Assembly: GCF_023343835.1 (NCBI RefSeq)
Contig: NC_064433.1
Span: 183,971,777 to 184,035,776, forward strand
From: Lagopus muta
Lineage: Eukaryota > Chordata > Aves > Galliformes > Phasianidae
DNA length: 64,000 bases
Reading direction: 5' to 3'
Shown here: positions 1 to 64,000 of the stretch, in pieces
Layout: each line of letters starts with the position of its first letter
How positions within the stretch are numbered: position 1 is the first letter of the stretch
Translations under genes and position numbers: made by a program
The notes under the pieces: model-generated
Seen by the model: the letters and a program-made list of their open reading frames with translations, nothing else
Told to the model about the DNA's origin: nothing
Databases searched by the model: none

Positions 1-2349
1 CTCAGCTCTGCCTACTCCTGCTGATGCTGACATGGTGCAGCTGGAGCTCCCTCCTCTCCCCAGCCAGGTTAGTGGTTCACATGGGCATCTTCATGAATCA
101 CACGGTGCCGAAGAAGCCTCCTCCAGCTCCTGCAGGTCCTAGGGTAGATCACGTGTTCACAGGCTGTATGCTTTGGAAATAAAAAGTAGACATCAAAACC
201 CAAATTTGAGCGCTTGAGAAAACAGCCTGAGCCTCAGAAGTGCTGAGCAACCTTCCCCAGTGGAGGAGACCTGGTTTTAGCTGACTAACTGTAAGCATTC
301 AGTTACCCTTCACTTCTCTGTGTGCTCATCTGCAAAGTCGGGATCATTATATCTGACTCCCTCTCCAGGTATTTGGAAGCTAATTTAGTTAATGCTTGTT
401 AAGCACTTTAAGGTCTTCAGATGAAAGGAGCCGCAGATAGGCAAAGCACTGCTACTACTATTAATTATTTCTATTGTGCAAGTAGACATGAAAGCAGCAA
501 AGGTGGTGATTACTTGCTTCCTTTACAAGTGGCAAGACACAGAGCAAATACACAGACAGAGTCCCTCCCTGCCCTGCAGCGCTCCTAATCTCAGCAGCCA
601 GATAAACCAGACAAAGGGCAGGGAAAGGAGCATCAGCCCAGGGAAAGGCAGTGCGTGCAGTGACTTACTGCACACGTATTTTTGGCAACAGCGGCTTTTA
701 AAATGTGCCCTGTTAGCCAAAAAGGACGATATTGCCTTTCTAGGGTACTAAAAGTCATAAGTCAGGCTCTCAAGAAGATTTTCTATTCCCTTTCAAGAGA
801 TAGTAAATCTACTTTATTTGACGTCTAACTTTTGAGCAAATCAGATTTTCAAGATTTTCTCTGCAGCCAGGAAAAGTGAAAACGTTTCACAGACAAAGAA
901 ATGCTGACATTTTCAATATGCAAGTTTCAGTTTGGAAGCATCAGGCACATTAACAGCACCACCAGTTCACTGCCAGCTGGCTGCTGTGCAGGAAGGACGT
1001 GTGTGTGAAGGACAAACTGGATGGCAGCTTGTCCTCCCTCCCACAAGCCCAGTGAGTTCATGACCTGTCTTGGATAGAGAAGGAGGCTGTGACAATTTGC
1101 TCTCTATAGTGATGAGACTCTGCAGTGATTTGTTCATTTATCTAATGCCTAATACAGGCAGGAGGAGAGCAGAGCAATACCAAATATCTCACAGCCAGAT
1201 GTTGAAATGTGGCTGCAAAAGGACTCAGTGGGAAGCAGAGCCAGTGGTGCTGTGGGATGGGGATGCTGGGGTGGGGTCTGCTGATGGAAACCATCACAGC
1301 TTTCCTTCAGAGCAAGAGGATCATGAAGGCAAAGCCTGGGCAAGGGGGCACCAGTTGGCACCTGCCTGCTTCTTCTCCTGCAGGGATGGCTTCAACTCGT
1401 CTGTGGAAGGAGCTTGTAGCTGGATCCACAATGTCCCGGGGGAATCCAGCATCCTCTGAACTCCTGCTTAAATGGCATCAAGCCTCCTCTGGCTGCTGTA
1501 TGAACCCAAGTGGTTTTCCTGTTTGCTTTATCTCAAGTAAAGGCACCCAGTTCATTTGATACCAGTTGGTGAACATGTCTGGGACAACATCAGATCCATT
1601 TTTTGGTGAGCTGTGTGAGGAAGATGCCTGAAGCTAACACCAGATATGTGCTGTTATAACAGTTCTTAAAAGAACCCCAGCCTCCTTCATAACCAGTGCT
1701 TATAAGGAAGTGGCAGCAATGTTTCTGCAAGGTCATAGGTGGATGTATCCTTACCTCATAACAGCCATACAGCATAATGCAAGCATCATAAGGAGATGAA
1801 AATAGCTTTAAAAAGCTGAACCAACTCTCCACCATGCACTACTTCAACTTTCTGCATTACATCCTTTAGCGTGCACTAGGCTGAACACTGACAATGCATT
1901 TCTTGGCTAAATAAGATGCAGGCACAAAAACCTGGGGAAGAACAGGGTGAGATGTGACTCCTGGAGAAAGCCCTCCAGGTTTTCATTTTTTAAATGTGTG
2001 TGGATTCATCTTTCTGAGCTCTTTTACGACCCTGTCTCCACCCAATATCCTCCCACTCTGGATTCTTTCCCAGCCTTTGCAGACCTGCCATCATGGCAGA
2101 GTTAAATCGCATCCTGCCCTTACGTCAACTTTGGCCCATGTCCTAAGAAAAAGAGCCAAGAAATGAAATCAGTGTATGCCAGACTCTTTGTTCATCTTTT
2201 TTAAGTCTTCTCCATGCTGGCTGTGGAACAGCAGTAGGGCTGAACCACTGGGCACAAAGGGCAGTGCAGCTGCTTCTGAGCCACACTACTGTGCTGCTGT
2301 CTTGTCTTCTCTCTCTGATATACCACAGTCCTTCCCAAAACCACACAGC

Positions 2350-2445
2350 CACAGAATCTCTGGAGTCACCTGGTCCAAGACCCTCCTACAGCAGGGCCAC
2401 CTGGAGAGGCTGCTCAGAACCATATCCAGCCATCTTTAGGGATGG
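2350..2445 (-). mobile_element. CR1 LINE 3' fragment (old)
   Basis: The stretch reads as the reverse complement of a CR1 3' end: an acagaatc block, then a 'ggtccaagaccctcc' block and an 'agcagggccacctggag' block. It is short and diverged. Confidence 0.5.
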
Positions 2446-3399
2446 AGATGATATGCCTCTAAGGATGAGGAGATGTGTGAATACATGGAAACAGGCAGGC
2501 CACTCAATTTCAGAAGGGACCTATAATTATACCTACTTTCAGTATCAAATTTTAAACAACAAAAAAGGTGCCTACAGTCTACTTTCTACCTTCACCCTCT
2601 GGAAAACTCCTGAAACTGCCTTCCAGTGGTGGTGACAGAAACAGCAAAGTCTAATTAGCTTGAAGATGGAGATTGCTTCATTTCTCTGAAAGTTCTGTGA
2701 TGCAGTTGTCTGTGCAATCAGAGAATCACTTTTAGAAGCCAAGCACTTTGGAAAGTATTGCTCTAATTGCCTTGGGCCGTTCTGTTAGAGGTGGCATGTA
2801 AAGATGTAAAATATCCTTTTGACATTCTGTTGGCCCATACTAACCACTCCAGGGGCAGAGGAGATGCACTATACTCTCTTCAACCAGCTGGAAAAAAACC
2901 AGACAGATCTCTGGACTTGAAGAGCTGATGCATTTCCAAAGGCTCACCCATTTTTTCCCACATATATCTATTTCTCCAATGCAGGCTTAAATATGCAGTA
3001 AGTAGATGCTGGCAAGCAGTAATTCTGCCTAGAAACCTGGCCTTGTTTACATGTTTGAAACATCACATCACAGTTACACCAGCACAATCAGGATTGATTT
3101 TCTTTTTTTTTTTCTTTTGGCATCAAACCAGATGGGGACACTGGAAGGCAGGACAGTCCCCTCAGAATAACAAGACACCGAGTGATCACTCAGCCTACAG
3201 GCTGATATGCTCTCCTCTCTCTGCTTCAGCTGCTGTCACAGGTGCCTCAGCCTCAAACTAGGTTTTCAGTTTCCCCAGTCAAGTCAAAGGTTTCTCCTTC
3301 TGACCAGAAATATCAACCTGAGCTACAGACATCTTCCTTCCTGATAGTGTCAAACAGTTTTCAAGCACAATCAGCAATTTTTAACAAAACATGGACTTC

Positions 3400-4015
3400 A
3401 TAGAATCACAGAATGAATTGGGTTGGAAGGGACCCCAAGGATCACCAAGTTCCAACTCCCCTGGCACATGCAGGTACTGGATCAGATTGCTATGAGCAAT
3501 CCAGGGATTGTTCCAACCTGGCTGTGAACACCTCCAGGGATGGAGCATTTACAGCCTCTCTGGGCAGCCTGTTCAGCACCTCACCACTCTCTCAGTAAAA
3601 AACTTCCCTTTGACATCAGATCAAAATCTTCCCTCCTTTAGTTTAAAACCATTCCCCCTTTTTCTATCACTATCTACCCATGTAAAAAGTTGACTTTCCT
3701 CACATTTACAAACTCCCTTTAAATACTGGAAGGCTGCAGTGAGGTCTCCATCATCCTGTCTTTGTAGGGAAGGTGCTCCAGTCTTCCGATCATCTTCATG
3801 GCGCTCCTCTGGACTCTTTCCAACAGCTCCACATCTTTCCTGTGTTGGATGCCCCAGACCTGGACACAATACTCCAGCTGGGGCCTCATGAGGGCAGAGT
3901 AGAGGGACACATTCACCTCCCTCACCCTGCTGGCCACTCATCTTCTGATGGAACCCAGGATGTTATTGGCCTTCTGGCAGTTTCTGTAACATATTCCCAA
4001 TGTTCACTCCTCATT
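3400..4015 (-). mobile_element. CR1 LINE fragment, about 0.6 kb
   Basis: It begins with the inverted CR1 3' end (tagaatcacagaatg, ggttggaagggacc) and continues through the conserved 3' UTR into the ORF2 C-terminal region. The minus strand encodes CR1 reverse-transcriptase tail blocks such as [18 protein letters not shown] and [13 protein letters not shown]. It is 5'-truncated, as is usual for CR1. Confidence 0.95.
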
Positions 4016-7000
4016 AGTGACGGCTCTGCGAGAGAAAGATCAAGTTAGGAAGAGAGAGGAGGAATCAGCATAAGAAGTACCATTTCTCCCATTTAACCAG
4101 GTAACCAGGGGTATTTCCAATGGATCCTGTTTTTAGCTCCTCATTCACCTGCACTGAGCACAGACTGGGACAAACCCCAGTGAGAAAACATGGGGGTGAG
4201 AAATGCCTCTCAGCCAAAACCAGAAAGTAGTGTTGCATGAAACCAGCAAAATGAAAGCACAAACCTCTAATTATTTTAATATTGGAGAGCGACGTTGTTG
4301 CTCGGTGTGAGGTGCACAAACAACCCCTGGCCACAGGTCATGGTTCACTAGCATTTCAAAAAACAGGGGCACTGGCACCATGCTTTCCCTGGACAAAACA
4401 GCTGGGTAACAAAATAAAATGAGCTTTGGAATAAAACCAACATGCATCTATCCACACAAGAGGTGGGTAATTGCTTTGCTATGTGGTCTTTGCCAGATGT
4501 CATTTCAGTACTGTTCCCAACACCCCAGCATACAGGAGATCCTATGCAGAGCATCAGCTGTGCAAATCTAGGGTGCTCTGGGCACAGAGACTGATAGCCA
4601 CAGGGCTCATTCCCAACAGACTGTCTCCTGGTGGTGACATGAGCGTCCCTAGAGGCAATGATGTGCCAGAGAGCGAAAACCTGTGCTCCTGATACTCCTG
4701 GATACAGGCAGGCCTGTTAGCTGGTGCCTGCCCCAGAACAGTAGGGCCAGCTGGGGCTCAATGCCCAGCCCACAGACCTGCTCAGGGCCAGCTCACCTCT
4801 CCTGGCAGCATTTTGACTGGGCACAGTGGTTCTTCCTCAAGAAAGCCTCCTTTTCCTTCAAAGTGTCATGGGAAGCAGCAACAACAGATTGTTTGTGCCC
4901 TGGTCCCAAAGAGGAATACACTGAACTGAGTGGAGCATCGCTGTGCACTTGGGATAACTCTCTGACTTCACTTGGAACTTATACTCAAATAAATAGCAGC
5001 AGAACTGCCTGGCTCCTTTTTACACAGAGTATCAACAACAAAAAAGCATTTTCTGATTAGTGCTGCATCTGCACTCCAAGTGGGACACATCTATTAATAG
5101 AGAAGTGGGCAGTCAGATACGCCCTTCAGAAACGCATGCGGCCACAGATCTTCAGTTTCTAACTCACACGTTGCACCACACAGGGAAACTGTAATGCTGG
5201 ATCTGTTTTCATGCCTAGCTTGATGAACAGGAGCATTTGCATATTTATATCTCTTCTCTACATGTGCTATAAAATGAAACTGGAAAATTAACTAAGAGTT
5301 TTTGGCTAACAGGGTAGAAATAAAACGAGGACCAGAGCTCATGCACAGTGAGTCAATATAATCAGCAGGCATCGATCAGTGGAACACAGAATGTTTTCAT
5401 TGCCTTCAAAGTCGATACTGCAGAGGGAAAAATAGATGTACACAATTGTAAACACTCAGCCACAAAACACTTCACAGACAGCATTCAGTTCTGATGAATA
5501 TTTCATGGGTTTTGGTGTTTTGGTTTGTGTTTTGTTAGTTCGTTTTTCCACTTCTTTAGTCTGTCACTTCAGAGAAGTTGAACACTTACAAAAAAACAGA
5601 CAAGAGCGGAGCTAAGCTCTCTGATGCTAATACAGTCTTCACTTTGGTGACTGAAAACATAGGATTAAACATCCTGTGCTCTGCCTTATTCTGTGCTGCT
5701 CTTCTTTTCTCAGTGGAAAAGTCTTCAGCAGGTATAAAATGGGCCTGCTCCTATATTCTTAATGCCTTTCCCTTTGTGGTCAGAGGGAAAGGGCTAGATT
5801 TCTGCATTTTAAGCTAGGCAGAGACTGTTCAGTACTCATCAAAGACTGAATGCAGATCTTACTCAGTAATCTGCAATTCTGAACTGCAAATCTATACATA
5901 ATCCTGAAGCAGTAAGACAGAACTGTGTTTAATACAGCTCACCAGTATATTTATTTTTCAGTAATGGCTTGAATGTCACAAAGCGCTGCACAAACACCAA
6001 TGACAACACTGAATTTGTCCCAAACAGTTCTAAATCTCTGCAGCAGTACAAAAGACAACAGCTTTCTGTAGCTAATGGAAAAGCACAGTACAATATTTGT
6101 TCTGCTCATTACACTTGTTTGAAAAACTATTAAGTGTTCTGTGGCAAATGGCACTGAGAAATATCTGAGGTTAAGAGACAGTTGAGTCCAGGTATCAAGT
6201 CATCTAGACACTAAATGATGTTATAGATAAAGATAGGCTGTGGAAAATGAAAGGAAGAAATTTCCAAAGGTCAGCAAAGGAACACAGAGAGGACACAGTT
6301 TCGATGAGAAAGTGCAGGGGTGAACCTTGCACACCATCCCAGAGGTCTATGAACTGGGCAAAATAAGAGAAAAACAGAATCCAAGTCACAGATTCTGACC
6401 CCAAATGAGATCTTTAGCTAGATGAGAATAGGAAAGATAGGATCTTAGAGATATTATGAGTCTACCAAAACTCCAAGCAATCAGGATATGAGACTTAAGA
6501 GGAGGTTCATCTTAAGTATCATTATGAACTTTCCTTATTTGCTTCTTAACTCATTACAAAAGCTGACAGTCTTCCCCAGCTGGCCCACCTAGCAGAGTAA
6601 ACTGCTGATGGTCTTTAAGTTGTTCTAAACTGAAGTCTTTAAATGACAGACCTTTTGTTTTTGCCCTGTCAGACTATCTGAAACTTACTTGCAAATTTTA
6701 ATTTTTCTGGTTCATTCACTGTTTCTTTCCTGTGAGTTTAAAGCACAACCAGGGGAAATGTGACGAAATATTGTGGCTACTGATGGTATCTGAAGTTTGG
6801 GGCATGGATTCAACAGTTCATCTCAGTTCATTACCACCTCTTACGCAATTTATACCATAAATAATTTTGTTTGCCTGAGATTACTCTATGGACTTTTCAA
6901 GATTTTCAATACAGTTGAGTAAGGATGATTACAGCTTTTCTTGCACCCTTTGCTGCTGGTTGTATTAAGCATGCAGCCTGGGATCTGATGTCCCAGGCTT

Positions 7001-7097
7001 TGCCATGTGTTTTTGTAGCCATGCTGCCACACTGGTTGTCCTCATGGATGAGGTCCATCTGACTGCAAGATCCAAACATCTGTATTTAATGTATTTC

Positions 7098-7575
7098 ACA
7101 GAATTGCAGAGGTTGGAAGGGACCTCGAGAGATCATTGAGTCCAACCCCCTGCTAAAGCAGGTTCCCTACAATTGGTCACACAGGTAGGCGCCCAGATGG
7201 TTCTTGAATATGTCCACAGAAGGAGACTCCACAACCTCTCTGGGAAACCTGTCCCAGTACTCAATCATCCATACTGTAAAAAAGTTCTTCTGCATGTTTG
7301 TTCAGAACTTCCTATGTTCAAGTTTTAGGCCAATACTCCTTGTCCTAACGCTACACACCGTCAACAAGAGCCTGGCCTCATTCATTTGCCTCCCACCTCC
7401 CTTCAGATGTTTATAAGCATTTATCAGCTCCCCTCTCAGTCTTCTTTTCCCCAGGCTGAACAAAGCCAGGTTACTCAGCTTTTCCTCAAATGGGAGATGC
7501 TCCAGGTCCTCATCTTTGTGGCTCTCTGTGGACCCCTTCCAGGAGATCCGTGTCTTTTTTGAACTGGGAGGCCTA
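7098..7575 (-). mobile_element. CR1 LINE fragment
   Basis: Inverted CR1 3' end (cacagaattgcagaggttgg, aagggacctcgagagatc) followed by the 'aacctctctgggaaacctgt' and 'aggctgaacaaagccag' blocks. It belongs to a CR1 subfamily with the 'ccctgctaaagcagg' motif, different from the copy at 3.4 kb. Confidence 0.9.
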
Positions 7576-9817
7576 GAATAAGTGTTCGAACAAACCTGCA
7601 GTAGTTTCTTAAATAGGTTGAGTGATTTTTTTTTCCTCAAAAGAGTTTTTTCACCAGGAATAAACATAGCCTAAGATGGTGTGTACCTTGCAGACATCTG
7701 AAGTCACGTGAGTTGGATTCTACCCAAAATGACCAAACTTTCATAGTGTGAAACTTTTTCCAAAGATGAGCCCCGGCTACTAACAGAAGAAAAGTGGTGA
7801 GGCAGAGCGTGTGAACATTCACAAAAACTCAGTTTCTTCCCTGAAAAAGTATTATCTGCACAAAAGCTATCAATCCATCTTCCCTTTTGGGCTGAAAGCA
7901 CAGTGTTTTGGAGTAAAGCCAAAGCCAAATTTTAACAGATGAAAGCCTGTTGTGCAGAAGACAACTCTGCACCAACGGCTGGACATTACTGCGCCATTTT
8001 CTTGTGCTTTGACCACATTTTCTGCATTGCAGAGCTTGCTCCCTTTTGTGCTTTTTCACCTCTCCTCTCCTCTTCATATTCTCACAGCTGAAAGGGTTGT
8101 GGCAGCACAGAAGGCTCCACGGATCCCAAATTTGTGTCCTGGGGCACCAAGGCATTGACCACTGGAACACTGCCCTCAAATAATCAATTGGACAGGGTGG
8201 CACGCAAGCACTGCGCTGGCCAACCAGCGGGAAGTTGGGGTATTTCCTCACTCTCTGGAGAGGAACCACTGTTTGTTTAATAGAGGTCAACACCTGAAAA
8301 TATTGCTGTGCTCTTTTGGGCTGCCACACTCCAGGAGAGAGGAGCTGGGAAGCTGGACGCCGGCTGTGGGAAGCTCTGGGGCCTGGAGGCCATTTTGGTT
8401 CTGGTAAGCACAGGTGTTTGCCTTCTTCCATTTGCGTTATGAAGCAAAACCTTCTAAAACCCTAGCTAACAATTAGAAGCTCACTCTTGCTGCCTTGCCT
8501 AACAAAGCTGCAAACAGAGAGTGCTTTTGTTTGCTGAATTAATAAAGCATTTTGAGCGCTTCTGGCAATCCAGAGTGTTTTCCTAAGCCATAATAACATG
8601 GCCATATCATCTGATGTGTGCAGGTAGAACAGCTGCATTGATTCTGGCAGTGAAGGCTCTCATTAGGTTTGGTAATTGTGGCAATTCTCCTTTCAGCAGA
8701 AAGTGGTGTTGAGATAGGTCAGGGCTGGAACCCTCCCAGAATAAATCTGCACTCTTCCAGCCTAAGCGACGTTGTGCTCCTGTGCACCGGGTGAGAACCA
8801 GGCCCTGCGGCTACGTGTGAAAGATGCTCAGCTAAATGGGAGGAGGCAAGGCTGTGCCTGTGCTGTGCCTGTGCTTGCTTGCTTCTCTCTGTGAGGGAGC
8901 AAATGAGGTTGGGCAAATGTTTGGAAAAGCAAATGTGGGAATAAAGTGAGAAAAAATGGGCAGGAATAGGTCAGCATAAAAATGCATTGGGTATTTGGAT
9001 AAAGACAGTTAAAATGTCCAGTATTTTTTCCATCCCCTCCCTGCTTCATCCTTCCTTTACACATTGTTTGTTTGGTTAGACTTTCATCTTTTGAAGCCAG
9101 TTGTTTTCTTTTTCATCCAGATGCTTGCAAAATGCCTTGCCCAAATTTGAGCATTATATAAACAACAGGCAATGACCATAAACTAAGAAACACTTCTGTT
9201 AAATGTTCCTTTCTGAAATAGTTTAATGCTGGATAACTCATTTTAAAGCTGGATTAAAACACATAATGTGATTATGAAGTACTCAGAAAATAATGCAGAT
9301 AAGCAGAGTGCTCTTATTAAATTCATAGTCACAGAGATCAATTTTTTACTGTATTGCTGTAGAAATGCAAACTCAGAAGTCTCTGGCAATCTCAAAGACC
9401 TTGCAGCAACATCCTGCATCCCTCCAAATCAGAGGTCTGTCTTCATGCCTTACCTCATTTTTTCCGCTGTCTTCATTCTGTCAATGAAGCTGGGTTCAGT
9501 ACGCCTCTGGTTTTCTCAAATAGGTTCCTGTTCTGTCCCATTTGGGCCTTTTGCTTGGGAACACAACTCAGACTGATTTATGTACTCCCAGCCTGCTTAA
9601 TACCTTCCCAACATGAACTTTTGACACAGAACTTGCAGGATTAGTCAATGCACATGACTAAATTGAGGCACATTTCATTGTTTACTGCCTTGGCTATTGT
9701 AAAAACTATTTGCACATAACAAACGAAGGCATACTTGTGTGCACAGGTGTGTGTGCACGAATAACACAGTGTAACAAAAGGATGGGTATCCAAATCGCCT
9801 TCCTTCTTCTATAACTT

Positions 9818-9876
9818 GTTCATCATAAACATGATGAACATGGATGAACATTGATGGCTTTGTCAAAAGCCATCAA
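9818..9876. repeat. Two adjacent perfect inverted repeats (hairpins)
   Basis: Hairpin one: arm GTTCATCAT at 9818-9826, loop AAAC, matching arm at 9831-9839. Hairpin two: arm TTGATGGCTTT at 9851-9861, loop GTCA, matching arm at 9866-9876. The arms are 9 and 11 bp, perfect, 11 bp apart, and share a GATGAACAT-like word. No function is assigned. Confidence 0.85.
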
Positions 9877-9966
9877 CTTTCTCTGAGGGCAGAAACTTAT
9901 AGATTTAAATGTTGAGGTTTTATGCATTTGAAAGCCTTAAACTGTAATGAAGTGATGATAAGAACT

Positions 9967-10330
9967 GCAGAATGGTTTGGTTTAGAAAGGACTTTGAAGA
10001 TCATCTCCTCTAATGTCCTGTCAAGGGTAAGGACATCTCTCACTAGATCAGGCTGCCCAGGACCCCACGCAACCTGGTCTTGAACTCTTGCAGGGATGGG
10101 GTATCCACAGCTTTCTTGGGCAATCTGTTCCAGTGCCTCACCATGAAAATTTTTTTTCTAATATCCAATCTAAATCTACCCTCTTGCAATTTAAAACCAT
10201 TGTCCCTTGTCTTGTCCCTACGAGCCCTGGTGAAAAGCCTTTCTCTATCTTTCTTATAAGCCCCTTTTAAATACTGAAAGGCCACAATAAGGTCTCTCCA
10301 GAGCATTCTTATCTCCAGGCTATACTTCCT
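9967..10330 (-). mobile_element. CR1 LINE fragment
   Basis: Inverted CR1 3' end (agaatggtttggtttagaaa) running through the 'caggctgcccaggacccc' and 'cttgcagggatggggtatcc' blocks to the 'aatactgaaaggccacaata' block. The minus strand still reads as a CR1 ORF2 tail (DNGFKLQEGRFRLDIRKK). Confidence 0.88.
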
Positions 10331-10649
10331 GATCATGAAGAAGTTGTGATCAGTTTGTTCCATTATAAAGTTAACGGCAACGTGAAAGTTCAGTAACCTA
10401 GTAACCTCCTTTCCAGGAGTCTGAATCTCCCAGTCCTACTTGGAGAAATGTATATGGATCCAGATCTGTACTGATCGGCCTTGTATTTGGCTATAGATCG
10501 CAGCTTGGGTGTAGTAGGAACTGGAGTTGTTTGGTTTGGTGAATGGGAATCTAATAGCAACCTACACTACTACTGGAGGGAGTGACAAGGGTGACGGAGT
10601 GGCAGGAGAGGATAAAATAAGGAGCAACAGAAGTGTTTCCAGCTTGTGA

Positions 10650-10895
10650 AGTTCATGTAAGACATGAGGAAAGATGTATTCACTCAGATGATGTGGCAGT
10701 CCTGCAGTGAGTCACCAAAAGTAATGATCTTAACTCCATGCTTGGGGGTTTTCAAGGCTCAGCCACGCAAAGTTAGGACCAATGCAGATACCTAGTGTTG
10801 GTGGCAGCCCTGGTTTCAGCAGGAGGTTGGGCTGGAGACCCGCAGAGAGATCTCTTCCAACCAGAGCCTTATCTGTGATTATTCTTTGATTGCAA
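10650..10895 (+). mobile_element. CR1 LINE 3' end (old)
   Basis: Diverged forward CR1 3' end, recognisable by the 'cagtcctgcagtgagtcacc', 'aggttgggctggagacc' and 'gagatctcttccaacc' blocks with a degraded terminal 'gtgattattctttgat'. Confidence 0.6.
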
Positions 10896-11544
10896 AAAGT
10901 GATTCTTCGGGTTTAAAAGAAAAAATGTTGACCACTGTGAAATGTTAAGCTGCAGTTTTACACATTAAGGCAGATCTCTGAAAATGAGGTGAGATGACTC
11001 TCTGACCTACCCTTAGCATGCAATTAGATGTGCTTACAATTTTTCCAGATACGCTATTATGGGTGCCAAACAGATTCATAACCCATAGTCTTATCTACCC
11101 TTATCTGTAGATTTATCATGTCACAGGAAACAGCCATGAAAGTTTATCCACCTTACTGTCTCTATAGTTTTGACTGAAGTCAAAATCTGCCAGGTAGGGT
11201 ATCCATTTGTATGGCCACAGTGGTGTTCTCAATGTTCCCAATGGTCAGGCAATCACCCATCAACAACTGAAATATAACTCTCCATCCATTTCATACCAAC
11301 ATCTGTTTATTCCTGGTAATTTTAAATAAATCTAATTTAAACAATCCAGTTTGGAATAATTCCATTTTAAATAAAGGCTATGAAGAGAACAGGCTTTGTA
11401 TGACAATATTGTGCATGTCAGTCTTAACTAGAACATTTCTTGTTTCACAACTCTTTCCCTGAGAAGGAAAACTGCTGAAATTCTGTGCCTCCAGTGCAGC
11501 AGTAATCCAAACCTTACTGCATCTTTCCCCAGCAGTGAGCCACC

Positions 11545-11715
11545 ATGTGCACAGGGAAGTGTTCGAGGTGCATTGGGATCACCCTGTTCCCGCTGGCTGC
11601 GTGTGCTATAGTCTCCAACATCCTCCTGTTCTTCCCCAATGGACAAGTTCTGCAGCTCAGTGAGATAACTGATCTGGTCTGGTTTTTCCAAGGCATTCTG
11701 GGAGCTGGAATACTG
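11545..11715 (+). CDS. L6 tetraspan gene, coding exon 1
   Basis: Codes residues 1-57: the short N-terminus with C-x-x-x-C-x-x-C, the first membrane segment, the FFPNG motif and the start of the second segment. Ends in phase 0 at donor CTG|gtaaga. Confidence 0.92.
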
Positions 11716-14700
11716 GTAAGAGAGAAGAGTTTCCTCTGTTTATGTTTTGTAGAACTTCTGTTAATGTAACACAAATCATGTTAGTTCCTTTTCAGAAATA
11801 TCCGAGTAGGTTAACTGGGAAGGTAGAGTGCAGAGATGAGAAAGTGCATTCAAGACTAAAGAAGCCCCAGTTCCTGAAATAAACATCAGCTTCTTCAGAT
11901 CATGAGTAAGACTGCCTTTCCACTGTGAAGAACAGTGATGTGGGTGATCATGTCTTTGCAGTCGAAGCACAGATGAGGTCCTAAGCTAGTCACAGGTGGT
12001 GAGCTTTCACCTTGGATACAATCCTTCCTTATTCCTCTCACTGATTTTATTCTCACAGAACCTATCTAAAAATATTAAGGGCAAAACTGAAATGTGTTTT
12101 GGTAGGTGTTCATTAGTGACCCAGCCACCACTGTGTGAATGTGGAGCTGAAAAGGACTTGCACGCCAAATGCCTCCCACGCTCCTCCATACTCAGCTCCT
12201 CTTGGATTTGATCTGGTTTGTGCGTGCTGTTCTGTGACCAGTTCTCCATTCCAAGACTCAGAAAAAAATTGAATATCCATAACCAGAAGGGAACATATTT
12301 GGGAACAGCGATATTTCCAGTTCATTAGAAGCCTACTCTGTGCATGTTCTTTCAGTTATCCACTCAGGTGCAGACAAAAAGCTGAGCAAGTGACAAGCAT
12401 ATGACAAGCAGTGGATGACATGTAGCCCAGGCAGATGGTAAATTGGTGCAGAGACGGCTACCTGCACATCAGAAAACCAAATGTTTAGAAATAATTAACT
12501 TAGAAAGATGTAAACCTTATTCAGTTGGGCCAGCTAGCACTTAAGTCTATAGAGAACTACAATGGATGTGGTTCAGACTTATATTTCCCCCTGCAGAAAT
12601 GTGGTATAAGATCATTCAATAAATTGTTCCCCACCAGCAGCTTACCTGCTTCTTCTTCTAGCTGCTACTTGGGCATATTACTCACTCTGAGCTTGAACGT
12701 AAGCAATGAGTGTGTGGAAGGAAGCTTAAAGGAGGAACTACATGAGAGACTGGTGGAAAATTGGTATCACTGCAAGCCCAGGAGTCATTGGCGTTCAATG
12801 AAAGGAAAGGCAAATGTTAAGCATGAAAGCATCACAAGCTCATTCAAAACGTGCCTTCTTTTAAGGCTGCCACAGAGGCTTTCCTGTGGTCAGCACTGCA
12901 TACTTTAAAAATGAGAACAGCAAAGGGAGAGGGAAGGAAGCATTTGCATTGGCCTTCAAAACACAGACACCAGCAGTAGGAGTAATTATCAAGCCACAAA
13001 CACTGCCATTGAGTGTACATGTTTTCCAGAAGACACTATGAGAAATGCCCACAGGTGGAGTAGGGAAAGATCATCAGCTCCATCTTCCAGGTGCTGGAAG
13101 CATGGAAAAATGGCATCTGGCTCCTGGGCCATAGGAGAGGTAATGCAGAGGGCAAGAATACACCATGACTGGAGCCCGGGCAGTATCCTGACTCCACAAT
13201 AAGAAAGACTGGGCTGCATAGATCTCTGCCATGAAAACATACTTGCCTCCAACTGGAAATTCAACCCACTGATGGATACCCAGCTCTTCAGCACACTCCT
13301 CAGCTGAGCAGCCAGTCTCGCTCTTTCTTTCTCCTCCTGTTGCTTCTCTAATGGGAACTTATATGACATGAAAACCTTTCCATTTACTTATTTCCAAAGA
13401 TTAGGTTATGAAGAAATGAAGATTCCATGTGCCATAGTAACATCGTTCCTAATGGGAAGCCTGTGTGAAGCACTGGGAAATGCCTGTTTCAGTCATGGCT
13501 CACTTGCAGTCCTCATTTTACAGACAGCAGCCAAATCTAGCAAATTCTCCTTTCTGGATCAAAAAGCAGGTGTTTATAATCAGACAGTGAAAAAAAGAAA
13601 AAGAAAGAAAAAAGCTGCCAGGCAGACCCTTCATGATGAGCCAGGCTAATAAATTAAAGTGCTTACAGCTTAGATGAGAAGCCTCTGATGAAGAGAGATT
13701 TCTGAAGGAAAGGGTACACACTCACTCAATGGGATGAAGTGCTAGCTCCCCCTGAAAGCCAGGTGGCAATGTACTGCCTTGGGGACCACTTGTGTTTAAG
13801 AGTTGGCTATAAGGTCTTTTAATCTCACTTTTCTACCCTTGCAAGACTCCATCTGTGGTTGAACAACCACTGTAGGTGCTGGAGGCTGTCCCTGAGGGGA
13901 GCATAAAATGTAACTGGGAGTAAATTCACCAGGAAATGTTTCGGGGCTACAAGTCTGAGGAGGTTTTGTAACACTGTCCTGCACAGTCTTAAATGGATAT
14001 TCACACTATACACATAAATTCCCTGGACTTCATTCACTGTGGACATTCTGCTTTTCATCTCCTACATGAGACAACATCTCATCATGCTGATTTTACATCT
14101 TTTCCGTTTTTCTTTTTTCTTTTTCTTTTTTTTTCCTCCTCCTTTCATTAACTTTACAGGGACCATTTCCTACTTTGTAAGATACTGTTTTCTTACACAG
14201 CTCTGTGAAATGCATGCAGTAACAGTGGTGGGCAGACGGAAGGCAGCAGGCGCACTTTGGCTGTAAAGCTAGACTGATAAAAAGCTTTCTTGCCCTCTAG
14301 CTACCAAACTAAATGCAGCCTTCCCTATCTCCAGTGCACCTGCGTAAGTGCCATGATGTCCTGAGACACAGATGGTTGCTGACTGCCCTGTATCTGTCCA
14401 GATCCACCCGTTCATTACCATGGAGAAAGCTGATGTGAACTGGGAGTTCCCTGCCGAGTGAAATCCATTGTGAAGGTTTTCTGGATGCTTAGCACGAAGA
14501 ACAAAAGCTAGATGTGTTTCAGGAAGCTTAAAACTGATTTCCCAATTATAATTTAGACCAGGATGCATAAAGAATTTAAACTACCGTAACTAAAGTTGTG
14601 CTGGAGGAGGGTCAGATTGGATATTAGCAAATCTTCTCAAAAATAGTGGTGACACACTGGCACGGGCTGCCCAGGAAGGTGGTGGAGTCATCATCTCTGG

Positions 14701-17700
14701 AGATGTTAAAAAACTGTGTGCATGTGACACTGAGGGACGTGGTGTGTGGGCATGGTGAGGATGGGTTGATGGTTGAACAAGGTGATCTTGGAGGTCTTTT
14801 CCAATCTTAATGATTCCGTGAGTCTATGATCCCTATTCTGCAGGGATACAGAAATCTCTAGATTCTACTAAAGTGAAAGTCAAGAGGGAAAGGTTTTGTT
14901 TTGGCTCATGGAAATTTTTACTCTATCAAGACAACATGTTTATCTTTATTATATTTTTTTTCATGAAAATGCAAAATTCCCATTCCAGCTCAGGCACTAT
15001 CCCACAGGATAAAACATTCAACTGAGGGAGAGGAAAGAGGGCATGGCACAAATCATCACTATGGCTTATGCAAGCAAGATGTGGATGGCTTTATCTAAAC
15101 CCCAATGACCTGACCACAGCCTGCTTCCTACAGATACTCCTCCAGGCCCATCCATTGGAGCACTCCCAGCTTGGGTCAGGGAGAGAGACTGACTGACCAG
15201 TGCAGCTTTCCTAGCACTTAAATGGGAGGTGGAGGATAGAGATTCAAGTTTGAGACCAGCAAAAGGCAAAATAGTTGGTCTCTTACCTCCACTGCTCAGT
15301 AGCAAACTCTAATAGTGGAGCAGGAGGAAATATTTCAAGAGCAGAAATCATATTTTGTCAGAACAAACCCAAACAATCTCCTGCTAAAAATAAGCAGTAT
15401 AGCTTCAGATAGCTTTAGCAGGCAGAATTACTGAGTTAGAAGCTTGCCAGACAACTGTAATGCCACTCTTCTTCCTTAGTTACTTTCAGCAAGCAAGGGC
15501 ACCTCAATTGGTGTAATTCGCAGAGATGAGCCAGAAGGTAGTTTGCATTTGAGGAACGTGAAGCTTCAGCTCCTAGACTTTAACAGCCACCCAAGCAGAA
15601 GGACTGTGCGCCAATCCAACTTATGCTTTTCTCGCAGGTTATTTTGCCAGCATTCATGATGCTGGGAGCAGGCGGAGCAGGATGTTGCGCTAACAGATGT
15701 GGGGTAAGTAGATGTGTTGAAATGGTGCTGTGGGGTTTGCACAATAGCTCTGAAATGGCTGCTCAGCAGGTGGAAATGTAAAATAACAAACCGTCACACC
15801 ACCATCAGCAGCCAAGTCATGGAAATGCAGAAGAAGAGCTTGATTTGCAGCGTCCCTGGGCTGGGGCTGAGAGCTCATTTAGCTCACAAGAATGTAATGA
15901 TATTGCAGACACTGATATGAAGGGAATTGTACTCAGCCAGGGCAGGTACTGGGGCATTTAGCCACAGCACTGAGGGTAGGGGAAGCAAAGAGACTTCACC
16001 TCACCTTGCAAAAAGTAAGGTATGTCTCCTGCTTCCTCCTGCTTGAAGTGATGGTCCTCTTTCCTCCAAACTCCTCCATGGCAATTTTCCATAGATTTGT
16101 TCCTACTTACCTCTATATGGGCAGACAGGGCACCTGCTAAAAGCCTGAGCTTCCACAGCTGGCGCTTAGGAACCAGCACTGCTTTCCAAGGGCCGGTCCC
16201 CATGGGAGGCTCTCACCCATGGCATGCATTTGCTCAAGAGCTGTGTACATGAGAGGTGCAAATGCAATTTAAACTCTCTGTCATCCAGACAAAGGCCAGA
16301 GAGACTTTTCCTCTTGATAATTAAGATTATAAAGCAGCATATTATACAGACATGTCCATTAATTTTCATGCCCAGGGCACAGACATCTCTGAGGCCATCA
16401 TCATTAGCAGGAATAAACTGACTTATGTTTTTTTTTTTCCAGTCTGTATCCCCCCCAAGAGCAACCTATAGTAAGAGATTCCATCCAATAAAGCACTTCT
16501 GTACTCTCCAATTAATGTTTAGTTTGATCCATGAAATGATCTTTACCTCTTCAAGATTTTCATTTTACTTAGTAACACAAAAATAACATTCTTCATTAGG
16601 ATGTCAGTGAGTATGTCCCAAAGGACAAGCCATTACACTGATTTTAATGAATGTCACGTTCACATCAAGGAGAATTTGCTAATGATGGCCAAGCAGGCCA
16701 ACTGCAGAGCTGGGATGTGAGCTCTCCAGCCTCCCTTCCTCCCAACAATAAACAGTGCACAGCGAAAGTCAACTGTCCCAGGACAGGCTGTGTTTCTCCC
16801 TCAGCCCATGGCCTCTGGTGGTATCACAGTGTTGCCAGTAGCCCTCATCTGCACACTTCCACATGCTCCTCTGCTCACCACCACCCTCCTTTTGATGTCT
16901 GAGATGTCCCAGCTATGCCCGTTGGTGGCCAGATGTCCTGTCTATACTTTCCCAGCACTGAAAGGTAATGGACAAACTGTTCTTCCTCTGCCTTATTTGA
17001 ACTGGATAATCCTTATGGGTCCCTTCCCACTCAGGATTTCTACAGTTCTATGATTCTAATTTGCTGTTATAAAAGGCATACAGCAAACATCATTTAGAAA
17101 ATGGTTTATGTTCTGCTCTATCTGTAGAAAGAAAGCCAATGGCCAGATGATGAAGCTTCTCAGACTACACTAGGGAAAAAGTCTTGATGAGGAACAATGC
17201 ACATTTGAAATATCTGACTTGCAGGACCATGGAAATTGCCCATTTCTTGACAGTGGAAACAAAAGTAGCTCTACAAGCCATCCAATTGCATAAACAGCAT
17301 GTAGCCCAAAATAGATATCAGATGGATGCACAGGCAAAAAACAAGCTGCTATGAATGGCATTAAAGAGCATATTCCCTGCAAAGCCCTTGGGGAGAACTG
17401 ATTTCTAAGTAGTGTGAAACCACAGGAGTTGGACTCAGTGATCATCGTAGGTGTCTTCCAACTTGAGATATTGTACAATTCTATAAAAGAGGCAACTTTT
17501 GTAGGGAGATCTGAAGACCAATGATGTATTTCTTCAGGATAAAAAATCTTAGCAAAAATTTGCTTTGGGGATAGTGGGAAGAAATGCACAGAGACCCACA
17601 AAGTTGCTCAGACACCCTGACCATATGGGCTGTGTACCAAACTGGGAATGGCGTGAGTCACCAGGCTCTGGAGAGCAGAGGAGCTCTGGGACTGGCTCAG

Positions 17701-20700
17701 ACATGCACAGTGGTAGTTCTGAGAGGATCTGAAATGAGGTCCACAGGTCTTGGTGGCTTGTCCACCATCTTCCACCCACTGGCAGAGAAATAATGCTCAC
17801 TGGAGCTACTCACAAATCACTGAGGTCCAAGCATAGCTTCTGCTTAGGTACCCAATGCATCTAGATGGCTTCTTGTTCTTGCATTATGAAGAAAAGATTT
17901 TGGAAAGTAAGAGATGTCGAAAGTGCTTCAGTGTCCTGCAGCTTAGCATGTACACCACTGAAAGCATTAGCAGCACTGGCACAACAAGGAAAAAAGCCCC
18001 TTGAAAAACAGCTTATGTCATTGCCTCAGCAAACGTACTGCAGCACGTCCCACTACACCTTCCTTAGCAGTTGTATTCTTGTAATAGAACAAGAATAACT
18101 ATAACGGCTTTCCAGACCAACCAACTTAGATAAGCAAGATATCCAGATAGCCAGATAGGTGAATAATTCCTGAAAAACAACCAAAACAAAAAAAAACCAA
18201 CAAAACCAAACTCGGAAACAGAAAAACAGGGCAAAAAAGGTGCAGTGCAGAGCAGTACCAGCTGGGACACAAGAAACTTCACCAAAGCAGCTGGTGCAAA
18301 TGCTCGAGGAATGAATGCTAAAAGTCTTCATTAGCTAACCCAGGCAAACTATGTGAAGAATAAAGCGTTGAAACTGCAGAAGAAAGCAAAAACAGTCAGC
18401 AAATTCAGCAAAAATGATAGCAAAATATTTTCAGGAAACAGTCGGGCCAACACCATGAGAAAATAAGAATTTATGCAAACTCAAGCATCCCAGCTTAGAT
18501 TTAATACTGCAATTGAAAAACAAATGAGGAAATTATATATATATATATAAAATAAAAGTGATAAGTGAAAACGGTATAACAAGGGTAAATGATGAACAGC
18601 TGAGATGATGAGACAGTTAATAAAACTGGATTTCTATTGAATGTGCAACAATATCCAAAATCTCCAGAACCATAGAATTAGTGGGGAGCTGTGTCTAGCA
18701 AACACCAAGAAGAGCCAGTTCAACAGCTACACTACAGCAACAACTGCAGCTGAGTCCCCTTCAGTGACAAGTAAACCTTTGGCATAGGCACAGTAAAGGA
18801 AGTATGTGAGATGAAGCCAAGCATGAAGCCAAGAGATTTCAAAGGAGAAAATCCTGTGTTAAAGAACAATCATGAAAGCTAGCACCAACAGGTACTACTA
18901 GTACTACTAGTACTAGTATTAACCACTATAAAACAATAATAGAAAGAAAGCATTTGTCTTTTTTTATCGTAATTGTCAATGGGTCTGTTGTGCTGAGATA
19001 AAAGTAATCATAATCATAAATGAAGTCCTTTAACCAAGATGTAGAACTCACAGATGAAGTAAATGAGAAAACAGACAGGCAGTAATGGATCAGCTCAGGT
19101 AGGAGTTTCAGATGCAGTATCAGTCACTCACCGTCACTGTGAAGCACAGCCGGTGATCTTATTATGAGAGACAAGGCATCAGCTACAACCCAGGCACTGC
19201 TTTGATCCAGGACAATACCAGACTGCCTGCATTTTGCTGACCACAACCCTCCACTAAGACACAACTCAGCCAACGTGCAGAAAAAGACCAGAGCATCCAG
19301 CTTGGCAAAAATCAGACAGAATTGTGAATCAGTATGATGAAATAAGTTTCCCAAGATACCCCAGCAACCTGCAATCCAGGGATTGCTATAGAGGCAAAGA
19401 ACACACAAAATGAGTCAATTCACAGGCTGACAACAGGCAAGAACGTAATTCTGTAATTCTGTAGAAGAATGTACAAAAAGCAGTAATGTCATCCTCTGGC
19501 AAGTTGGAAACTGCATCCACCAGCTTGAACATGCCTGTATAGGGAACTATTTTCAAGATTGTGTCATAAATCTCCAGGGTGGACAGTGGGTATTTCCATC
19601 TTTCTCTGTAATACAGAGCTCTGCAGAGCAGCTGACATTAGGGCCTTCCTTTTGGGCTGATAGTTGCCACTGTGATTTGCTGGCTATGGGGAAATGGAGG
19701 CTGAGGTGCCTGGCTTCAAACCCAAGTCATGGATGGGAGTATTCTCCATGTGCTTCCTCAGGCTTGCTTGTGTCCTGACCCTTAGGCCACAGGGTTTTTT
19801 CTCTCTTCTTGGCAGAGCTGTGAACAACCATAAGCTTTGTTAAGGACTCTTCACTGAACTGGTGGGTTGCCTGTCCCAGATGCAACGCTAGTAGCACCTG
19901 TCTGAATGTCTTATTACAGACAGCAGTACATCCCATACATTAGTGGAAATCTGCTCCAGAACAAAGGGAACAGTTCTGTGGAGGTAAAGAAACACAGAAT
20001 GTCCCATGCTGGAAGGGACCCACAAGAATCACTGAGTCCAACTCCTGGCTCCACACAGAACCTCCCCAAACCCCCATGACTGAGCATGCTGTCTAAAAGA
20101 TGTGTTCTGCCTCCAAAGGAAGATATTCCTGACAGCTTATAGAGAAAATAAAGAGTATATTATAAGCAAAATGTGCTTTTAAAACATGATTAGTATTTGT
20201 TAAAACTCTAAGATACAAATCTAAATGTCAAAGTACATAATGTCTTATTGTTTGAAAATCTTGGCACCTGATGTACTACTGGTTGACATAAGATCTGAAA
20301 TACACTTGAAATTAAATAGCTTTCTATGCATTTAATTATTAAAAACAACATTACATTGAGAAGTGTCAATTCTCAATTTATGCCAGTTTTTTGCTTAAGT
20401 CAAACAGAGCATGGAGATAAATGGAGAAAATACCTTATAAAGGGTACCCAAAATACTATCATAGAAACACAGAATGGTTTGGGTTAAAAGAGACCTTAAA
20501 GCTCATTCAGGGAACCTGCTGTGGGCTGGTTGACTCCCACCAGCTCAGGCTGCCCAGGCCCCATCCAACCTGGCCTTGAGCACCTCCAGGGTTGGGGCAC
20601 TGCAGCTCTCTGGGCAGCCTGTTCATTTGAAGCCACCATTTATTCACTGCCACATGGACCAGAATTTTCAACATGAGTGGTGGTTACCACATTTCAAGCT

Positions 20701-22791
20701 ATTGCAAAATGAAGGAAAGCAGCAATAAGAAAGACTCTGTTACATTTCTCACCAACTGGCAAAAATTACTAATGCATACTTCTCTGCTTTCATACCTGGT
20801 TCAGAAATTGCTTGCTTCAGTTGGTTCAAGGGCTGAGAGAGGTGCTCTGGGAGAATAATTTGGAATGACAAGGCATATGAAATAGACCACATCATATCAC
20901 AGTTTCATTCATGGCTCATCGGATTTACAACAGTAAGACTAAGAACGATTAAATCTCTGGTCTTACCTACTTTTAAAAGTAAAACACATACCATCTGAAA
21001 CCCTTTAATATCTAGGATAGCTGAACTAGTTAGAACTCAACTATCTTTTATTCCACAGATATCATTCTATGACTTTCATCATGTAGTAGGAAACAGAAAG
21101 CTTCCTTCTCATTCAATGTAAGCTTTCCATGATATTCGGTGCCTGTGTGTGTGTGCTACTGAAAGTCTTTTCCCTTTCAGATGCTGCTGTCAGTGCTTCT
21201 GGCTCTGCTGGGGTTTGCAGGAGGAGTGTACTGTGCAGTCTTCTCCTCAATGGGGTTGATTGGGGGCCCTCTGTGTGACACAGGTGATGGAGAATACCTC
21301 TATCCTTTCAGAAACAACACTCTGGAGTGAGTATGACTTACAGGCTCCTCTCAGTTTGTGTTCCCTGATTTCACTGTTCTTCTTTTCATAGAAAACTTAT
21401 TTTTTTTATGTGAACAGATGGTCAACACTGTCTACACCCAAACTCATGCTCCTCTGAGCTGGCGTGTTCCAGCTGGTCATCCCTTTGGCCAAGAGCTTAC
21501 CTACAGGCAAAGTGCCTACGTTTCTCCCATCGTGCTTGTCAGCAACCCCTTGTGCATGCCGCACCATGCCTTCAAAAGGCAGCTGAGTGATGAGCTGTGA
21601 CTATCATCAGAGTCAAGAGGAAGTATTTGATAATTATGCCATATTAACCTGCTAAATCAACATGACTTGAGTCTACTCTGCCTACTTCTGAAAAGTAAAA
21701 CACAAATCTCTTTTGATCCTATAAAGGCAAACTTGACAACCACACTCTTCAAGCCAGACCTAGAGATGATGGATAGACTGAGATACCTCAGCAGAAAAGG
21801 ATAATATGGTGAAATATTTTAAAACCATTAGATACCTTTCCCCTTAGGATTTAGCACTGCTGTGAGCATGCAGAAAAGCATGGGTAAAGTCATTAATTGC
21901 ACCTCTGCAAAGGGAATGCTAAAGAGAATCATCAGATTTACCAACTGCAGTATAATTTGAGACTCCCTTTTCACACTGTGCAAACAAATTCAAAGAATGT
22001 AAAGAAAATGCGAAGCTATTCTATAATGGCATACAGGTGAAAGCATTCTCAAATTCATATTTTCTAATACATTGCCAATTATTCTTCTTTGTAACAGATA
22101 CAATTATTTGTTCAATCAGACAACATGGAGCATTTGCAAAGAACCTGAAAACATCATCCTTTGGAATATTGTCCTTTTCTCTATTCTCCTGGCCCTTGGT
22201 GTGATTGAAGCAATTCTTTGCTCAATTCAAGTCATCAATGGACTCACTGGCTTTGTGTGTGGCACATGTATGAGGAGAAGAAAGGTTGGTATGCAATAAA
22301 AGATACCAGAGAGCTTTAAATTCTTACCACTTCTTTAATGGTAATGGTACGTAATCAGAGAGAGATGCACAAACCCTGACTGAATACTTCTGGAAAGCAG
22401 AGGCAGTTCGGATGCATTTGCACATTATCAGTCTCCATCTCAGTGTAAACGGGGATAACTCAGCTCTCGATATTTCAGAATAGCTTAGAAGTGTGATACT
22501 TCCCATATTCAGTTGCACATTTGTGTTCCCGCTCAAGAAGACTTTTGGTTGAAGTGTAATGGCCCTCCAAAAATGGATAATATAAGAAATAGAGGAATTT
22601 TAATTGCCAGTAAAAGTGTCATTTTATAAAACAGTAGAAAACTTATTTCCTATTTCATTTATCACCACTGCTTCCTTTCCAATCTTGGCTTTCATTGTAC
22701 AAGATGCTTGCATGAAGTCTGATATCCCTCTGGATTATTAATTAACCATTTTTTATTCACTGCCTTTCAGACAAACATTTCGGGAATGTGA
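11545..22791 (+). CDS. L6-family tetraspan membrane protein, TM4SF5/TM4SF1-like
   Basis: Five coding exons (11545-11715, 15638-15703, 21181-21326, 22098-22284, 22771-22791) join in frame to a 196-aa protein of the transmembrane 4 L6 family, which sits in the plasma membrane and helps control adhesion, growth and motility. The start [11 protein letters not shown] and the CC...NRCGML loop are closest to TM4SF5 as I recall it. The last membrane segment ([21 protein letters not shown]) is closest to TM4SF1. Four hydrophobic segments lie at about 9-31, 45-69, 80-105 and 147-177. The large outer loop has sequons at N124 and N134 and the family's W-x-x-C-x-x-P pattern. The start has a strong context (gccaccATG). 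The Cys-rich inner loop is about five residues shorter than in TM4SF5. Length is normal (TM4SF1 202, TM4SF5 197 aa). I am sure of the family but not of one-to-one orthology. The 5' UTR, promoter and poly(A) site were not resolved. Confidence 0.9.
14603..14830 (+). mobile_element. CR1 LINE 3' end
   Basis: Forward CR1 3' end in intron 1 of the tetraspan gene: 'actggcacgggctgcccag', 'gaaggtggtggagtcatc', 'ggtgatcttggaggtctttt' and a terminal 'atgattccgtgagtctatga'. Confidence 0.88.
15638..15703 (+). CDS. L6 tetraspan gene, coding exon 2
   Basis: Codes residues 58-79: the end of membrane segment 2 and the short inner loop [13 protein letters not shown]. Acceptor ctcgcag|GTT, donor GGG|gtaagt, phase 0 at both ends. 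Confidence 0.88.
17000..17058 (+). mobile_element. CR1 LINE 3' tip
   Basis: Only the last 60 bases of a forward CR1: a 'gggtcccttcccactcagg' block followed by 'ttctatgattct'. Confidence 0.5.
17405..17488 (+). mobile_element. CR1 LINE 3' tip (old)
   Basis: Diverged forward CR1 end: 'gagttggactcagtgatcat', 'gtgtcttccaacttgaga' and a terminal 'acaattctata'. Confidence 0.5.
19990..20115 (-). mobile_element. CR1 LINE 3' fragment
   Basis: Inverted CR1 end: 'acacagaatgtcccatgctg', 'gaagggacccacaag' and 'tgagtccaactcctgg'. Lies in intron 2 of the tetraspan gene. Confidence 0.75.
20460..20628 (-). mobile_element. CR1 LINE 3' fragment
   Basis: Inverted CR1 end with well-kept blocks 'cacagaatggtttgggtt', 'caggctgcccaggcccc', 'cctggccttgagcacctcca' and 'agctctctgggcagcctgtt'. 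Lies in intron 2 of the tetraspan gene. Confidence 0.9.
21181..21326 (+). CDS. L6 tetraspan gene, coding exon 3
   Basis: Codes residues 80-127 plus two bases of E128: membrane segment 3 and the first half of the large outer loop with GGPLC and the NNT sequon. Acceptor ctttcag|ATG; donor CTGGA|gtgagt. Confidence 0.92.
22098..22284 (+). CDS. L6 tetraspan gene, coding exon 4
   Basis: Codes the end of E128 and residues 129-190: the second half of the outer loop (NQT sequon, WSICKEPEN), membrane segment 4 and the CGTCMRRRK tail. The acceptor is gtaacag|ATAC. The donor AAG|gttggt is weak because +3 is T. If it is skipped, the frame ends a few codons later at 22299, giving a 194-aa form. Confidence 0.9.
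22771..22791 (+). CDS. L6 tetraspan gene, terminal coding exon (proposed)
   Basis: Good acceptor (gcctttcag) and a six-codon in-frame end TNISGM before TGA. A short separate last exon fits the five-exon layout of L6 genes. It is too short to be proven by similarity. Confidence 0.6.
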   Translation, partial: TNISGM

Positions 22792-25470
22792 ACCACCTGC
22801 AGGGGACAAGACATGCCTTGAGCTGCAAAGTCTGTATTACAAAAATAATGCATTGTGCTGTATTTATGAGGGGGAACAAAGAAACCCGCAAGTGTTCAGC
22901 AGCTTCAAGGGGGGTAAAATGGATTTTTTAAATGAAGAAATCGAGGTTGAAAATGGCTGTGTCATTTACATCTGAGACTCCAGATTTTCATCTCTCTAGA
23001 TACTCCTGCTGAAATTCAGGTAGTGTCAAGAACACAGATCTGTCTAGTCCAGTCTGCCATGTTTATGTATAAAGTAAAGTCCCCACATAGAAGCTCACCA
23101 TTTGCCCTCTTGTGTTCACGGGAAACCAAATCACTGACAGTGTGTGCATTTATCAGCTGCACAAAGCAAGATGTAAATAGCTCTGCCTGGATGAAAATAG
23201 TTTCCTGTCTTCTCCAGACTCACCTTGAGCTCACATGTGTTCCTCTTACCTTGCTACCCAGGAACCCAGTTTTACTTTAGGATCCACAGAAAATATATTG
23301 AGCTGCACCCACAGCACTGCAGAGTCAAATGAAGCACACAGACTTCAGCCTCCCTCAGACACCCTGGATCCAAATCCCTTTCTTTGCCATCTTGCTGTCA
23401 CCAAAGTCTGATTCTTCAGGTGCATCTGCTACATGCAGTAGCCCTGGAAGAGCATTTTGGTCAATGTAGACCACATATTTTGGAGCAAGAGTTTAACTGA
23501 GTGCAAAGGAGAACCTCAGCATCAATTTTGCCCTCACAAGACTGTGTAGAAGTCTCACTAAATTCCACACAGCTTTGTAGGGCTGTTCTAGAATAGATCA
23601 CATGCATGAGCAATTACCTGGAAAAGAAAAACATTAAATCAATAAGGCGAGTAATTACACACAGCTCAGTAACAAATCAGAGATACAATCTGAAAGGCAG
23701 CAAATTGCGTAAGTCTTACTGTTACAGCAACAGTAATCCCAAGGAGGAGCTGCGTAATTCTCCACCATCATTCATAGTCAAGCCTTTCATGCCAAAGCCC
23801 ATGACTGGCAAGTTTCAGAATCCCCATGGCGTCACTGTCTTCCTCAAAGGCTACTCTTGGGCATGCCCCTGACTTCCCTGAGTCAGGCAAACTGTAAGAA
23901 AATTGTTATCCATCCTGAATGCCTGTAGAGAGTTATGAAAACCTGAATACATCTAAAACCGTTGGAATCCATTTTCCAAAAAGAGGCACTTACGTTTTCA
24001 AGTGTTCATGTTTCTGTATTGTAGCATGAGAGAAAGCCTTCTGTGCGCACCCAGACCTTCCACACACATACATGGCCATACGTGTCATCCTCTAATGCAG
24101 CACACGAACTCTCTGCAAAAACTGGTGAAGGAAATGTCAGTAGTGCTAAGAGGAGCACACAGACACTTCCTTGAAGCATAACTTTACCCTGGAAGCAAGC
24201 AGCCTGACCTATGAAGTTTGAAATACCTATTGTAAAGAGAGTGTAATATTCATCGAGGCTTGCCAGTGTGATTTAGGTGCATCCAAACTTGCCAGGTGGC
24301 CTCAAATCTGATGTGCATTGTAAGCAGAAAAGCCTGGGCAATACTGCCATAAAAAAAAACAGACACCAATTGATTCAACTGTGAAGGAAGTCAAGGAGCC
24401 AGCCAGGAGGATGCTCAGTATGTAGTCAGATTGAGAGACAGGAGTGATGAGATCTTCACGGCCCTTAAACATCAGCCCTGCTCTCATCCTTGAAGTTTTT
24501 TCTTGTTTCTTATCTCAACAAGAGATTCAGTTTGTGCCGTGCCAGAACCAGTACAAGGAAAGATACCCACCTGTATCTAGCATCCCACAGAAAGGTAAAT
24601 GTACTGCTGCCACCTGTTTGTTCCCAGCTGTCCTGCCCCAGGGATGCTTAGTGTTGTGTCTGTATACTAATGGGGACACCTCTGTAATCACTGGTTTCAC
24701 TGATGTATGTAAATATTAAATATTGCTATTCTGAAATTGTGTTCTGCTTTGATTTGTGTGACCTAAATGGCTCATGGCTTCAAATTAGAATTTCAGAATT
24801 GGTGTTGCTACTGATTTCAATTGTGGTACTTTTTTTTTTTTTCCAAAATGGAAAGAATTATTTCTTTTTTTGTACTGGACACACACAGAATTTAGTAAAA
24901 CTAAGGAACTTATAATATTCTTCTGTATCTTCTTTTATTTCTACTTGTCCCTTATCTGTCTTCAATCTAACTACCTATCTATACATCTATTGTTTCCATA
25001 TCTATATTTTCACCCTAAAAAATCACAGTCAAAACTCAGACAGATATAATGACCAACTATTTGCAAGGATTTAAAAACAAAAAAAAAAAGTTGAGTCCTT
25101 CTCTTCCTCCTACAACTGAAACTGATGCAGAAGATCAGCCAGATACAAAGCAGTGCTGGTCAGAAGAGATAATACTCCTCGTTAGGATAATGCTCCTAAT
25201 AAATGAGAGAAAGTGTTCCTGAGGTTACCTTGGCACAGTTATAAAATTGTAGACCAAGCACTGCTTCAGAGTCCAATGGCCTGGTGCCTTAGCTGCCAGG
25301 GCTGAGGATGTGATTCTATATCTGGGCTGGAAATCAGAGGCTGGGTCAGTTGAGTACCCCAAGTGTTTATCCTTTGTGTCACTGGAGATATCCTAGAATA
25401 TCCTGACTGCAGGTCCAGAAGGGCATGTGCCTTCACAGGTGTCTATAATATCTGCTTGCCCATAGGGACA
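22792..25470. other. Probable 3' UTR, then intergenic
   Basis: No AATAAA follows the stop closely. ATTAAA at 23633 and 24713 are possible poly(A) signals for the tetraspan gene. No other gene or clear repeat is visible. Confidence 0.4.
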
Positions 25471-25536
25471 TCTCCTCTCCTCTCCTCTCCTCTCCTCTCC
25501 TCTCCTCTCCTCTCCTCTCCTCTCCTCTCCTCTCCT
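25471..25536. repeat. (TCTCC)n pentanucleotide array
   Basis: About 13 uninterrupted copies, forming the left end of the polypyrimidine tract. Confidence 0.97.
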
Positions 25537-26136
25537 CCCCTCCCTCCCCCTCCCCCTCCCTCCCCCCCTCCCCCTCCCTCCCCCTCCTCCTCCCCCTCCC
25601 CTCCCTCCCCCCCCTCCCTCCCTCTCCCCCTTCCCCTCCCTCCCCCTCCTCCTCCCCCTCCCCTCCCTCCCCCTTCTCCCCCACCTCTCCCCCCACCTCT
25701 CCCCCCCTCCCCCCCTCCCCCCCCCTCCCCCCCTCCCCCCCCTCCCTCCCTCCCCCCCTTCCCCTCCCTCCCCTCCCTCCCCCTCCTCCTCCCCCTCCCC
25801 TCCCTCCCTCCCCCGCCTCCTCCCCCTCCCCTCCCTCCCCCCCCCTCCCCTCCCCCCCCCTCCCCGCCCTCCCCTTCCCTTCCAGTTCCCCTTCCACCCC
25901 TCCTCCCCTCCCCCCCTCCCCTCTCTTCCCTCCCCTCCCCTCCCCCCCTCCCCTCCCTCCCCCCCTCCCCTCCCTCCCCTCCCTCCCCCCCTCCCCGCCC
26001 TCCTCTTCCCTCCCCCCCTTCCCTTCCCCCCTCCCCCCCTTCCCTCCTTTCCCCCTTCCCCCCCTCCCCTCCCCTCCTCCTCCCCTCCTCTCCCTCCCCC
26101 TCCCCCTCCCTCTCCCCCCACTTTCCCATCCCCCCT

Positions 26137-26325
26137 CCTTCCCTTCCCTTCCCTTCCCTTCCCTTCCCTTCCCTTCCCTTCCCTTCCCTTCCCTTCCCTT
26201 CCCTTCCCTTCCCTTCCCTTCCCTTCCCTTCCCTTCCCTTCCCTTCCCTTCCCTTCCCTTCCCTTCCCTTCCCTTCCCTTCCCTTCCCTTCCCTTCCCTT
26301 CCCTTCCCTTCCCTTCCCTTCCCTT
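26137..26325. repeat. (CCCTT)n pentanucleotide array
   Basis: About 38 perfect copies. Perfect copies over nearly 190 bp point to a young, probably length-variable array. Confidence 0.97.
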
Positions 26326-26389
26326 CCCCCGCCTTCCCCCCTTCCCCCCTTTTCCCCTTGCTCTCTCCTTTCTCCTTTCTCCTTCTTTT

Positions 26390-27388
26390 TATAAAATAGA
26401 TGCAATAACTGAGTCACCTAGTGGCAAAAGAGCACAACAACAGACTCAGTGGGGAATTGGTCTTGATGCAACTTCATGCTTGTACAATGCTTTTTGTAGA
26501 CACTACACATCAGCAAAACCACCCCAGCTTCAATTACATTTATTTTTTCTCTAGTCTTTTCCATCTCAGTGTGTAAAGTTCTCACTTACATTTTGTCCTA
26601 TAACAACTGCTCCACATCCTTCTCAAAAGAGTGGTGATGCACTGGCACAGGCTGCCCAGGGAGGTGGTGGAGTCACGGTCCCTGGAGATGTTCGAGAAAT
26701 GTGGAGATGTGGCACTGATGTTGTGGATGGGCATGGTGGAGTTGGGTTGATGGTTGGACTGGATGATCTTGGAGGTTTTTTCCAACCTTAATCATTCTTT
26801 GATTCTATGAAATGAAGATGTGCTGCCTTTGTATCTCAGAAAGCAGTGCCTTCGGTGGGTCAGCCGTAAATCTCCTTTCCCCGCTCCCTGGGCTTATTTT
26901 GATTATTATTGTAGGTTTAGTTCAGACAGCTTTGAACAGACGCAGTCTCAGCCCTATCTGCTGTGTTAGCCTTGGACCTTGGACCTAGAACCTAGAGAAA
27001 TATGGACTATTTTCATAACATAGCATATCAGACAAAATATAACATTTCCCCTCTTTTAAGCCAAGCTCATTACCCCTCGCATCAGTGCTCACTGGCTATT
27101 ACCAGCAGTAATTCCTGCTCTCTTATTCCCCACTCCTCACAAAAGAAAGATTTAAATATTTTCTGAAGAAAGAGGAAGACAGAAAAACTGCCACTTCTCA
27201 GCGTTTTGGGTTTTAAATCTCTGTTTCTTCTCTTGCAAAGGACAAGAAACGAATACTCAGCAGTTTACACGGCAACACCAATCTTTTTTTTCTGTTTGTT
27301 TTTTGGTTTTTTTTTTTCCCTGTGACTACCAAAGGATATAGCCATCAATCCACTATCCATATCTAGGACCTAAATTAAACAACAGAAA
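26390..27388. other. Upstream region of the choline-transporter-like gene
   Basis: About 1 kb between the polypyrimidine tract and the first coding exon. It holds one CR1 end (26618-26810). The rest is unique sequence that should hold the promoter and 5' UTR. There is no CpG island and no TATA box I would defend. Confidence 0.4.
26618..26810 (+). mobile_element. CR1 LINE 3' end
   Basis: Well-kept forward CR1 end: 'gtggtgatgcactggcacag', 'gctgcccagggaggtggtgg', 'ggttggactggatgatctt' and 'cattctttgattctatga'. It ends about 580 bp before the transporter's start codon. Confidence 0.92.
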
Positions 27389-27566
27389 ATGGCTCTAAAT
27401 ATACCAGGATTGGTATCTTTGAGTGTATTTTTTACATTCACTTTGGCTGCTGGAATTTGGGCTTCGTGGAAAAGCAGAAAGGAGCAGCAGAACCAAAACC
27501 CAACTGAAATGGCCATCGTTGGAGGCAGGAATATAAAAGTTTGTGTTGGATTGTTTACTGCAACTG
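27389..27566 (+). CDS. Choline transporter-like gene, exon 1
   Basis: Residues 1-59 plus one base: first membrane helix (GIWASW), IVGGR motif and the beginning of TATW. Donor ACTG|gtaagc, phase 1. Confidence 0.93.
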
Positions 27567-30500
27567 GTAAGCTTTCTTAAAGGACCTTTAACATTCTTCT
27601 GAAAACACATGCACTACCCAAATCTGGGGGCCGTTTTCTTTTCAAAGCAAGTTGCCTTTAATGTCAGGGCAGATTTTACCTGAGTGTGGCTTTAAAGGAG
27701 TACGGTTTCATGAATCATTTTGGGATGGATTCTTCCAAACCTCTTCACACTGAGCAGAACCTCATGTTTATGTAGATTAAATTAAAGAGCTTAATTTAGG
27801 AGTTTAGTTAAGAGCTGGAGAGTTTAATTTAAGAGTGCCTGAAGAATGTGACACTTTTCATTAAGGAAGAGTGTGGTCTTAATCTTGAACTAGTTTCTGT
27901 TATCCAGCATTTTTCTCCTGGAACAAACCAGTTGAAACAAACTGTTCCTGGCATTGAGCACTTGCTGGGAGCTACAAGGTGAAGCTCCCCCCTCTTCCCT
28001 CCCCACTGCCCTCCTCTTCTATTTTCTCTTCTTGCTGCTTGACATCACCTGAAATTTGCTTTTCTGCCTTTTTTTTTTTTTCTCTTTCAAAAGCAGCTCA
28101 GGTGACATTTGTCTGAGTAAGACACCTAAGTCCAGGCTGCAAGTTTGCTCTGCTAACTGCACTGCCTGCTTGCATTTCCTTTCCTAGTGTCTGCTTCGCT
28201 ACCAGTGTAAGTAGCGCTCATGGAGGACGGCCTATCAGCCACAGCAGAATACCAAACGCGCTTCTCTTTGTTCTAGCAAAAGTCTTCCAGTGAGGAAAAA
28301 ATGAAATGCAGGATGAGCATATTCGGATTGCCTTTAAATACCTGAACACTGAGCTTTTCTGTGAATGAATTCTTTCTGAACTCAGGAATTATTTAGAGTG
28401 AGACTCCAACAGTTACCTTCCCTCAGCAGGTGTGGTGAGCGCTCACTCTGGGATGAGATTTGTTTCAGAAACTAGGAGTGTGATTATCTGCTTGTATAAG
28501 AAAACGGTTTATAAGCTCTCTGTCCTACAGGACAAGATGAAGATATGCACCACAAGATTTACCTTTGTGTCTTTCATGTTTGCAGCCACCTGGGTTGGAG
28601 GAGCGTACATCAATGGCACAGCTGAAATCGTCTATCTGCCTTCCAAAGGACTGCTGTGGGTCCAAGCGCCTGTGGGGTTTGCCTTGTCCCTTCTTATTGG
28701 TAAAGAATTCACAGAGTAATCAGGAAATAAAACCAAATGAGCACATTAAGTTGTGTAACAGAGTGTAGAGTACATTTTAAATGTGATTTTGTTCCTCCAG
28801 TTTCCAAAAAACCCAGAATAAGCACTGATGATGCTGCTTTCCAAACAGAAACATAAGGAATCAAGGTAGCTCGCAGCTGGTGTAGAGCTTTGTCTGCTTG
28901 GAGCAATTTACGCTACAGAAATCTCATCTGATAATTTTGGGAATCTGTGGATATGTGAATGCCACTTTCTATCATAGTCTGTTAGTCACAAACTACTGAG
29001 AGTATCAGTATCATCTGATTTTTTTCCTTTGGAATTTCTGTGTGATGAACCTTAGTGATTTTGCCACTGAAGCCTTATCTCAGGGTGAATTGGCGATGTG
29101 TCCAGCTGTGTCCCACTCAACAGCTGTTCACAGCTTTGTTCTAACCGAGACCCACTGGTTTCTGGCCCAGTCAAGTCTGCCGTTTTCTACATCTGTTCCA
29201 ATACCTAGAAATTACTGTGTTTGCACTGAGGTTCTTGCTGAGATTGAGGTTTCTTCCAGTCCACAGTGAGTTATACCATAACTCTATGGACACTGGAAGA
29301 TTAAAGGAGACCTGTGCAGACCTTTGCACAGGAATTTCTAAAGGAACAATAACCTTTATTCTCAAGTCAGAGAAAAGAGTCCAACTGACGTGAATATGAA
29401 TCAGGCTTGGAAACATACTGCCAGCATTTCTTATGTGAGCAATTCTTACTAATGAAACTGGGGAGTGCAGGTCTAATCCTGCAATCTTTACTCAGGTCAG
29501 TAGTGCCCAGACAAGCAGTTCTGTTGGCTTCGGGGTTAGGCACAGTACGTACTTTTTGGTTTTAATGAGATGGCTGTATGACTGAAGACTAATATTTAGA
29601 TGAGGGTGGGTGAAACTCAGCTCAGTGCACAGATTAAAACAATATAATTCTGGGAAGAGACAATGAAGACACCTAAATGAAAATGTAACCAGAAAAGTAA
29701 GTTATATCAACATGTTGCATCACATGGACAAGGACAGAAGTTCATCTATTTTTAGCCAAATATTCAACACCTCTGACATTTTCCATGGGAAGCATTTCAG
29801 GAGACTGTGTCTCGCGTTGGTTGGTCATTGGAGATGAAGACAGACCAAGTCTGGATAGGTGTGCTCTGAGCTAATTTCTGAATTTCTGTTTCAGTCAATG
29901 GAAATGTCCTTCATATGCTCAATGAATCAAGATTTCAACTCAGTCTTAAATCTATAGAATCATAGGATTGTCTGAGTTGAAAGGGTCATCTAGTCCAACT
30001 CCCCTTGTGGTGAACAGGGACACCTACAGCTAGATCAAGTTGCTCAGAGCCCCGGCCAGGGATGCCCTAGGGGTTCGTGCCTGGATTCCAGCAGCCACTC
30101 CTGAGACATGTACGAGTACTAAAAGTGGAGGATCGTATCTATCAGCTGTGGATGTCCCTGATGACCCAGAATCTCTCAGATAGATGAAATCCCCCATTTA
30201 AGCAAGTGGATCATTTCCTTTGCTGTATCATTCCATAGGCTCTGTTAAGGATGAATTTCACGCTCACTGTACAAATTTGAAATATATTCAACTACTATAG
30301 CATTCTTATGATATATATGTGCAAAATTCTATTAAAATGTAAACTCTTCTGATAGGTGGTTTCTTCTTTGTAAATCCAATGAGATCCAAGAATTACATGA
30401 CAGTGATGGATCCCCTTCAGGAAGTATACGGGAACATGATGGGAAGCTTACTTTTTATTCCTCCCCTGCTCGGAGAGGTGTTCTGGTTTGCAGCTATCCT

Positions 30501-33500
30501 GGCATCTCTGGGTAAGTAACAATTTTGCTGTTATATTTATTGAAAATCATATGACACGAATCACAGAGTGAAGTACACATGTGGTAATTGAGTTGGACTA
30601 AACTGTGGAAAGCTGTGCTTCATGTCTTTTTTTCTGAGAGGAACAAAAGTATTTTCAATTTCTGGAAAATATTCTCTTAGATGGCAGTATCCACGATACT
30701 GTAACAGAAGGTTCTGGAAATATGATTTAGTACCTTCATCTTGTCTGTGGGAGAAAAGGTGCAAGGAGTCAAACTGACTGGGCTAAGGCCATGCAGCAAG
30801 GCAGCAACAGGAAGGGTACATGGGCTCCCCTGGGTCCTCACTGCATGCTTTCTGCTAGATCATGCACTCCTCCACCAACATGGCGTGCTGACTTCAGCGG
30901 CGTAATGTATCCTTATTTATTCTGTATTCTACATGTAAGAAATATCCATTAAAATACTTGACTGCTGTTCTTGTCTGCAGGAGCAACAATGAGGGTCATC
31001 TTGGATATCGGAGGCTCTTTAGCTATCGCTCTCTCAGCATGCACAGTCATACTCTACACTCTACTGGGAGGCCTCTACTCTGTGGCATACACAGATGTCA
31101 TCCAGTTGGTTTTCATCACCCTCAGCCTGGCAAGTCCTGTGCATTTCTTTGTTACCAGGTTCCTAACCAAGGGACAAAATCTTTCTCTTTTCAGAATGTC
31201 TCCATGAAAATAATTTGATCAATATTATTTCTTTATCCTCTTCAGAACAAGTCTCCTGAAAGGTCTTAAAATCCTTATGCATTTTAGACATTGCTGACAC
31301 AAGCTATTGGCCTTGCTGGATGACAAGCTGCTCACAAGTAAGGTCAGCAGAGCTCATCCAGGACAATCTTGGCTGGAAATGAGAGAGATTTGTCTACTGA
31401 AGTGATTCATATACTTGATGATGCCATGAACCAGAAACATGTAGATTTAGAGTAAGGCAGGTGGGGAAAAGAAGACTCCAAATCTGGGCTTAAGGTTATG
31501 TAGCTTTATACTCTACATGGATTTCAATGTCTGCATAAATTTTCCTAGAACAAGGATCCTGAAGAAATGTTAAACTATTTCAATTTCTATCCTAGTTGGT
31601 CTGTATTCCCTTTGCCCTGAAAAACTCTGCAACAGAAAGTATTTACTACACTGCAACTCATAAACATTACCAAGACCCCTGGATTGGAAAAATAGAAAAA
31701 CAGTATCTTGGAAGGTGGCTGGATGACTTCTTCTACCTGGTATGGGAAATTTGCTTGGACAAGTGATTCGGAGAAGTAATTATGTGGGATTTTCTGTATG
31801 GAAAACTTATGGACTCTTCCAGTAGTACTAAAATGCACTGGGCAAGGGCAGAATGAGGTATAAAACTTTCTCTCAGCCATTCTGCTGAATGGACTTCAGC
31901 ACAATGAATGGACCTGGAAAAGCCAGGGCTTAGCTCTGAACAGGAAAGGAGGGGTAGGGAAGCATCCTGTACCCATGTAAAGGAATATACCTCTTGAGTA
32001 AGACCATGCAGACAACTAATTCTATTCCTGACACAAAATGAGGCACTTCCTACCACCTGATATCTTGGTTTTTCAGCCTCAATAATGTGCTTTTAACATA
32101 TTTATATAAAATTTCCTCTATCTGAGAAAGTCTATTAAAACAGCTCTATTGCAGGTCATCACCATGGTGCCAAGAATGATGCCATTGGCTCCACTGCACA
32201 ACTCAGCTTTTGAGCTACCAATATAGGCAGGACTGCAGTGGGTTGTTACAATCTCACTAGATTGGTAATGTGAACACACAGAAGCTTGGCTTTGCTTGGT
32301 GAGGACAGAATTCTCAGACTTCCTCTGATGCAATTTGTGTGTTAAGCAAGTGAAAATAATTATTCACATTTTATTATGATTTTTTAATAAGTTACACTCT
32401 AGTTAACTTTAGGCAGATTTTGACAAAAGTTGCATTCTTGAAAAACTTATCTTCAGCAAACTTTATCTTCCTCTGATTCTCCTTTACCATGGCAGAGAAC
32501 CTATTTCCCAACTTTCTCCACCTGCAAAAGCTTTAACCTGTTTTGATCAAAATTTCACAACCATTGCAATTAAAACAAAGGATGCCCTCGATGAGAATTA
32601 TTCAGCCTCAGTGACTAAAGCTGGGCAAAGTTTATGCATTTGAAGAGAGGGTTTAATAACAGGAAAGATTATCAACCATCTGAATGAATAGATGATGCCG
32701 TGTAGCAAGCAGGAATCCAGTAATTACTACTCTTCACATCTGAATATTTCAGGTGCTTGGGAGCATCCCATGGCAAACTTTCTTCCAAAGAGTGCTCTCT
32801 GCTGCCTCACCCAGCCAAGCAAGGTTCATCTCCTACCTCTCTGGACTAGGATGCTTTTTAATGGCCATCCCCCCCGTGCTCATTGGTGCAGTTGCAGCAT
32901 CAACAGGTAAAGCTGAACTATTTGTATCTGAATAATGAACATGTTTTTTGCCAAAGCTGTTTAAAACAAGGGATAAAAAAGCCCTGATCAAATTTCCTAC
33001 TAATGCATGCCAACTGCCTAAAAACCCATTATGGGAGATGTGGCCACCAAGCTAGAAGTCTGTAGTAGAAATGTAGAGCCCTAGAGACATTTAAAGCACC
33101 CCCAAATCTGCCTAGAGCTATTTCATTGTGGTGAAATGATTTTTCATGCACGTTGCAGTGAGGAAAGAGGAAGGCAGAACCATAAAACATTGTATAATCT
33201 GGTTTTCCTAGAAATGTTATGCTTGCTTCTCTTAATGCCTTCTGCAAGTGAGACCCAGTAGTACCACTATAGATTGCTTTTGATGTTCAGGAGAAAATCA
33301 GCTTGAATGAATCAAGTTCAGTTGCATAAACCCTCAGCCCCCACCCAGAAGAGTTCAGTTCTATGTTGACTGTGAGCAGAGTTGAATAGCAGCCAGATCA
33401 CTGAATATTTATAGAAATCAATTGAAATTCATCAGTCATTAAGGACATCAGAGCAAAACTTCCTTCTCCTCTGAGAGACCTCTGATAAGTGAAGTCCAGA

Positions 33501-35222
33501 AGACTGATCTTCAAACATCCCATTCTTAGAAACATATGAAGCACAGCTATTTCTACTGATGTCGCTGGTAAAAAGGAAAAACTTTGATCTAGTAAGAACT
33601 GCAGCATGCTTAGAGAATCACAAGAGATCGTAAGAGAATACAGCAAATGAATACAAGTCCAAAAATGCTTAGCAGGCTTCAGTCCTTAGCCCTGCTGTGA
33701 CTGGTTTCTATCGAAAGAAATGTCAATGAAGGATCTGTTGTGAGCTTTTCTTCTTCTGTCTTAAAGATTGGAACCAGACAAGCTATGGTCTTCCAAGTCC
33801 ACTCGAGAGAGGAGAATCCGCTATGATATTGCCATTTGTTTTACACTACCTCTGCCCAGCATACATCTCCATTGCTGGCTTGGGAGCCATTGCTGCTGCT
33901 GCAATGTCTTCTGCAGACTCAGCTCTTCTCTCTGCTGGCTCCATGTTTGCTCACAACATCTACAGAAAAATCTTGAGGAAAAAGGTACTTTGTTACAGCA
34001 TTCAGCAGCTTTGGTGTCAGGATAGATGTTTTTGTTTCAGGGTAGATGCAAACTTAGTCTGCACTGCCCACGGTTAGAAGTGACTGTCCTTCAGCTGCTG
34101 AGTCGAGCTCTGGAGGCAGATTTTGAAACAGAGGTCAGGGCTATTCATAGAATCACATCCACAGAATGGTTTGAGTTGAAAGGGACCTTAAAGCCCATCC
34201 AGTTCTAATACCCTGGCACAGGTGGGGTCACTAGACCAGGCTGCTCAAACCCACATCCGATCTGGCCTTGAACACTTCCAGAGATGGGACATCTACAGCT
34301 TCACAGTAACCTGTGCCTTTTTTTTAATTCAAAACCGCTACCCCACTACCACTCTGCCACCTCTCCAACCTGTCCAGGTCCCTCTGGATGGAATCCCTTC
34401 CCTACACTATGTCAACCACACTATGCAGCTTGGAGTCATATCCTCAGCAGGGATACAAATACCCACAGCAGTGAGCTTTGCTCTTCATAAGACAACTGAG
34501 AAAAAAAAATTGACCAAGATATGAACGGAAATAGCATAAAATCAACCCTCAAGATTAGAGGGTGCAGCTCCACTCTGCGCTGTGGGAGCCATGATCAGAG
34601 GGGAAAGCCGAGGTGACGGCTGGAAGCAGTGAGGCCTGGGGTGGGACCCAGCCGAGGGCAAGGCAGTGCTGTGGTAATGTTACAGTCTTTTCTTTTACAG
34701 GCTGCAGACAGGGAGGTCTTATGGGCCATGAGGACCTCCATGCTGGTGTTTGGGGCTGGGGCTGCCAGTCTGGCTTTTTACTCCAACTCTGTCTACGACC
34801 TGTGGTTCCTCAGCGGGGAGCTGGTGTACGCCCTGCTTTTCCCACAGCTGTGTTGTGCCCTCTTTGCTCCCAGTAGCAACACGTATGGTTCAGCTGCTGG
34901 TTTCTTGGTTGGACTCCTCCTGAGGCTGCTGGCAGGGGAACCTGCCCTGAAAATCCCCCCCATCATCTGCTATCCAGTCTGCTCCTTCCTGGATGGGTCC
35001 TACACGCAGCTCTTCCCCTATAAGACATTCACCATGCTTTTCACTTTGGGGACGATCATTGCTGTTTCATATTTGGCTACACTTTTGTTTCAGAGAAACC
35101 TTCTTCCCCGCAGATGGGATGTTTGCAATGTCCTGGGGGAAACCAGCACTCACACCCCTCTGTGTCAGATGGACAAACAGATGGGTTTGCAAACAGTGCC
35201 ATTGGAAGAGAATTGTGATTAA
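27389..35222 (+). CDS. High-affinity choline transporter-like protein (SLC5A7/CHT1 paralogue)
   Basis: Eight exons join in frame to 544 aa of the sodium/solute symporter family SLC5. They match CHT1, which imports choline with Na+ and Cl- into cholinergic nerve endings. Compared from memory with human CHT1, residues 1-321 align with no gap. Shared landmarks are IVGGR (43-47), TATWVGG (59-65), YINGTAE (67-73), LLFIP (129-133), [10 protein letters not shown] (179-188), IPWQ (252-255), the N301-Q-T sequon and SSADS. Of the aromatic residues reported around choline, W62, W141 and W254 are kept and Y91 is F. The C-terminal tail is about 35 residues shorter and unlike CHT1, with no clear counterpart of its ILV endocytosis signal. 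The start has a good context (aaaATGg). No break is seen in the frame. Divergence is too great for it to be the SLC5A7 orthologue, so I read it as a paralogue; its substrate is not proven. Confidence 0.93.
28586..28699 (+). CDS. Choline transporter-like gene, exon 2
   Basis: Residues 60-97: W62, YINGTAE, QAPVGF with F91 in place of Tyr. Acceptor gtttgcag, donor ATTG|gtaaag. Confidence 0.95.
29954..30175 (-). mobile_element. CR1 LINE 3' fragment
   Basis: Inverted CR1 end in intron 2 of the transporter gene: 'atagaatcataggattgtct', 'tcatctagtccaactcccct' and 'agatcaagttgctcagagcc'. Confidence 0.82.
30356..30511 (+). CDS. Choline transporter-like gene, exon 3
   Basis: Residues 98-149: [24 protein letters not shown] and W141. 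Acceptor tgatag, donor CTGG|gtaagt. Confidence 0.95.
30981..31129 (+). CDS. Choline transporter-like gene, exon 4
   Basis: Residues 150-199: [27 protein letters not shown]. The exon ends at CTG (phase 0) and is followed by gcaagt, a GC donor. Exon 5 continues the CHT1 alignment exactly from there. Confidence 0.92.
31130..31595 (+). other. GC-AG intron 4 of the choline transporter-like gene
   Basis: The 5' splice site is CTG|gcaagt and the 3' site is tcctag|TTG. Moving the junction to a nearby GT would lose the frame or the gap-free match to CHT1. Confidence 0.82.
31596..31739 (+). CDS. Choline transporter-like gene, exon 5
   Basis: Residues 200-247: [29 protein letters not shown], matching CHT1 VPFAL, YQKPWLG and WLDSFLLL. 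Phase 0 at both ends; donor CTG|gtatgg. Confidence 0.92.
32753..32906 (+). CDS. Choline transporter-like gene, exon 6
   Basis: Residues 248-298 plus one base: [15 protein letters not shown] with W254, and [14 protein letters not shown]. Acceptor tttcag, donor ACAG|gtaaag. Confidence 0.95.
33767..33984 (+). CDS. Choline transporter-like gene, exon 7
   Basis: Residues 299-371: [10 protein letters not shown] with the N301 sequon, [14 protein letters not shown], the Na+-site helix with SSADS, and [10 protein letters not shown]. Acceptor ttaaag, donor AAG|gtactt. Confidence 0.95.
34145..34440 (-). mobile_element. CR1 LINE fragment with internal deletion
   Basis: Inverted CR1 in intron 7 of the transporter gene. 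The 3' end ('cagaatggtttgagttgaaa' to 'gagatgggacatctacagct') is joined after a short T-run to a more 5' block, 'aacctgtccaggtccctctg', so the middle is missing. Confidence 0.85.
34701..35222 (+). CDS. Choline transporter-like gene, exon 8 (last)
   Basis: Residues 372-544 and TGA... stop codon: [53 protein letters not shown]-like [12 protein letters not shown] and the last membrane helix, then a tail of about 45 residues. Near the end QMDKQMGL aligns with CHT1 NMDKTILV but lacks the ILV. The stop is TAA at 35220-35222. Confidence 0.95.
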   Translation, partial: AADREVLWAMRTSMLVFGAGAASLAFYSNSVYDLWFLSGELVYALLFPQLCCALFAPSSNTYGSAAGFLVGLLLRLLAGEPALKIPPIICYPVCSFLDGSYTQLFPYKTFTMLFTLGTIIAVSYLATLLFQRNLLPRRWDVCNVLGETSTHTPLCQMDKQMGLQTVPLEENCD

Positions 35223-35350
35223 ATGCGGGACCTTGAAAGGACATGGTGCATTCAGCAATTAGAGCTTGGCACTGCTCTTCCCTTTGCTTTCTCTAGTAAC
35301 AAATTATTTAAAGTTCTCACGAAGTAATAAAGACACACTCCATTCATGCA
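35223..35350 (+). terminator. 3' UTR and poly(A) signal of the choline transporter-like gene
   Basis: AATAAA at 35326-35331 lies about 105 bases after the stop, giving a very short 3' UTR that probably ends near 35350. Confidence 0.75.
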
Positions 35351-35899
35351 AGGAAAATGAGTGAGCTCAGAGTCTGCCATGATTAAAGGCACACAGTGAT
35401 GGGGCATGATCTTGTGGTAGTGAGCAAGGGGCACCCTGGGCCCAAGTGTTTGCTTTAGGGTGTCCCTTGTTTCCCACCTGAAGGCAAGGCTACCAATTAT
35501 GCTCCAACATTTATGATGTTCTCAAGTCACGTAGATTTCTCACCTCAAAAGAGACAAATTAATGCTTAATAGATTGAGCACACTTGATTTAAAAAAAAAA
35601 AAAGTGCACAAATCTGTTCCCATTGAAACAGGTGTTCCCATCGAAACTTTGGTGTAAGTTTTCCAGGGGAAGGGTTCAGATATAAAACAGAGATTATTGA
35701 ATGCCATGTAATCTCCGCAGAGCCAATCAGTGATATTAGTTCTACACTAGTCTTTGTATTATTTAGGAAGCTTTTGCATACACTTCTCCCCAGCTGTGGT
35801 CTAAGGTTACACCGTCCGTCTAATGCTACACGGCTCTGGTGAAGACGCCCCTTCTCATATGACCTGGTCTGGAAGAGCAGATGAGCAAGATCACGGAGC

Positions 35900-36115
35900 C
35901 ATAGAATCACAGCATCATTCAATCATAGAATGGTTTGTGTTGGAAGGGACCTTAAAAGCTACTTAGCACCAAACTCCTGCCATGGGCTGGTTGCCCACAC
36001 CAGCTCAGGCTGCCCAGGGCCTCATCAGCCTGGTCTTGAGCACCTCCAGGGATGGGGCACCACAGCTCTCTGGGCAGCTGTGCCAGGGCCTCACCACCCC
36101 CATTTGAGGGCCTAA
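35900..36115 (-). mobile_element. CR1 LINE 3' fragment
   Basis: Inverted CR1 end with two tagaatca-type terminal repeats, 'ggtttgtgttggaagggacc', 'caggctgcccagggcctc' and 'cacctccagggatggggcac'. Confidence 0.92.
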
Positions 36116-37114
36116 ATCCACCCACCACAGCCAACAGAACTGGGCAGCTTCTCACCACCAAACCTTCCTGTGAAGGAAGTTGTGGGAACTGCTGTGCATG
36201 GAAATGCCTGGCATGGGATTGTGACATATCCTCAATACCCCACAGCAGAGCAGCTGATGGTCAGCAGTGGAGAGGATGAAAGCAATATGCTATTTAGTGA
36301 GCTGCTTCCAGCACACACTGTGCACATACACAATGAAAAGCAATGCTGATGCCACCATGCACTCCTGTGTCACACTCTTTGAGGATCCATGTGCTACTCC
36401 CATTTATATCAAGGCATGGTGCAGCGGCCTGGGACAAGAACTGGCAGCCCTTTACTCTTAGATACAGTTTCCTGCCCTCCACAGAGAGCACCCTTTAAAA
36501 TACCTTCCCCAGTGTCATCCTCTGGAAGATAGAAATCTTGATGCTCATCAGAAAGATATCATGTAACCTTCTGCTTCACCCTGTTGTTGGCAGACACCTG
36601 TATACAGCAGTTCTGTTGATATGCTTTGTTAAACCCAGTCCACAAGTTCATTCCTGTATATCTAGAGACAGCGTTTAATTAAAATAGGTGTTTAGAGAAA
36701 GGAAAAACAGCTGTTTCGAAAATTAAAAGCCCCAGGCAGTTACCCACTGAAATCTTTCATGCTCTAGTGATGTGAGTGGGAGTATGTGAGGTTGTACTTA
36801 GCTAAGGGAGACACCAAAGCTATCATTACCATAGCGCCAGAAGAACTGGGCTGCTGTTAAATCACAGTTGCTATATGTTATTTCCAGCATACTCTCCTGA
36901 TTTAGGGATGACCTAGTTTGGGTATCCAGACATCCATCTGTGTGGAGTAGGTGGAGCAGACCAAAACTTACAAAATGCACTTGCATAATGGCACAGACCT
37001 CCTGTATGGCCCAGTCAAAAACAAAACTCCAAATTCCTCATGTCAAGGTAAGCATCCTAACCACTGACCACCCTACCCAATGGCAGTGAAGGGTGAATGA
37101 CTAGATCTGGACAT

Positions 37115-37298
37115 ATCTTTTCACCACTCAGGCTGTCCAGAGAGGTGGCAGAAGCCTCATCCCTGGAGACACTCAAGGTCAGGCTGGATGGGCATCTAAT
37201 CTAATGCATGTGTCCCTTTCATTGCAGGGGAGCTGGACTAGGTGGCCTTTAAAGGCCCCTTCCAACTCAAACAATTCTATGGTTCTGTAATTTTATGA
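37115..37298 (+). mobile_element. CR1 LINE 3' end
   Basis: Forward CR1 end: 'agagaggtggcagaagcctc', 'atccctggagacactcaagg', 'agctggactaggtggccttt' and the tail 'attctatggttctgta'. Confidence 0.85.
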
Positions 37299-37310
37299 CA
37301 TTGCTGAAGA

Positions 37311-37460
37311 GCGTCACCACCACAGCCACATCACCACCACAGCCACATCACCACCACAATCACATCACCACCACAGCCACATCACCACCACAGCCACATC
37401 ACCACCACAGCCACATCACCACCACAGCCACATCACAGCCACAGTCACATCACCTCCTGA
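37311..37460. repeat. 17-bp minisatellite, about 8 copies
   Basis: The unit is ACATCACCACCACAGCC. One copy has AATC in place of AGCC, and the last copies are shortened. Because 17 is not a multiple of 3, the reading frame cycles every 51 bp; the His/Thr/Pro-rich open frame is an artefact. It starts directly after a CR1 3' tail. Confidence 0.93.
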
Positions 37461-38509
37461 CATCACCACAGAAAACTTGCAGTGACTTCAGATAGGAATG
37501 CCTTGGTGCTGCAGTGGGGTACCTGGCACACTCAGCACATGCTTTGCCCTTACAAAGCTCCTCTGAATTCAGTACTGCTGAAACACACTCTGCTGTGCGT
37601 GGAGAGACTGAAATGGCTAAGATACAATTACTGTAACTCTCCTGAATGTTTACCATTTTTCATCCTTATATGACTCCCTCCTCAGAACATTAAAAGGAAA
37701 ACATTCATCAAGGTCAGGCAAAGTTTTGAAAGCAATTAGCTGCAAGTAAAATAAATATAAAAGCAATTCCAGTCTGTACTTAATGACAAAGTGCCTCGTT
37801 GTTCCAGTCCAGCACAGCCAGTGCCTTTTAGGTACTGCCAGCATAGGAGATGTTGACCCAGCACACACAAAATCATTCCTCTCACAGATTGATGCCTCCA
37901 GTTCATTTAAGTCCTTTTTCTTTGCCACCTCTTTGTAAAAAAAAAAATGGCCTGGGGCCTGGGGGGTCCCAGTGTGCCCTTCTATTTGTGGATTTACTAC
38001 CTTTGTATCCTAGATGTGTGCATGACAAGATGTCTGTACAGCTCAGGTTTTCATTAACACAAATGATATATAGCTCAGTTTTCCTCTAGTTTTGCTGGGA
38101 AATGTCTTTCTTCAGCACCAAACAACTTCAAGAAGAGTCAATATTTTGTTTCAGTTCTTTGGCCAAATGGACAAAGAGGATTGGGGTTCTTTGTTTTTCT
38201 TCTTGGATCAGTCTGTGTTTTTCTAATATTTTATTGGTCTGTCTGTCTAACTCACAATCCTGAAGCACTGAAGGTCCAAGATAACAGAAATCCAGCTTAG
38301 CTTGCTGCATGTCCTTGTTTACAAAAACTGTCAAAAACTGGGGAAAAAAGGCTGGATTGGTCTGGGTCCTTAATGTGAAAATAAATGTGACAAGGACTCT
38401 TCAAGGCTCAAGGTTTCATTGCAGTTTGTCCATGACAACAAATAGAAAGATTATAGAAATGGAGAAAAGAAGTTACAGATTAAATTAGCAGCTGGATTGG
38501 GTTTGGGTC

Positions 38510-38675
38510 AGCTGCCTTAGAGCAGATTAAGAGCCCTTTGAACACTGCTTCTGCTGGACACTCCATGGGACAGGGAAAGGATGCAGGGGCTGAAATGCTA
38601 AATGACTGTTGGAGTAGATAATCTTAGTGGTCTTTTTTTTCCAACCTCAATGATTCAGTGATTCTATCATTATGT
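38510..38675 (+). mobile_element. CR1 LINE 3' end (old)
   Basis: Forward CR1 end: 'gactgttggagtagataatc', 'ttagtggtcttttttttcc' and the tail 'atgattcagtgattctatca'. Confidence 0.72.
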
Positions 38676-38899
38676 GAAATGCATCAGCATGGGAAAGCAG
38701 ACCCAGGCACCTATGTCAATTAGTGGAGTGAATGCAATCAGGCCATGGGGGATGTTAGAGCTTGCATAGCCCACTAGAATAGCAACGGAAGACCACAGAA
38801 GCTCGAGGAACCCAATCTAGTTCAATCTCAGCGTGATCTGGAGTGAAATGTCTCCAGAGTGGCAGCTGAGTTTTGGTTTGGAAGAAACTAAACAAGATA

Positions 38900-39225
38900 G
38901 AGACTTTTTACACAGTCTGGCACTGATAGGACAAAGGGAGAGGGTTTAAAACTAAAAGAGGGGAGCTTTAGGTTATATGTCAGAAGGAAATTCTGTACTC
39001 AGAGGTGGAGAGGCCCTGGCCCAGCTGCCCAGAGAGCTGTGGTGCCCCATCCCTGGAGGTGCTCAAGGCCAGCTTGGATGAGCCCTGGGCAGCTGAGCTG
39101 GTGTGGGGCAGCCAGCCCATGGCAGGGGTTGGAACTGGATGGGCTTTTAGATCCCTTGCAATCCAAACCATTTTATGATTCAACAAGTCTGTGATTCTAT
39201 GGTTCTAAGAGTCTATGATTAATAC
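38900..39225 (+). mobile_element. CR1 LINE 3' end
   Basis: Forward CR1 from the 'ggtttaaaactaaaagaggg' block through 'cagctgcccagagagctgtg', 'gtgccccatccctggaggtg' and 'ggcaggggttggaactggat' to four degenerate copies of the terminal repeat. Confidence 0.93.
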
Positions 39226-40239
39226 ACTGGCACTCATGCAGACAATAATCAATGCCCCAGGACCTGGGAATGAACTGAGAGGATGGAATATTTTCAGCAA
39301 GCGGACTTGGAGCAACAAACGCCAGTACTTGGGCAGTATGACAGCATCTCCTGGCAGGCAGGATCCCATGTGATGCCCAGAGGCTTCTGTTGCCTTGGGC
39401 TTCATTGGCTTTTTTAGACTTCACCTTCTGTGGAGCATCTGGGCTGCTATCAAATGGCAATTTGATTAAGAAGTAAGAACAACGAAAAAATCAGTGCTTT
39501 GTACATTAGGTAAATTAACTGATTAACTGAAAGGTCTTGAAGTGTAATTACAAGCAGAAAATCATCATCCAGTATGTGAATCTCTAGTGAGGTTGATTCT
39601 CAGCACTACACTATTGAACTGCATTTATCAATGGCTGAGTAGGCAATGAAATGCAGTCCTCATGCTGTCCTCAGCTGGGCAAACAAATGTGATGCACTTC
39701 ACTATGGGCTAATGGACAGTCTAAAACAGATGACTAGAGCCAGATCAGGTGAATCGAAGCCCAGTGCTCAGTACAAATACTTGCTGAAAGGAAGCCTTGA
39801 GTGGTGCAACGAAATGTAACGTTGAAAGTTATTTAGGATGAATCACAACAAGAGCATGTTCCTGTTGCTTTGGTAACATCTCTGACAGATAGGGCTTATG
39901 GAAAGATCACAGAATCCAAGAATGGTTGATACTGGAAAGTTAGAACTAAACAAATTCAGAATACAGACAAGAGTCAGCTTTGTAAACTGTAAGGTCCATC
40001 AAATGTTATAAATGTTAGAGCAATTTGCAAAGGATTGAGATGGATTCCTCATTACTGAAGATGCTACAGTGTAATGGGAAGCCTTTCTGAAAGTTGTGCT
40101 CTGTTTTAAATGGAAGTTTATTCAGGAGAGATCTGAATGTGATGTCCAGCCCCAAAATCAGATCAGCGAACACCAGCGATGCATTCTGATTACCCTCACT
40201 ACCTGGTTACTAAGTCCAAGTGCAAGGAGCATCTTAACA

Positions 40240-40410
40240 TAGAACCATAGACTGCCTTAGGTAAGAGGGGACCTCAAAGCCCACCCAACCCCATCCCCTG
40301 CCATGGACTGGTTGCCTCCACCAGCTCAGGCTGCCCAGGGCCCATCAAACCTGGCTTTGAGCACCTCCAGGGATGGGTGCCACAGCTCTCCAGGCAGCTG
40401 CACACCTCAC
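40240..40410 (-). mobile_element. CR1 LINE 3' fragment
   Basis: Inverted CR1 end: 'acatagaaccatagactgcc', 'caggctgcccagggcccatc' and 'gcacctccagggatgggtgc'. Confidence 0.88.
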
Positions 40411-40899
40411 AGGTACCAAGAGTAACACACCTGTCTCAAAATGAACTAATTGCCTTAATGAGCAGTGGTGGTCATTTGAGTGTTCCATTTGCCATGGATG
40501 GCAAAGCATAAAGAAAAGAAGGCCTTTAGCAGCATTGCAGTCCCTGGAGACAACACAGAGATTGTGTCCTGGAACAGTTCAAAGAAATTAATGTCTCCTT
40601 AACATGAGTTCATGCTAACTTGCCTGCAGTCTGTGAAAGATTACTGTTCAACCCCATAGGGGTAGAACTAGAGTAAGATCATTGAAGCTGCCTGGGCTGT
40701 ATAACTTCTTCATCAGGAGGAAACTCATCTCTGAACACATTTATCTGGGAGTAGGATTGTGAAAATAGTGGAAATGAGGCTGAAATCTAACCCATGATCT
40801 ATGTCCTTGGGTTCCTCCCATTCATGCAATTAAAACACAGCTTCTCCACAGATCTACAAGAAGTTTTCAGAAAGCAGAAATTAAAAAAAAAACAACTGA

Positions 40900-40992
40900 G
40901 GAACATGGTTAGTGGGCATGGTGGGGTGGGTTGACTGTTGGACTAGGTGATCTGAGAGGTCTTTTCCAACCATAGTGATCCTATGATTCTAA
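40900..40992 (+). mobile_element. CR1 LINE 3' tip
   Basis: Forward CR1 tip: 'gttagtgggcatggtggggt', 'gttggactaggtgatctgag' and 'gatcctatgattct'. Confidence 0.85.
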
Positions 40993-41917
40993 CTTTGCAG
41001 TGGAGGTAATGTCTGACATTCAGGTACTGTTGAAACAACAGCAAAACTTACAACTAGCTGGCTGGATATAAAACTTGGTATTTCTAGTTAGAATTTCACT
41101 GTGGAGCATCATCATACTCTTGCCATGTTGCTTCTAAAGCATGTATAATGTCTGAGAGCCCTTATCCAAGTGTTGTCTATGACAACAATAAAACACTCAT
41201 GTAGAAAAGCATGTTTACTGTCAACAAGTGATACCAAAACTCACTCAGACAATCCTGCAGGCTGAGTCAGTACGGGAGAGGACCCACCATGCTCTCTAGG
41301 AGCTGAATGTCACCATAGTCAGCCCCCTCTGCCTTGCACAACTTGGAGAACTGGGTTGGTTTGGAATTTGGAAGGTTCAGGAGGTGATGTACAATAGAGG
41401 CTGCGCTCACTGCTGCCCCTGCTCTGCTGTTGTAGGTGAGAGAGCCCATAAGTCAAGTCTGGGTCTGTGAAGTTTTATTTGGACCACAACACTCTTCATA
41501 CCCCTCTGGTGTGAGTGGCAGGCAGGGATTTTGTCACTGCTCAAAACTGAGGAGTCTCATTCTTCAAATCAGGTTTTGAGAGTGTACTAAAAGGTCAGGA
41601 TGACTTAAGACTCTTTTCCCTTAAAGCTTGCAGCTCTGTCATGTCCTGTGAGATGTGCCCTGTAGTGCAGTGCCAACGTTCTCACCTCCTCACTAAATAT
41701 TTTAGGGACAGATCTCTTCCAGCTCCCCACTCTCACACCTCAGACGCAGAGGCTTTGATAATTTACTCTCTAGCACCACCTAAACGCAGCTCCGAGTAAC
41801 AGAAACCAGCTCGCCTTTACGGAGCCCAGAGGAAGCCTGGCCAGTGTCCTCACCAGGAGGCACAGGTTGCCACCATGCGCCACATCCTGCCACTTGCTGG
41901 GTAGAAGTGTACCCCCC

Positions 41918-41962
41918 AAAATCTTTGAGGTCCCTTCCAACCCAAGCCATTCTACGATCCTA
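41918..41962 (+). mobile_element. CR1 LINE 3' tip
   Basis: About 45 bases: 'tgaggtcccttccaacccaa', 'gccattctacgatcctatg'. Confidence 0.65.
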
Positions 41963-42529
41963 TGCCTGCAGCCCCTCCCCGCTTACCATGCACCATGTGC
42001 CTCTGCTGGGAGGTCCACTGCTGACTGTGATGGCATGCATGACCTCCTCCACCAAGCACAGCACACTCCTACAAATTAGAGGCAAAAAATAAATGAAGTT
42101 TTTACCTCTGGAATGTTCATGGCAGTCCTTAAGTTCTTCCCACACACAGGCTGAGATGGGGAGCTGGGGCCACAGCTCTAATTGTTGTTGTGATGTTCAT
42201 GATGCTCCACGAGGAATCCACCCCCTGTGCATATACAAGGGTCTGAGCTGGGGCTGCCCTGGGTTACCCACACTTGCTGTCACAGCAGACACCATAATTA
42301 CACCAGTATACTCAATCACATCATTATTCAAAAGACCACATGCCTAAAATGCTTCAGCAGTCATTCTGCAGGGCTGGATGAATTTGATTTGATTCACTTT
42401 GGTGCTGCCTATTCCCAGCTTCTCCCACATGCCCAGACAAGGGCAGTGAGGCCAGGAGCACTGAGCACAGCTTGCTGGGGAGCACGTGGCACAGAACTTC
42501 TGCAAGCTCAGAGAGCTAAAACAGAATGA

Positions 42530-42615
42530 TAGACTCACAGAGGCATAGAATGGCTTGGGTTGGAAGGGACCTCAAAGATCACCAAGCTCCAACCTCATCA
42601 TAAAACAGGTGGTAA
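42530..42615 (-). mobile_element. CR1 LINE 3' tip
   Basis: Inverted CR1 tip: 'catagaatggcttgggttgg', 'aagggacctcaaagatcacc'. Confidence 0.82.
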
Positions 42616-43137
42616 AAGGCTTCCTCTTTTGGCAGCTTGGTTAGACCAAGTGAGGACACGGCTGTGCTGACAGAGCAGGTCACAGGACAACCTTTGCACC
42701 AAATGTTCACTAAATGAAATGGAGAGTTGTCAGGTGATCTGCATAAAAATACCTACTGAGATATTTAAACGGTCTGTTTAATCTAGACTTAGTTTAATCA
42801 CGCTTAATTATTGCCTTGCTTAATTGTAACTCAGGCTTAATTCTTTTTAATTTCTCACCAAATCTGTGCATATCACTGCTCTGGCATCTCAGGACAGTGA
42901 CCAAATTAGACAAGGGCAACAGGCTTAATCTCCTGAGACATCCCAGGGTTTGTGATGACAAAGTGCTGGTGTGGTAACGGAGAGGAGAAAACCAAAAGTT
43001 GCCAGGAAAGGAGGGAAGGTTGAAGAGTCCCTCTGTGTATTTGCCCTTTTTTTAAGATTGTTTTCCTTTGCATGCAGTGGATAGAAGGATAGTGGATATC
43101 CTGAAAATATTTACACTCCTGATAGTGAATAATACAA

Positions 43138-43372
43138 AATCACAGAATAGAATCACAGAAGATTGGAAAAGACCTTAAGACCATGGAGTCCAACTGTTCA
43201 CCTCTCACCAGTATTCCCCACTAAACCACGTCCCTAAGTACTGTATCTACCCTTTCCCTAAACACCTCCAGGGATGGTGACTCTGCCACCTCCCTGGGCA
43301 GCCTGTGCCAGTGCCTCACCACCCTTATTGTCAAAACTTTCTCTTATATCCAGTCTAAATATCTTTGGAAAC
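43138..43372 (-). mobile_element. CR1 LINE 3' fragment
   Basis: Inverted CR1 end of the subfamily with 'ccactaaaccacgtccctaa' and 'cctccctgggcagcctgtgc', with a duplicated agaatcacaga start. Confidence 0.88.
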
Positions 43373-44129
43373 AATTTGACGATTCTTACATGAGACAGAA
43401 GCTGCTTTTGTATCTTTATTTGTGTGGTACCGCGCTAATTAGGCTCTTTGCTAGATAACACACAGTAACCTCAGACCTCAGATACTGCTGTTATGTGAAG
43501 GGTTATATGATTACTGACCTTCTGGTGTCATGGCCAAACCAGAACATAAATATTGTTATTTTACCACAAACATATTGTTATTTTCCTGGTATTACCTTGT
43601 CTTCATTTTCTGTTTCTTGTGGGGCTAACATTCCACAATAAATGAAACAGACACCCAGTTGTTCCCTTCCATCCCACCTCCCCAAAAGTGTCCACACTTG
43701 CTCTGCATTTCCCATTTGCTGGGTGAGAGCTTTGCTGTTGAATGAAAACCAAGATAAGAAAGAGAGCACAACCTGCTTGTGGGATTTTGGAGCTGAGCCC
43801 AGGGAAAAGAATCATGAAATTAATCACTACAAAGGAATCAAATTCTTGAACAGCTTTAGATGAATCAAACAAGATTTTGAAATATTTACCAACTATTAAT
43901 CTTGATGATGCCTTATGCTGCTTTAATTTATCGAGCTGGGCCATAAAATCTGAGAAACAAGCCTCCAAACGGCACGTGTACATCTCTCTGGGTGAGATGG
44001 TGTGCCTGTGTCACCAGATGCCCACCGACCACATCAGTCTGGGTATCCCACCTCAGCAGCTTTGGTAAGAGTGATGCAGAGGTGCAGCCCTTACCTTCCT
44101 TCAGCATCTGGGACCACCCTGATGGCAGG

Positions 44130-44265
44130 TCACAGAATCATAAAGTCTTCAAAGTTGGAAAAGACCTCTAAGGTCATCAAGTCAAACCATCGACCCATCC
44201 CCACAGTGCCCACTGAACCACGTCCCTCAGTGTCACATCTCCACGTTTCCCAATGTCCTCCGGGC
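44130..44265 (-). mobile_element. CR1 LINE 3' fragment
   Basis: Same subfamily as the 43.1-kb copy: 'gttggaaaagacctctaagg', 'cccactgaaccacgtccctc'. Confidence 0.8.
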
Positions 44266-46354
44266 AACTGTTGCTGCAGTGCCCATGTCTGTGCTGGGGG
44301 CTCAAAGCAGGAGGAGAGGGGTGCCAGCTCCTCAATACAAGCAAGAATCTCTTCTAATCTAGCAGGGTGTGGGTATGTTTTTAAACACACACCTGCCTTG
44401 GTGGTTCAGTGGCTGCTTCTTGGGATGAAGCTGTTTCTCCTGGCACGGTTTGTAGGGTACAAATCACATCTCACTTTAATGGCTTTTGTCCCAGTGTCTT
44501 AGACATCATCTGCAGGTGTGCGAGTTGGACCAAGAAGAGGGAAGGAAGACAAGGGTACTCAGTGGCACTGCAATCACCCGGACATCCCTACTTGAAGTAC
44601 TTTGATGTGATAAATGTTATTTCCAAATGGGAAAGCATCTGTGCTTCCTCACATATTCATTTCTATGTCATTCAAAGGTGAAGTTCACTTTGTTTCTTCT
44701 TTTCCTCTATTTTCCTCCCAAATCCACAGACCTCAAACCACAAAGAGACTCAGCTCAGATAGCTCAAATAACAGAGGAATGCTGACAGACCAGCACTGCC
44801 CCGAGCCTCTCCTATTGCAGCTATTGATTCATCCGGGGTGAGAGAAGGGCTTTTTGTCCCAGAACGTCTTCCAAAACAGTGAACAGACAAAAAGAAAATG
44901 TTTAGACATAATGAAGATTTGGCCATTTTCTACTTTGAAGGGCTTTTTTCATCTTCTGTGGAAGGAAGGAGCATTTTTTAAGACTGAAATCTCACCATCC
45001 TCTCAATGAATGTCCTTCCCACTTCCAAAAGGACGGAATAAGGCAAGCCTGAACCACTGACAGCATATGGAGGAGGGAGCAGCAGGAAGCTGCCTCTTTC
45101 CCTTGTTTCCCTGGCACACGGTTCTGCTGCTGCCCAGACCTCCCCACCAACTGCTTCTACCAAAAGCATCTTGAAGAAACACGGAGCTGACCCTCTGACC
45201 CTGCAGTGGCAATGTCATCCAATCCATGGTGATGTTTCTTTGCTGAATTTTCTCTGGTGGTGAAATTGCCTCTTACATAAGGTTAGAACTGCTGTGCATT
45301 TTTAACACTGGGGAATTTATTTTTTTGTTTTCGTTAGCAAAAGGCAACGTCAGGCCTTTGTCTTCTGTCCAAAAACACATCAAAGGAAAAGGGTGAGTAA
45401 AAAAAAACACAACAACAACAACAAAACCTCTGTCTAAAGCATTTCAGAGTACTCATGCAGCACATTAGAGAGTGAAAAGAGCTTCCTGGCTCCTATCTGA
45501 CTGTTGTTGCAGTTGTTAATGTGGTTTTGTTCCATTATTAATGACACCAGCAGAAAAAATCAGACCTTGCAGACAAACTTGAGAGACTCTCAGAGAGCAA
45601 AGCGGAGAGGGGAGCCCTTAAAGCAGGGGAAATAAGTGAAGGGAAGGGGGAAATAAAATGAACACTGGAGTTAATCATGCAGCAGTAAAGCTCTCCAGGT
45701 GTCTCTGGCTCTGTATGGATGGTGAAACTTTCACAAAGTCTATAAATCATTCCCAGAGCTGGCTGCTTTAAGGGCACTTTGTAATTAAACATGAAAAAAC
45801 TGCTTACTTACAGCCTGTGCTTTATTGTTTGATATGCTCATGCTCTCTAGAACTGCTGCTTGGAAAAGTGATTAAATTACACCCAGAAGGGCAGCACTAA
45901 TGGATGAAACCTCCATAACCCTGGGCAGCGTATCATTCCTCCATCTGAATGCAGCAGGACAGGATTTCAATAAAGAGCTTAGTTAGGAAAATGCATGATG
46001 AATATGCCGAGCTAAGTAATCTCAGCATTAATGACCCACTTTACAGCTTTCCTGTAAAGTTTCTCTGGTTTAGCTGCCACATCTGCTAGAGCTCTCCTAC
46101 TGCATTTCGGGTGCTGGGGGTGACTGGGGCTACTGATCACCTGGGCTTGCCACAACTCAGGCAATCCAATCTAACTCAGGTTAGATTAGGTTAGATTATT
46201 TTAGATATGTTAGATGTTAATAATAAACATTATATGAACTCCTTGAAGTCAAACAGTTTGTGCCAGCGGCTACAAACCACTGCGTTCAGACACCGCTGAG
46301 AGCATGAGTGGCTTTTCTAAAGCCCTTAGAGCCCTTAAGTGATGCTTCTCGTGC

Positions 46355-46780
46355 ACTAAACTCACAGAACCATTGAAAGGTTTCAGTTGGACGAGATCTC
46401 AAAGCCCACCCAGCTCCAACCCCTGCCATGGGCTGGTTGCTCCCAACCAGCTCAGCTGCCCAGGGCCCATCCAACCTGGCCTTGAGCACCTCCACGGATG
46501 GGGCACCACAGCTCTCTGGGCAGCTGGGCCAGGGCTTCACCACCTTCTGAGTACAGAATTTCTTCATAGCATCAAACCTAAGCTTCTCCTCTTTTAGTTT
46601 AAAGCTTTTTCCCCTTCTTCTATCGCTATAAAAAGTTGGTCTCTTTTCTGCCTGTAAGCTCCCTTCAAGTACTGGAAGGTCACAATGAAGTCTCCCCAGC
46701 ACTGTCTCTTCTCCAGACTGAACAAGCCCAACTCCCTCAGCCTTTATTTACAGGAGAGGTGCCCCAGCCTCAACCCCCTG
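46355..46780 (-). mobile_element. CR1 LINE fragment, about 0.4 kb
   Basis: Inverted CR1 from the 3' end through 'gcacctccacggatggggca' and 'cttcaagtactggaaggtca' to 'acaggagaggtgccccagcc', the start of the ORF2 tail region. Confidence 0.93.
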
Positions 46781-48384
46781 CAATTTGGGAAAGCAGATCG
46801 CGATTCAGCCTGGGCACAAATCAGCCTGGCCCACACCAGGCACTGCAGAGCTCCTCAAGCCATCCAGCTCACAAGGATGAGAGATACTGAGACAGAAGGT
46901 GAAAACTCCTCCACACACACGGTTTGCTGAAGAAGTTGGCACTTGCAATGACTTTTCAGGCAGTAAATCCTGTGAGCTGCTGAGCTGAATATTGAGAAAC
47001 TCCACAAGGAACTGGGGCAGGAGCAACCAGGCTGAGTTTCCTCCTTGACCCATGTCCTCAGCAGCAGCCCTATGGCCTGGAATCTGATTAAATACTTCCT
47101 TAATGCTGACTATTTTCTCATGTACTGCAGGGTGTTTCTTGAGGCACAAGTTTGGTTGGTTGGTTTTGGTTGGTTGTTTTTTCGTACTTCAATGTTCAAT
47201 AATTTTCCTTCTAAAAAGAAGGAACAAAAATGTCTTTGCTGTTAATCATTGATGCTGAAAACAAACACCCATTTCTTATCCCAAGACTGAACACTTGCTG
47301 TATGCTGCAAAGCCAAAACTTCCACTATCTGGGAAGCACTCATGATCTGGATTTCAACTTCATGACTGCCACCTGTCATCAATAGAACAGATTAAATCAA
47401 TGGAACCAGTGTGATACATTTTAAATTACAGTTAAATCCATTTTATACAAGCTCTTGCCCCATACGCTGCCAAAGCAGGTCATTGAGCCAAGAGCCCAAA
47501 AACAATTTAATAAAGGCTCAAAGAAATGAATAGGGATAATGGCATAAAGTCACATCACCATGAGACCTTCAATGCTTTGAGGAACAAAACTGCCATGAAG
47601 AGATGGGGACAGGAAGAAATTTGCCACTGGGGTCTCCTGGGGGAAGGACCCCATCGCTTTTTGCTGTAATATCATTTTCAGCACAAGCACAATGCTGGCT
47701 TGATCGAGAGAAGGGAGCAGCTCACAGGAGCAGCTCAAACAGATGTTGTGAACTTTGTGGGTTCTGTACAGAGGATGTGGACCCTCAGACACACCAGCAC
47801 CATGGCTGTGCAGGGTGCAAAACTTGTGCAGAGCTTTCACTGGCTTTTCTTGCTCTTGTACCCTCACCTGCCATCCCTTTCTTGAGTTTTCAGGGATTTA
47901 CCAGGTGTCAGGTAAGCTGGAGAATTTATTGTGAATATGCATTGTGAATAAAAGCTGAGCCCTGGAGTTCATGGAGGTTGCATCCTCTCTAGTCAAGGGC
48001 TGAGCTAAGAGCTTGAGGGCTCACTTCTCACCTCCCCTTTGTTGCCTCCTGTACTGGGGCTGTGCTCCTGCAGGAGCTCTCTGTGACCCTTCATCAATCA
48101 AGGGATGCATATGGCAATGGCAGTGACCATTTCTAAGCAAGGATTCATTCTCAGGATTGGGGCACTTGCAAGTTTTCCAACCCCGTTTCTCCTATCTCTT
48201 ACTGTCCTAACTTTTCTGAAAGGATGACCAGCATTTCTGTGGGCTTCTTCCAGAAGGTGACACTCAGTACTTATGCTGGACATGGAGTGATGGGAACAGA
48301 CTCATTTTCCATACGGTCATCTGAGATGGTGACTGCCCCCTGGGGTAGAGGTGCTCTCTCTCGTCTTTATCCATATGAGACTGT

Positions 48385-48770
48385 TCAAAGAATCGCAGAA
48401 TGGCTGAGACTGGGGGGCTCTCTGACTCCATCTGCTCCAACCCCTGCTCCGGCAGGGACACCCAGCGCAGGGTGCCCAGGACTGCATCCAGGTGGCTTTG
48501 GGAGATCTCCAAGGAGGAGATCCCACAGCCTTTGTGTAACCTGTGCCACTGCTCCATCACCTGCACAGCACAGAGGTGCTTCTGGTGCTCAGAGGGAACC
48601 TCCTGTGTGCCAGTTTGTGCCCATTGCCTCCTGTCCTGGCACTGGGCACCGTTGACAACAGCCTGTCGGTAAGTACCACCCCTCAGGTACATATGGACAT
48701 GAACGAGATCCCCCTGAGCCCCCTCATCTCCAGGCTGAACAGTCCCAGCTCCCTCAGACTCAGTCAAAGG
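48385..48770 (-). mobile_element. CR1 LINE fragment (divergent subfamily)
   Basis: Inverted CR1: 'agaatcgcagaatggctgag', 'gtttgtgcccattgcctcct' and 'aggctgaacagtcccagctc'. The middle part differs from the other copies, suggesting another CR1 subfamily. Confidence 0.8.
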
Positions 48771-48810
48771 GTTTCCATTTTGGGTGACTGTGTAGAGCCA
48801 GCTGGACTCG

Positions 48811-49070
48811 ACCGTCCTGTGGGTCATTAAGGTGGGAATGACCTCTAAGCTGACCACGTCCAGCCGCAGCCCACCCCGCCGTGCCCAGTCCCTCAGCGCC
48901 ACAACTCCGCGGTTCCCGGGCACCTCCAGGACGGTGACTCCACCCCTCCCTGAGCCGCCCGTGTCAGCGCCTCACCGCCCTTACCGAGAAGAAATGCTTC
49001 TAATGCCCAACCCGAGCCTCTCCTAGCGCAACTGAAGGCCATTCCCTCTCGTCCTATCGCTGTTACGTGC
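48811..49070 (-). mobile_element. GC-rich CR1 LINE 3' fragment at the edge of the VSTM5 CpG island
   Basis: It follows the CR1 3' end block by block: 'gtcattaaggtgggaatgac', 'cccagtccctcagcgccaca', 'cacctccaggacggtgactc' and 'tcgtcctatcgctgttac'. It has kept many CpG sites that the other copies have lost. Confidence 0.78.
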
Positions 49071-49252
49071 GAGCAGAGCCGACCCCCACCCGGCCACAAC
49101 CTCCCCTTCCAGCTCGGGCTATGCCACGCGGCTCCCTTGGCGGCCAATTGCATCCCGCGATCGTATCGGGGCAGGGAGGAGAGGCGCGGGGAAGGGTCGG
49201 CGGGGAGGAGGAGGCCGCAGCCCGTTCTCGCGGGCCCCGCCCGGCGGGGTCA

Positions 49253-49360
49253 ATGCCGCGGCCGCTCTCCGATGAGATTTGTGCGGGGATGTCGGAGACG
49301 CGGTGCCATCGTGGGGACCGTCACCCTCTGCCTGGCGGCCGGCTGGGCTCTGCAGAGTAA
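49253..49360 (+). other. Upstream ATG overlapping the VSTM5 start
   Basis: An ATG 19 bases before the VSTM5 start is out of frame with it. In genomic DNA the frame stops at 49360, just inside intron 1. In spliced mRNA it would run to a stop at 51426-51428, about 60 codons. Both ATGs have weak contexts (pyrimidine at -3). It matters only if transcription starts upstream of 49253. Confidence 0.5.
49272..49356 (+). CDS. VSTM5: VSTM5 exon 1 (signal peptide)
   Basis: Residues 1-28 plus one base. MRFVRGCRRRG is the basic n-region. Donor CAGA|gtaagt, phase 1. Confidence 0.92.
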
Positions 49361-52300
49361 GTCCGCCCGCTCCCCTTCCTTCTTCCTCCTTGGCCGCGCC
49401 GTGGCCGCTTGCGGGCGCTCGGTGCGACGTTTGCTGTGCGGGCTGCCGCGTTTCTCTTGGGGTCCAACCGGCAGGACCGCGTGTCACAAATATTTGTCGG
49501 TGTTCAGATCTTGCGGTGCTGCGTTTGGCTCGTGGGCTGCATGGGGAGTTCAGGTATTTGCAGATAGTTCAGTGGAAGGGCGTATCTTTTTAACCTTTAC
49601 CTTGCAGTCATATGTGCAAAAGAACTGCCTTTATCCCGGCATTAGAAGGCACTGCAGAGAGACTGTCAGCTCAGCTCTGGCCAGAAACAGAGCAAAAGGC
49701 CTTTAAATAAATGCAGGGAACTGAAAACAATGAGAGCAGTTTGCAGCGGTTACCAGGAGCTCCCATCTGTTTGTCTCACTGTCACAAAGCCCTTTCCCTG
49801 GCCTGCTCTGTCTCTGGGGAAGGCAGGCTGAAGGCGAGCACCGCCTGGCCGAGAGGTGCTGTGGGAGGGCATGGCGAGAACCCATGGAGGGAGAATCCCA
49901 GCAGCAGTGTCCTGGGAAGAGCTGAGGTCCTACTGCTGTTCCAGCTCGGCAGCAGCAGTCAGGCTACTGCTACTGAGGGTGGGGGAGCTGAACCAGGAAA
50001 AGTCCCCCCGTGCTTTATCTGCCTTCGGTCTGGTTTGATTTCTGCAGGCAGGAAACCCAGCCTCTCGCCAAGTTATCACTAACGTGCCATTAACTCAAAA
50101 ACGAGGTGTGCCCATTGAAACTCAAATGTTTGGTGTTCTTCCAAATCCTCATGCAGGAAAACCCCCATGCAAGTAGGGTTATTGCAGTTACACATTAAAC
50201 CAAATGATCCATTCTGTTCAGCAGTTATGAGCAGCTCCATAATCACATTAGTGGGAAGTGTGTGATAATTATTTTTTCGTATACATTTTTGCCTGGAAGT
50301 TGGTGCAAGAAGATCCCTCTGATGATGTGATTTATCTGCACTGGCAGATAGCTGGCTGTCCTGATGTAGCTGTTCTCTCAAACACTGCTAACACATTATT
50401 TCTGATTTAAAGCCTACATGACATCTCCAGCAGCCTGCTGTCCCTCTCATTATGCAAACATGATGAAGTCCTTGCCAAGTCTTCACGTACTTAAGCTTGC
50501 TACAGTCCGTGCTTTGGGGGGATGATTAGTTGATATAACAGCTTACTTTGGCCATGGCTATTAAGATTTCCATTTTAAACATAGAACTTCAAAGGCAAGC
50601 CAGTTACTGGTGAACACAAAAGCATTACTCTTGATCCACGGCATGAGGTAAATAAACCAGGTTTTGTATTTCGTCAGAATGTTTGTTTCATTTTAGTGTG
50701 GGCATTAGGCTGACTTGGTCTGTCTGAAGTCCCTATAAACTGGAACATTGTAATTGACTTTGGAAATCATAAATGCCATCCCTGTTTTGTTTGTTTGTTA
50801 AGTGCTTGGCAGTTGAGTTGTAAATTCATTACTGTGAAACGTACTGACTTTGGGGACACAGGAGAGATGGAGCTTTGGACTGTTCCCAAAAGACAGTTCA
50901 TTTACCTCTGAGGAGGCTGTGGGTTGCAGGGCTTTGAGAGCTTATGAAGGAAGTGCAGCGCCTACTTTTCCCATACATGATAAAATACATTAAGGATGAG
51001 GTTTATGAGAACATGATGTGATTTCCATTTCTCAATTTGAGGTAATCAAAAGACCAGAGCTTCACACTTCCTTGTCAGAAGGACCCTTCCACACTTTTTC
51101 CTCGAAACACTGAAACACAAGCTGTTACTTGTCCTGTAAGACACAGACATTTCTTCTGACTGCAACCAAATAAAGCACGTATTTAGTCTTATGTTAGACA
51201 CGTGTATTCCTACAGTGGTCAACAGAGAGAGAAACTCCTGTCCTGAAGTCACTAAGATAGGATGAAGTGCCCTCCCAAGAGGTCCCACCCTGCCCAGGAT
51301 ATTCATGTGCTGCACCCCTCCTGCACTCATTGCCCCCTTTGTCTTTCAGCTCCTGGAGGAGTGTCGTTAATTGTCCCACAGCCCAACATCAACGCAACGG
51401 TGGCACAGAATGTCCTCCTCTCTGTTGAGTACTCCTGTAGAGGCATTGCCACTGTGGAGTGGAAACATGTGTCGAGCTGGGGCACCACCAAAATTGTGGA
51501 GTGGAAAAGTGGGCATTACATCAACATATCCAGCGCCTATAAGGACAGAGTGACTGCTTTTGAAAATGGTTCTATACAGCTTCTGAACGTGGGCATGAGA
51601 GATGCTGGCTACTATTTTATCACAGTCACAGAAGAGTATGGAACCAACACCTATGGCACCATCATACTCAATGTTTATGGTATGAAACTCGTGGGATTTC
51701 TTAGCCTTACCCTGTGTTTAAACACTAACCTGCTCATAAGCAATGTCGTAACATCACACATTTCTGCCCTCTTTGCAGAGATTATCTATGAAGATTTACA
51801 TTTCGTAGTGGTTCTCTTTGTATTTCTTGCTGCAATATCTGCCATTTTGATCTGCTTCATGTGGCTGTGTAACAAATCCCTCTACCTGTTCCAGAAGAAG
51901 ACACATAAGCTAACAGGTATCTAAGAATGCAGCCCAGACACACGTTTTTCCAATCTGAGAAATCTGAGAAACTCACTCATGGTTTGAGCTGTAAAGGTGT
52001 GAAGTGGTGACAGAAAAACAAAATTGGAAGGGCTTGGCTGAGTCATCCTGTTTAACTCTTTACTAACACAGGCAACTGAATAATAGGTATTTAATTGAAA
52101 AAGATCCACAGGACATCTACCTTGTATTTTATATCAGAAACTAAAGAACACTTCCCTACATCATTAGCTGCTGCTGTTTTTTCACAGTGGACACACAGCT
52201 CATGAGCTTCTGTAGCTACTGAAAATGTTCTTACCATGCCAGTTTGGGTAAAGCCTCTCCTTCCTCCAGTTAAAGCCAATTTTCCTATGCAGCAAGAGTT

Positions 52301-52742
52301 CTTCAGAGTCTGAATTCAGTGCACTCCTTGGCAGACTTCAGGAATACTGCAGTTCTGGAGACTTGCTCTGTCATCATCCAGAACAGGATCCAATGACTTA
52401 TGTTTCAGTCCCATCTTAGGAGAGCCCTCCTTTGGAAGTCATGGAGCCCTGTGGACTTTGTTTCACTTTCCATAGTGCTTTTTGTCTTGTACTTGACAAC
52501 TACTGTCACATTCAGGGTTCTGAGGGACTTATTATGTGGTCAAATATTTTGAAAAGATGCACTTAAAAGCAAATTCTAGATGAGTAAAACTGGAGTTAAA
52601 ATTAAAAATGTCTCAGCTATTAACATGGAGTTGTTAATTTTGCAATGCTGACCTTCCCATCCACTTGCCAATCAATAATTTCATCCTTTCATTTGCAGCA
52701 AGTACAACTGAAGAAATTGAATTGGAAACCATTGAGTGTTAG
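49272..52742 (+). CDS. VSTM5: V-set and transmembrane domain-containing protein 5
   Basis: Four exons (49272-49356, 51350-51679, 51779-51916, 52699-52742) join in frame to 198 aa; human VSTM5 is 200 aa as I recall. This is a single-pass membrane protein with one Ig V-set domain, reported to promote dendrite and spine formation in neurons. The signal peptide is about residues 1-28 (basic start, core AIVGTVTLCLAAGWAL). The Ig domain spans about 33-137, with C58, W66, and RDAGYY at 112-117. The membrane helix is about 147-169. The cytoplasmic tail ends TTEEIELETIEC, nearly the same as human. Sequons lie at N43, N87 and N101. The position usually held by the second Ig cysteine is I119, as in human. 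Its neighbour MED17 is convergent, the same pairing as in human, which supports orthology. Confidence 0.96.
51350..51679 (+). CDS. VSTM5: VSTM5 exon 2 (Ig V domain)
   Basis: Residues 29-138 plus one base: GVSLIVPQPNINATV, LLSVEYSCRG, WGTTKIVEWKSG, KDRVTAFENGSIQL. Acceptor ctttcag, donor TATG|gtatga. Confidence 0.96.
51779..51916 (+). CDS. VSTM5: VSTM5 exon 3 (transmembrane segment)
   Basis: Residues 139-184: EIIYEDLHFVVV, the membrane helix, then MWLCNKSLYLFQKK. Acceptor ctttgcag, donor ACAG|gtatct. Confidence 0.95.
52699..52742 (+). CDS. VSTM5: VSTM5 exon 4 (cytoplasmic tail)
   Basis: Residues 185-198, ASTTEEIELETIEC, then TAG. Acceptor atttgcag. The final Cys, also last in human, is a possible lipid-attachment site. 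Confidence 0.95.
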
Positions 52743-53000
52743 CCAAGGACTGTCTCATAACAAAAATAACAACTCTACCTCAGGAGAAAGTATTGGCAAG
52801 AAAAGCAAGAAGGAACCTAAAAGGTAAAGTATTTGTGACTACCATAAAAAATTCCTGACTTACACTGCTAATACAGGACCTGAAATCAGCAGTGTCTGAT
52901 GGACTTGTTTTGACCTGTTATGATTTCAGCTCTGCTAGTCAGAGTACGTGTTCATGGCTGAGCACAAACACATTTTTGTGGCTAACTAATAAAATCCACA
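52743..53000 (+). terminator. VSTM5: VSTM5 3' UTR and candidate poly(A) signal
   Basis: AATAAA at 52988-52993 lies about 245 bases after the stop. A second AATAAA is at 53145-53150. Either could be used. Confidence 0.5.
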
Positions 53001-53612
53001 GCCTCTGCCACTCCTAAAAACAACCAACCAATAATACCTACCTGTAAGAAAATGATAGTGTTCCTGCAGGACACTTGCATTTTGGCTACAGCAAGTCCCC
53101 TGTTACAAGCAGAATAGCATTTAGGATCACTCTATGATCCTACGAATAAATTTAGTGTCTAATTACAATATTACATTAAAAAATTAACTGCAAGGGTTGA
53201 ATCCTGTTTATTATGCACATGCTGCTACTTTCAGTCATAAGGAATTTCCCAAAGCTCTGAACACAAGCTGTAATTCTGAGACAAATCTGACATTGAAATA
53301 ATGCCAAGATGGTCAAAGTTCCTCTGCTTATGCTTCCAGTTGTTTACACTGCCCAGGGACGTGAACACACATTTTATCACATTGCTAGGAAAGGCTGTCG
53401 AACAAGGAACTGTGCACAGGCACTGAAGATGATGCTGTCTGAAATGATTGTAGGATAAAAAACTGACCCCACACCAGTAGAGTGGCAAAACATTGAAAAT
53501 GTAAGTGACCAAGGGCTAGTCTGTGTCTACAGATACCACATGGCTTTTTGAGCTTAACTGCTGCTACTGCCTCTTCCACACTTCACTCACTTGTCTCATA
53601 AAGCTTTTACGA

Positions 53613-53800
53613 GTCGTAGAATCATAGAATTGTTTGAGTTGGAAGGGACCTTTCAGGGCTGTCTGGTCCAACCCTCCTGCAGCGAACAGGGACATCCACA
53701 GCTTGATCAGGTGCTCAGAGCCCCATCCTGTCTGACCTTGAGTGTCTCCAGGCGTGGGCAACCCACCACCTCTCTCAGGTGACAGTTTCCCTCTTCTCAA
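53613..53800 (-). mobile_element. CR1 LINE 3' fragment
   Basis: Inverted CR1 end: 'tagaatcatagaattgtttg', 'agttggaagggacctttcag' and 'ttgatcaggtgctcagagcc'. Confidence 0.92.
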
Positions 53801-54539
53801 GGTCAGCATTGCTCAGCAGCTGAGGTACCACAGGTTTGATCCATGAAAACAAAGAACTTCCTATCAAGTGCGTAACAGTGCAGATAGAAGCCACAAAGGC
53901 TTTTTCCAAAGCACTTGGAACACAACACTTCTGAAAAGTCAACCCCAGACTGAATGGCCATTGCAGTGCACAGGGCCTTACAGCCACTCATTAATTCAGG
54001 TGTTAGATTCAGCTGGTTGCTCCTTCCTGCACCCAGGAAGTAAGAAACTGAAAAATAAAAGAAAATCCCAGATAAAACACAGCTCAACGAAGGAACAGTT
54101 TGTTCCAGTTCTTCACACTAAAAATGTATTGCCAGTCCTCTGCATGTCTGAGTGAATTAAACCTAGGTGACACAGAAGCTGAAAGTGTTTCCTTTAAGTT
54201 TGAAGGACTCTGAAAGGTATTCATGTAATATACGTAATACTTTTATTTCTGCATACCTATTTCCATTTATTACTTTTAATTCCCAAATCTTAGAACTTAA
54301 ACAAAGTGCATAGGCTAAGCTGAGCACATATCTAGAGTTGCTTAGAAAATATGATAAGTGCAGCTGACATTTAAAACCATTTCTTGCCTACAAACATTTA
54401 CTTGAATAAATATGACAAGTCAGAAAATGTATGCAGGCACAAATGCCCTAACTCGAAAGTTGGTGACCACTGAAAATCCTTACAGTGTATGTGCACTGTA
54501 AAAGCAAAGAGAAGTTCCCAGCTAGCATAGTAGAGACCT

Positions 54540-55217
54540 GCAAAGAACGACCAGGGGGTCTGGTGGATGAAAACCTTAACATGAGCCAGCAGTGTGCTCT
54601 TGCAGCTCAGAAAACAAATGGTATCCTGGGCTTCATCAGCAGGGACAGGGAGGTGATTGTCCCTCTCTACTCTGCCCTTGTGCGGCCCCATCTGCAGTAC
54701 TGTGACCAGGTCTGGAGCCCCCAGTACAAAAAAGACAGAGAGCTGTTGGAGAGGGTCCAGAGGAGGGCCTCAAAGATGATCAGGGGGCTGGAGCACCTCC
54801 CCTACAAAGACAGGATGAGGATGCTGGGCTTGTTCAGCCTGGAGAAAGAAGGCTGCAGGGTGACCTCATTGCAGCCTTCCAGTACCTCAAGGGAATCTAC
54901 AAACAAGAGGGGACTCAACTCTTTGAGAGGGTAGATGACAGCAGGACAAGGAGAAATGGTTTTAAGTTGAGGAAGGAAAGATTTAGGTTGGATGCCAGGG
55001 GGAAATTGTTTACTATGAGAGTGGTGAGGTGCTGGAACAGCTGCCCAGAGAGGTTATGGATGCCCCATCCATGGAGGTGTTCAAGGCCAGGTTGGATGGG
55101 ACCCTGTGCAGCCTGGTCTAGTATTAAATGGGGAGGTTGGTGGCCCTGCATGCGACAGGGGGGTTGGAGCGTCAGAATCTTTGAGGGCCCTTTCAACCCA
55201 GGCCATTCTATGATTGA
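54540..55217 (+). mobile_element. CR1 LINE, best-preserved copy in the window
   Basis: Forward CR1 of about 680 bp: the ORF2 C-terminal part (VPLYSALVRPHLQYCDQVWS, LLERVQRRASKMIRGLEHLP), then the 3' UTR and terminal 'attctatgattga'. It is 5'-truncated and has frame changes, so it is inactive. Confidence 0.96.
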
Positions 55218-57575
55218 TAGTTGGAGCTCTGAGCTTGGTGAAAGATACAGCAGCATCAGATACCCAGCCTTGGCTCTAGATGCTTTTAGATAGTGATAGC
55301 CAGAGGAACAAGGAGGCAGTAACTAGAGCTGCACGCTGCTTTTCCCATAGACAACTCCTTGCTGAAAAATTTTATCCACATTTTAAAATGGTTACTGGTA
55401 CAGCAATAAATTATTCCCAATTCTGTGAAACTGGTATTTGCCAATAATATTACTTGTTGCAGTAATTGATATAAAGAACGTGAGGATGAAATGCCTGTGG
55501 CAGCCCATTGCTGCACACGAGCTGGCTGAAGAATTTAAAATTTTTCTGCAAGCTGTTACAAAAGTATAAGCTTAGAAATTAATAGCAATTCATTTTCCAC
55601 TTATAAACTGCATGCAAAACTGCAGCAAAAGGTAATATTTGCAAGATTCCAAGAGATCAAGGACATTAATGCATTTTGCATTTAAACTGTAATTAAAGAG
55701 ATGTCCAAGTTCACAAAACTGCTTTCGTAATCAAGTGTAAAGGTCTTAGTGCTCTCTAAACGTACCCAGCTTGTGCTTAAAGGCATACTGCTAAGAGCTC
55801 CAACTTCGTGTCTCAATTTAGAGGTCATACCAGCCTGTTTTCCATCAGTATTGAATATTCCTTTTGTGAAAGGCACTCTGCAGGCTCCTGCTCCTAGTTT
55901 TTACTAACAGCTAGGCCTGAAAGTCTAAACAACTTTCTGTGCCCATCACATCCATGCACTTCTGAAACAAGATAAATGATCCCCCTGCATCCTTCTTTTT
56001 CCTCCAGAAGGAAACAAATCCTGCAAGCGTGACAACTTAATAACTCCAAAGTGATTATTTGGTAACCAAGTGCTTCTTTGACAAAAAGGCTGCTGCTCCA
56101 TGCAGACTTGTCAGTTGAGGTTGAAAACAGTGAGGTACACAGATCCATTTAATTAATTTTTCATACATACATCTGATTTTGGGTGAGATTTTTGTGCTGT
56201 GTCAGGTGCACAACGTGCTGGGAGCTGCACTGCCACCCCCTGTTCAGTAAGGAGCAAAACCTGCTAGCCAAGCAATATGGGAACAGGCAGTTGTGTAAGA
56301 CTCACCCACCCCAAGATGATCAAGAGACCTGTGTGCTATTTTCAACCATTATTTTTTCAATTTCATGAATTATCCAAGACACCTTATGAGAAATGCCTTT
56401 CTCTGCCACATAAGTAAGAACTTCAAGGAACTGAAATAACAGTATGTTCCACAATGGAAAATTTCAACACAGTATAATAGCTGCTTTGGATACACACTGA
56501 ACAGCAGCTTGCCAAAAACAGTTGCTTAATAGGTATTTCTAACAGCTATTCCATATTGCTCAAGAACGTAGCAAAAGAACAACTGTCACTACAGAAGGAC
56601 AGTGTTTAATTCAAGCATGTTCTATGTGCAAAAAGTTCTTTTCTGTGTATGTATGTATATACACACCTTGTAACACAATGTGGATGAAAATCTTAACCAG
56701 CTTACACAGACCAGTTTCAAAGAGACCTTTAGCCATTAATGACAAAGCAAAAGGAAAACTGGGCAAAACTTTAGTAGAAATATCAAGGCAGCTATAATTA
56801 CAACAAAGAAGGAGAAACAAACAAAATTACCTCTTGAAGACCTCAAGGGAGCTGACCTCTAAGAGAAAACTATCATTTTTCTGAATGGCAGCAAATGCCA
56901 GGGCAGAAAACAAAGAACAGGATGACTATGGAGATCCAAGGCTTATTACGTGAGTTACCTGCTCTTCCTCTTCCCAGTCTGTTCTTTCTAGACATGAATT
57001 TACACAAAAAAGTTACACAAAAATTCAAACTGGCAGGAGAATTTTAGACGTAAAGATCATTTCCTCGACAAGCTTGCAAACAACAGAAATTATGCAGTAA
57101 CAAATACTGCATAAAGTCACCTACAGCCACGTCACAAGCTGTGACTGTACAACCCTCAACACCACTGTGCCTCTCCACAAGAGATTCAGTGCGTGACCCA
57201 GAGCCGCACCAATGCAGTGCAGAGGTATTCCCTCAACCCCAAGCCAAGAACATCACACACTGAAGACTTGTAACTTGAATTTTAAGCAATGGTACTTTCC
57301 TCAGGATATCAGCCACTAAAAGGTTTATCAGCTTAAATGTCAGAATTTTCTTTTTATCAGAAACGTTTATAAAAATCTGTTCAGGAAAAACCAGAGGCTG
57401 GGAAGGAAAGGGTATCATTTTGAGCAGGCACCTCTCGTAAGGCAAAGGACTCTTGAATTTCATTTTATAGAAGAAAAATACAGTAATCACTTAGGAATGT
57501 TGGTCTAGGTAGAGCAGCCTGCAGAGATACAGCTGAAAGGAACTCTTGGAAAAAGCTGTATTGCACATCATTGAT

Positions 57576-57726
57576 AATGCTTTATTATAAACCCTACAAC
57601 AGATGCATCTGTACAGGAAATAAATGTGGTTTTGTTTTCTTGTGTAGCCCCACAGGCTGAATCATCCTTTGTTGCACAGGCAGCGCAGCAACGACTCAAA
57701 GCCCCCACGAGGAGACTGAGAGATGA
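57576..57726 (-). terminator. MED17: MED17 3' UTR and poly(A) signal
   Basis: On the minus strand AATAAA occupies 57586-57581, about 140 bases past the stop at 57727. This gives a very short 3' UTR. Confidence 0.75.
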
Positions 57727-63769
<6,043 letters not shown>

Positions 63770-64000
63770 CTAGCTGCAAATTAAGCATGGCTGTTTACTG
63801 TGTCTATTTCACATATATTCTGCAGAAGTATTGCTGCAGTATTCTTCAGCATCAGCTGCTCAGCAAAGAACATTAAAAAGTATAACAATCAGCAGCCTCC
63901 ATCACAGCTGTCACAGACCTCACTAAAAGGAAAAATTCAGATTTCTCTGGCCAAGTATTGTGTGATCATACATCGTCATCCTTCTCAGTACTTAAACAAA

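Follow-up and report, generated by a model that had tools for sequence, protein, structure and literature searches.

A CHT-type gene lies in the window, the whole 64,000-nucleotide stretch of Lagopus muta DNA analyzed here, and raises the question of whether it is the bird's SLC5A7 or a second gene, and whether its product could still work as a transporter. The usual view of SLC5A7 in humans is of one gene that is specific to nerve. Rebuilt from the window sequence, the CHT-like gene has eight exons on the plus strand (27389–35222), and the joined frame comprises 544 codons and a stop with no internal stops (Table 1). The sequence-only reading had given the same coordinates, with the start at 27389 and the stop at 35220–35222 both exact, and its intact eight-exon frame of 544 amino acids was reproduced. 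The splice sites that it considered usable were borne out: six of seven introns are GT-AG, and the fourth is GC-AG, with a donor after 31129 (CTG/GCAAGT). GC-AG introns are a normal minor class. The start codon is preceded by A at −3 and followed by G at +4. Of all single changes in the frame, about 3.7% would create a stop (transitions weighted double), and from this rate the chance that the frame would stay open after 200 unselected changes is ~5e-4. A retrocopy was ruled out because the gene has seven introns.

Table 1. Exons of the CHT-like gene and neighboring features in the window.
Feature	Position	Strand	Remarks
Exon 1	27389–27566	+	From the ATG through residue 59, plus base 1 of codon 60; 41% identity to human CHT1
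Exon 2	28586–28699	+	Choline/Cl-/Na2 loop W62 V63 G64 G65 A66 Y67, E73, F91; 68% identity to human CHT1
Exon 3	30356–30511	+	W141; 62% identity to human CHT1
Exon 4	30981–31129	+	D188 (Na3); GC donor at end; 54% identity to human CHT1
Exon 5	31596–31739	+	D243, Y246, L247 (hemicholinium-3 vestibule positions); 40% identity, lowest of the exons
Exon 6	32753–32906	+	W254, Q259, R260, S263; 57% identity to human CHT1
Exon 7	33767–33984	+	NQT sequon 301; A343 S346 S347 (Na2); D349 S350 (Na3); 64% identity
Exon 8	34701–35222	+	W406, F407, C-terminal part and tail, stop codon 35220–35222; 46% identity
AATAAA, candidate polyadenylation signal	35326–35331	+	Pattern only; begins 104 bases past the stop codon
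VSTM5 homology, neighbor	51337–51912	+	tblastn with human VSTM5, 50% identity
MED17 exons, neighbor	57730–63688	-	Four tblastn matches with human MED17

The protein was compared with PDB chains and Pfam to establish its family. The best PDB match is human CHT1/SLC5A7 (E 8.6e-182), followed by a bacterial choline transporter, 9rws (E 4.8e-104), and a putative sodium:solute symporter (E 1.9e-4), with no other distinct sequence below E 0.001. Pfam assigns only the SSF domain (PF00474; 89.2 bits against a cut-off of 22.8). Of the solved symporters in the PDB, CHT1 is the one nearest to the window protein. This places the window protein in the CHT clade, and a generic SSS-family gene of the SGLT or NIS kind was ruled out since strong matches are confined to CHT-type chains. 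The residue numbering of 9rws matches that of sfCHT in PMC13220886, and we treat the two as the same protein. A MAFFT alignment of the three proteins gave 52.5% identity between the window protein and human CHT1 (271 of 516 positions), 43.7% between the window protein and sfCHT (197 of 451), and 48.3% between human CHT1 and sfCHT (218 of 451). The first of these values agrees with the large share of differing positions that had been described from the sequence. The same description had the alignment without a gap over human residues 1–321, which holds and understates its extent, as no gap occurs up to window-protein residue 469 and there is a single one-residue gap overall. Identity to human CHT1 ranges across exons from 40% (exon 5) to 68% (exon 2). 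Hydropathy helix counts gave overlapping segments for both proteins and were not used as evidence.

Functional residues were taken from the site lists in the cryo-EM papers on human CHT1 (PMC11589582) and sfCHT (PMC13220886). All eight sodium-site residues are aligned with identical residues in human CHT1, both at Na2 (A60, V63, A343, S346, and S347) and at Na3 (D188, D349, and S350), as are the four exit-path residues R47, Q259, R260, and S263. Of the six aromatics at the choline site (W62, Y67, Y91, W141, W254, and W406), only Y91 is changed, to F, and the other five are kept. The chloride loop reads VGGAY in the window protein versus VGGGY, i.e., G66A, and the hemicholinium-3 site keeps E73 and L247 and carries the changes S243D, L246Y, and Y407F. 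The window protein thus belongs to the same family as human CHT1 (PDB 8j74, 9bfi) and shares its Na2, Na3, and exit-path residues and most of those at the choline site, but it is only 52.5% identical to it, differs at these five positions, and has a shorter, unaligned tail. Likewise, sfCHT is of the same sequence family with the sodium, cage, and tunnel residues conserved, but its counterparts of A66, F91, and Y246 are G, Y, and L. As judged from the alignment with these published sites, the sodium sites are kept, as is most of the cation cage, and the chloride loop and outer vestibule are altered.

Effects of changes at some of these positions are given in the same papers. In human CHT1, the backbone nitrogen of G66 binds Cl- (PMC11589582), and choline transport by the window protein could be weak or lost because G66A alters this invariant glycine. 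The Y91F change in human CHT1 lowers Vmax from 1181 to 353 pmol/mg/min and moves KM from 12 to 22 µM (PMC13220886); F91 would therefore be compatible with choline uptake, as KM is little changed. Human Y407A and S243R both weaken hemicholinium-3 block (PMC11589582).

The same positions were examined in prokaryotes. A scan with an alignment headed by a bacterial protein identified 231 relatives among prokaryotic genome stretches encoding CHT-like transporters; an earlier prokaryote scan with a single protein had matched its pattern in five stretches, with no relatives among them. Residues were counted in the best 80 of the 231 relatives (L001–L080), a set that leans towards the bacterial protein since it headed the scan alignment. 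All 80 have G66 and L246, as does human CHT1. At position 91, Y occurs in 77 and F in the other 3; at position 407, F (48) outnumbers Y (30); and position 243 is variable. Among the 169 columns that are at least 95% conserved in these best 80 of 231, the window protein alone departs at 24 and human CHT1 alone at 11, so that constraint on the window protein looks looser or changed. In three of the best 80, the residue that aligns with D349, the aspartate of Na3, is Ala.

Outside the transport core, two further features of human CHT1 were compared. An LV-to-AA change in human CHT1 serves as the endocytosis-resistant form in PMC13220886, and no L-[LIV] pair occurs in the final 34 residues of the window protein. 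From this absence, the window protein is unlikely to be recycled by endocytosis in the manner of CHT1. Human CHT1 1–517 has three N-x-S/T sites, of which 69 and 301 (NQT) are kept and 371 is absent in the window protein.

On this evidence the locus is likely to be a protein-coding, intron-bearing paralog of SLC5A7 whose product would be a Na+-coupled importer of the CHT kind for choline or a similar small amine, and the protein is probably a working transporter of such a molecule. Because the sodium sites and cage are kept and the chloride loop and vestibule are altered, we predict Na+-driven, choline-type uptake with changed chloride dependence and a changed response to hemicholinium-3. In the proposed mechanism, W62, Y67, W141, W254, and W406 would bind choline or a similar small quaternary amine, and Na+ at Na2 and Na3 would drive it inward. 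G66A and Y91F are predicted to affect turnover and the coupling to Cl-, and sensitivity to hemicholinium-3 would change with S243D, L246Y, and Y407F. A non-neuronal uptake role would be the likeliest use of the protein, although this is a guess. Several observations count against this explanation, namely G66A, the 24 versus 11 departures at conserved columns, the 50% identity of VSTM5, the GC donor, and the loss of sequon 371. The locus is of interest mainly because its sodium sites are intact while residues of the chloride loop and vestibule have changed. If the explanation is true, the protein would be a natural variant for probing what determines chloride dependence, hemicholinium-3 block, and substrate choice, and it might point to choline uptake outside neurons in birds.

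The kept and altered residues also bear on what is carried, and on whether anything is. A CHT paralog with Na+ coupling might have exchanged choline for betaine or another trimethylamine, or for a carnitine-like or ethanolamine-like molecule, a reading that overlaps the one above and that we regard as unlikely but plausible. It would account for G66A, Y91F, L246Y, G251S, Y257F, and D411E on untouched sodium sites; at these six changed positions the human residue is found in 80 of the best 80 of 231 prokaryotic relatives (77 for Y91). G251, Y257, and D411 presumably lie near the pocket, as they are close to W254 and W406 in the sequence. A cage in which W62, W141, W254, and W406 are all kept argues against such a switch, as do the commonness of F407 (48 of the same 80) and the mild effect of Y91F alone in human CHT1 (PMC13220886). 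A recently silenced gene, with the frame still open and the product unexpressed or non-transporting, would fit the faster change relative to human (51 versus 30 unique differences with the bacterial outgroup; chi2 5.4) and the GC donor in intron 4. We consider silencing improbable in view of the intact 544-codon frame, the 8 of 8 sodium-site residues, the good start context, and the polyadenylation signal, and because the GC-AG intron belongs to a normal class.

Whether the choline-type importer proposed here is encoded by a paralog was judged from its divergence. Similarity to human SLC5A7 is below ortholog level, at 52.5% versus 90–94% for three exons of MED17 elsewhere in the window. These three exons, cleanly matched by tblastn, have identities to human MED17 of 90.0%, 92.7%, and 94.4%; one more match, at 78%, runs past the exon end through stop codons. 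VSTM5, a neighbor assumed to be orthologous, is only 50% identical to human (tblastn), so low identity alone is no proof of a paralog, and this is what favors the reading that the gene is the animal's sole SLC5A7, a fast-evolving ortholog of human CHT1. However, human CHT1 is 48.3% identical to the bacterial transporter over 451 positions, which indicates a slow-changing protein, and a bird SLC5A7 ortholog at 52.5% would therefore be very odd. In humans, no CHT gene other than SLC5A7 is known, and its place is 2q12, not beside VSTM5. With sfCHT as the outgroup, 51 differences are unique to the window protein and 30 to human CHT1 (chi2 5.4). In a tree without support values, built from the window protein, human CHT1, and 27 of the 80 prokaryotic loci, the two group together with branch lengths of 0.98 and 0.54, respectively; human CHT1 alone made up the vertebrate comparison set, and the tree cannot date the duplication. 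Other birds are reported to express a gene named SLC5A7, in zebra finch (ENSTGUG00000009694; PMC8910180) and in starling (PMC10399071), and the excerpts of these expression papers give no chromosomal place.

A sole, fast-evolving ortholog is very improbable. The best reading of the sequence is that the locus is a CHT-type paralog of SLC5A7, given the 52.5% identity, the slow change of CHT1, the longer window branch, and the gene named SLC5A7 in two other birds; with VGGAY in place of VGGGY, it is filed as such a paralog rather than as SLC5A7 itself. The second CHT-like gene of the sequence-only reading therefore stands as an intact CHT-family gene with usable splice sites that is too diverged for a plain bird ortholog, and its status as a paralog stands as the best reading only. 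Only tentatively would we extend the paralog reading to an ancient second CHT lineage that split from SLC5A7 before the vertebrate radiation, was kept in birds (perhaps also other non-mammals) and lost in mammals, and acquired a new substrate or chloride-independent coupling through G66A, Y91F, and L246Y.

Teleost SLC5A7 copies may stem from the teleost genome duplication. A further CHT copy in a vertebrate is not new in kind, since zebrafish slc5a7a/slc5a7b (PMC5515482) and "several co-orthologs" of SLC5A7 in stickleback (PMC9309457) have been published. The point of likeness is a vertebrate carrying CHT1-type genes in more than one copy. A crayfish paper (PMC9902875) is cited alongside the fish copies. 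Among the open-license papers listed, none had a bird CHT1 paralog as its subject in the title or the opening of the abstract.

The genes in the window are ordered, from left to right, L6/TM4SF-type (+), CHT-like (+), VSTM5 (+), and MED17 (-). A position of the CHT-like gene between VSTM5 and MED17 was ruled out, as both are to its right. The label VSTM5-MED17 locus is accordingly right in that the gene adjoins VSTM5, and needs correcting in that VSTM5 separates it from MED17. From human gene order, the left neighbor would presumably be HEPHL1 or PANX1. Neither gave a significant match in the window with short probes, and both were absent from a six-frame Pfam scan of 1–27299 (E 0.01), which contained the L6/TM4SF gene, one DUF922 match under its cut-off, and no other match. 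The L6/TM4SF gene codes for a four-transmembrane protein (PF05805) on the plus strand, in pieces at 11545–11733, 21181–21327, and 22060–22269, with an ATG at 11545. The first piece scores 63.5 bits and the later two together score 107 bits; the middle piece was placed by eye. No L6/TM4SF-type gene is known next to human VSTM5.

Other observations in the window concern VSTM5 and repeats. An open frame on the plus strand at 48954–49703 contains MRFVRGCRRRGAIVGTVTLCLAAGWALQS and is perhaps the first exon of VSTM5 with a signal peptide, a resemblance judged by eye. Some sequence in the window is presumably CR1-like repeat, which together with the neighboring genes points to a bird genome. A tract of 884 bases (25474–26357) is 98.8% C and T and ends ~1 kb upstream of the CHT-like start codon; TRF gives it a period of 5 and 178 copies of a CCTCC-like unit. 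TRF also identified a tandem array at 37314–37454 with a period of 17, 8.3 copies, 93% matches, and the consensus TCACCACCACAGCCACA.
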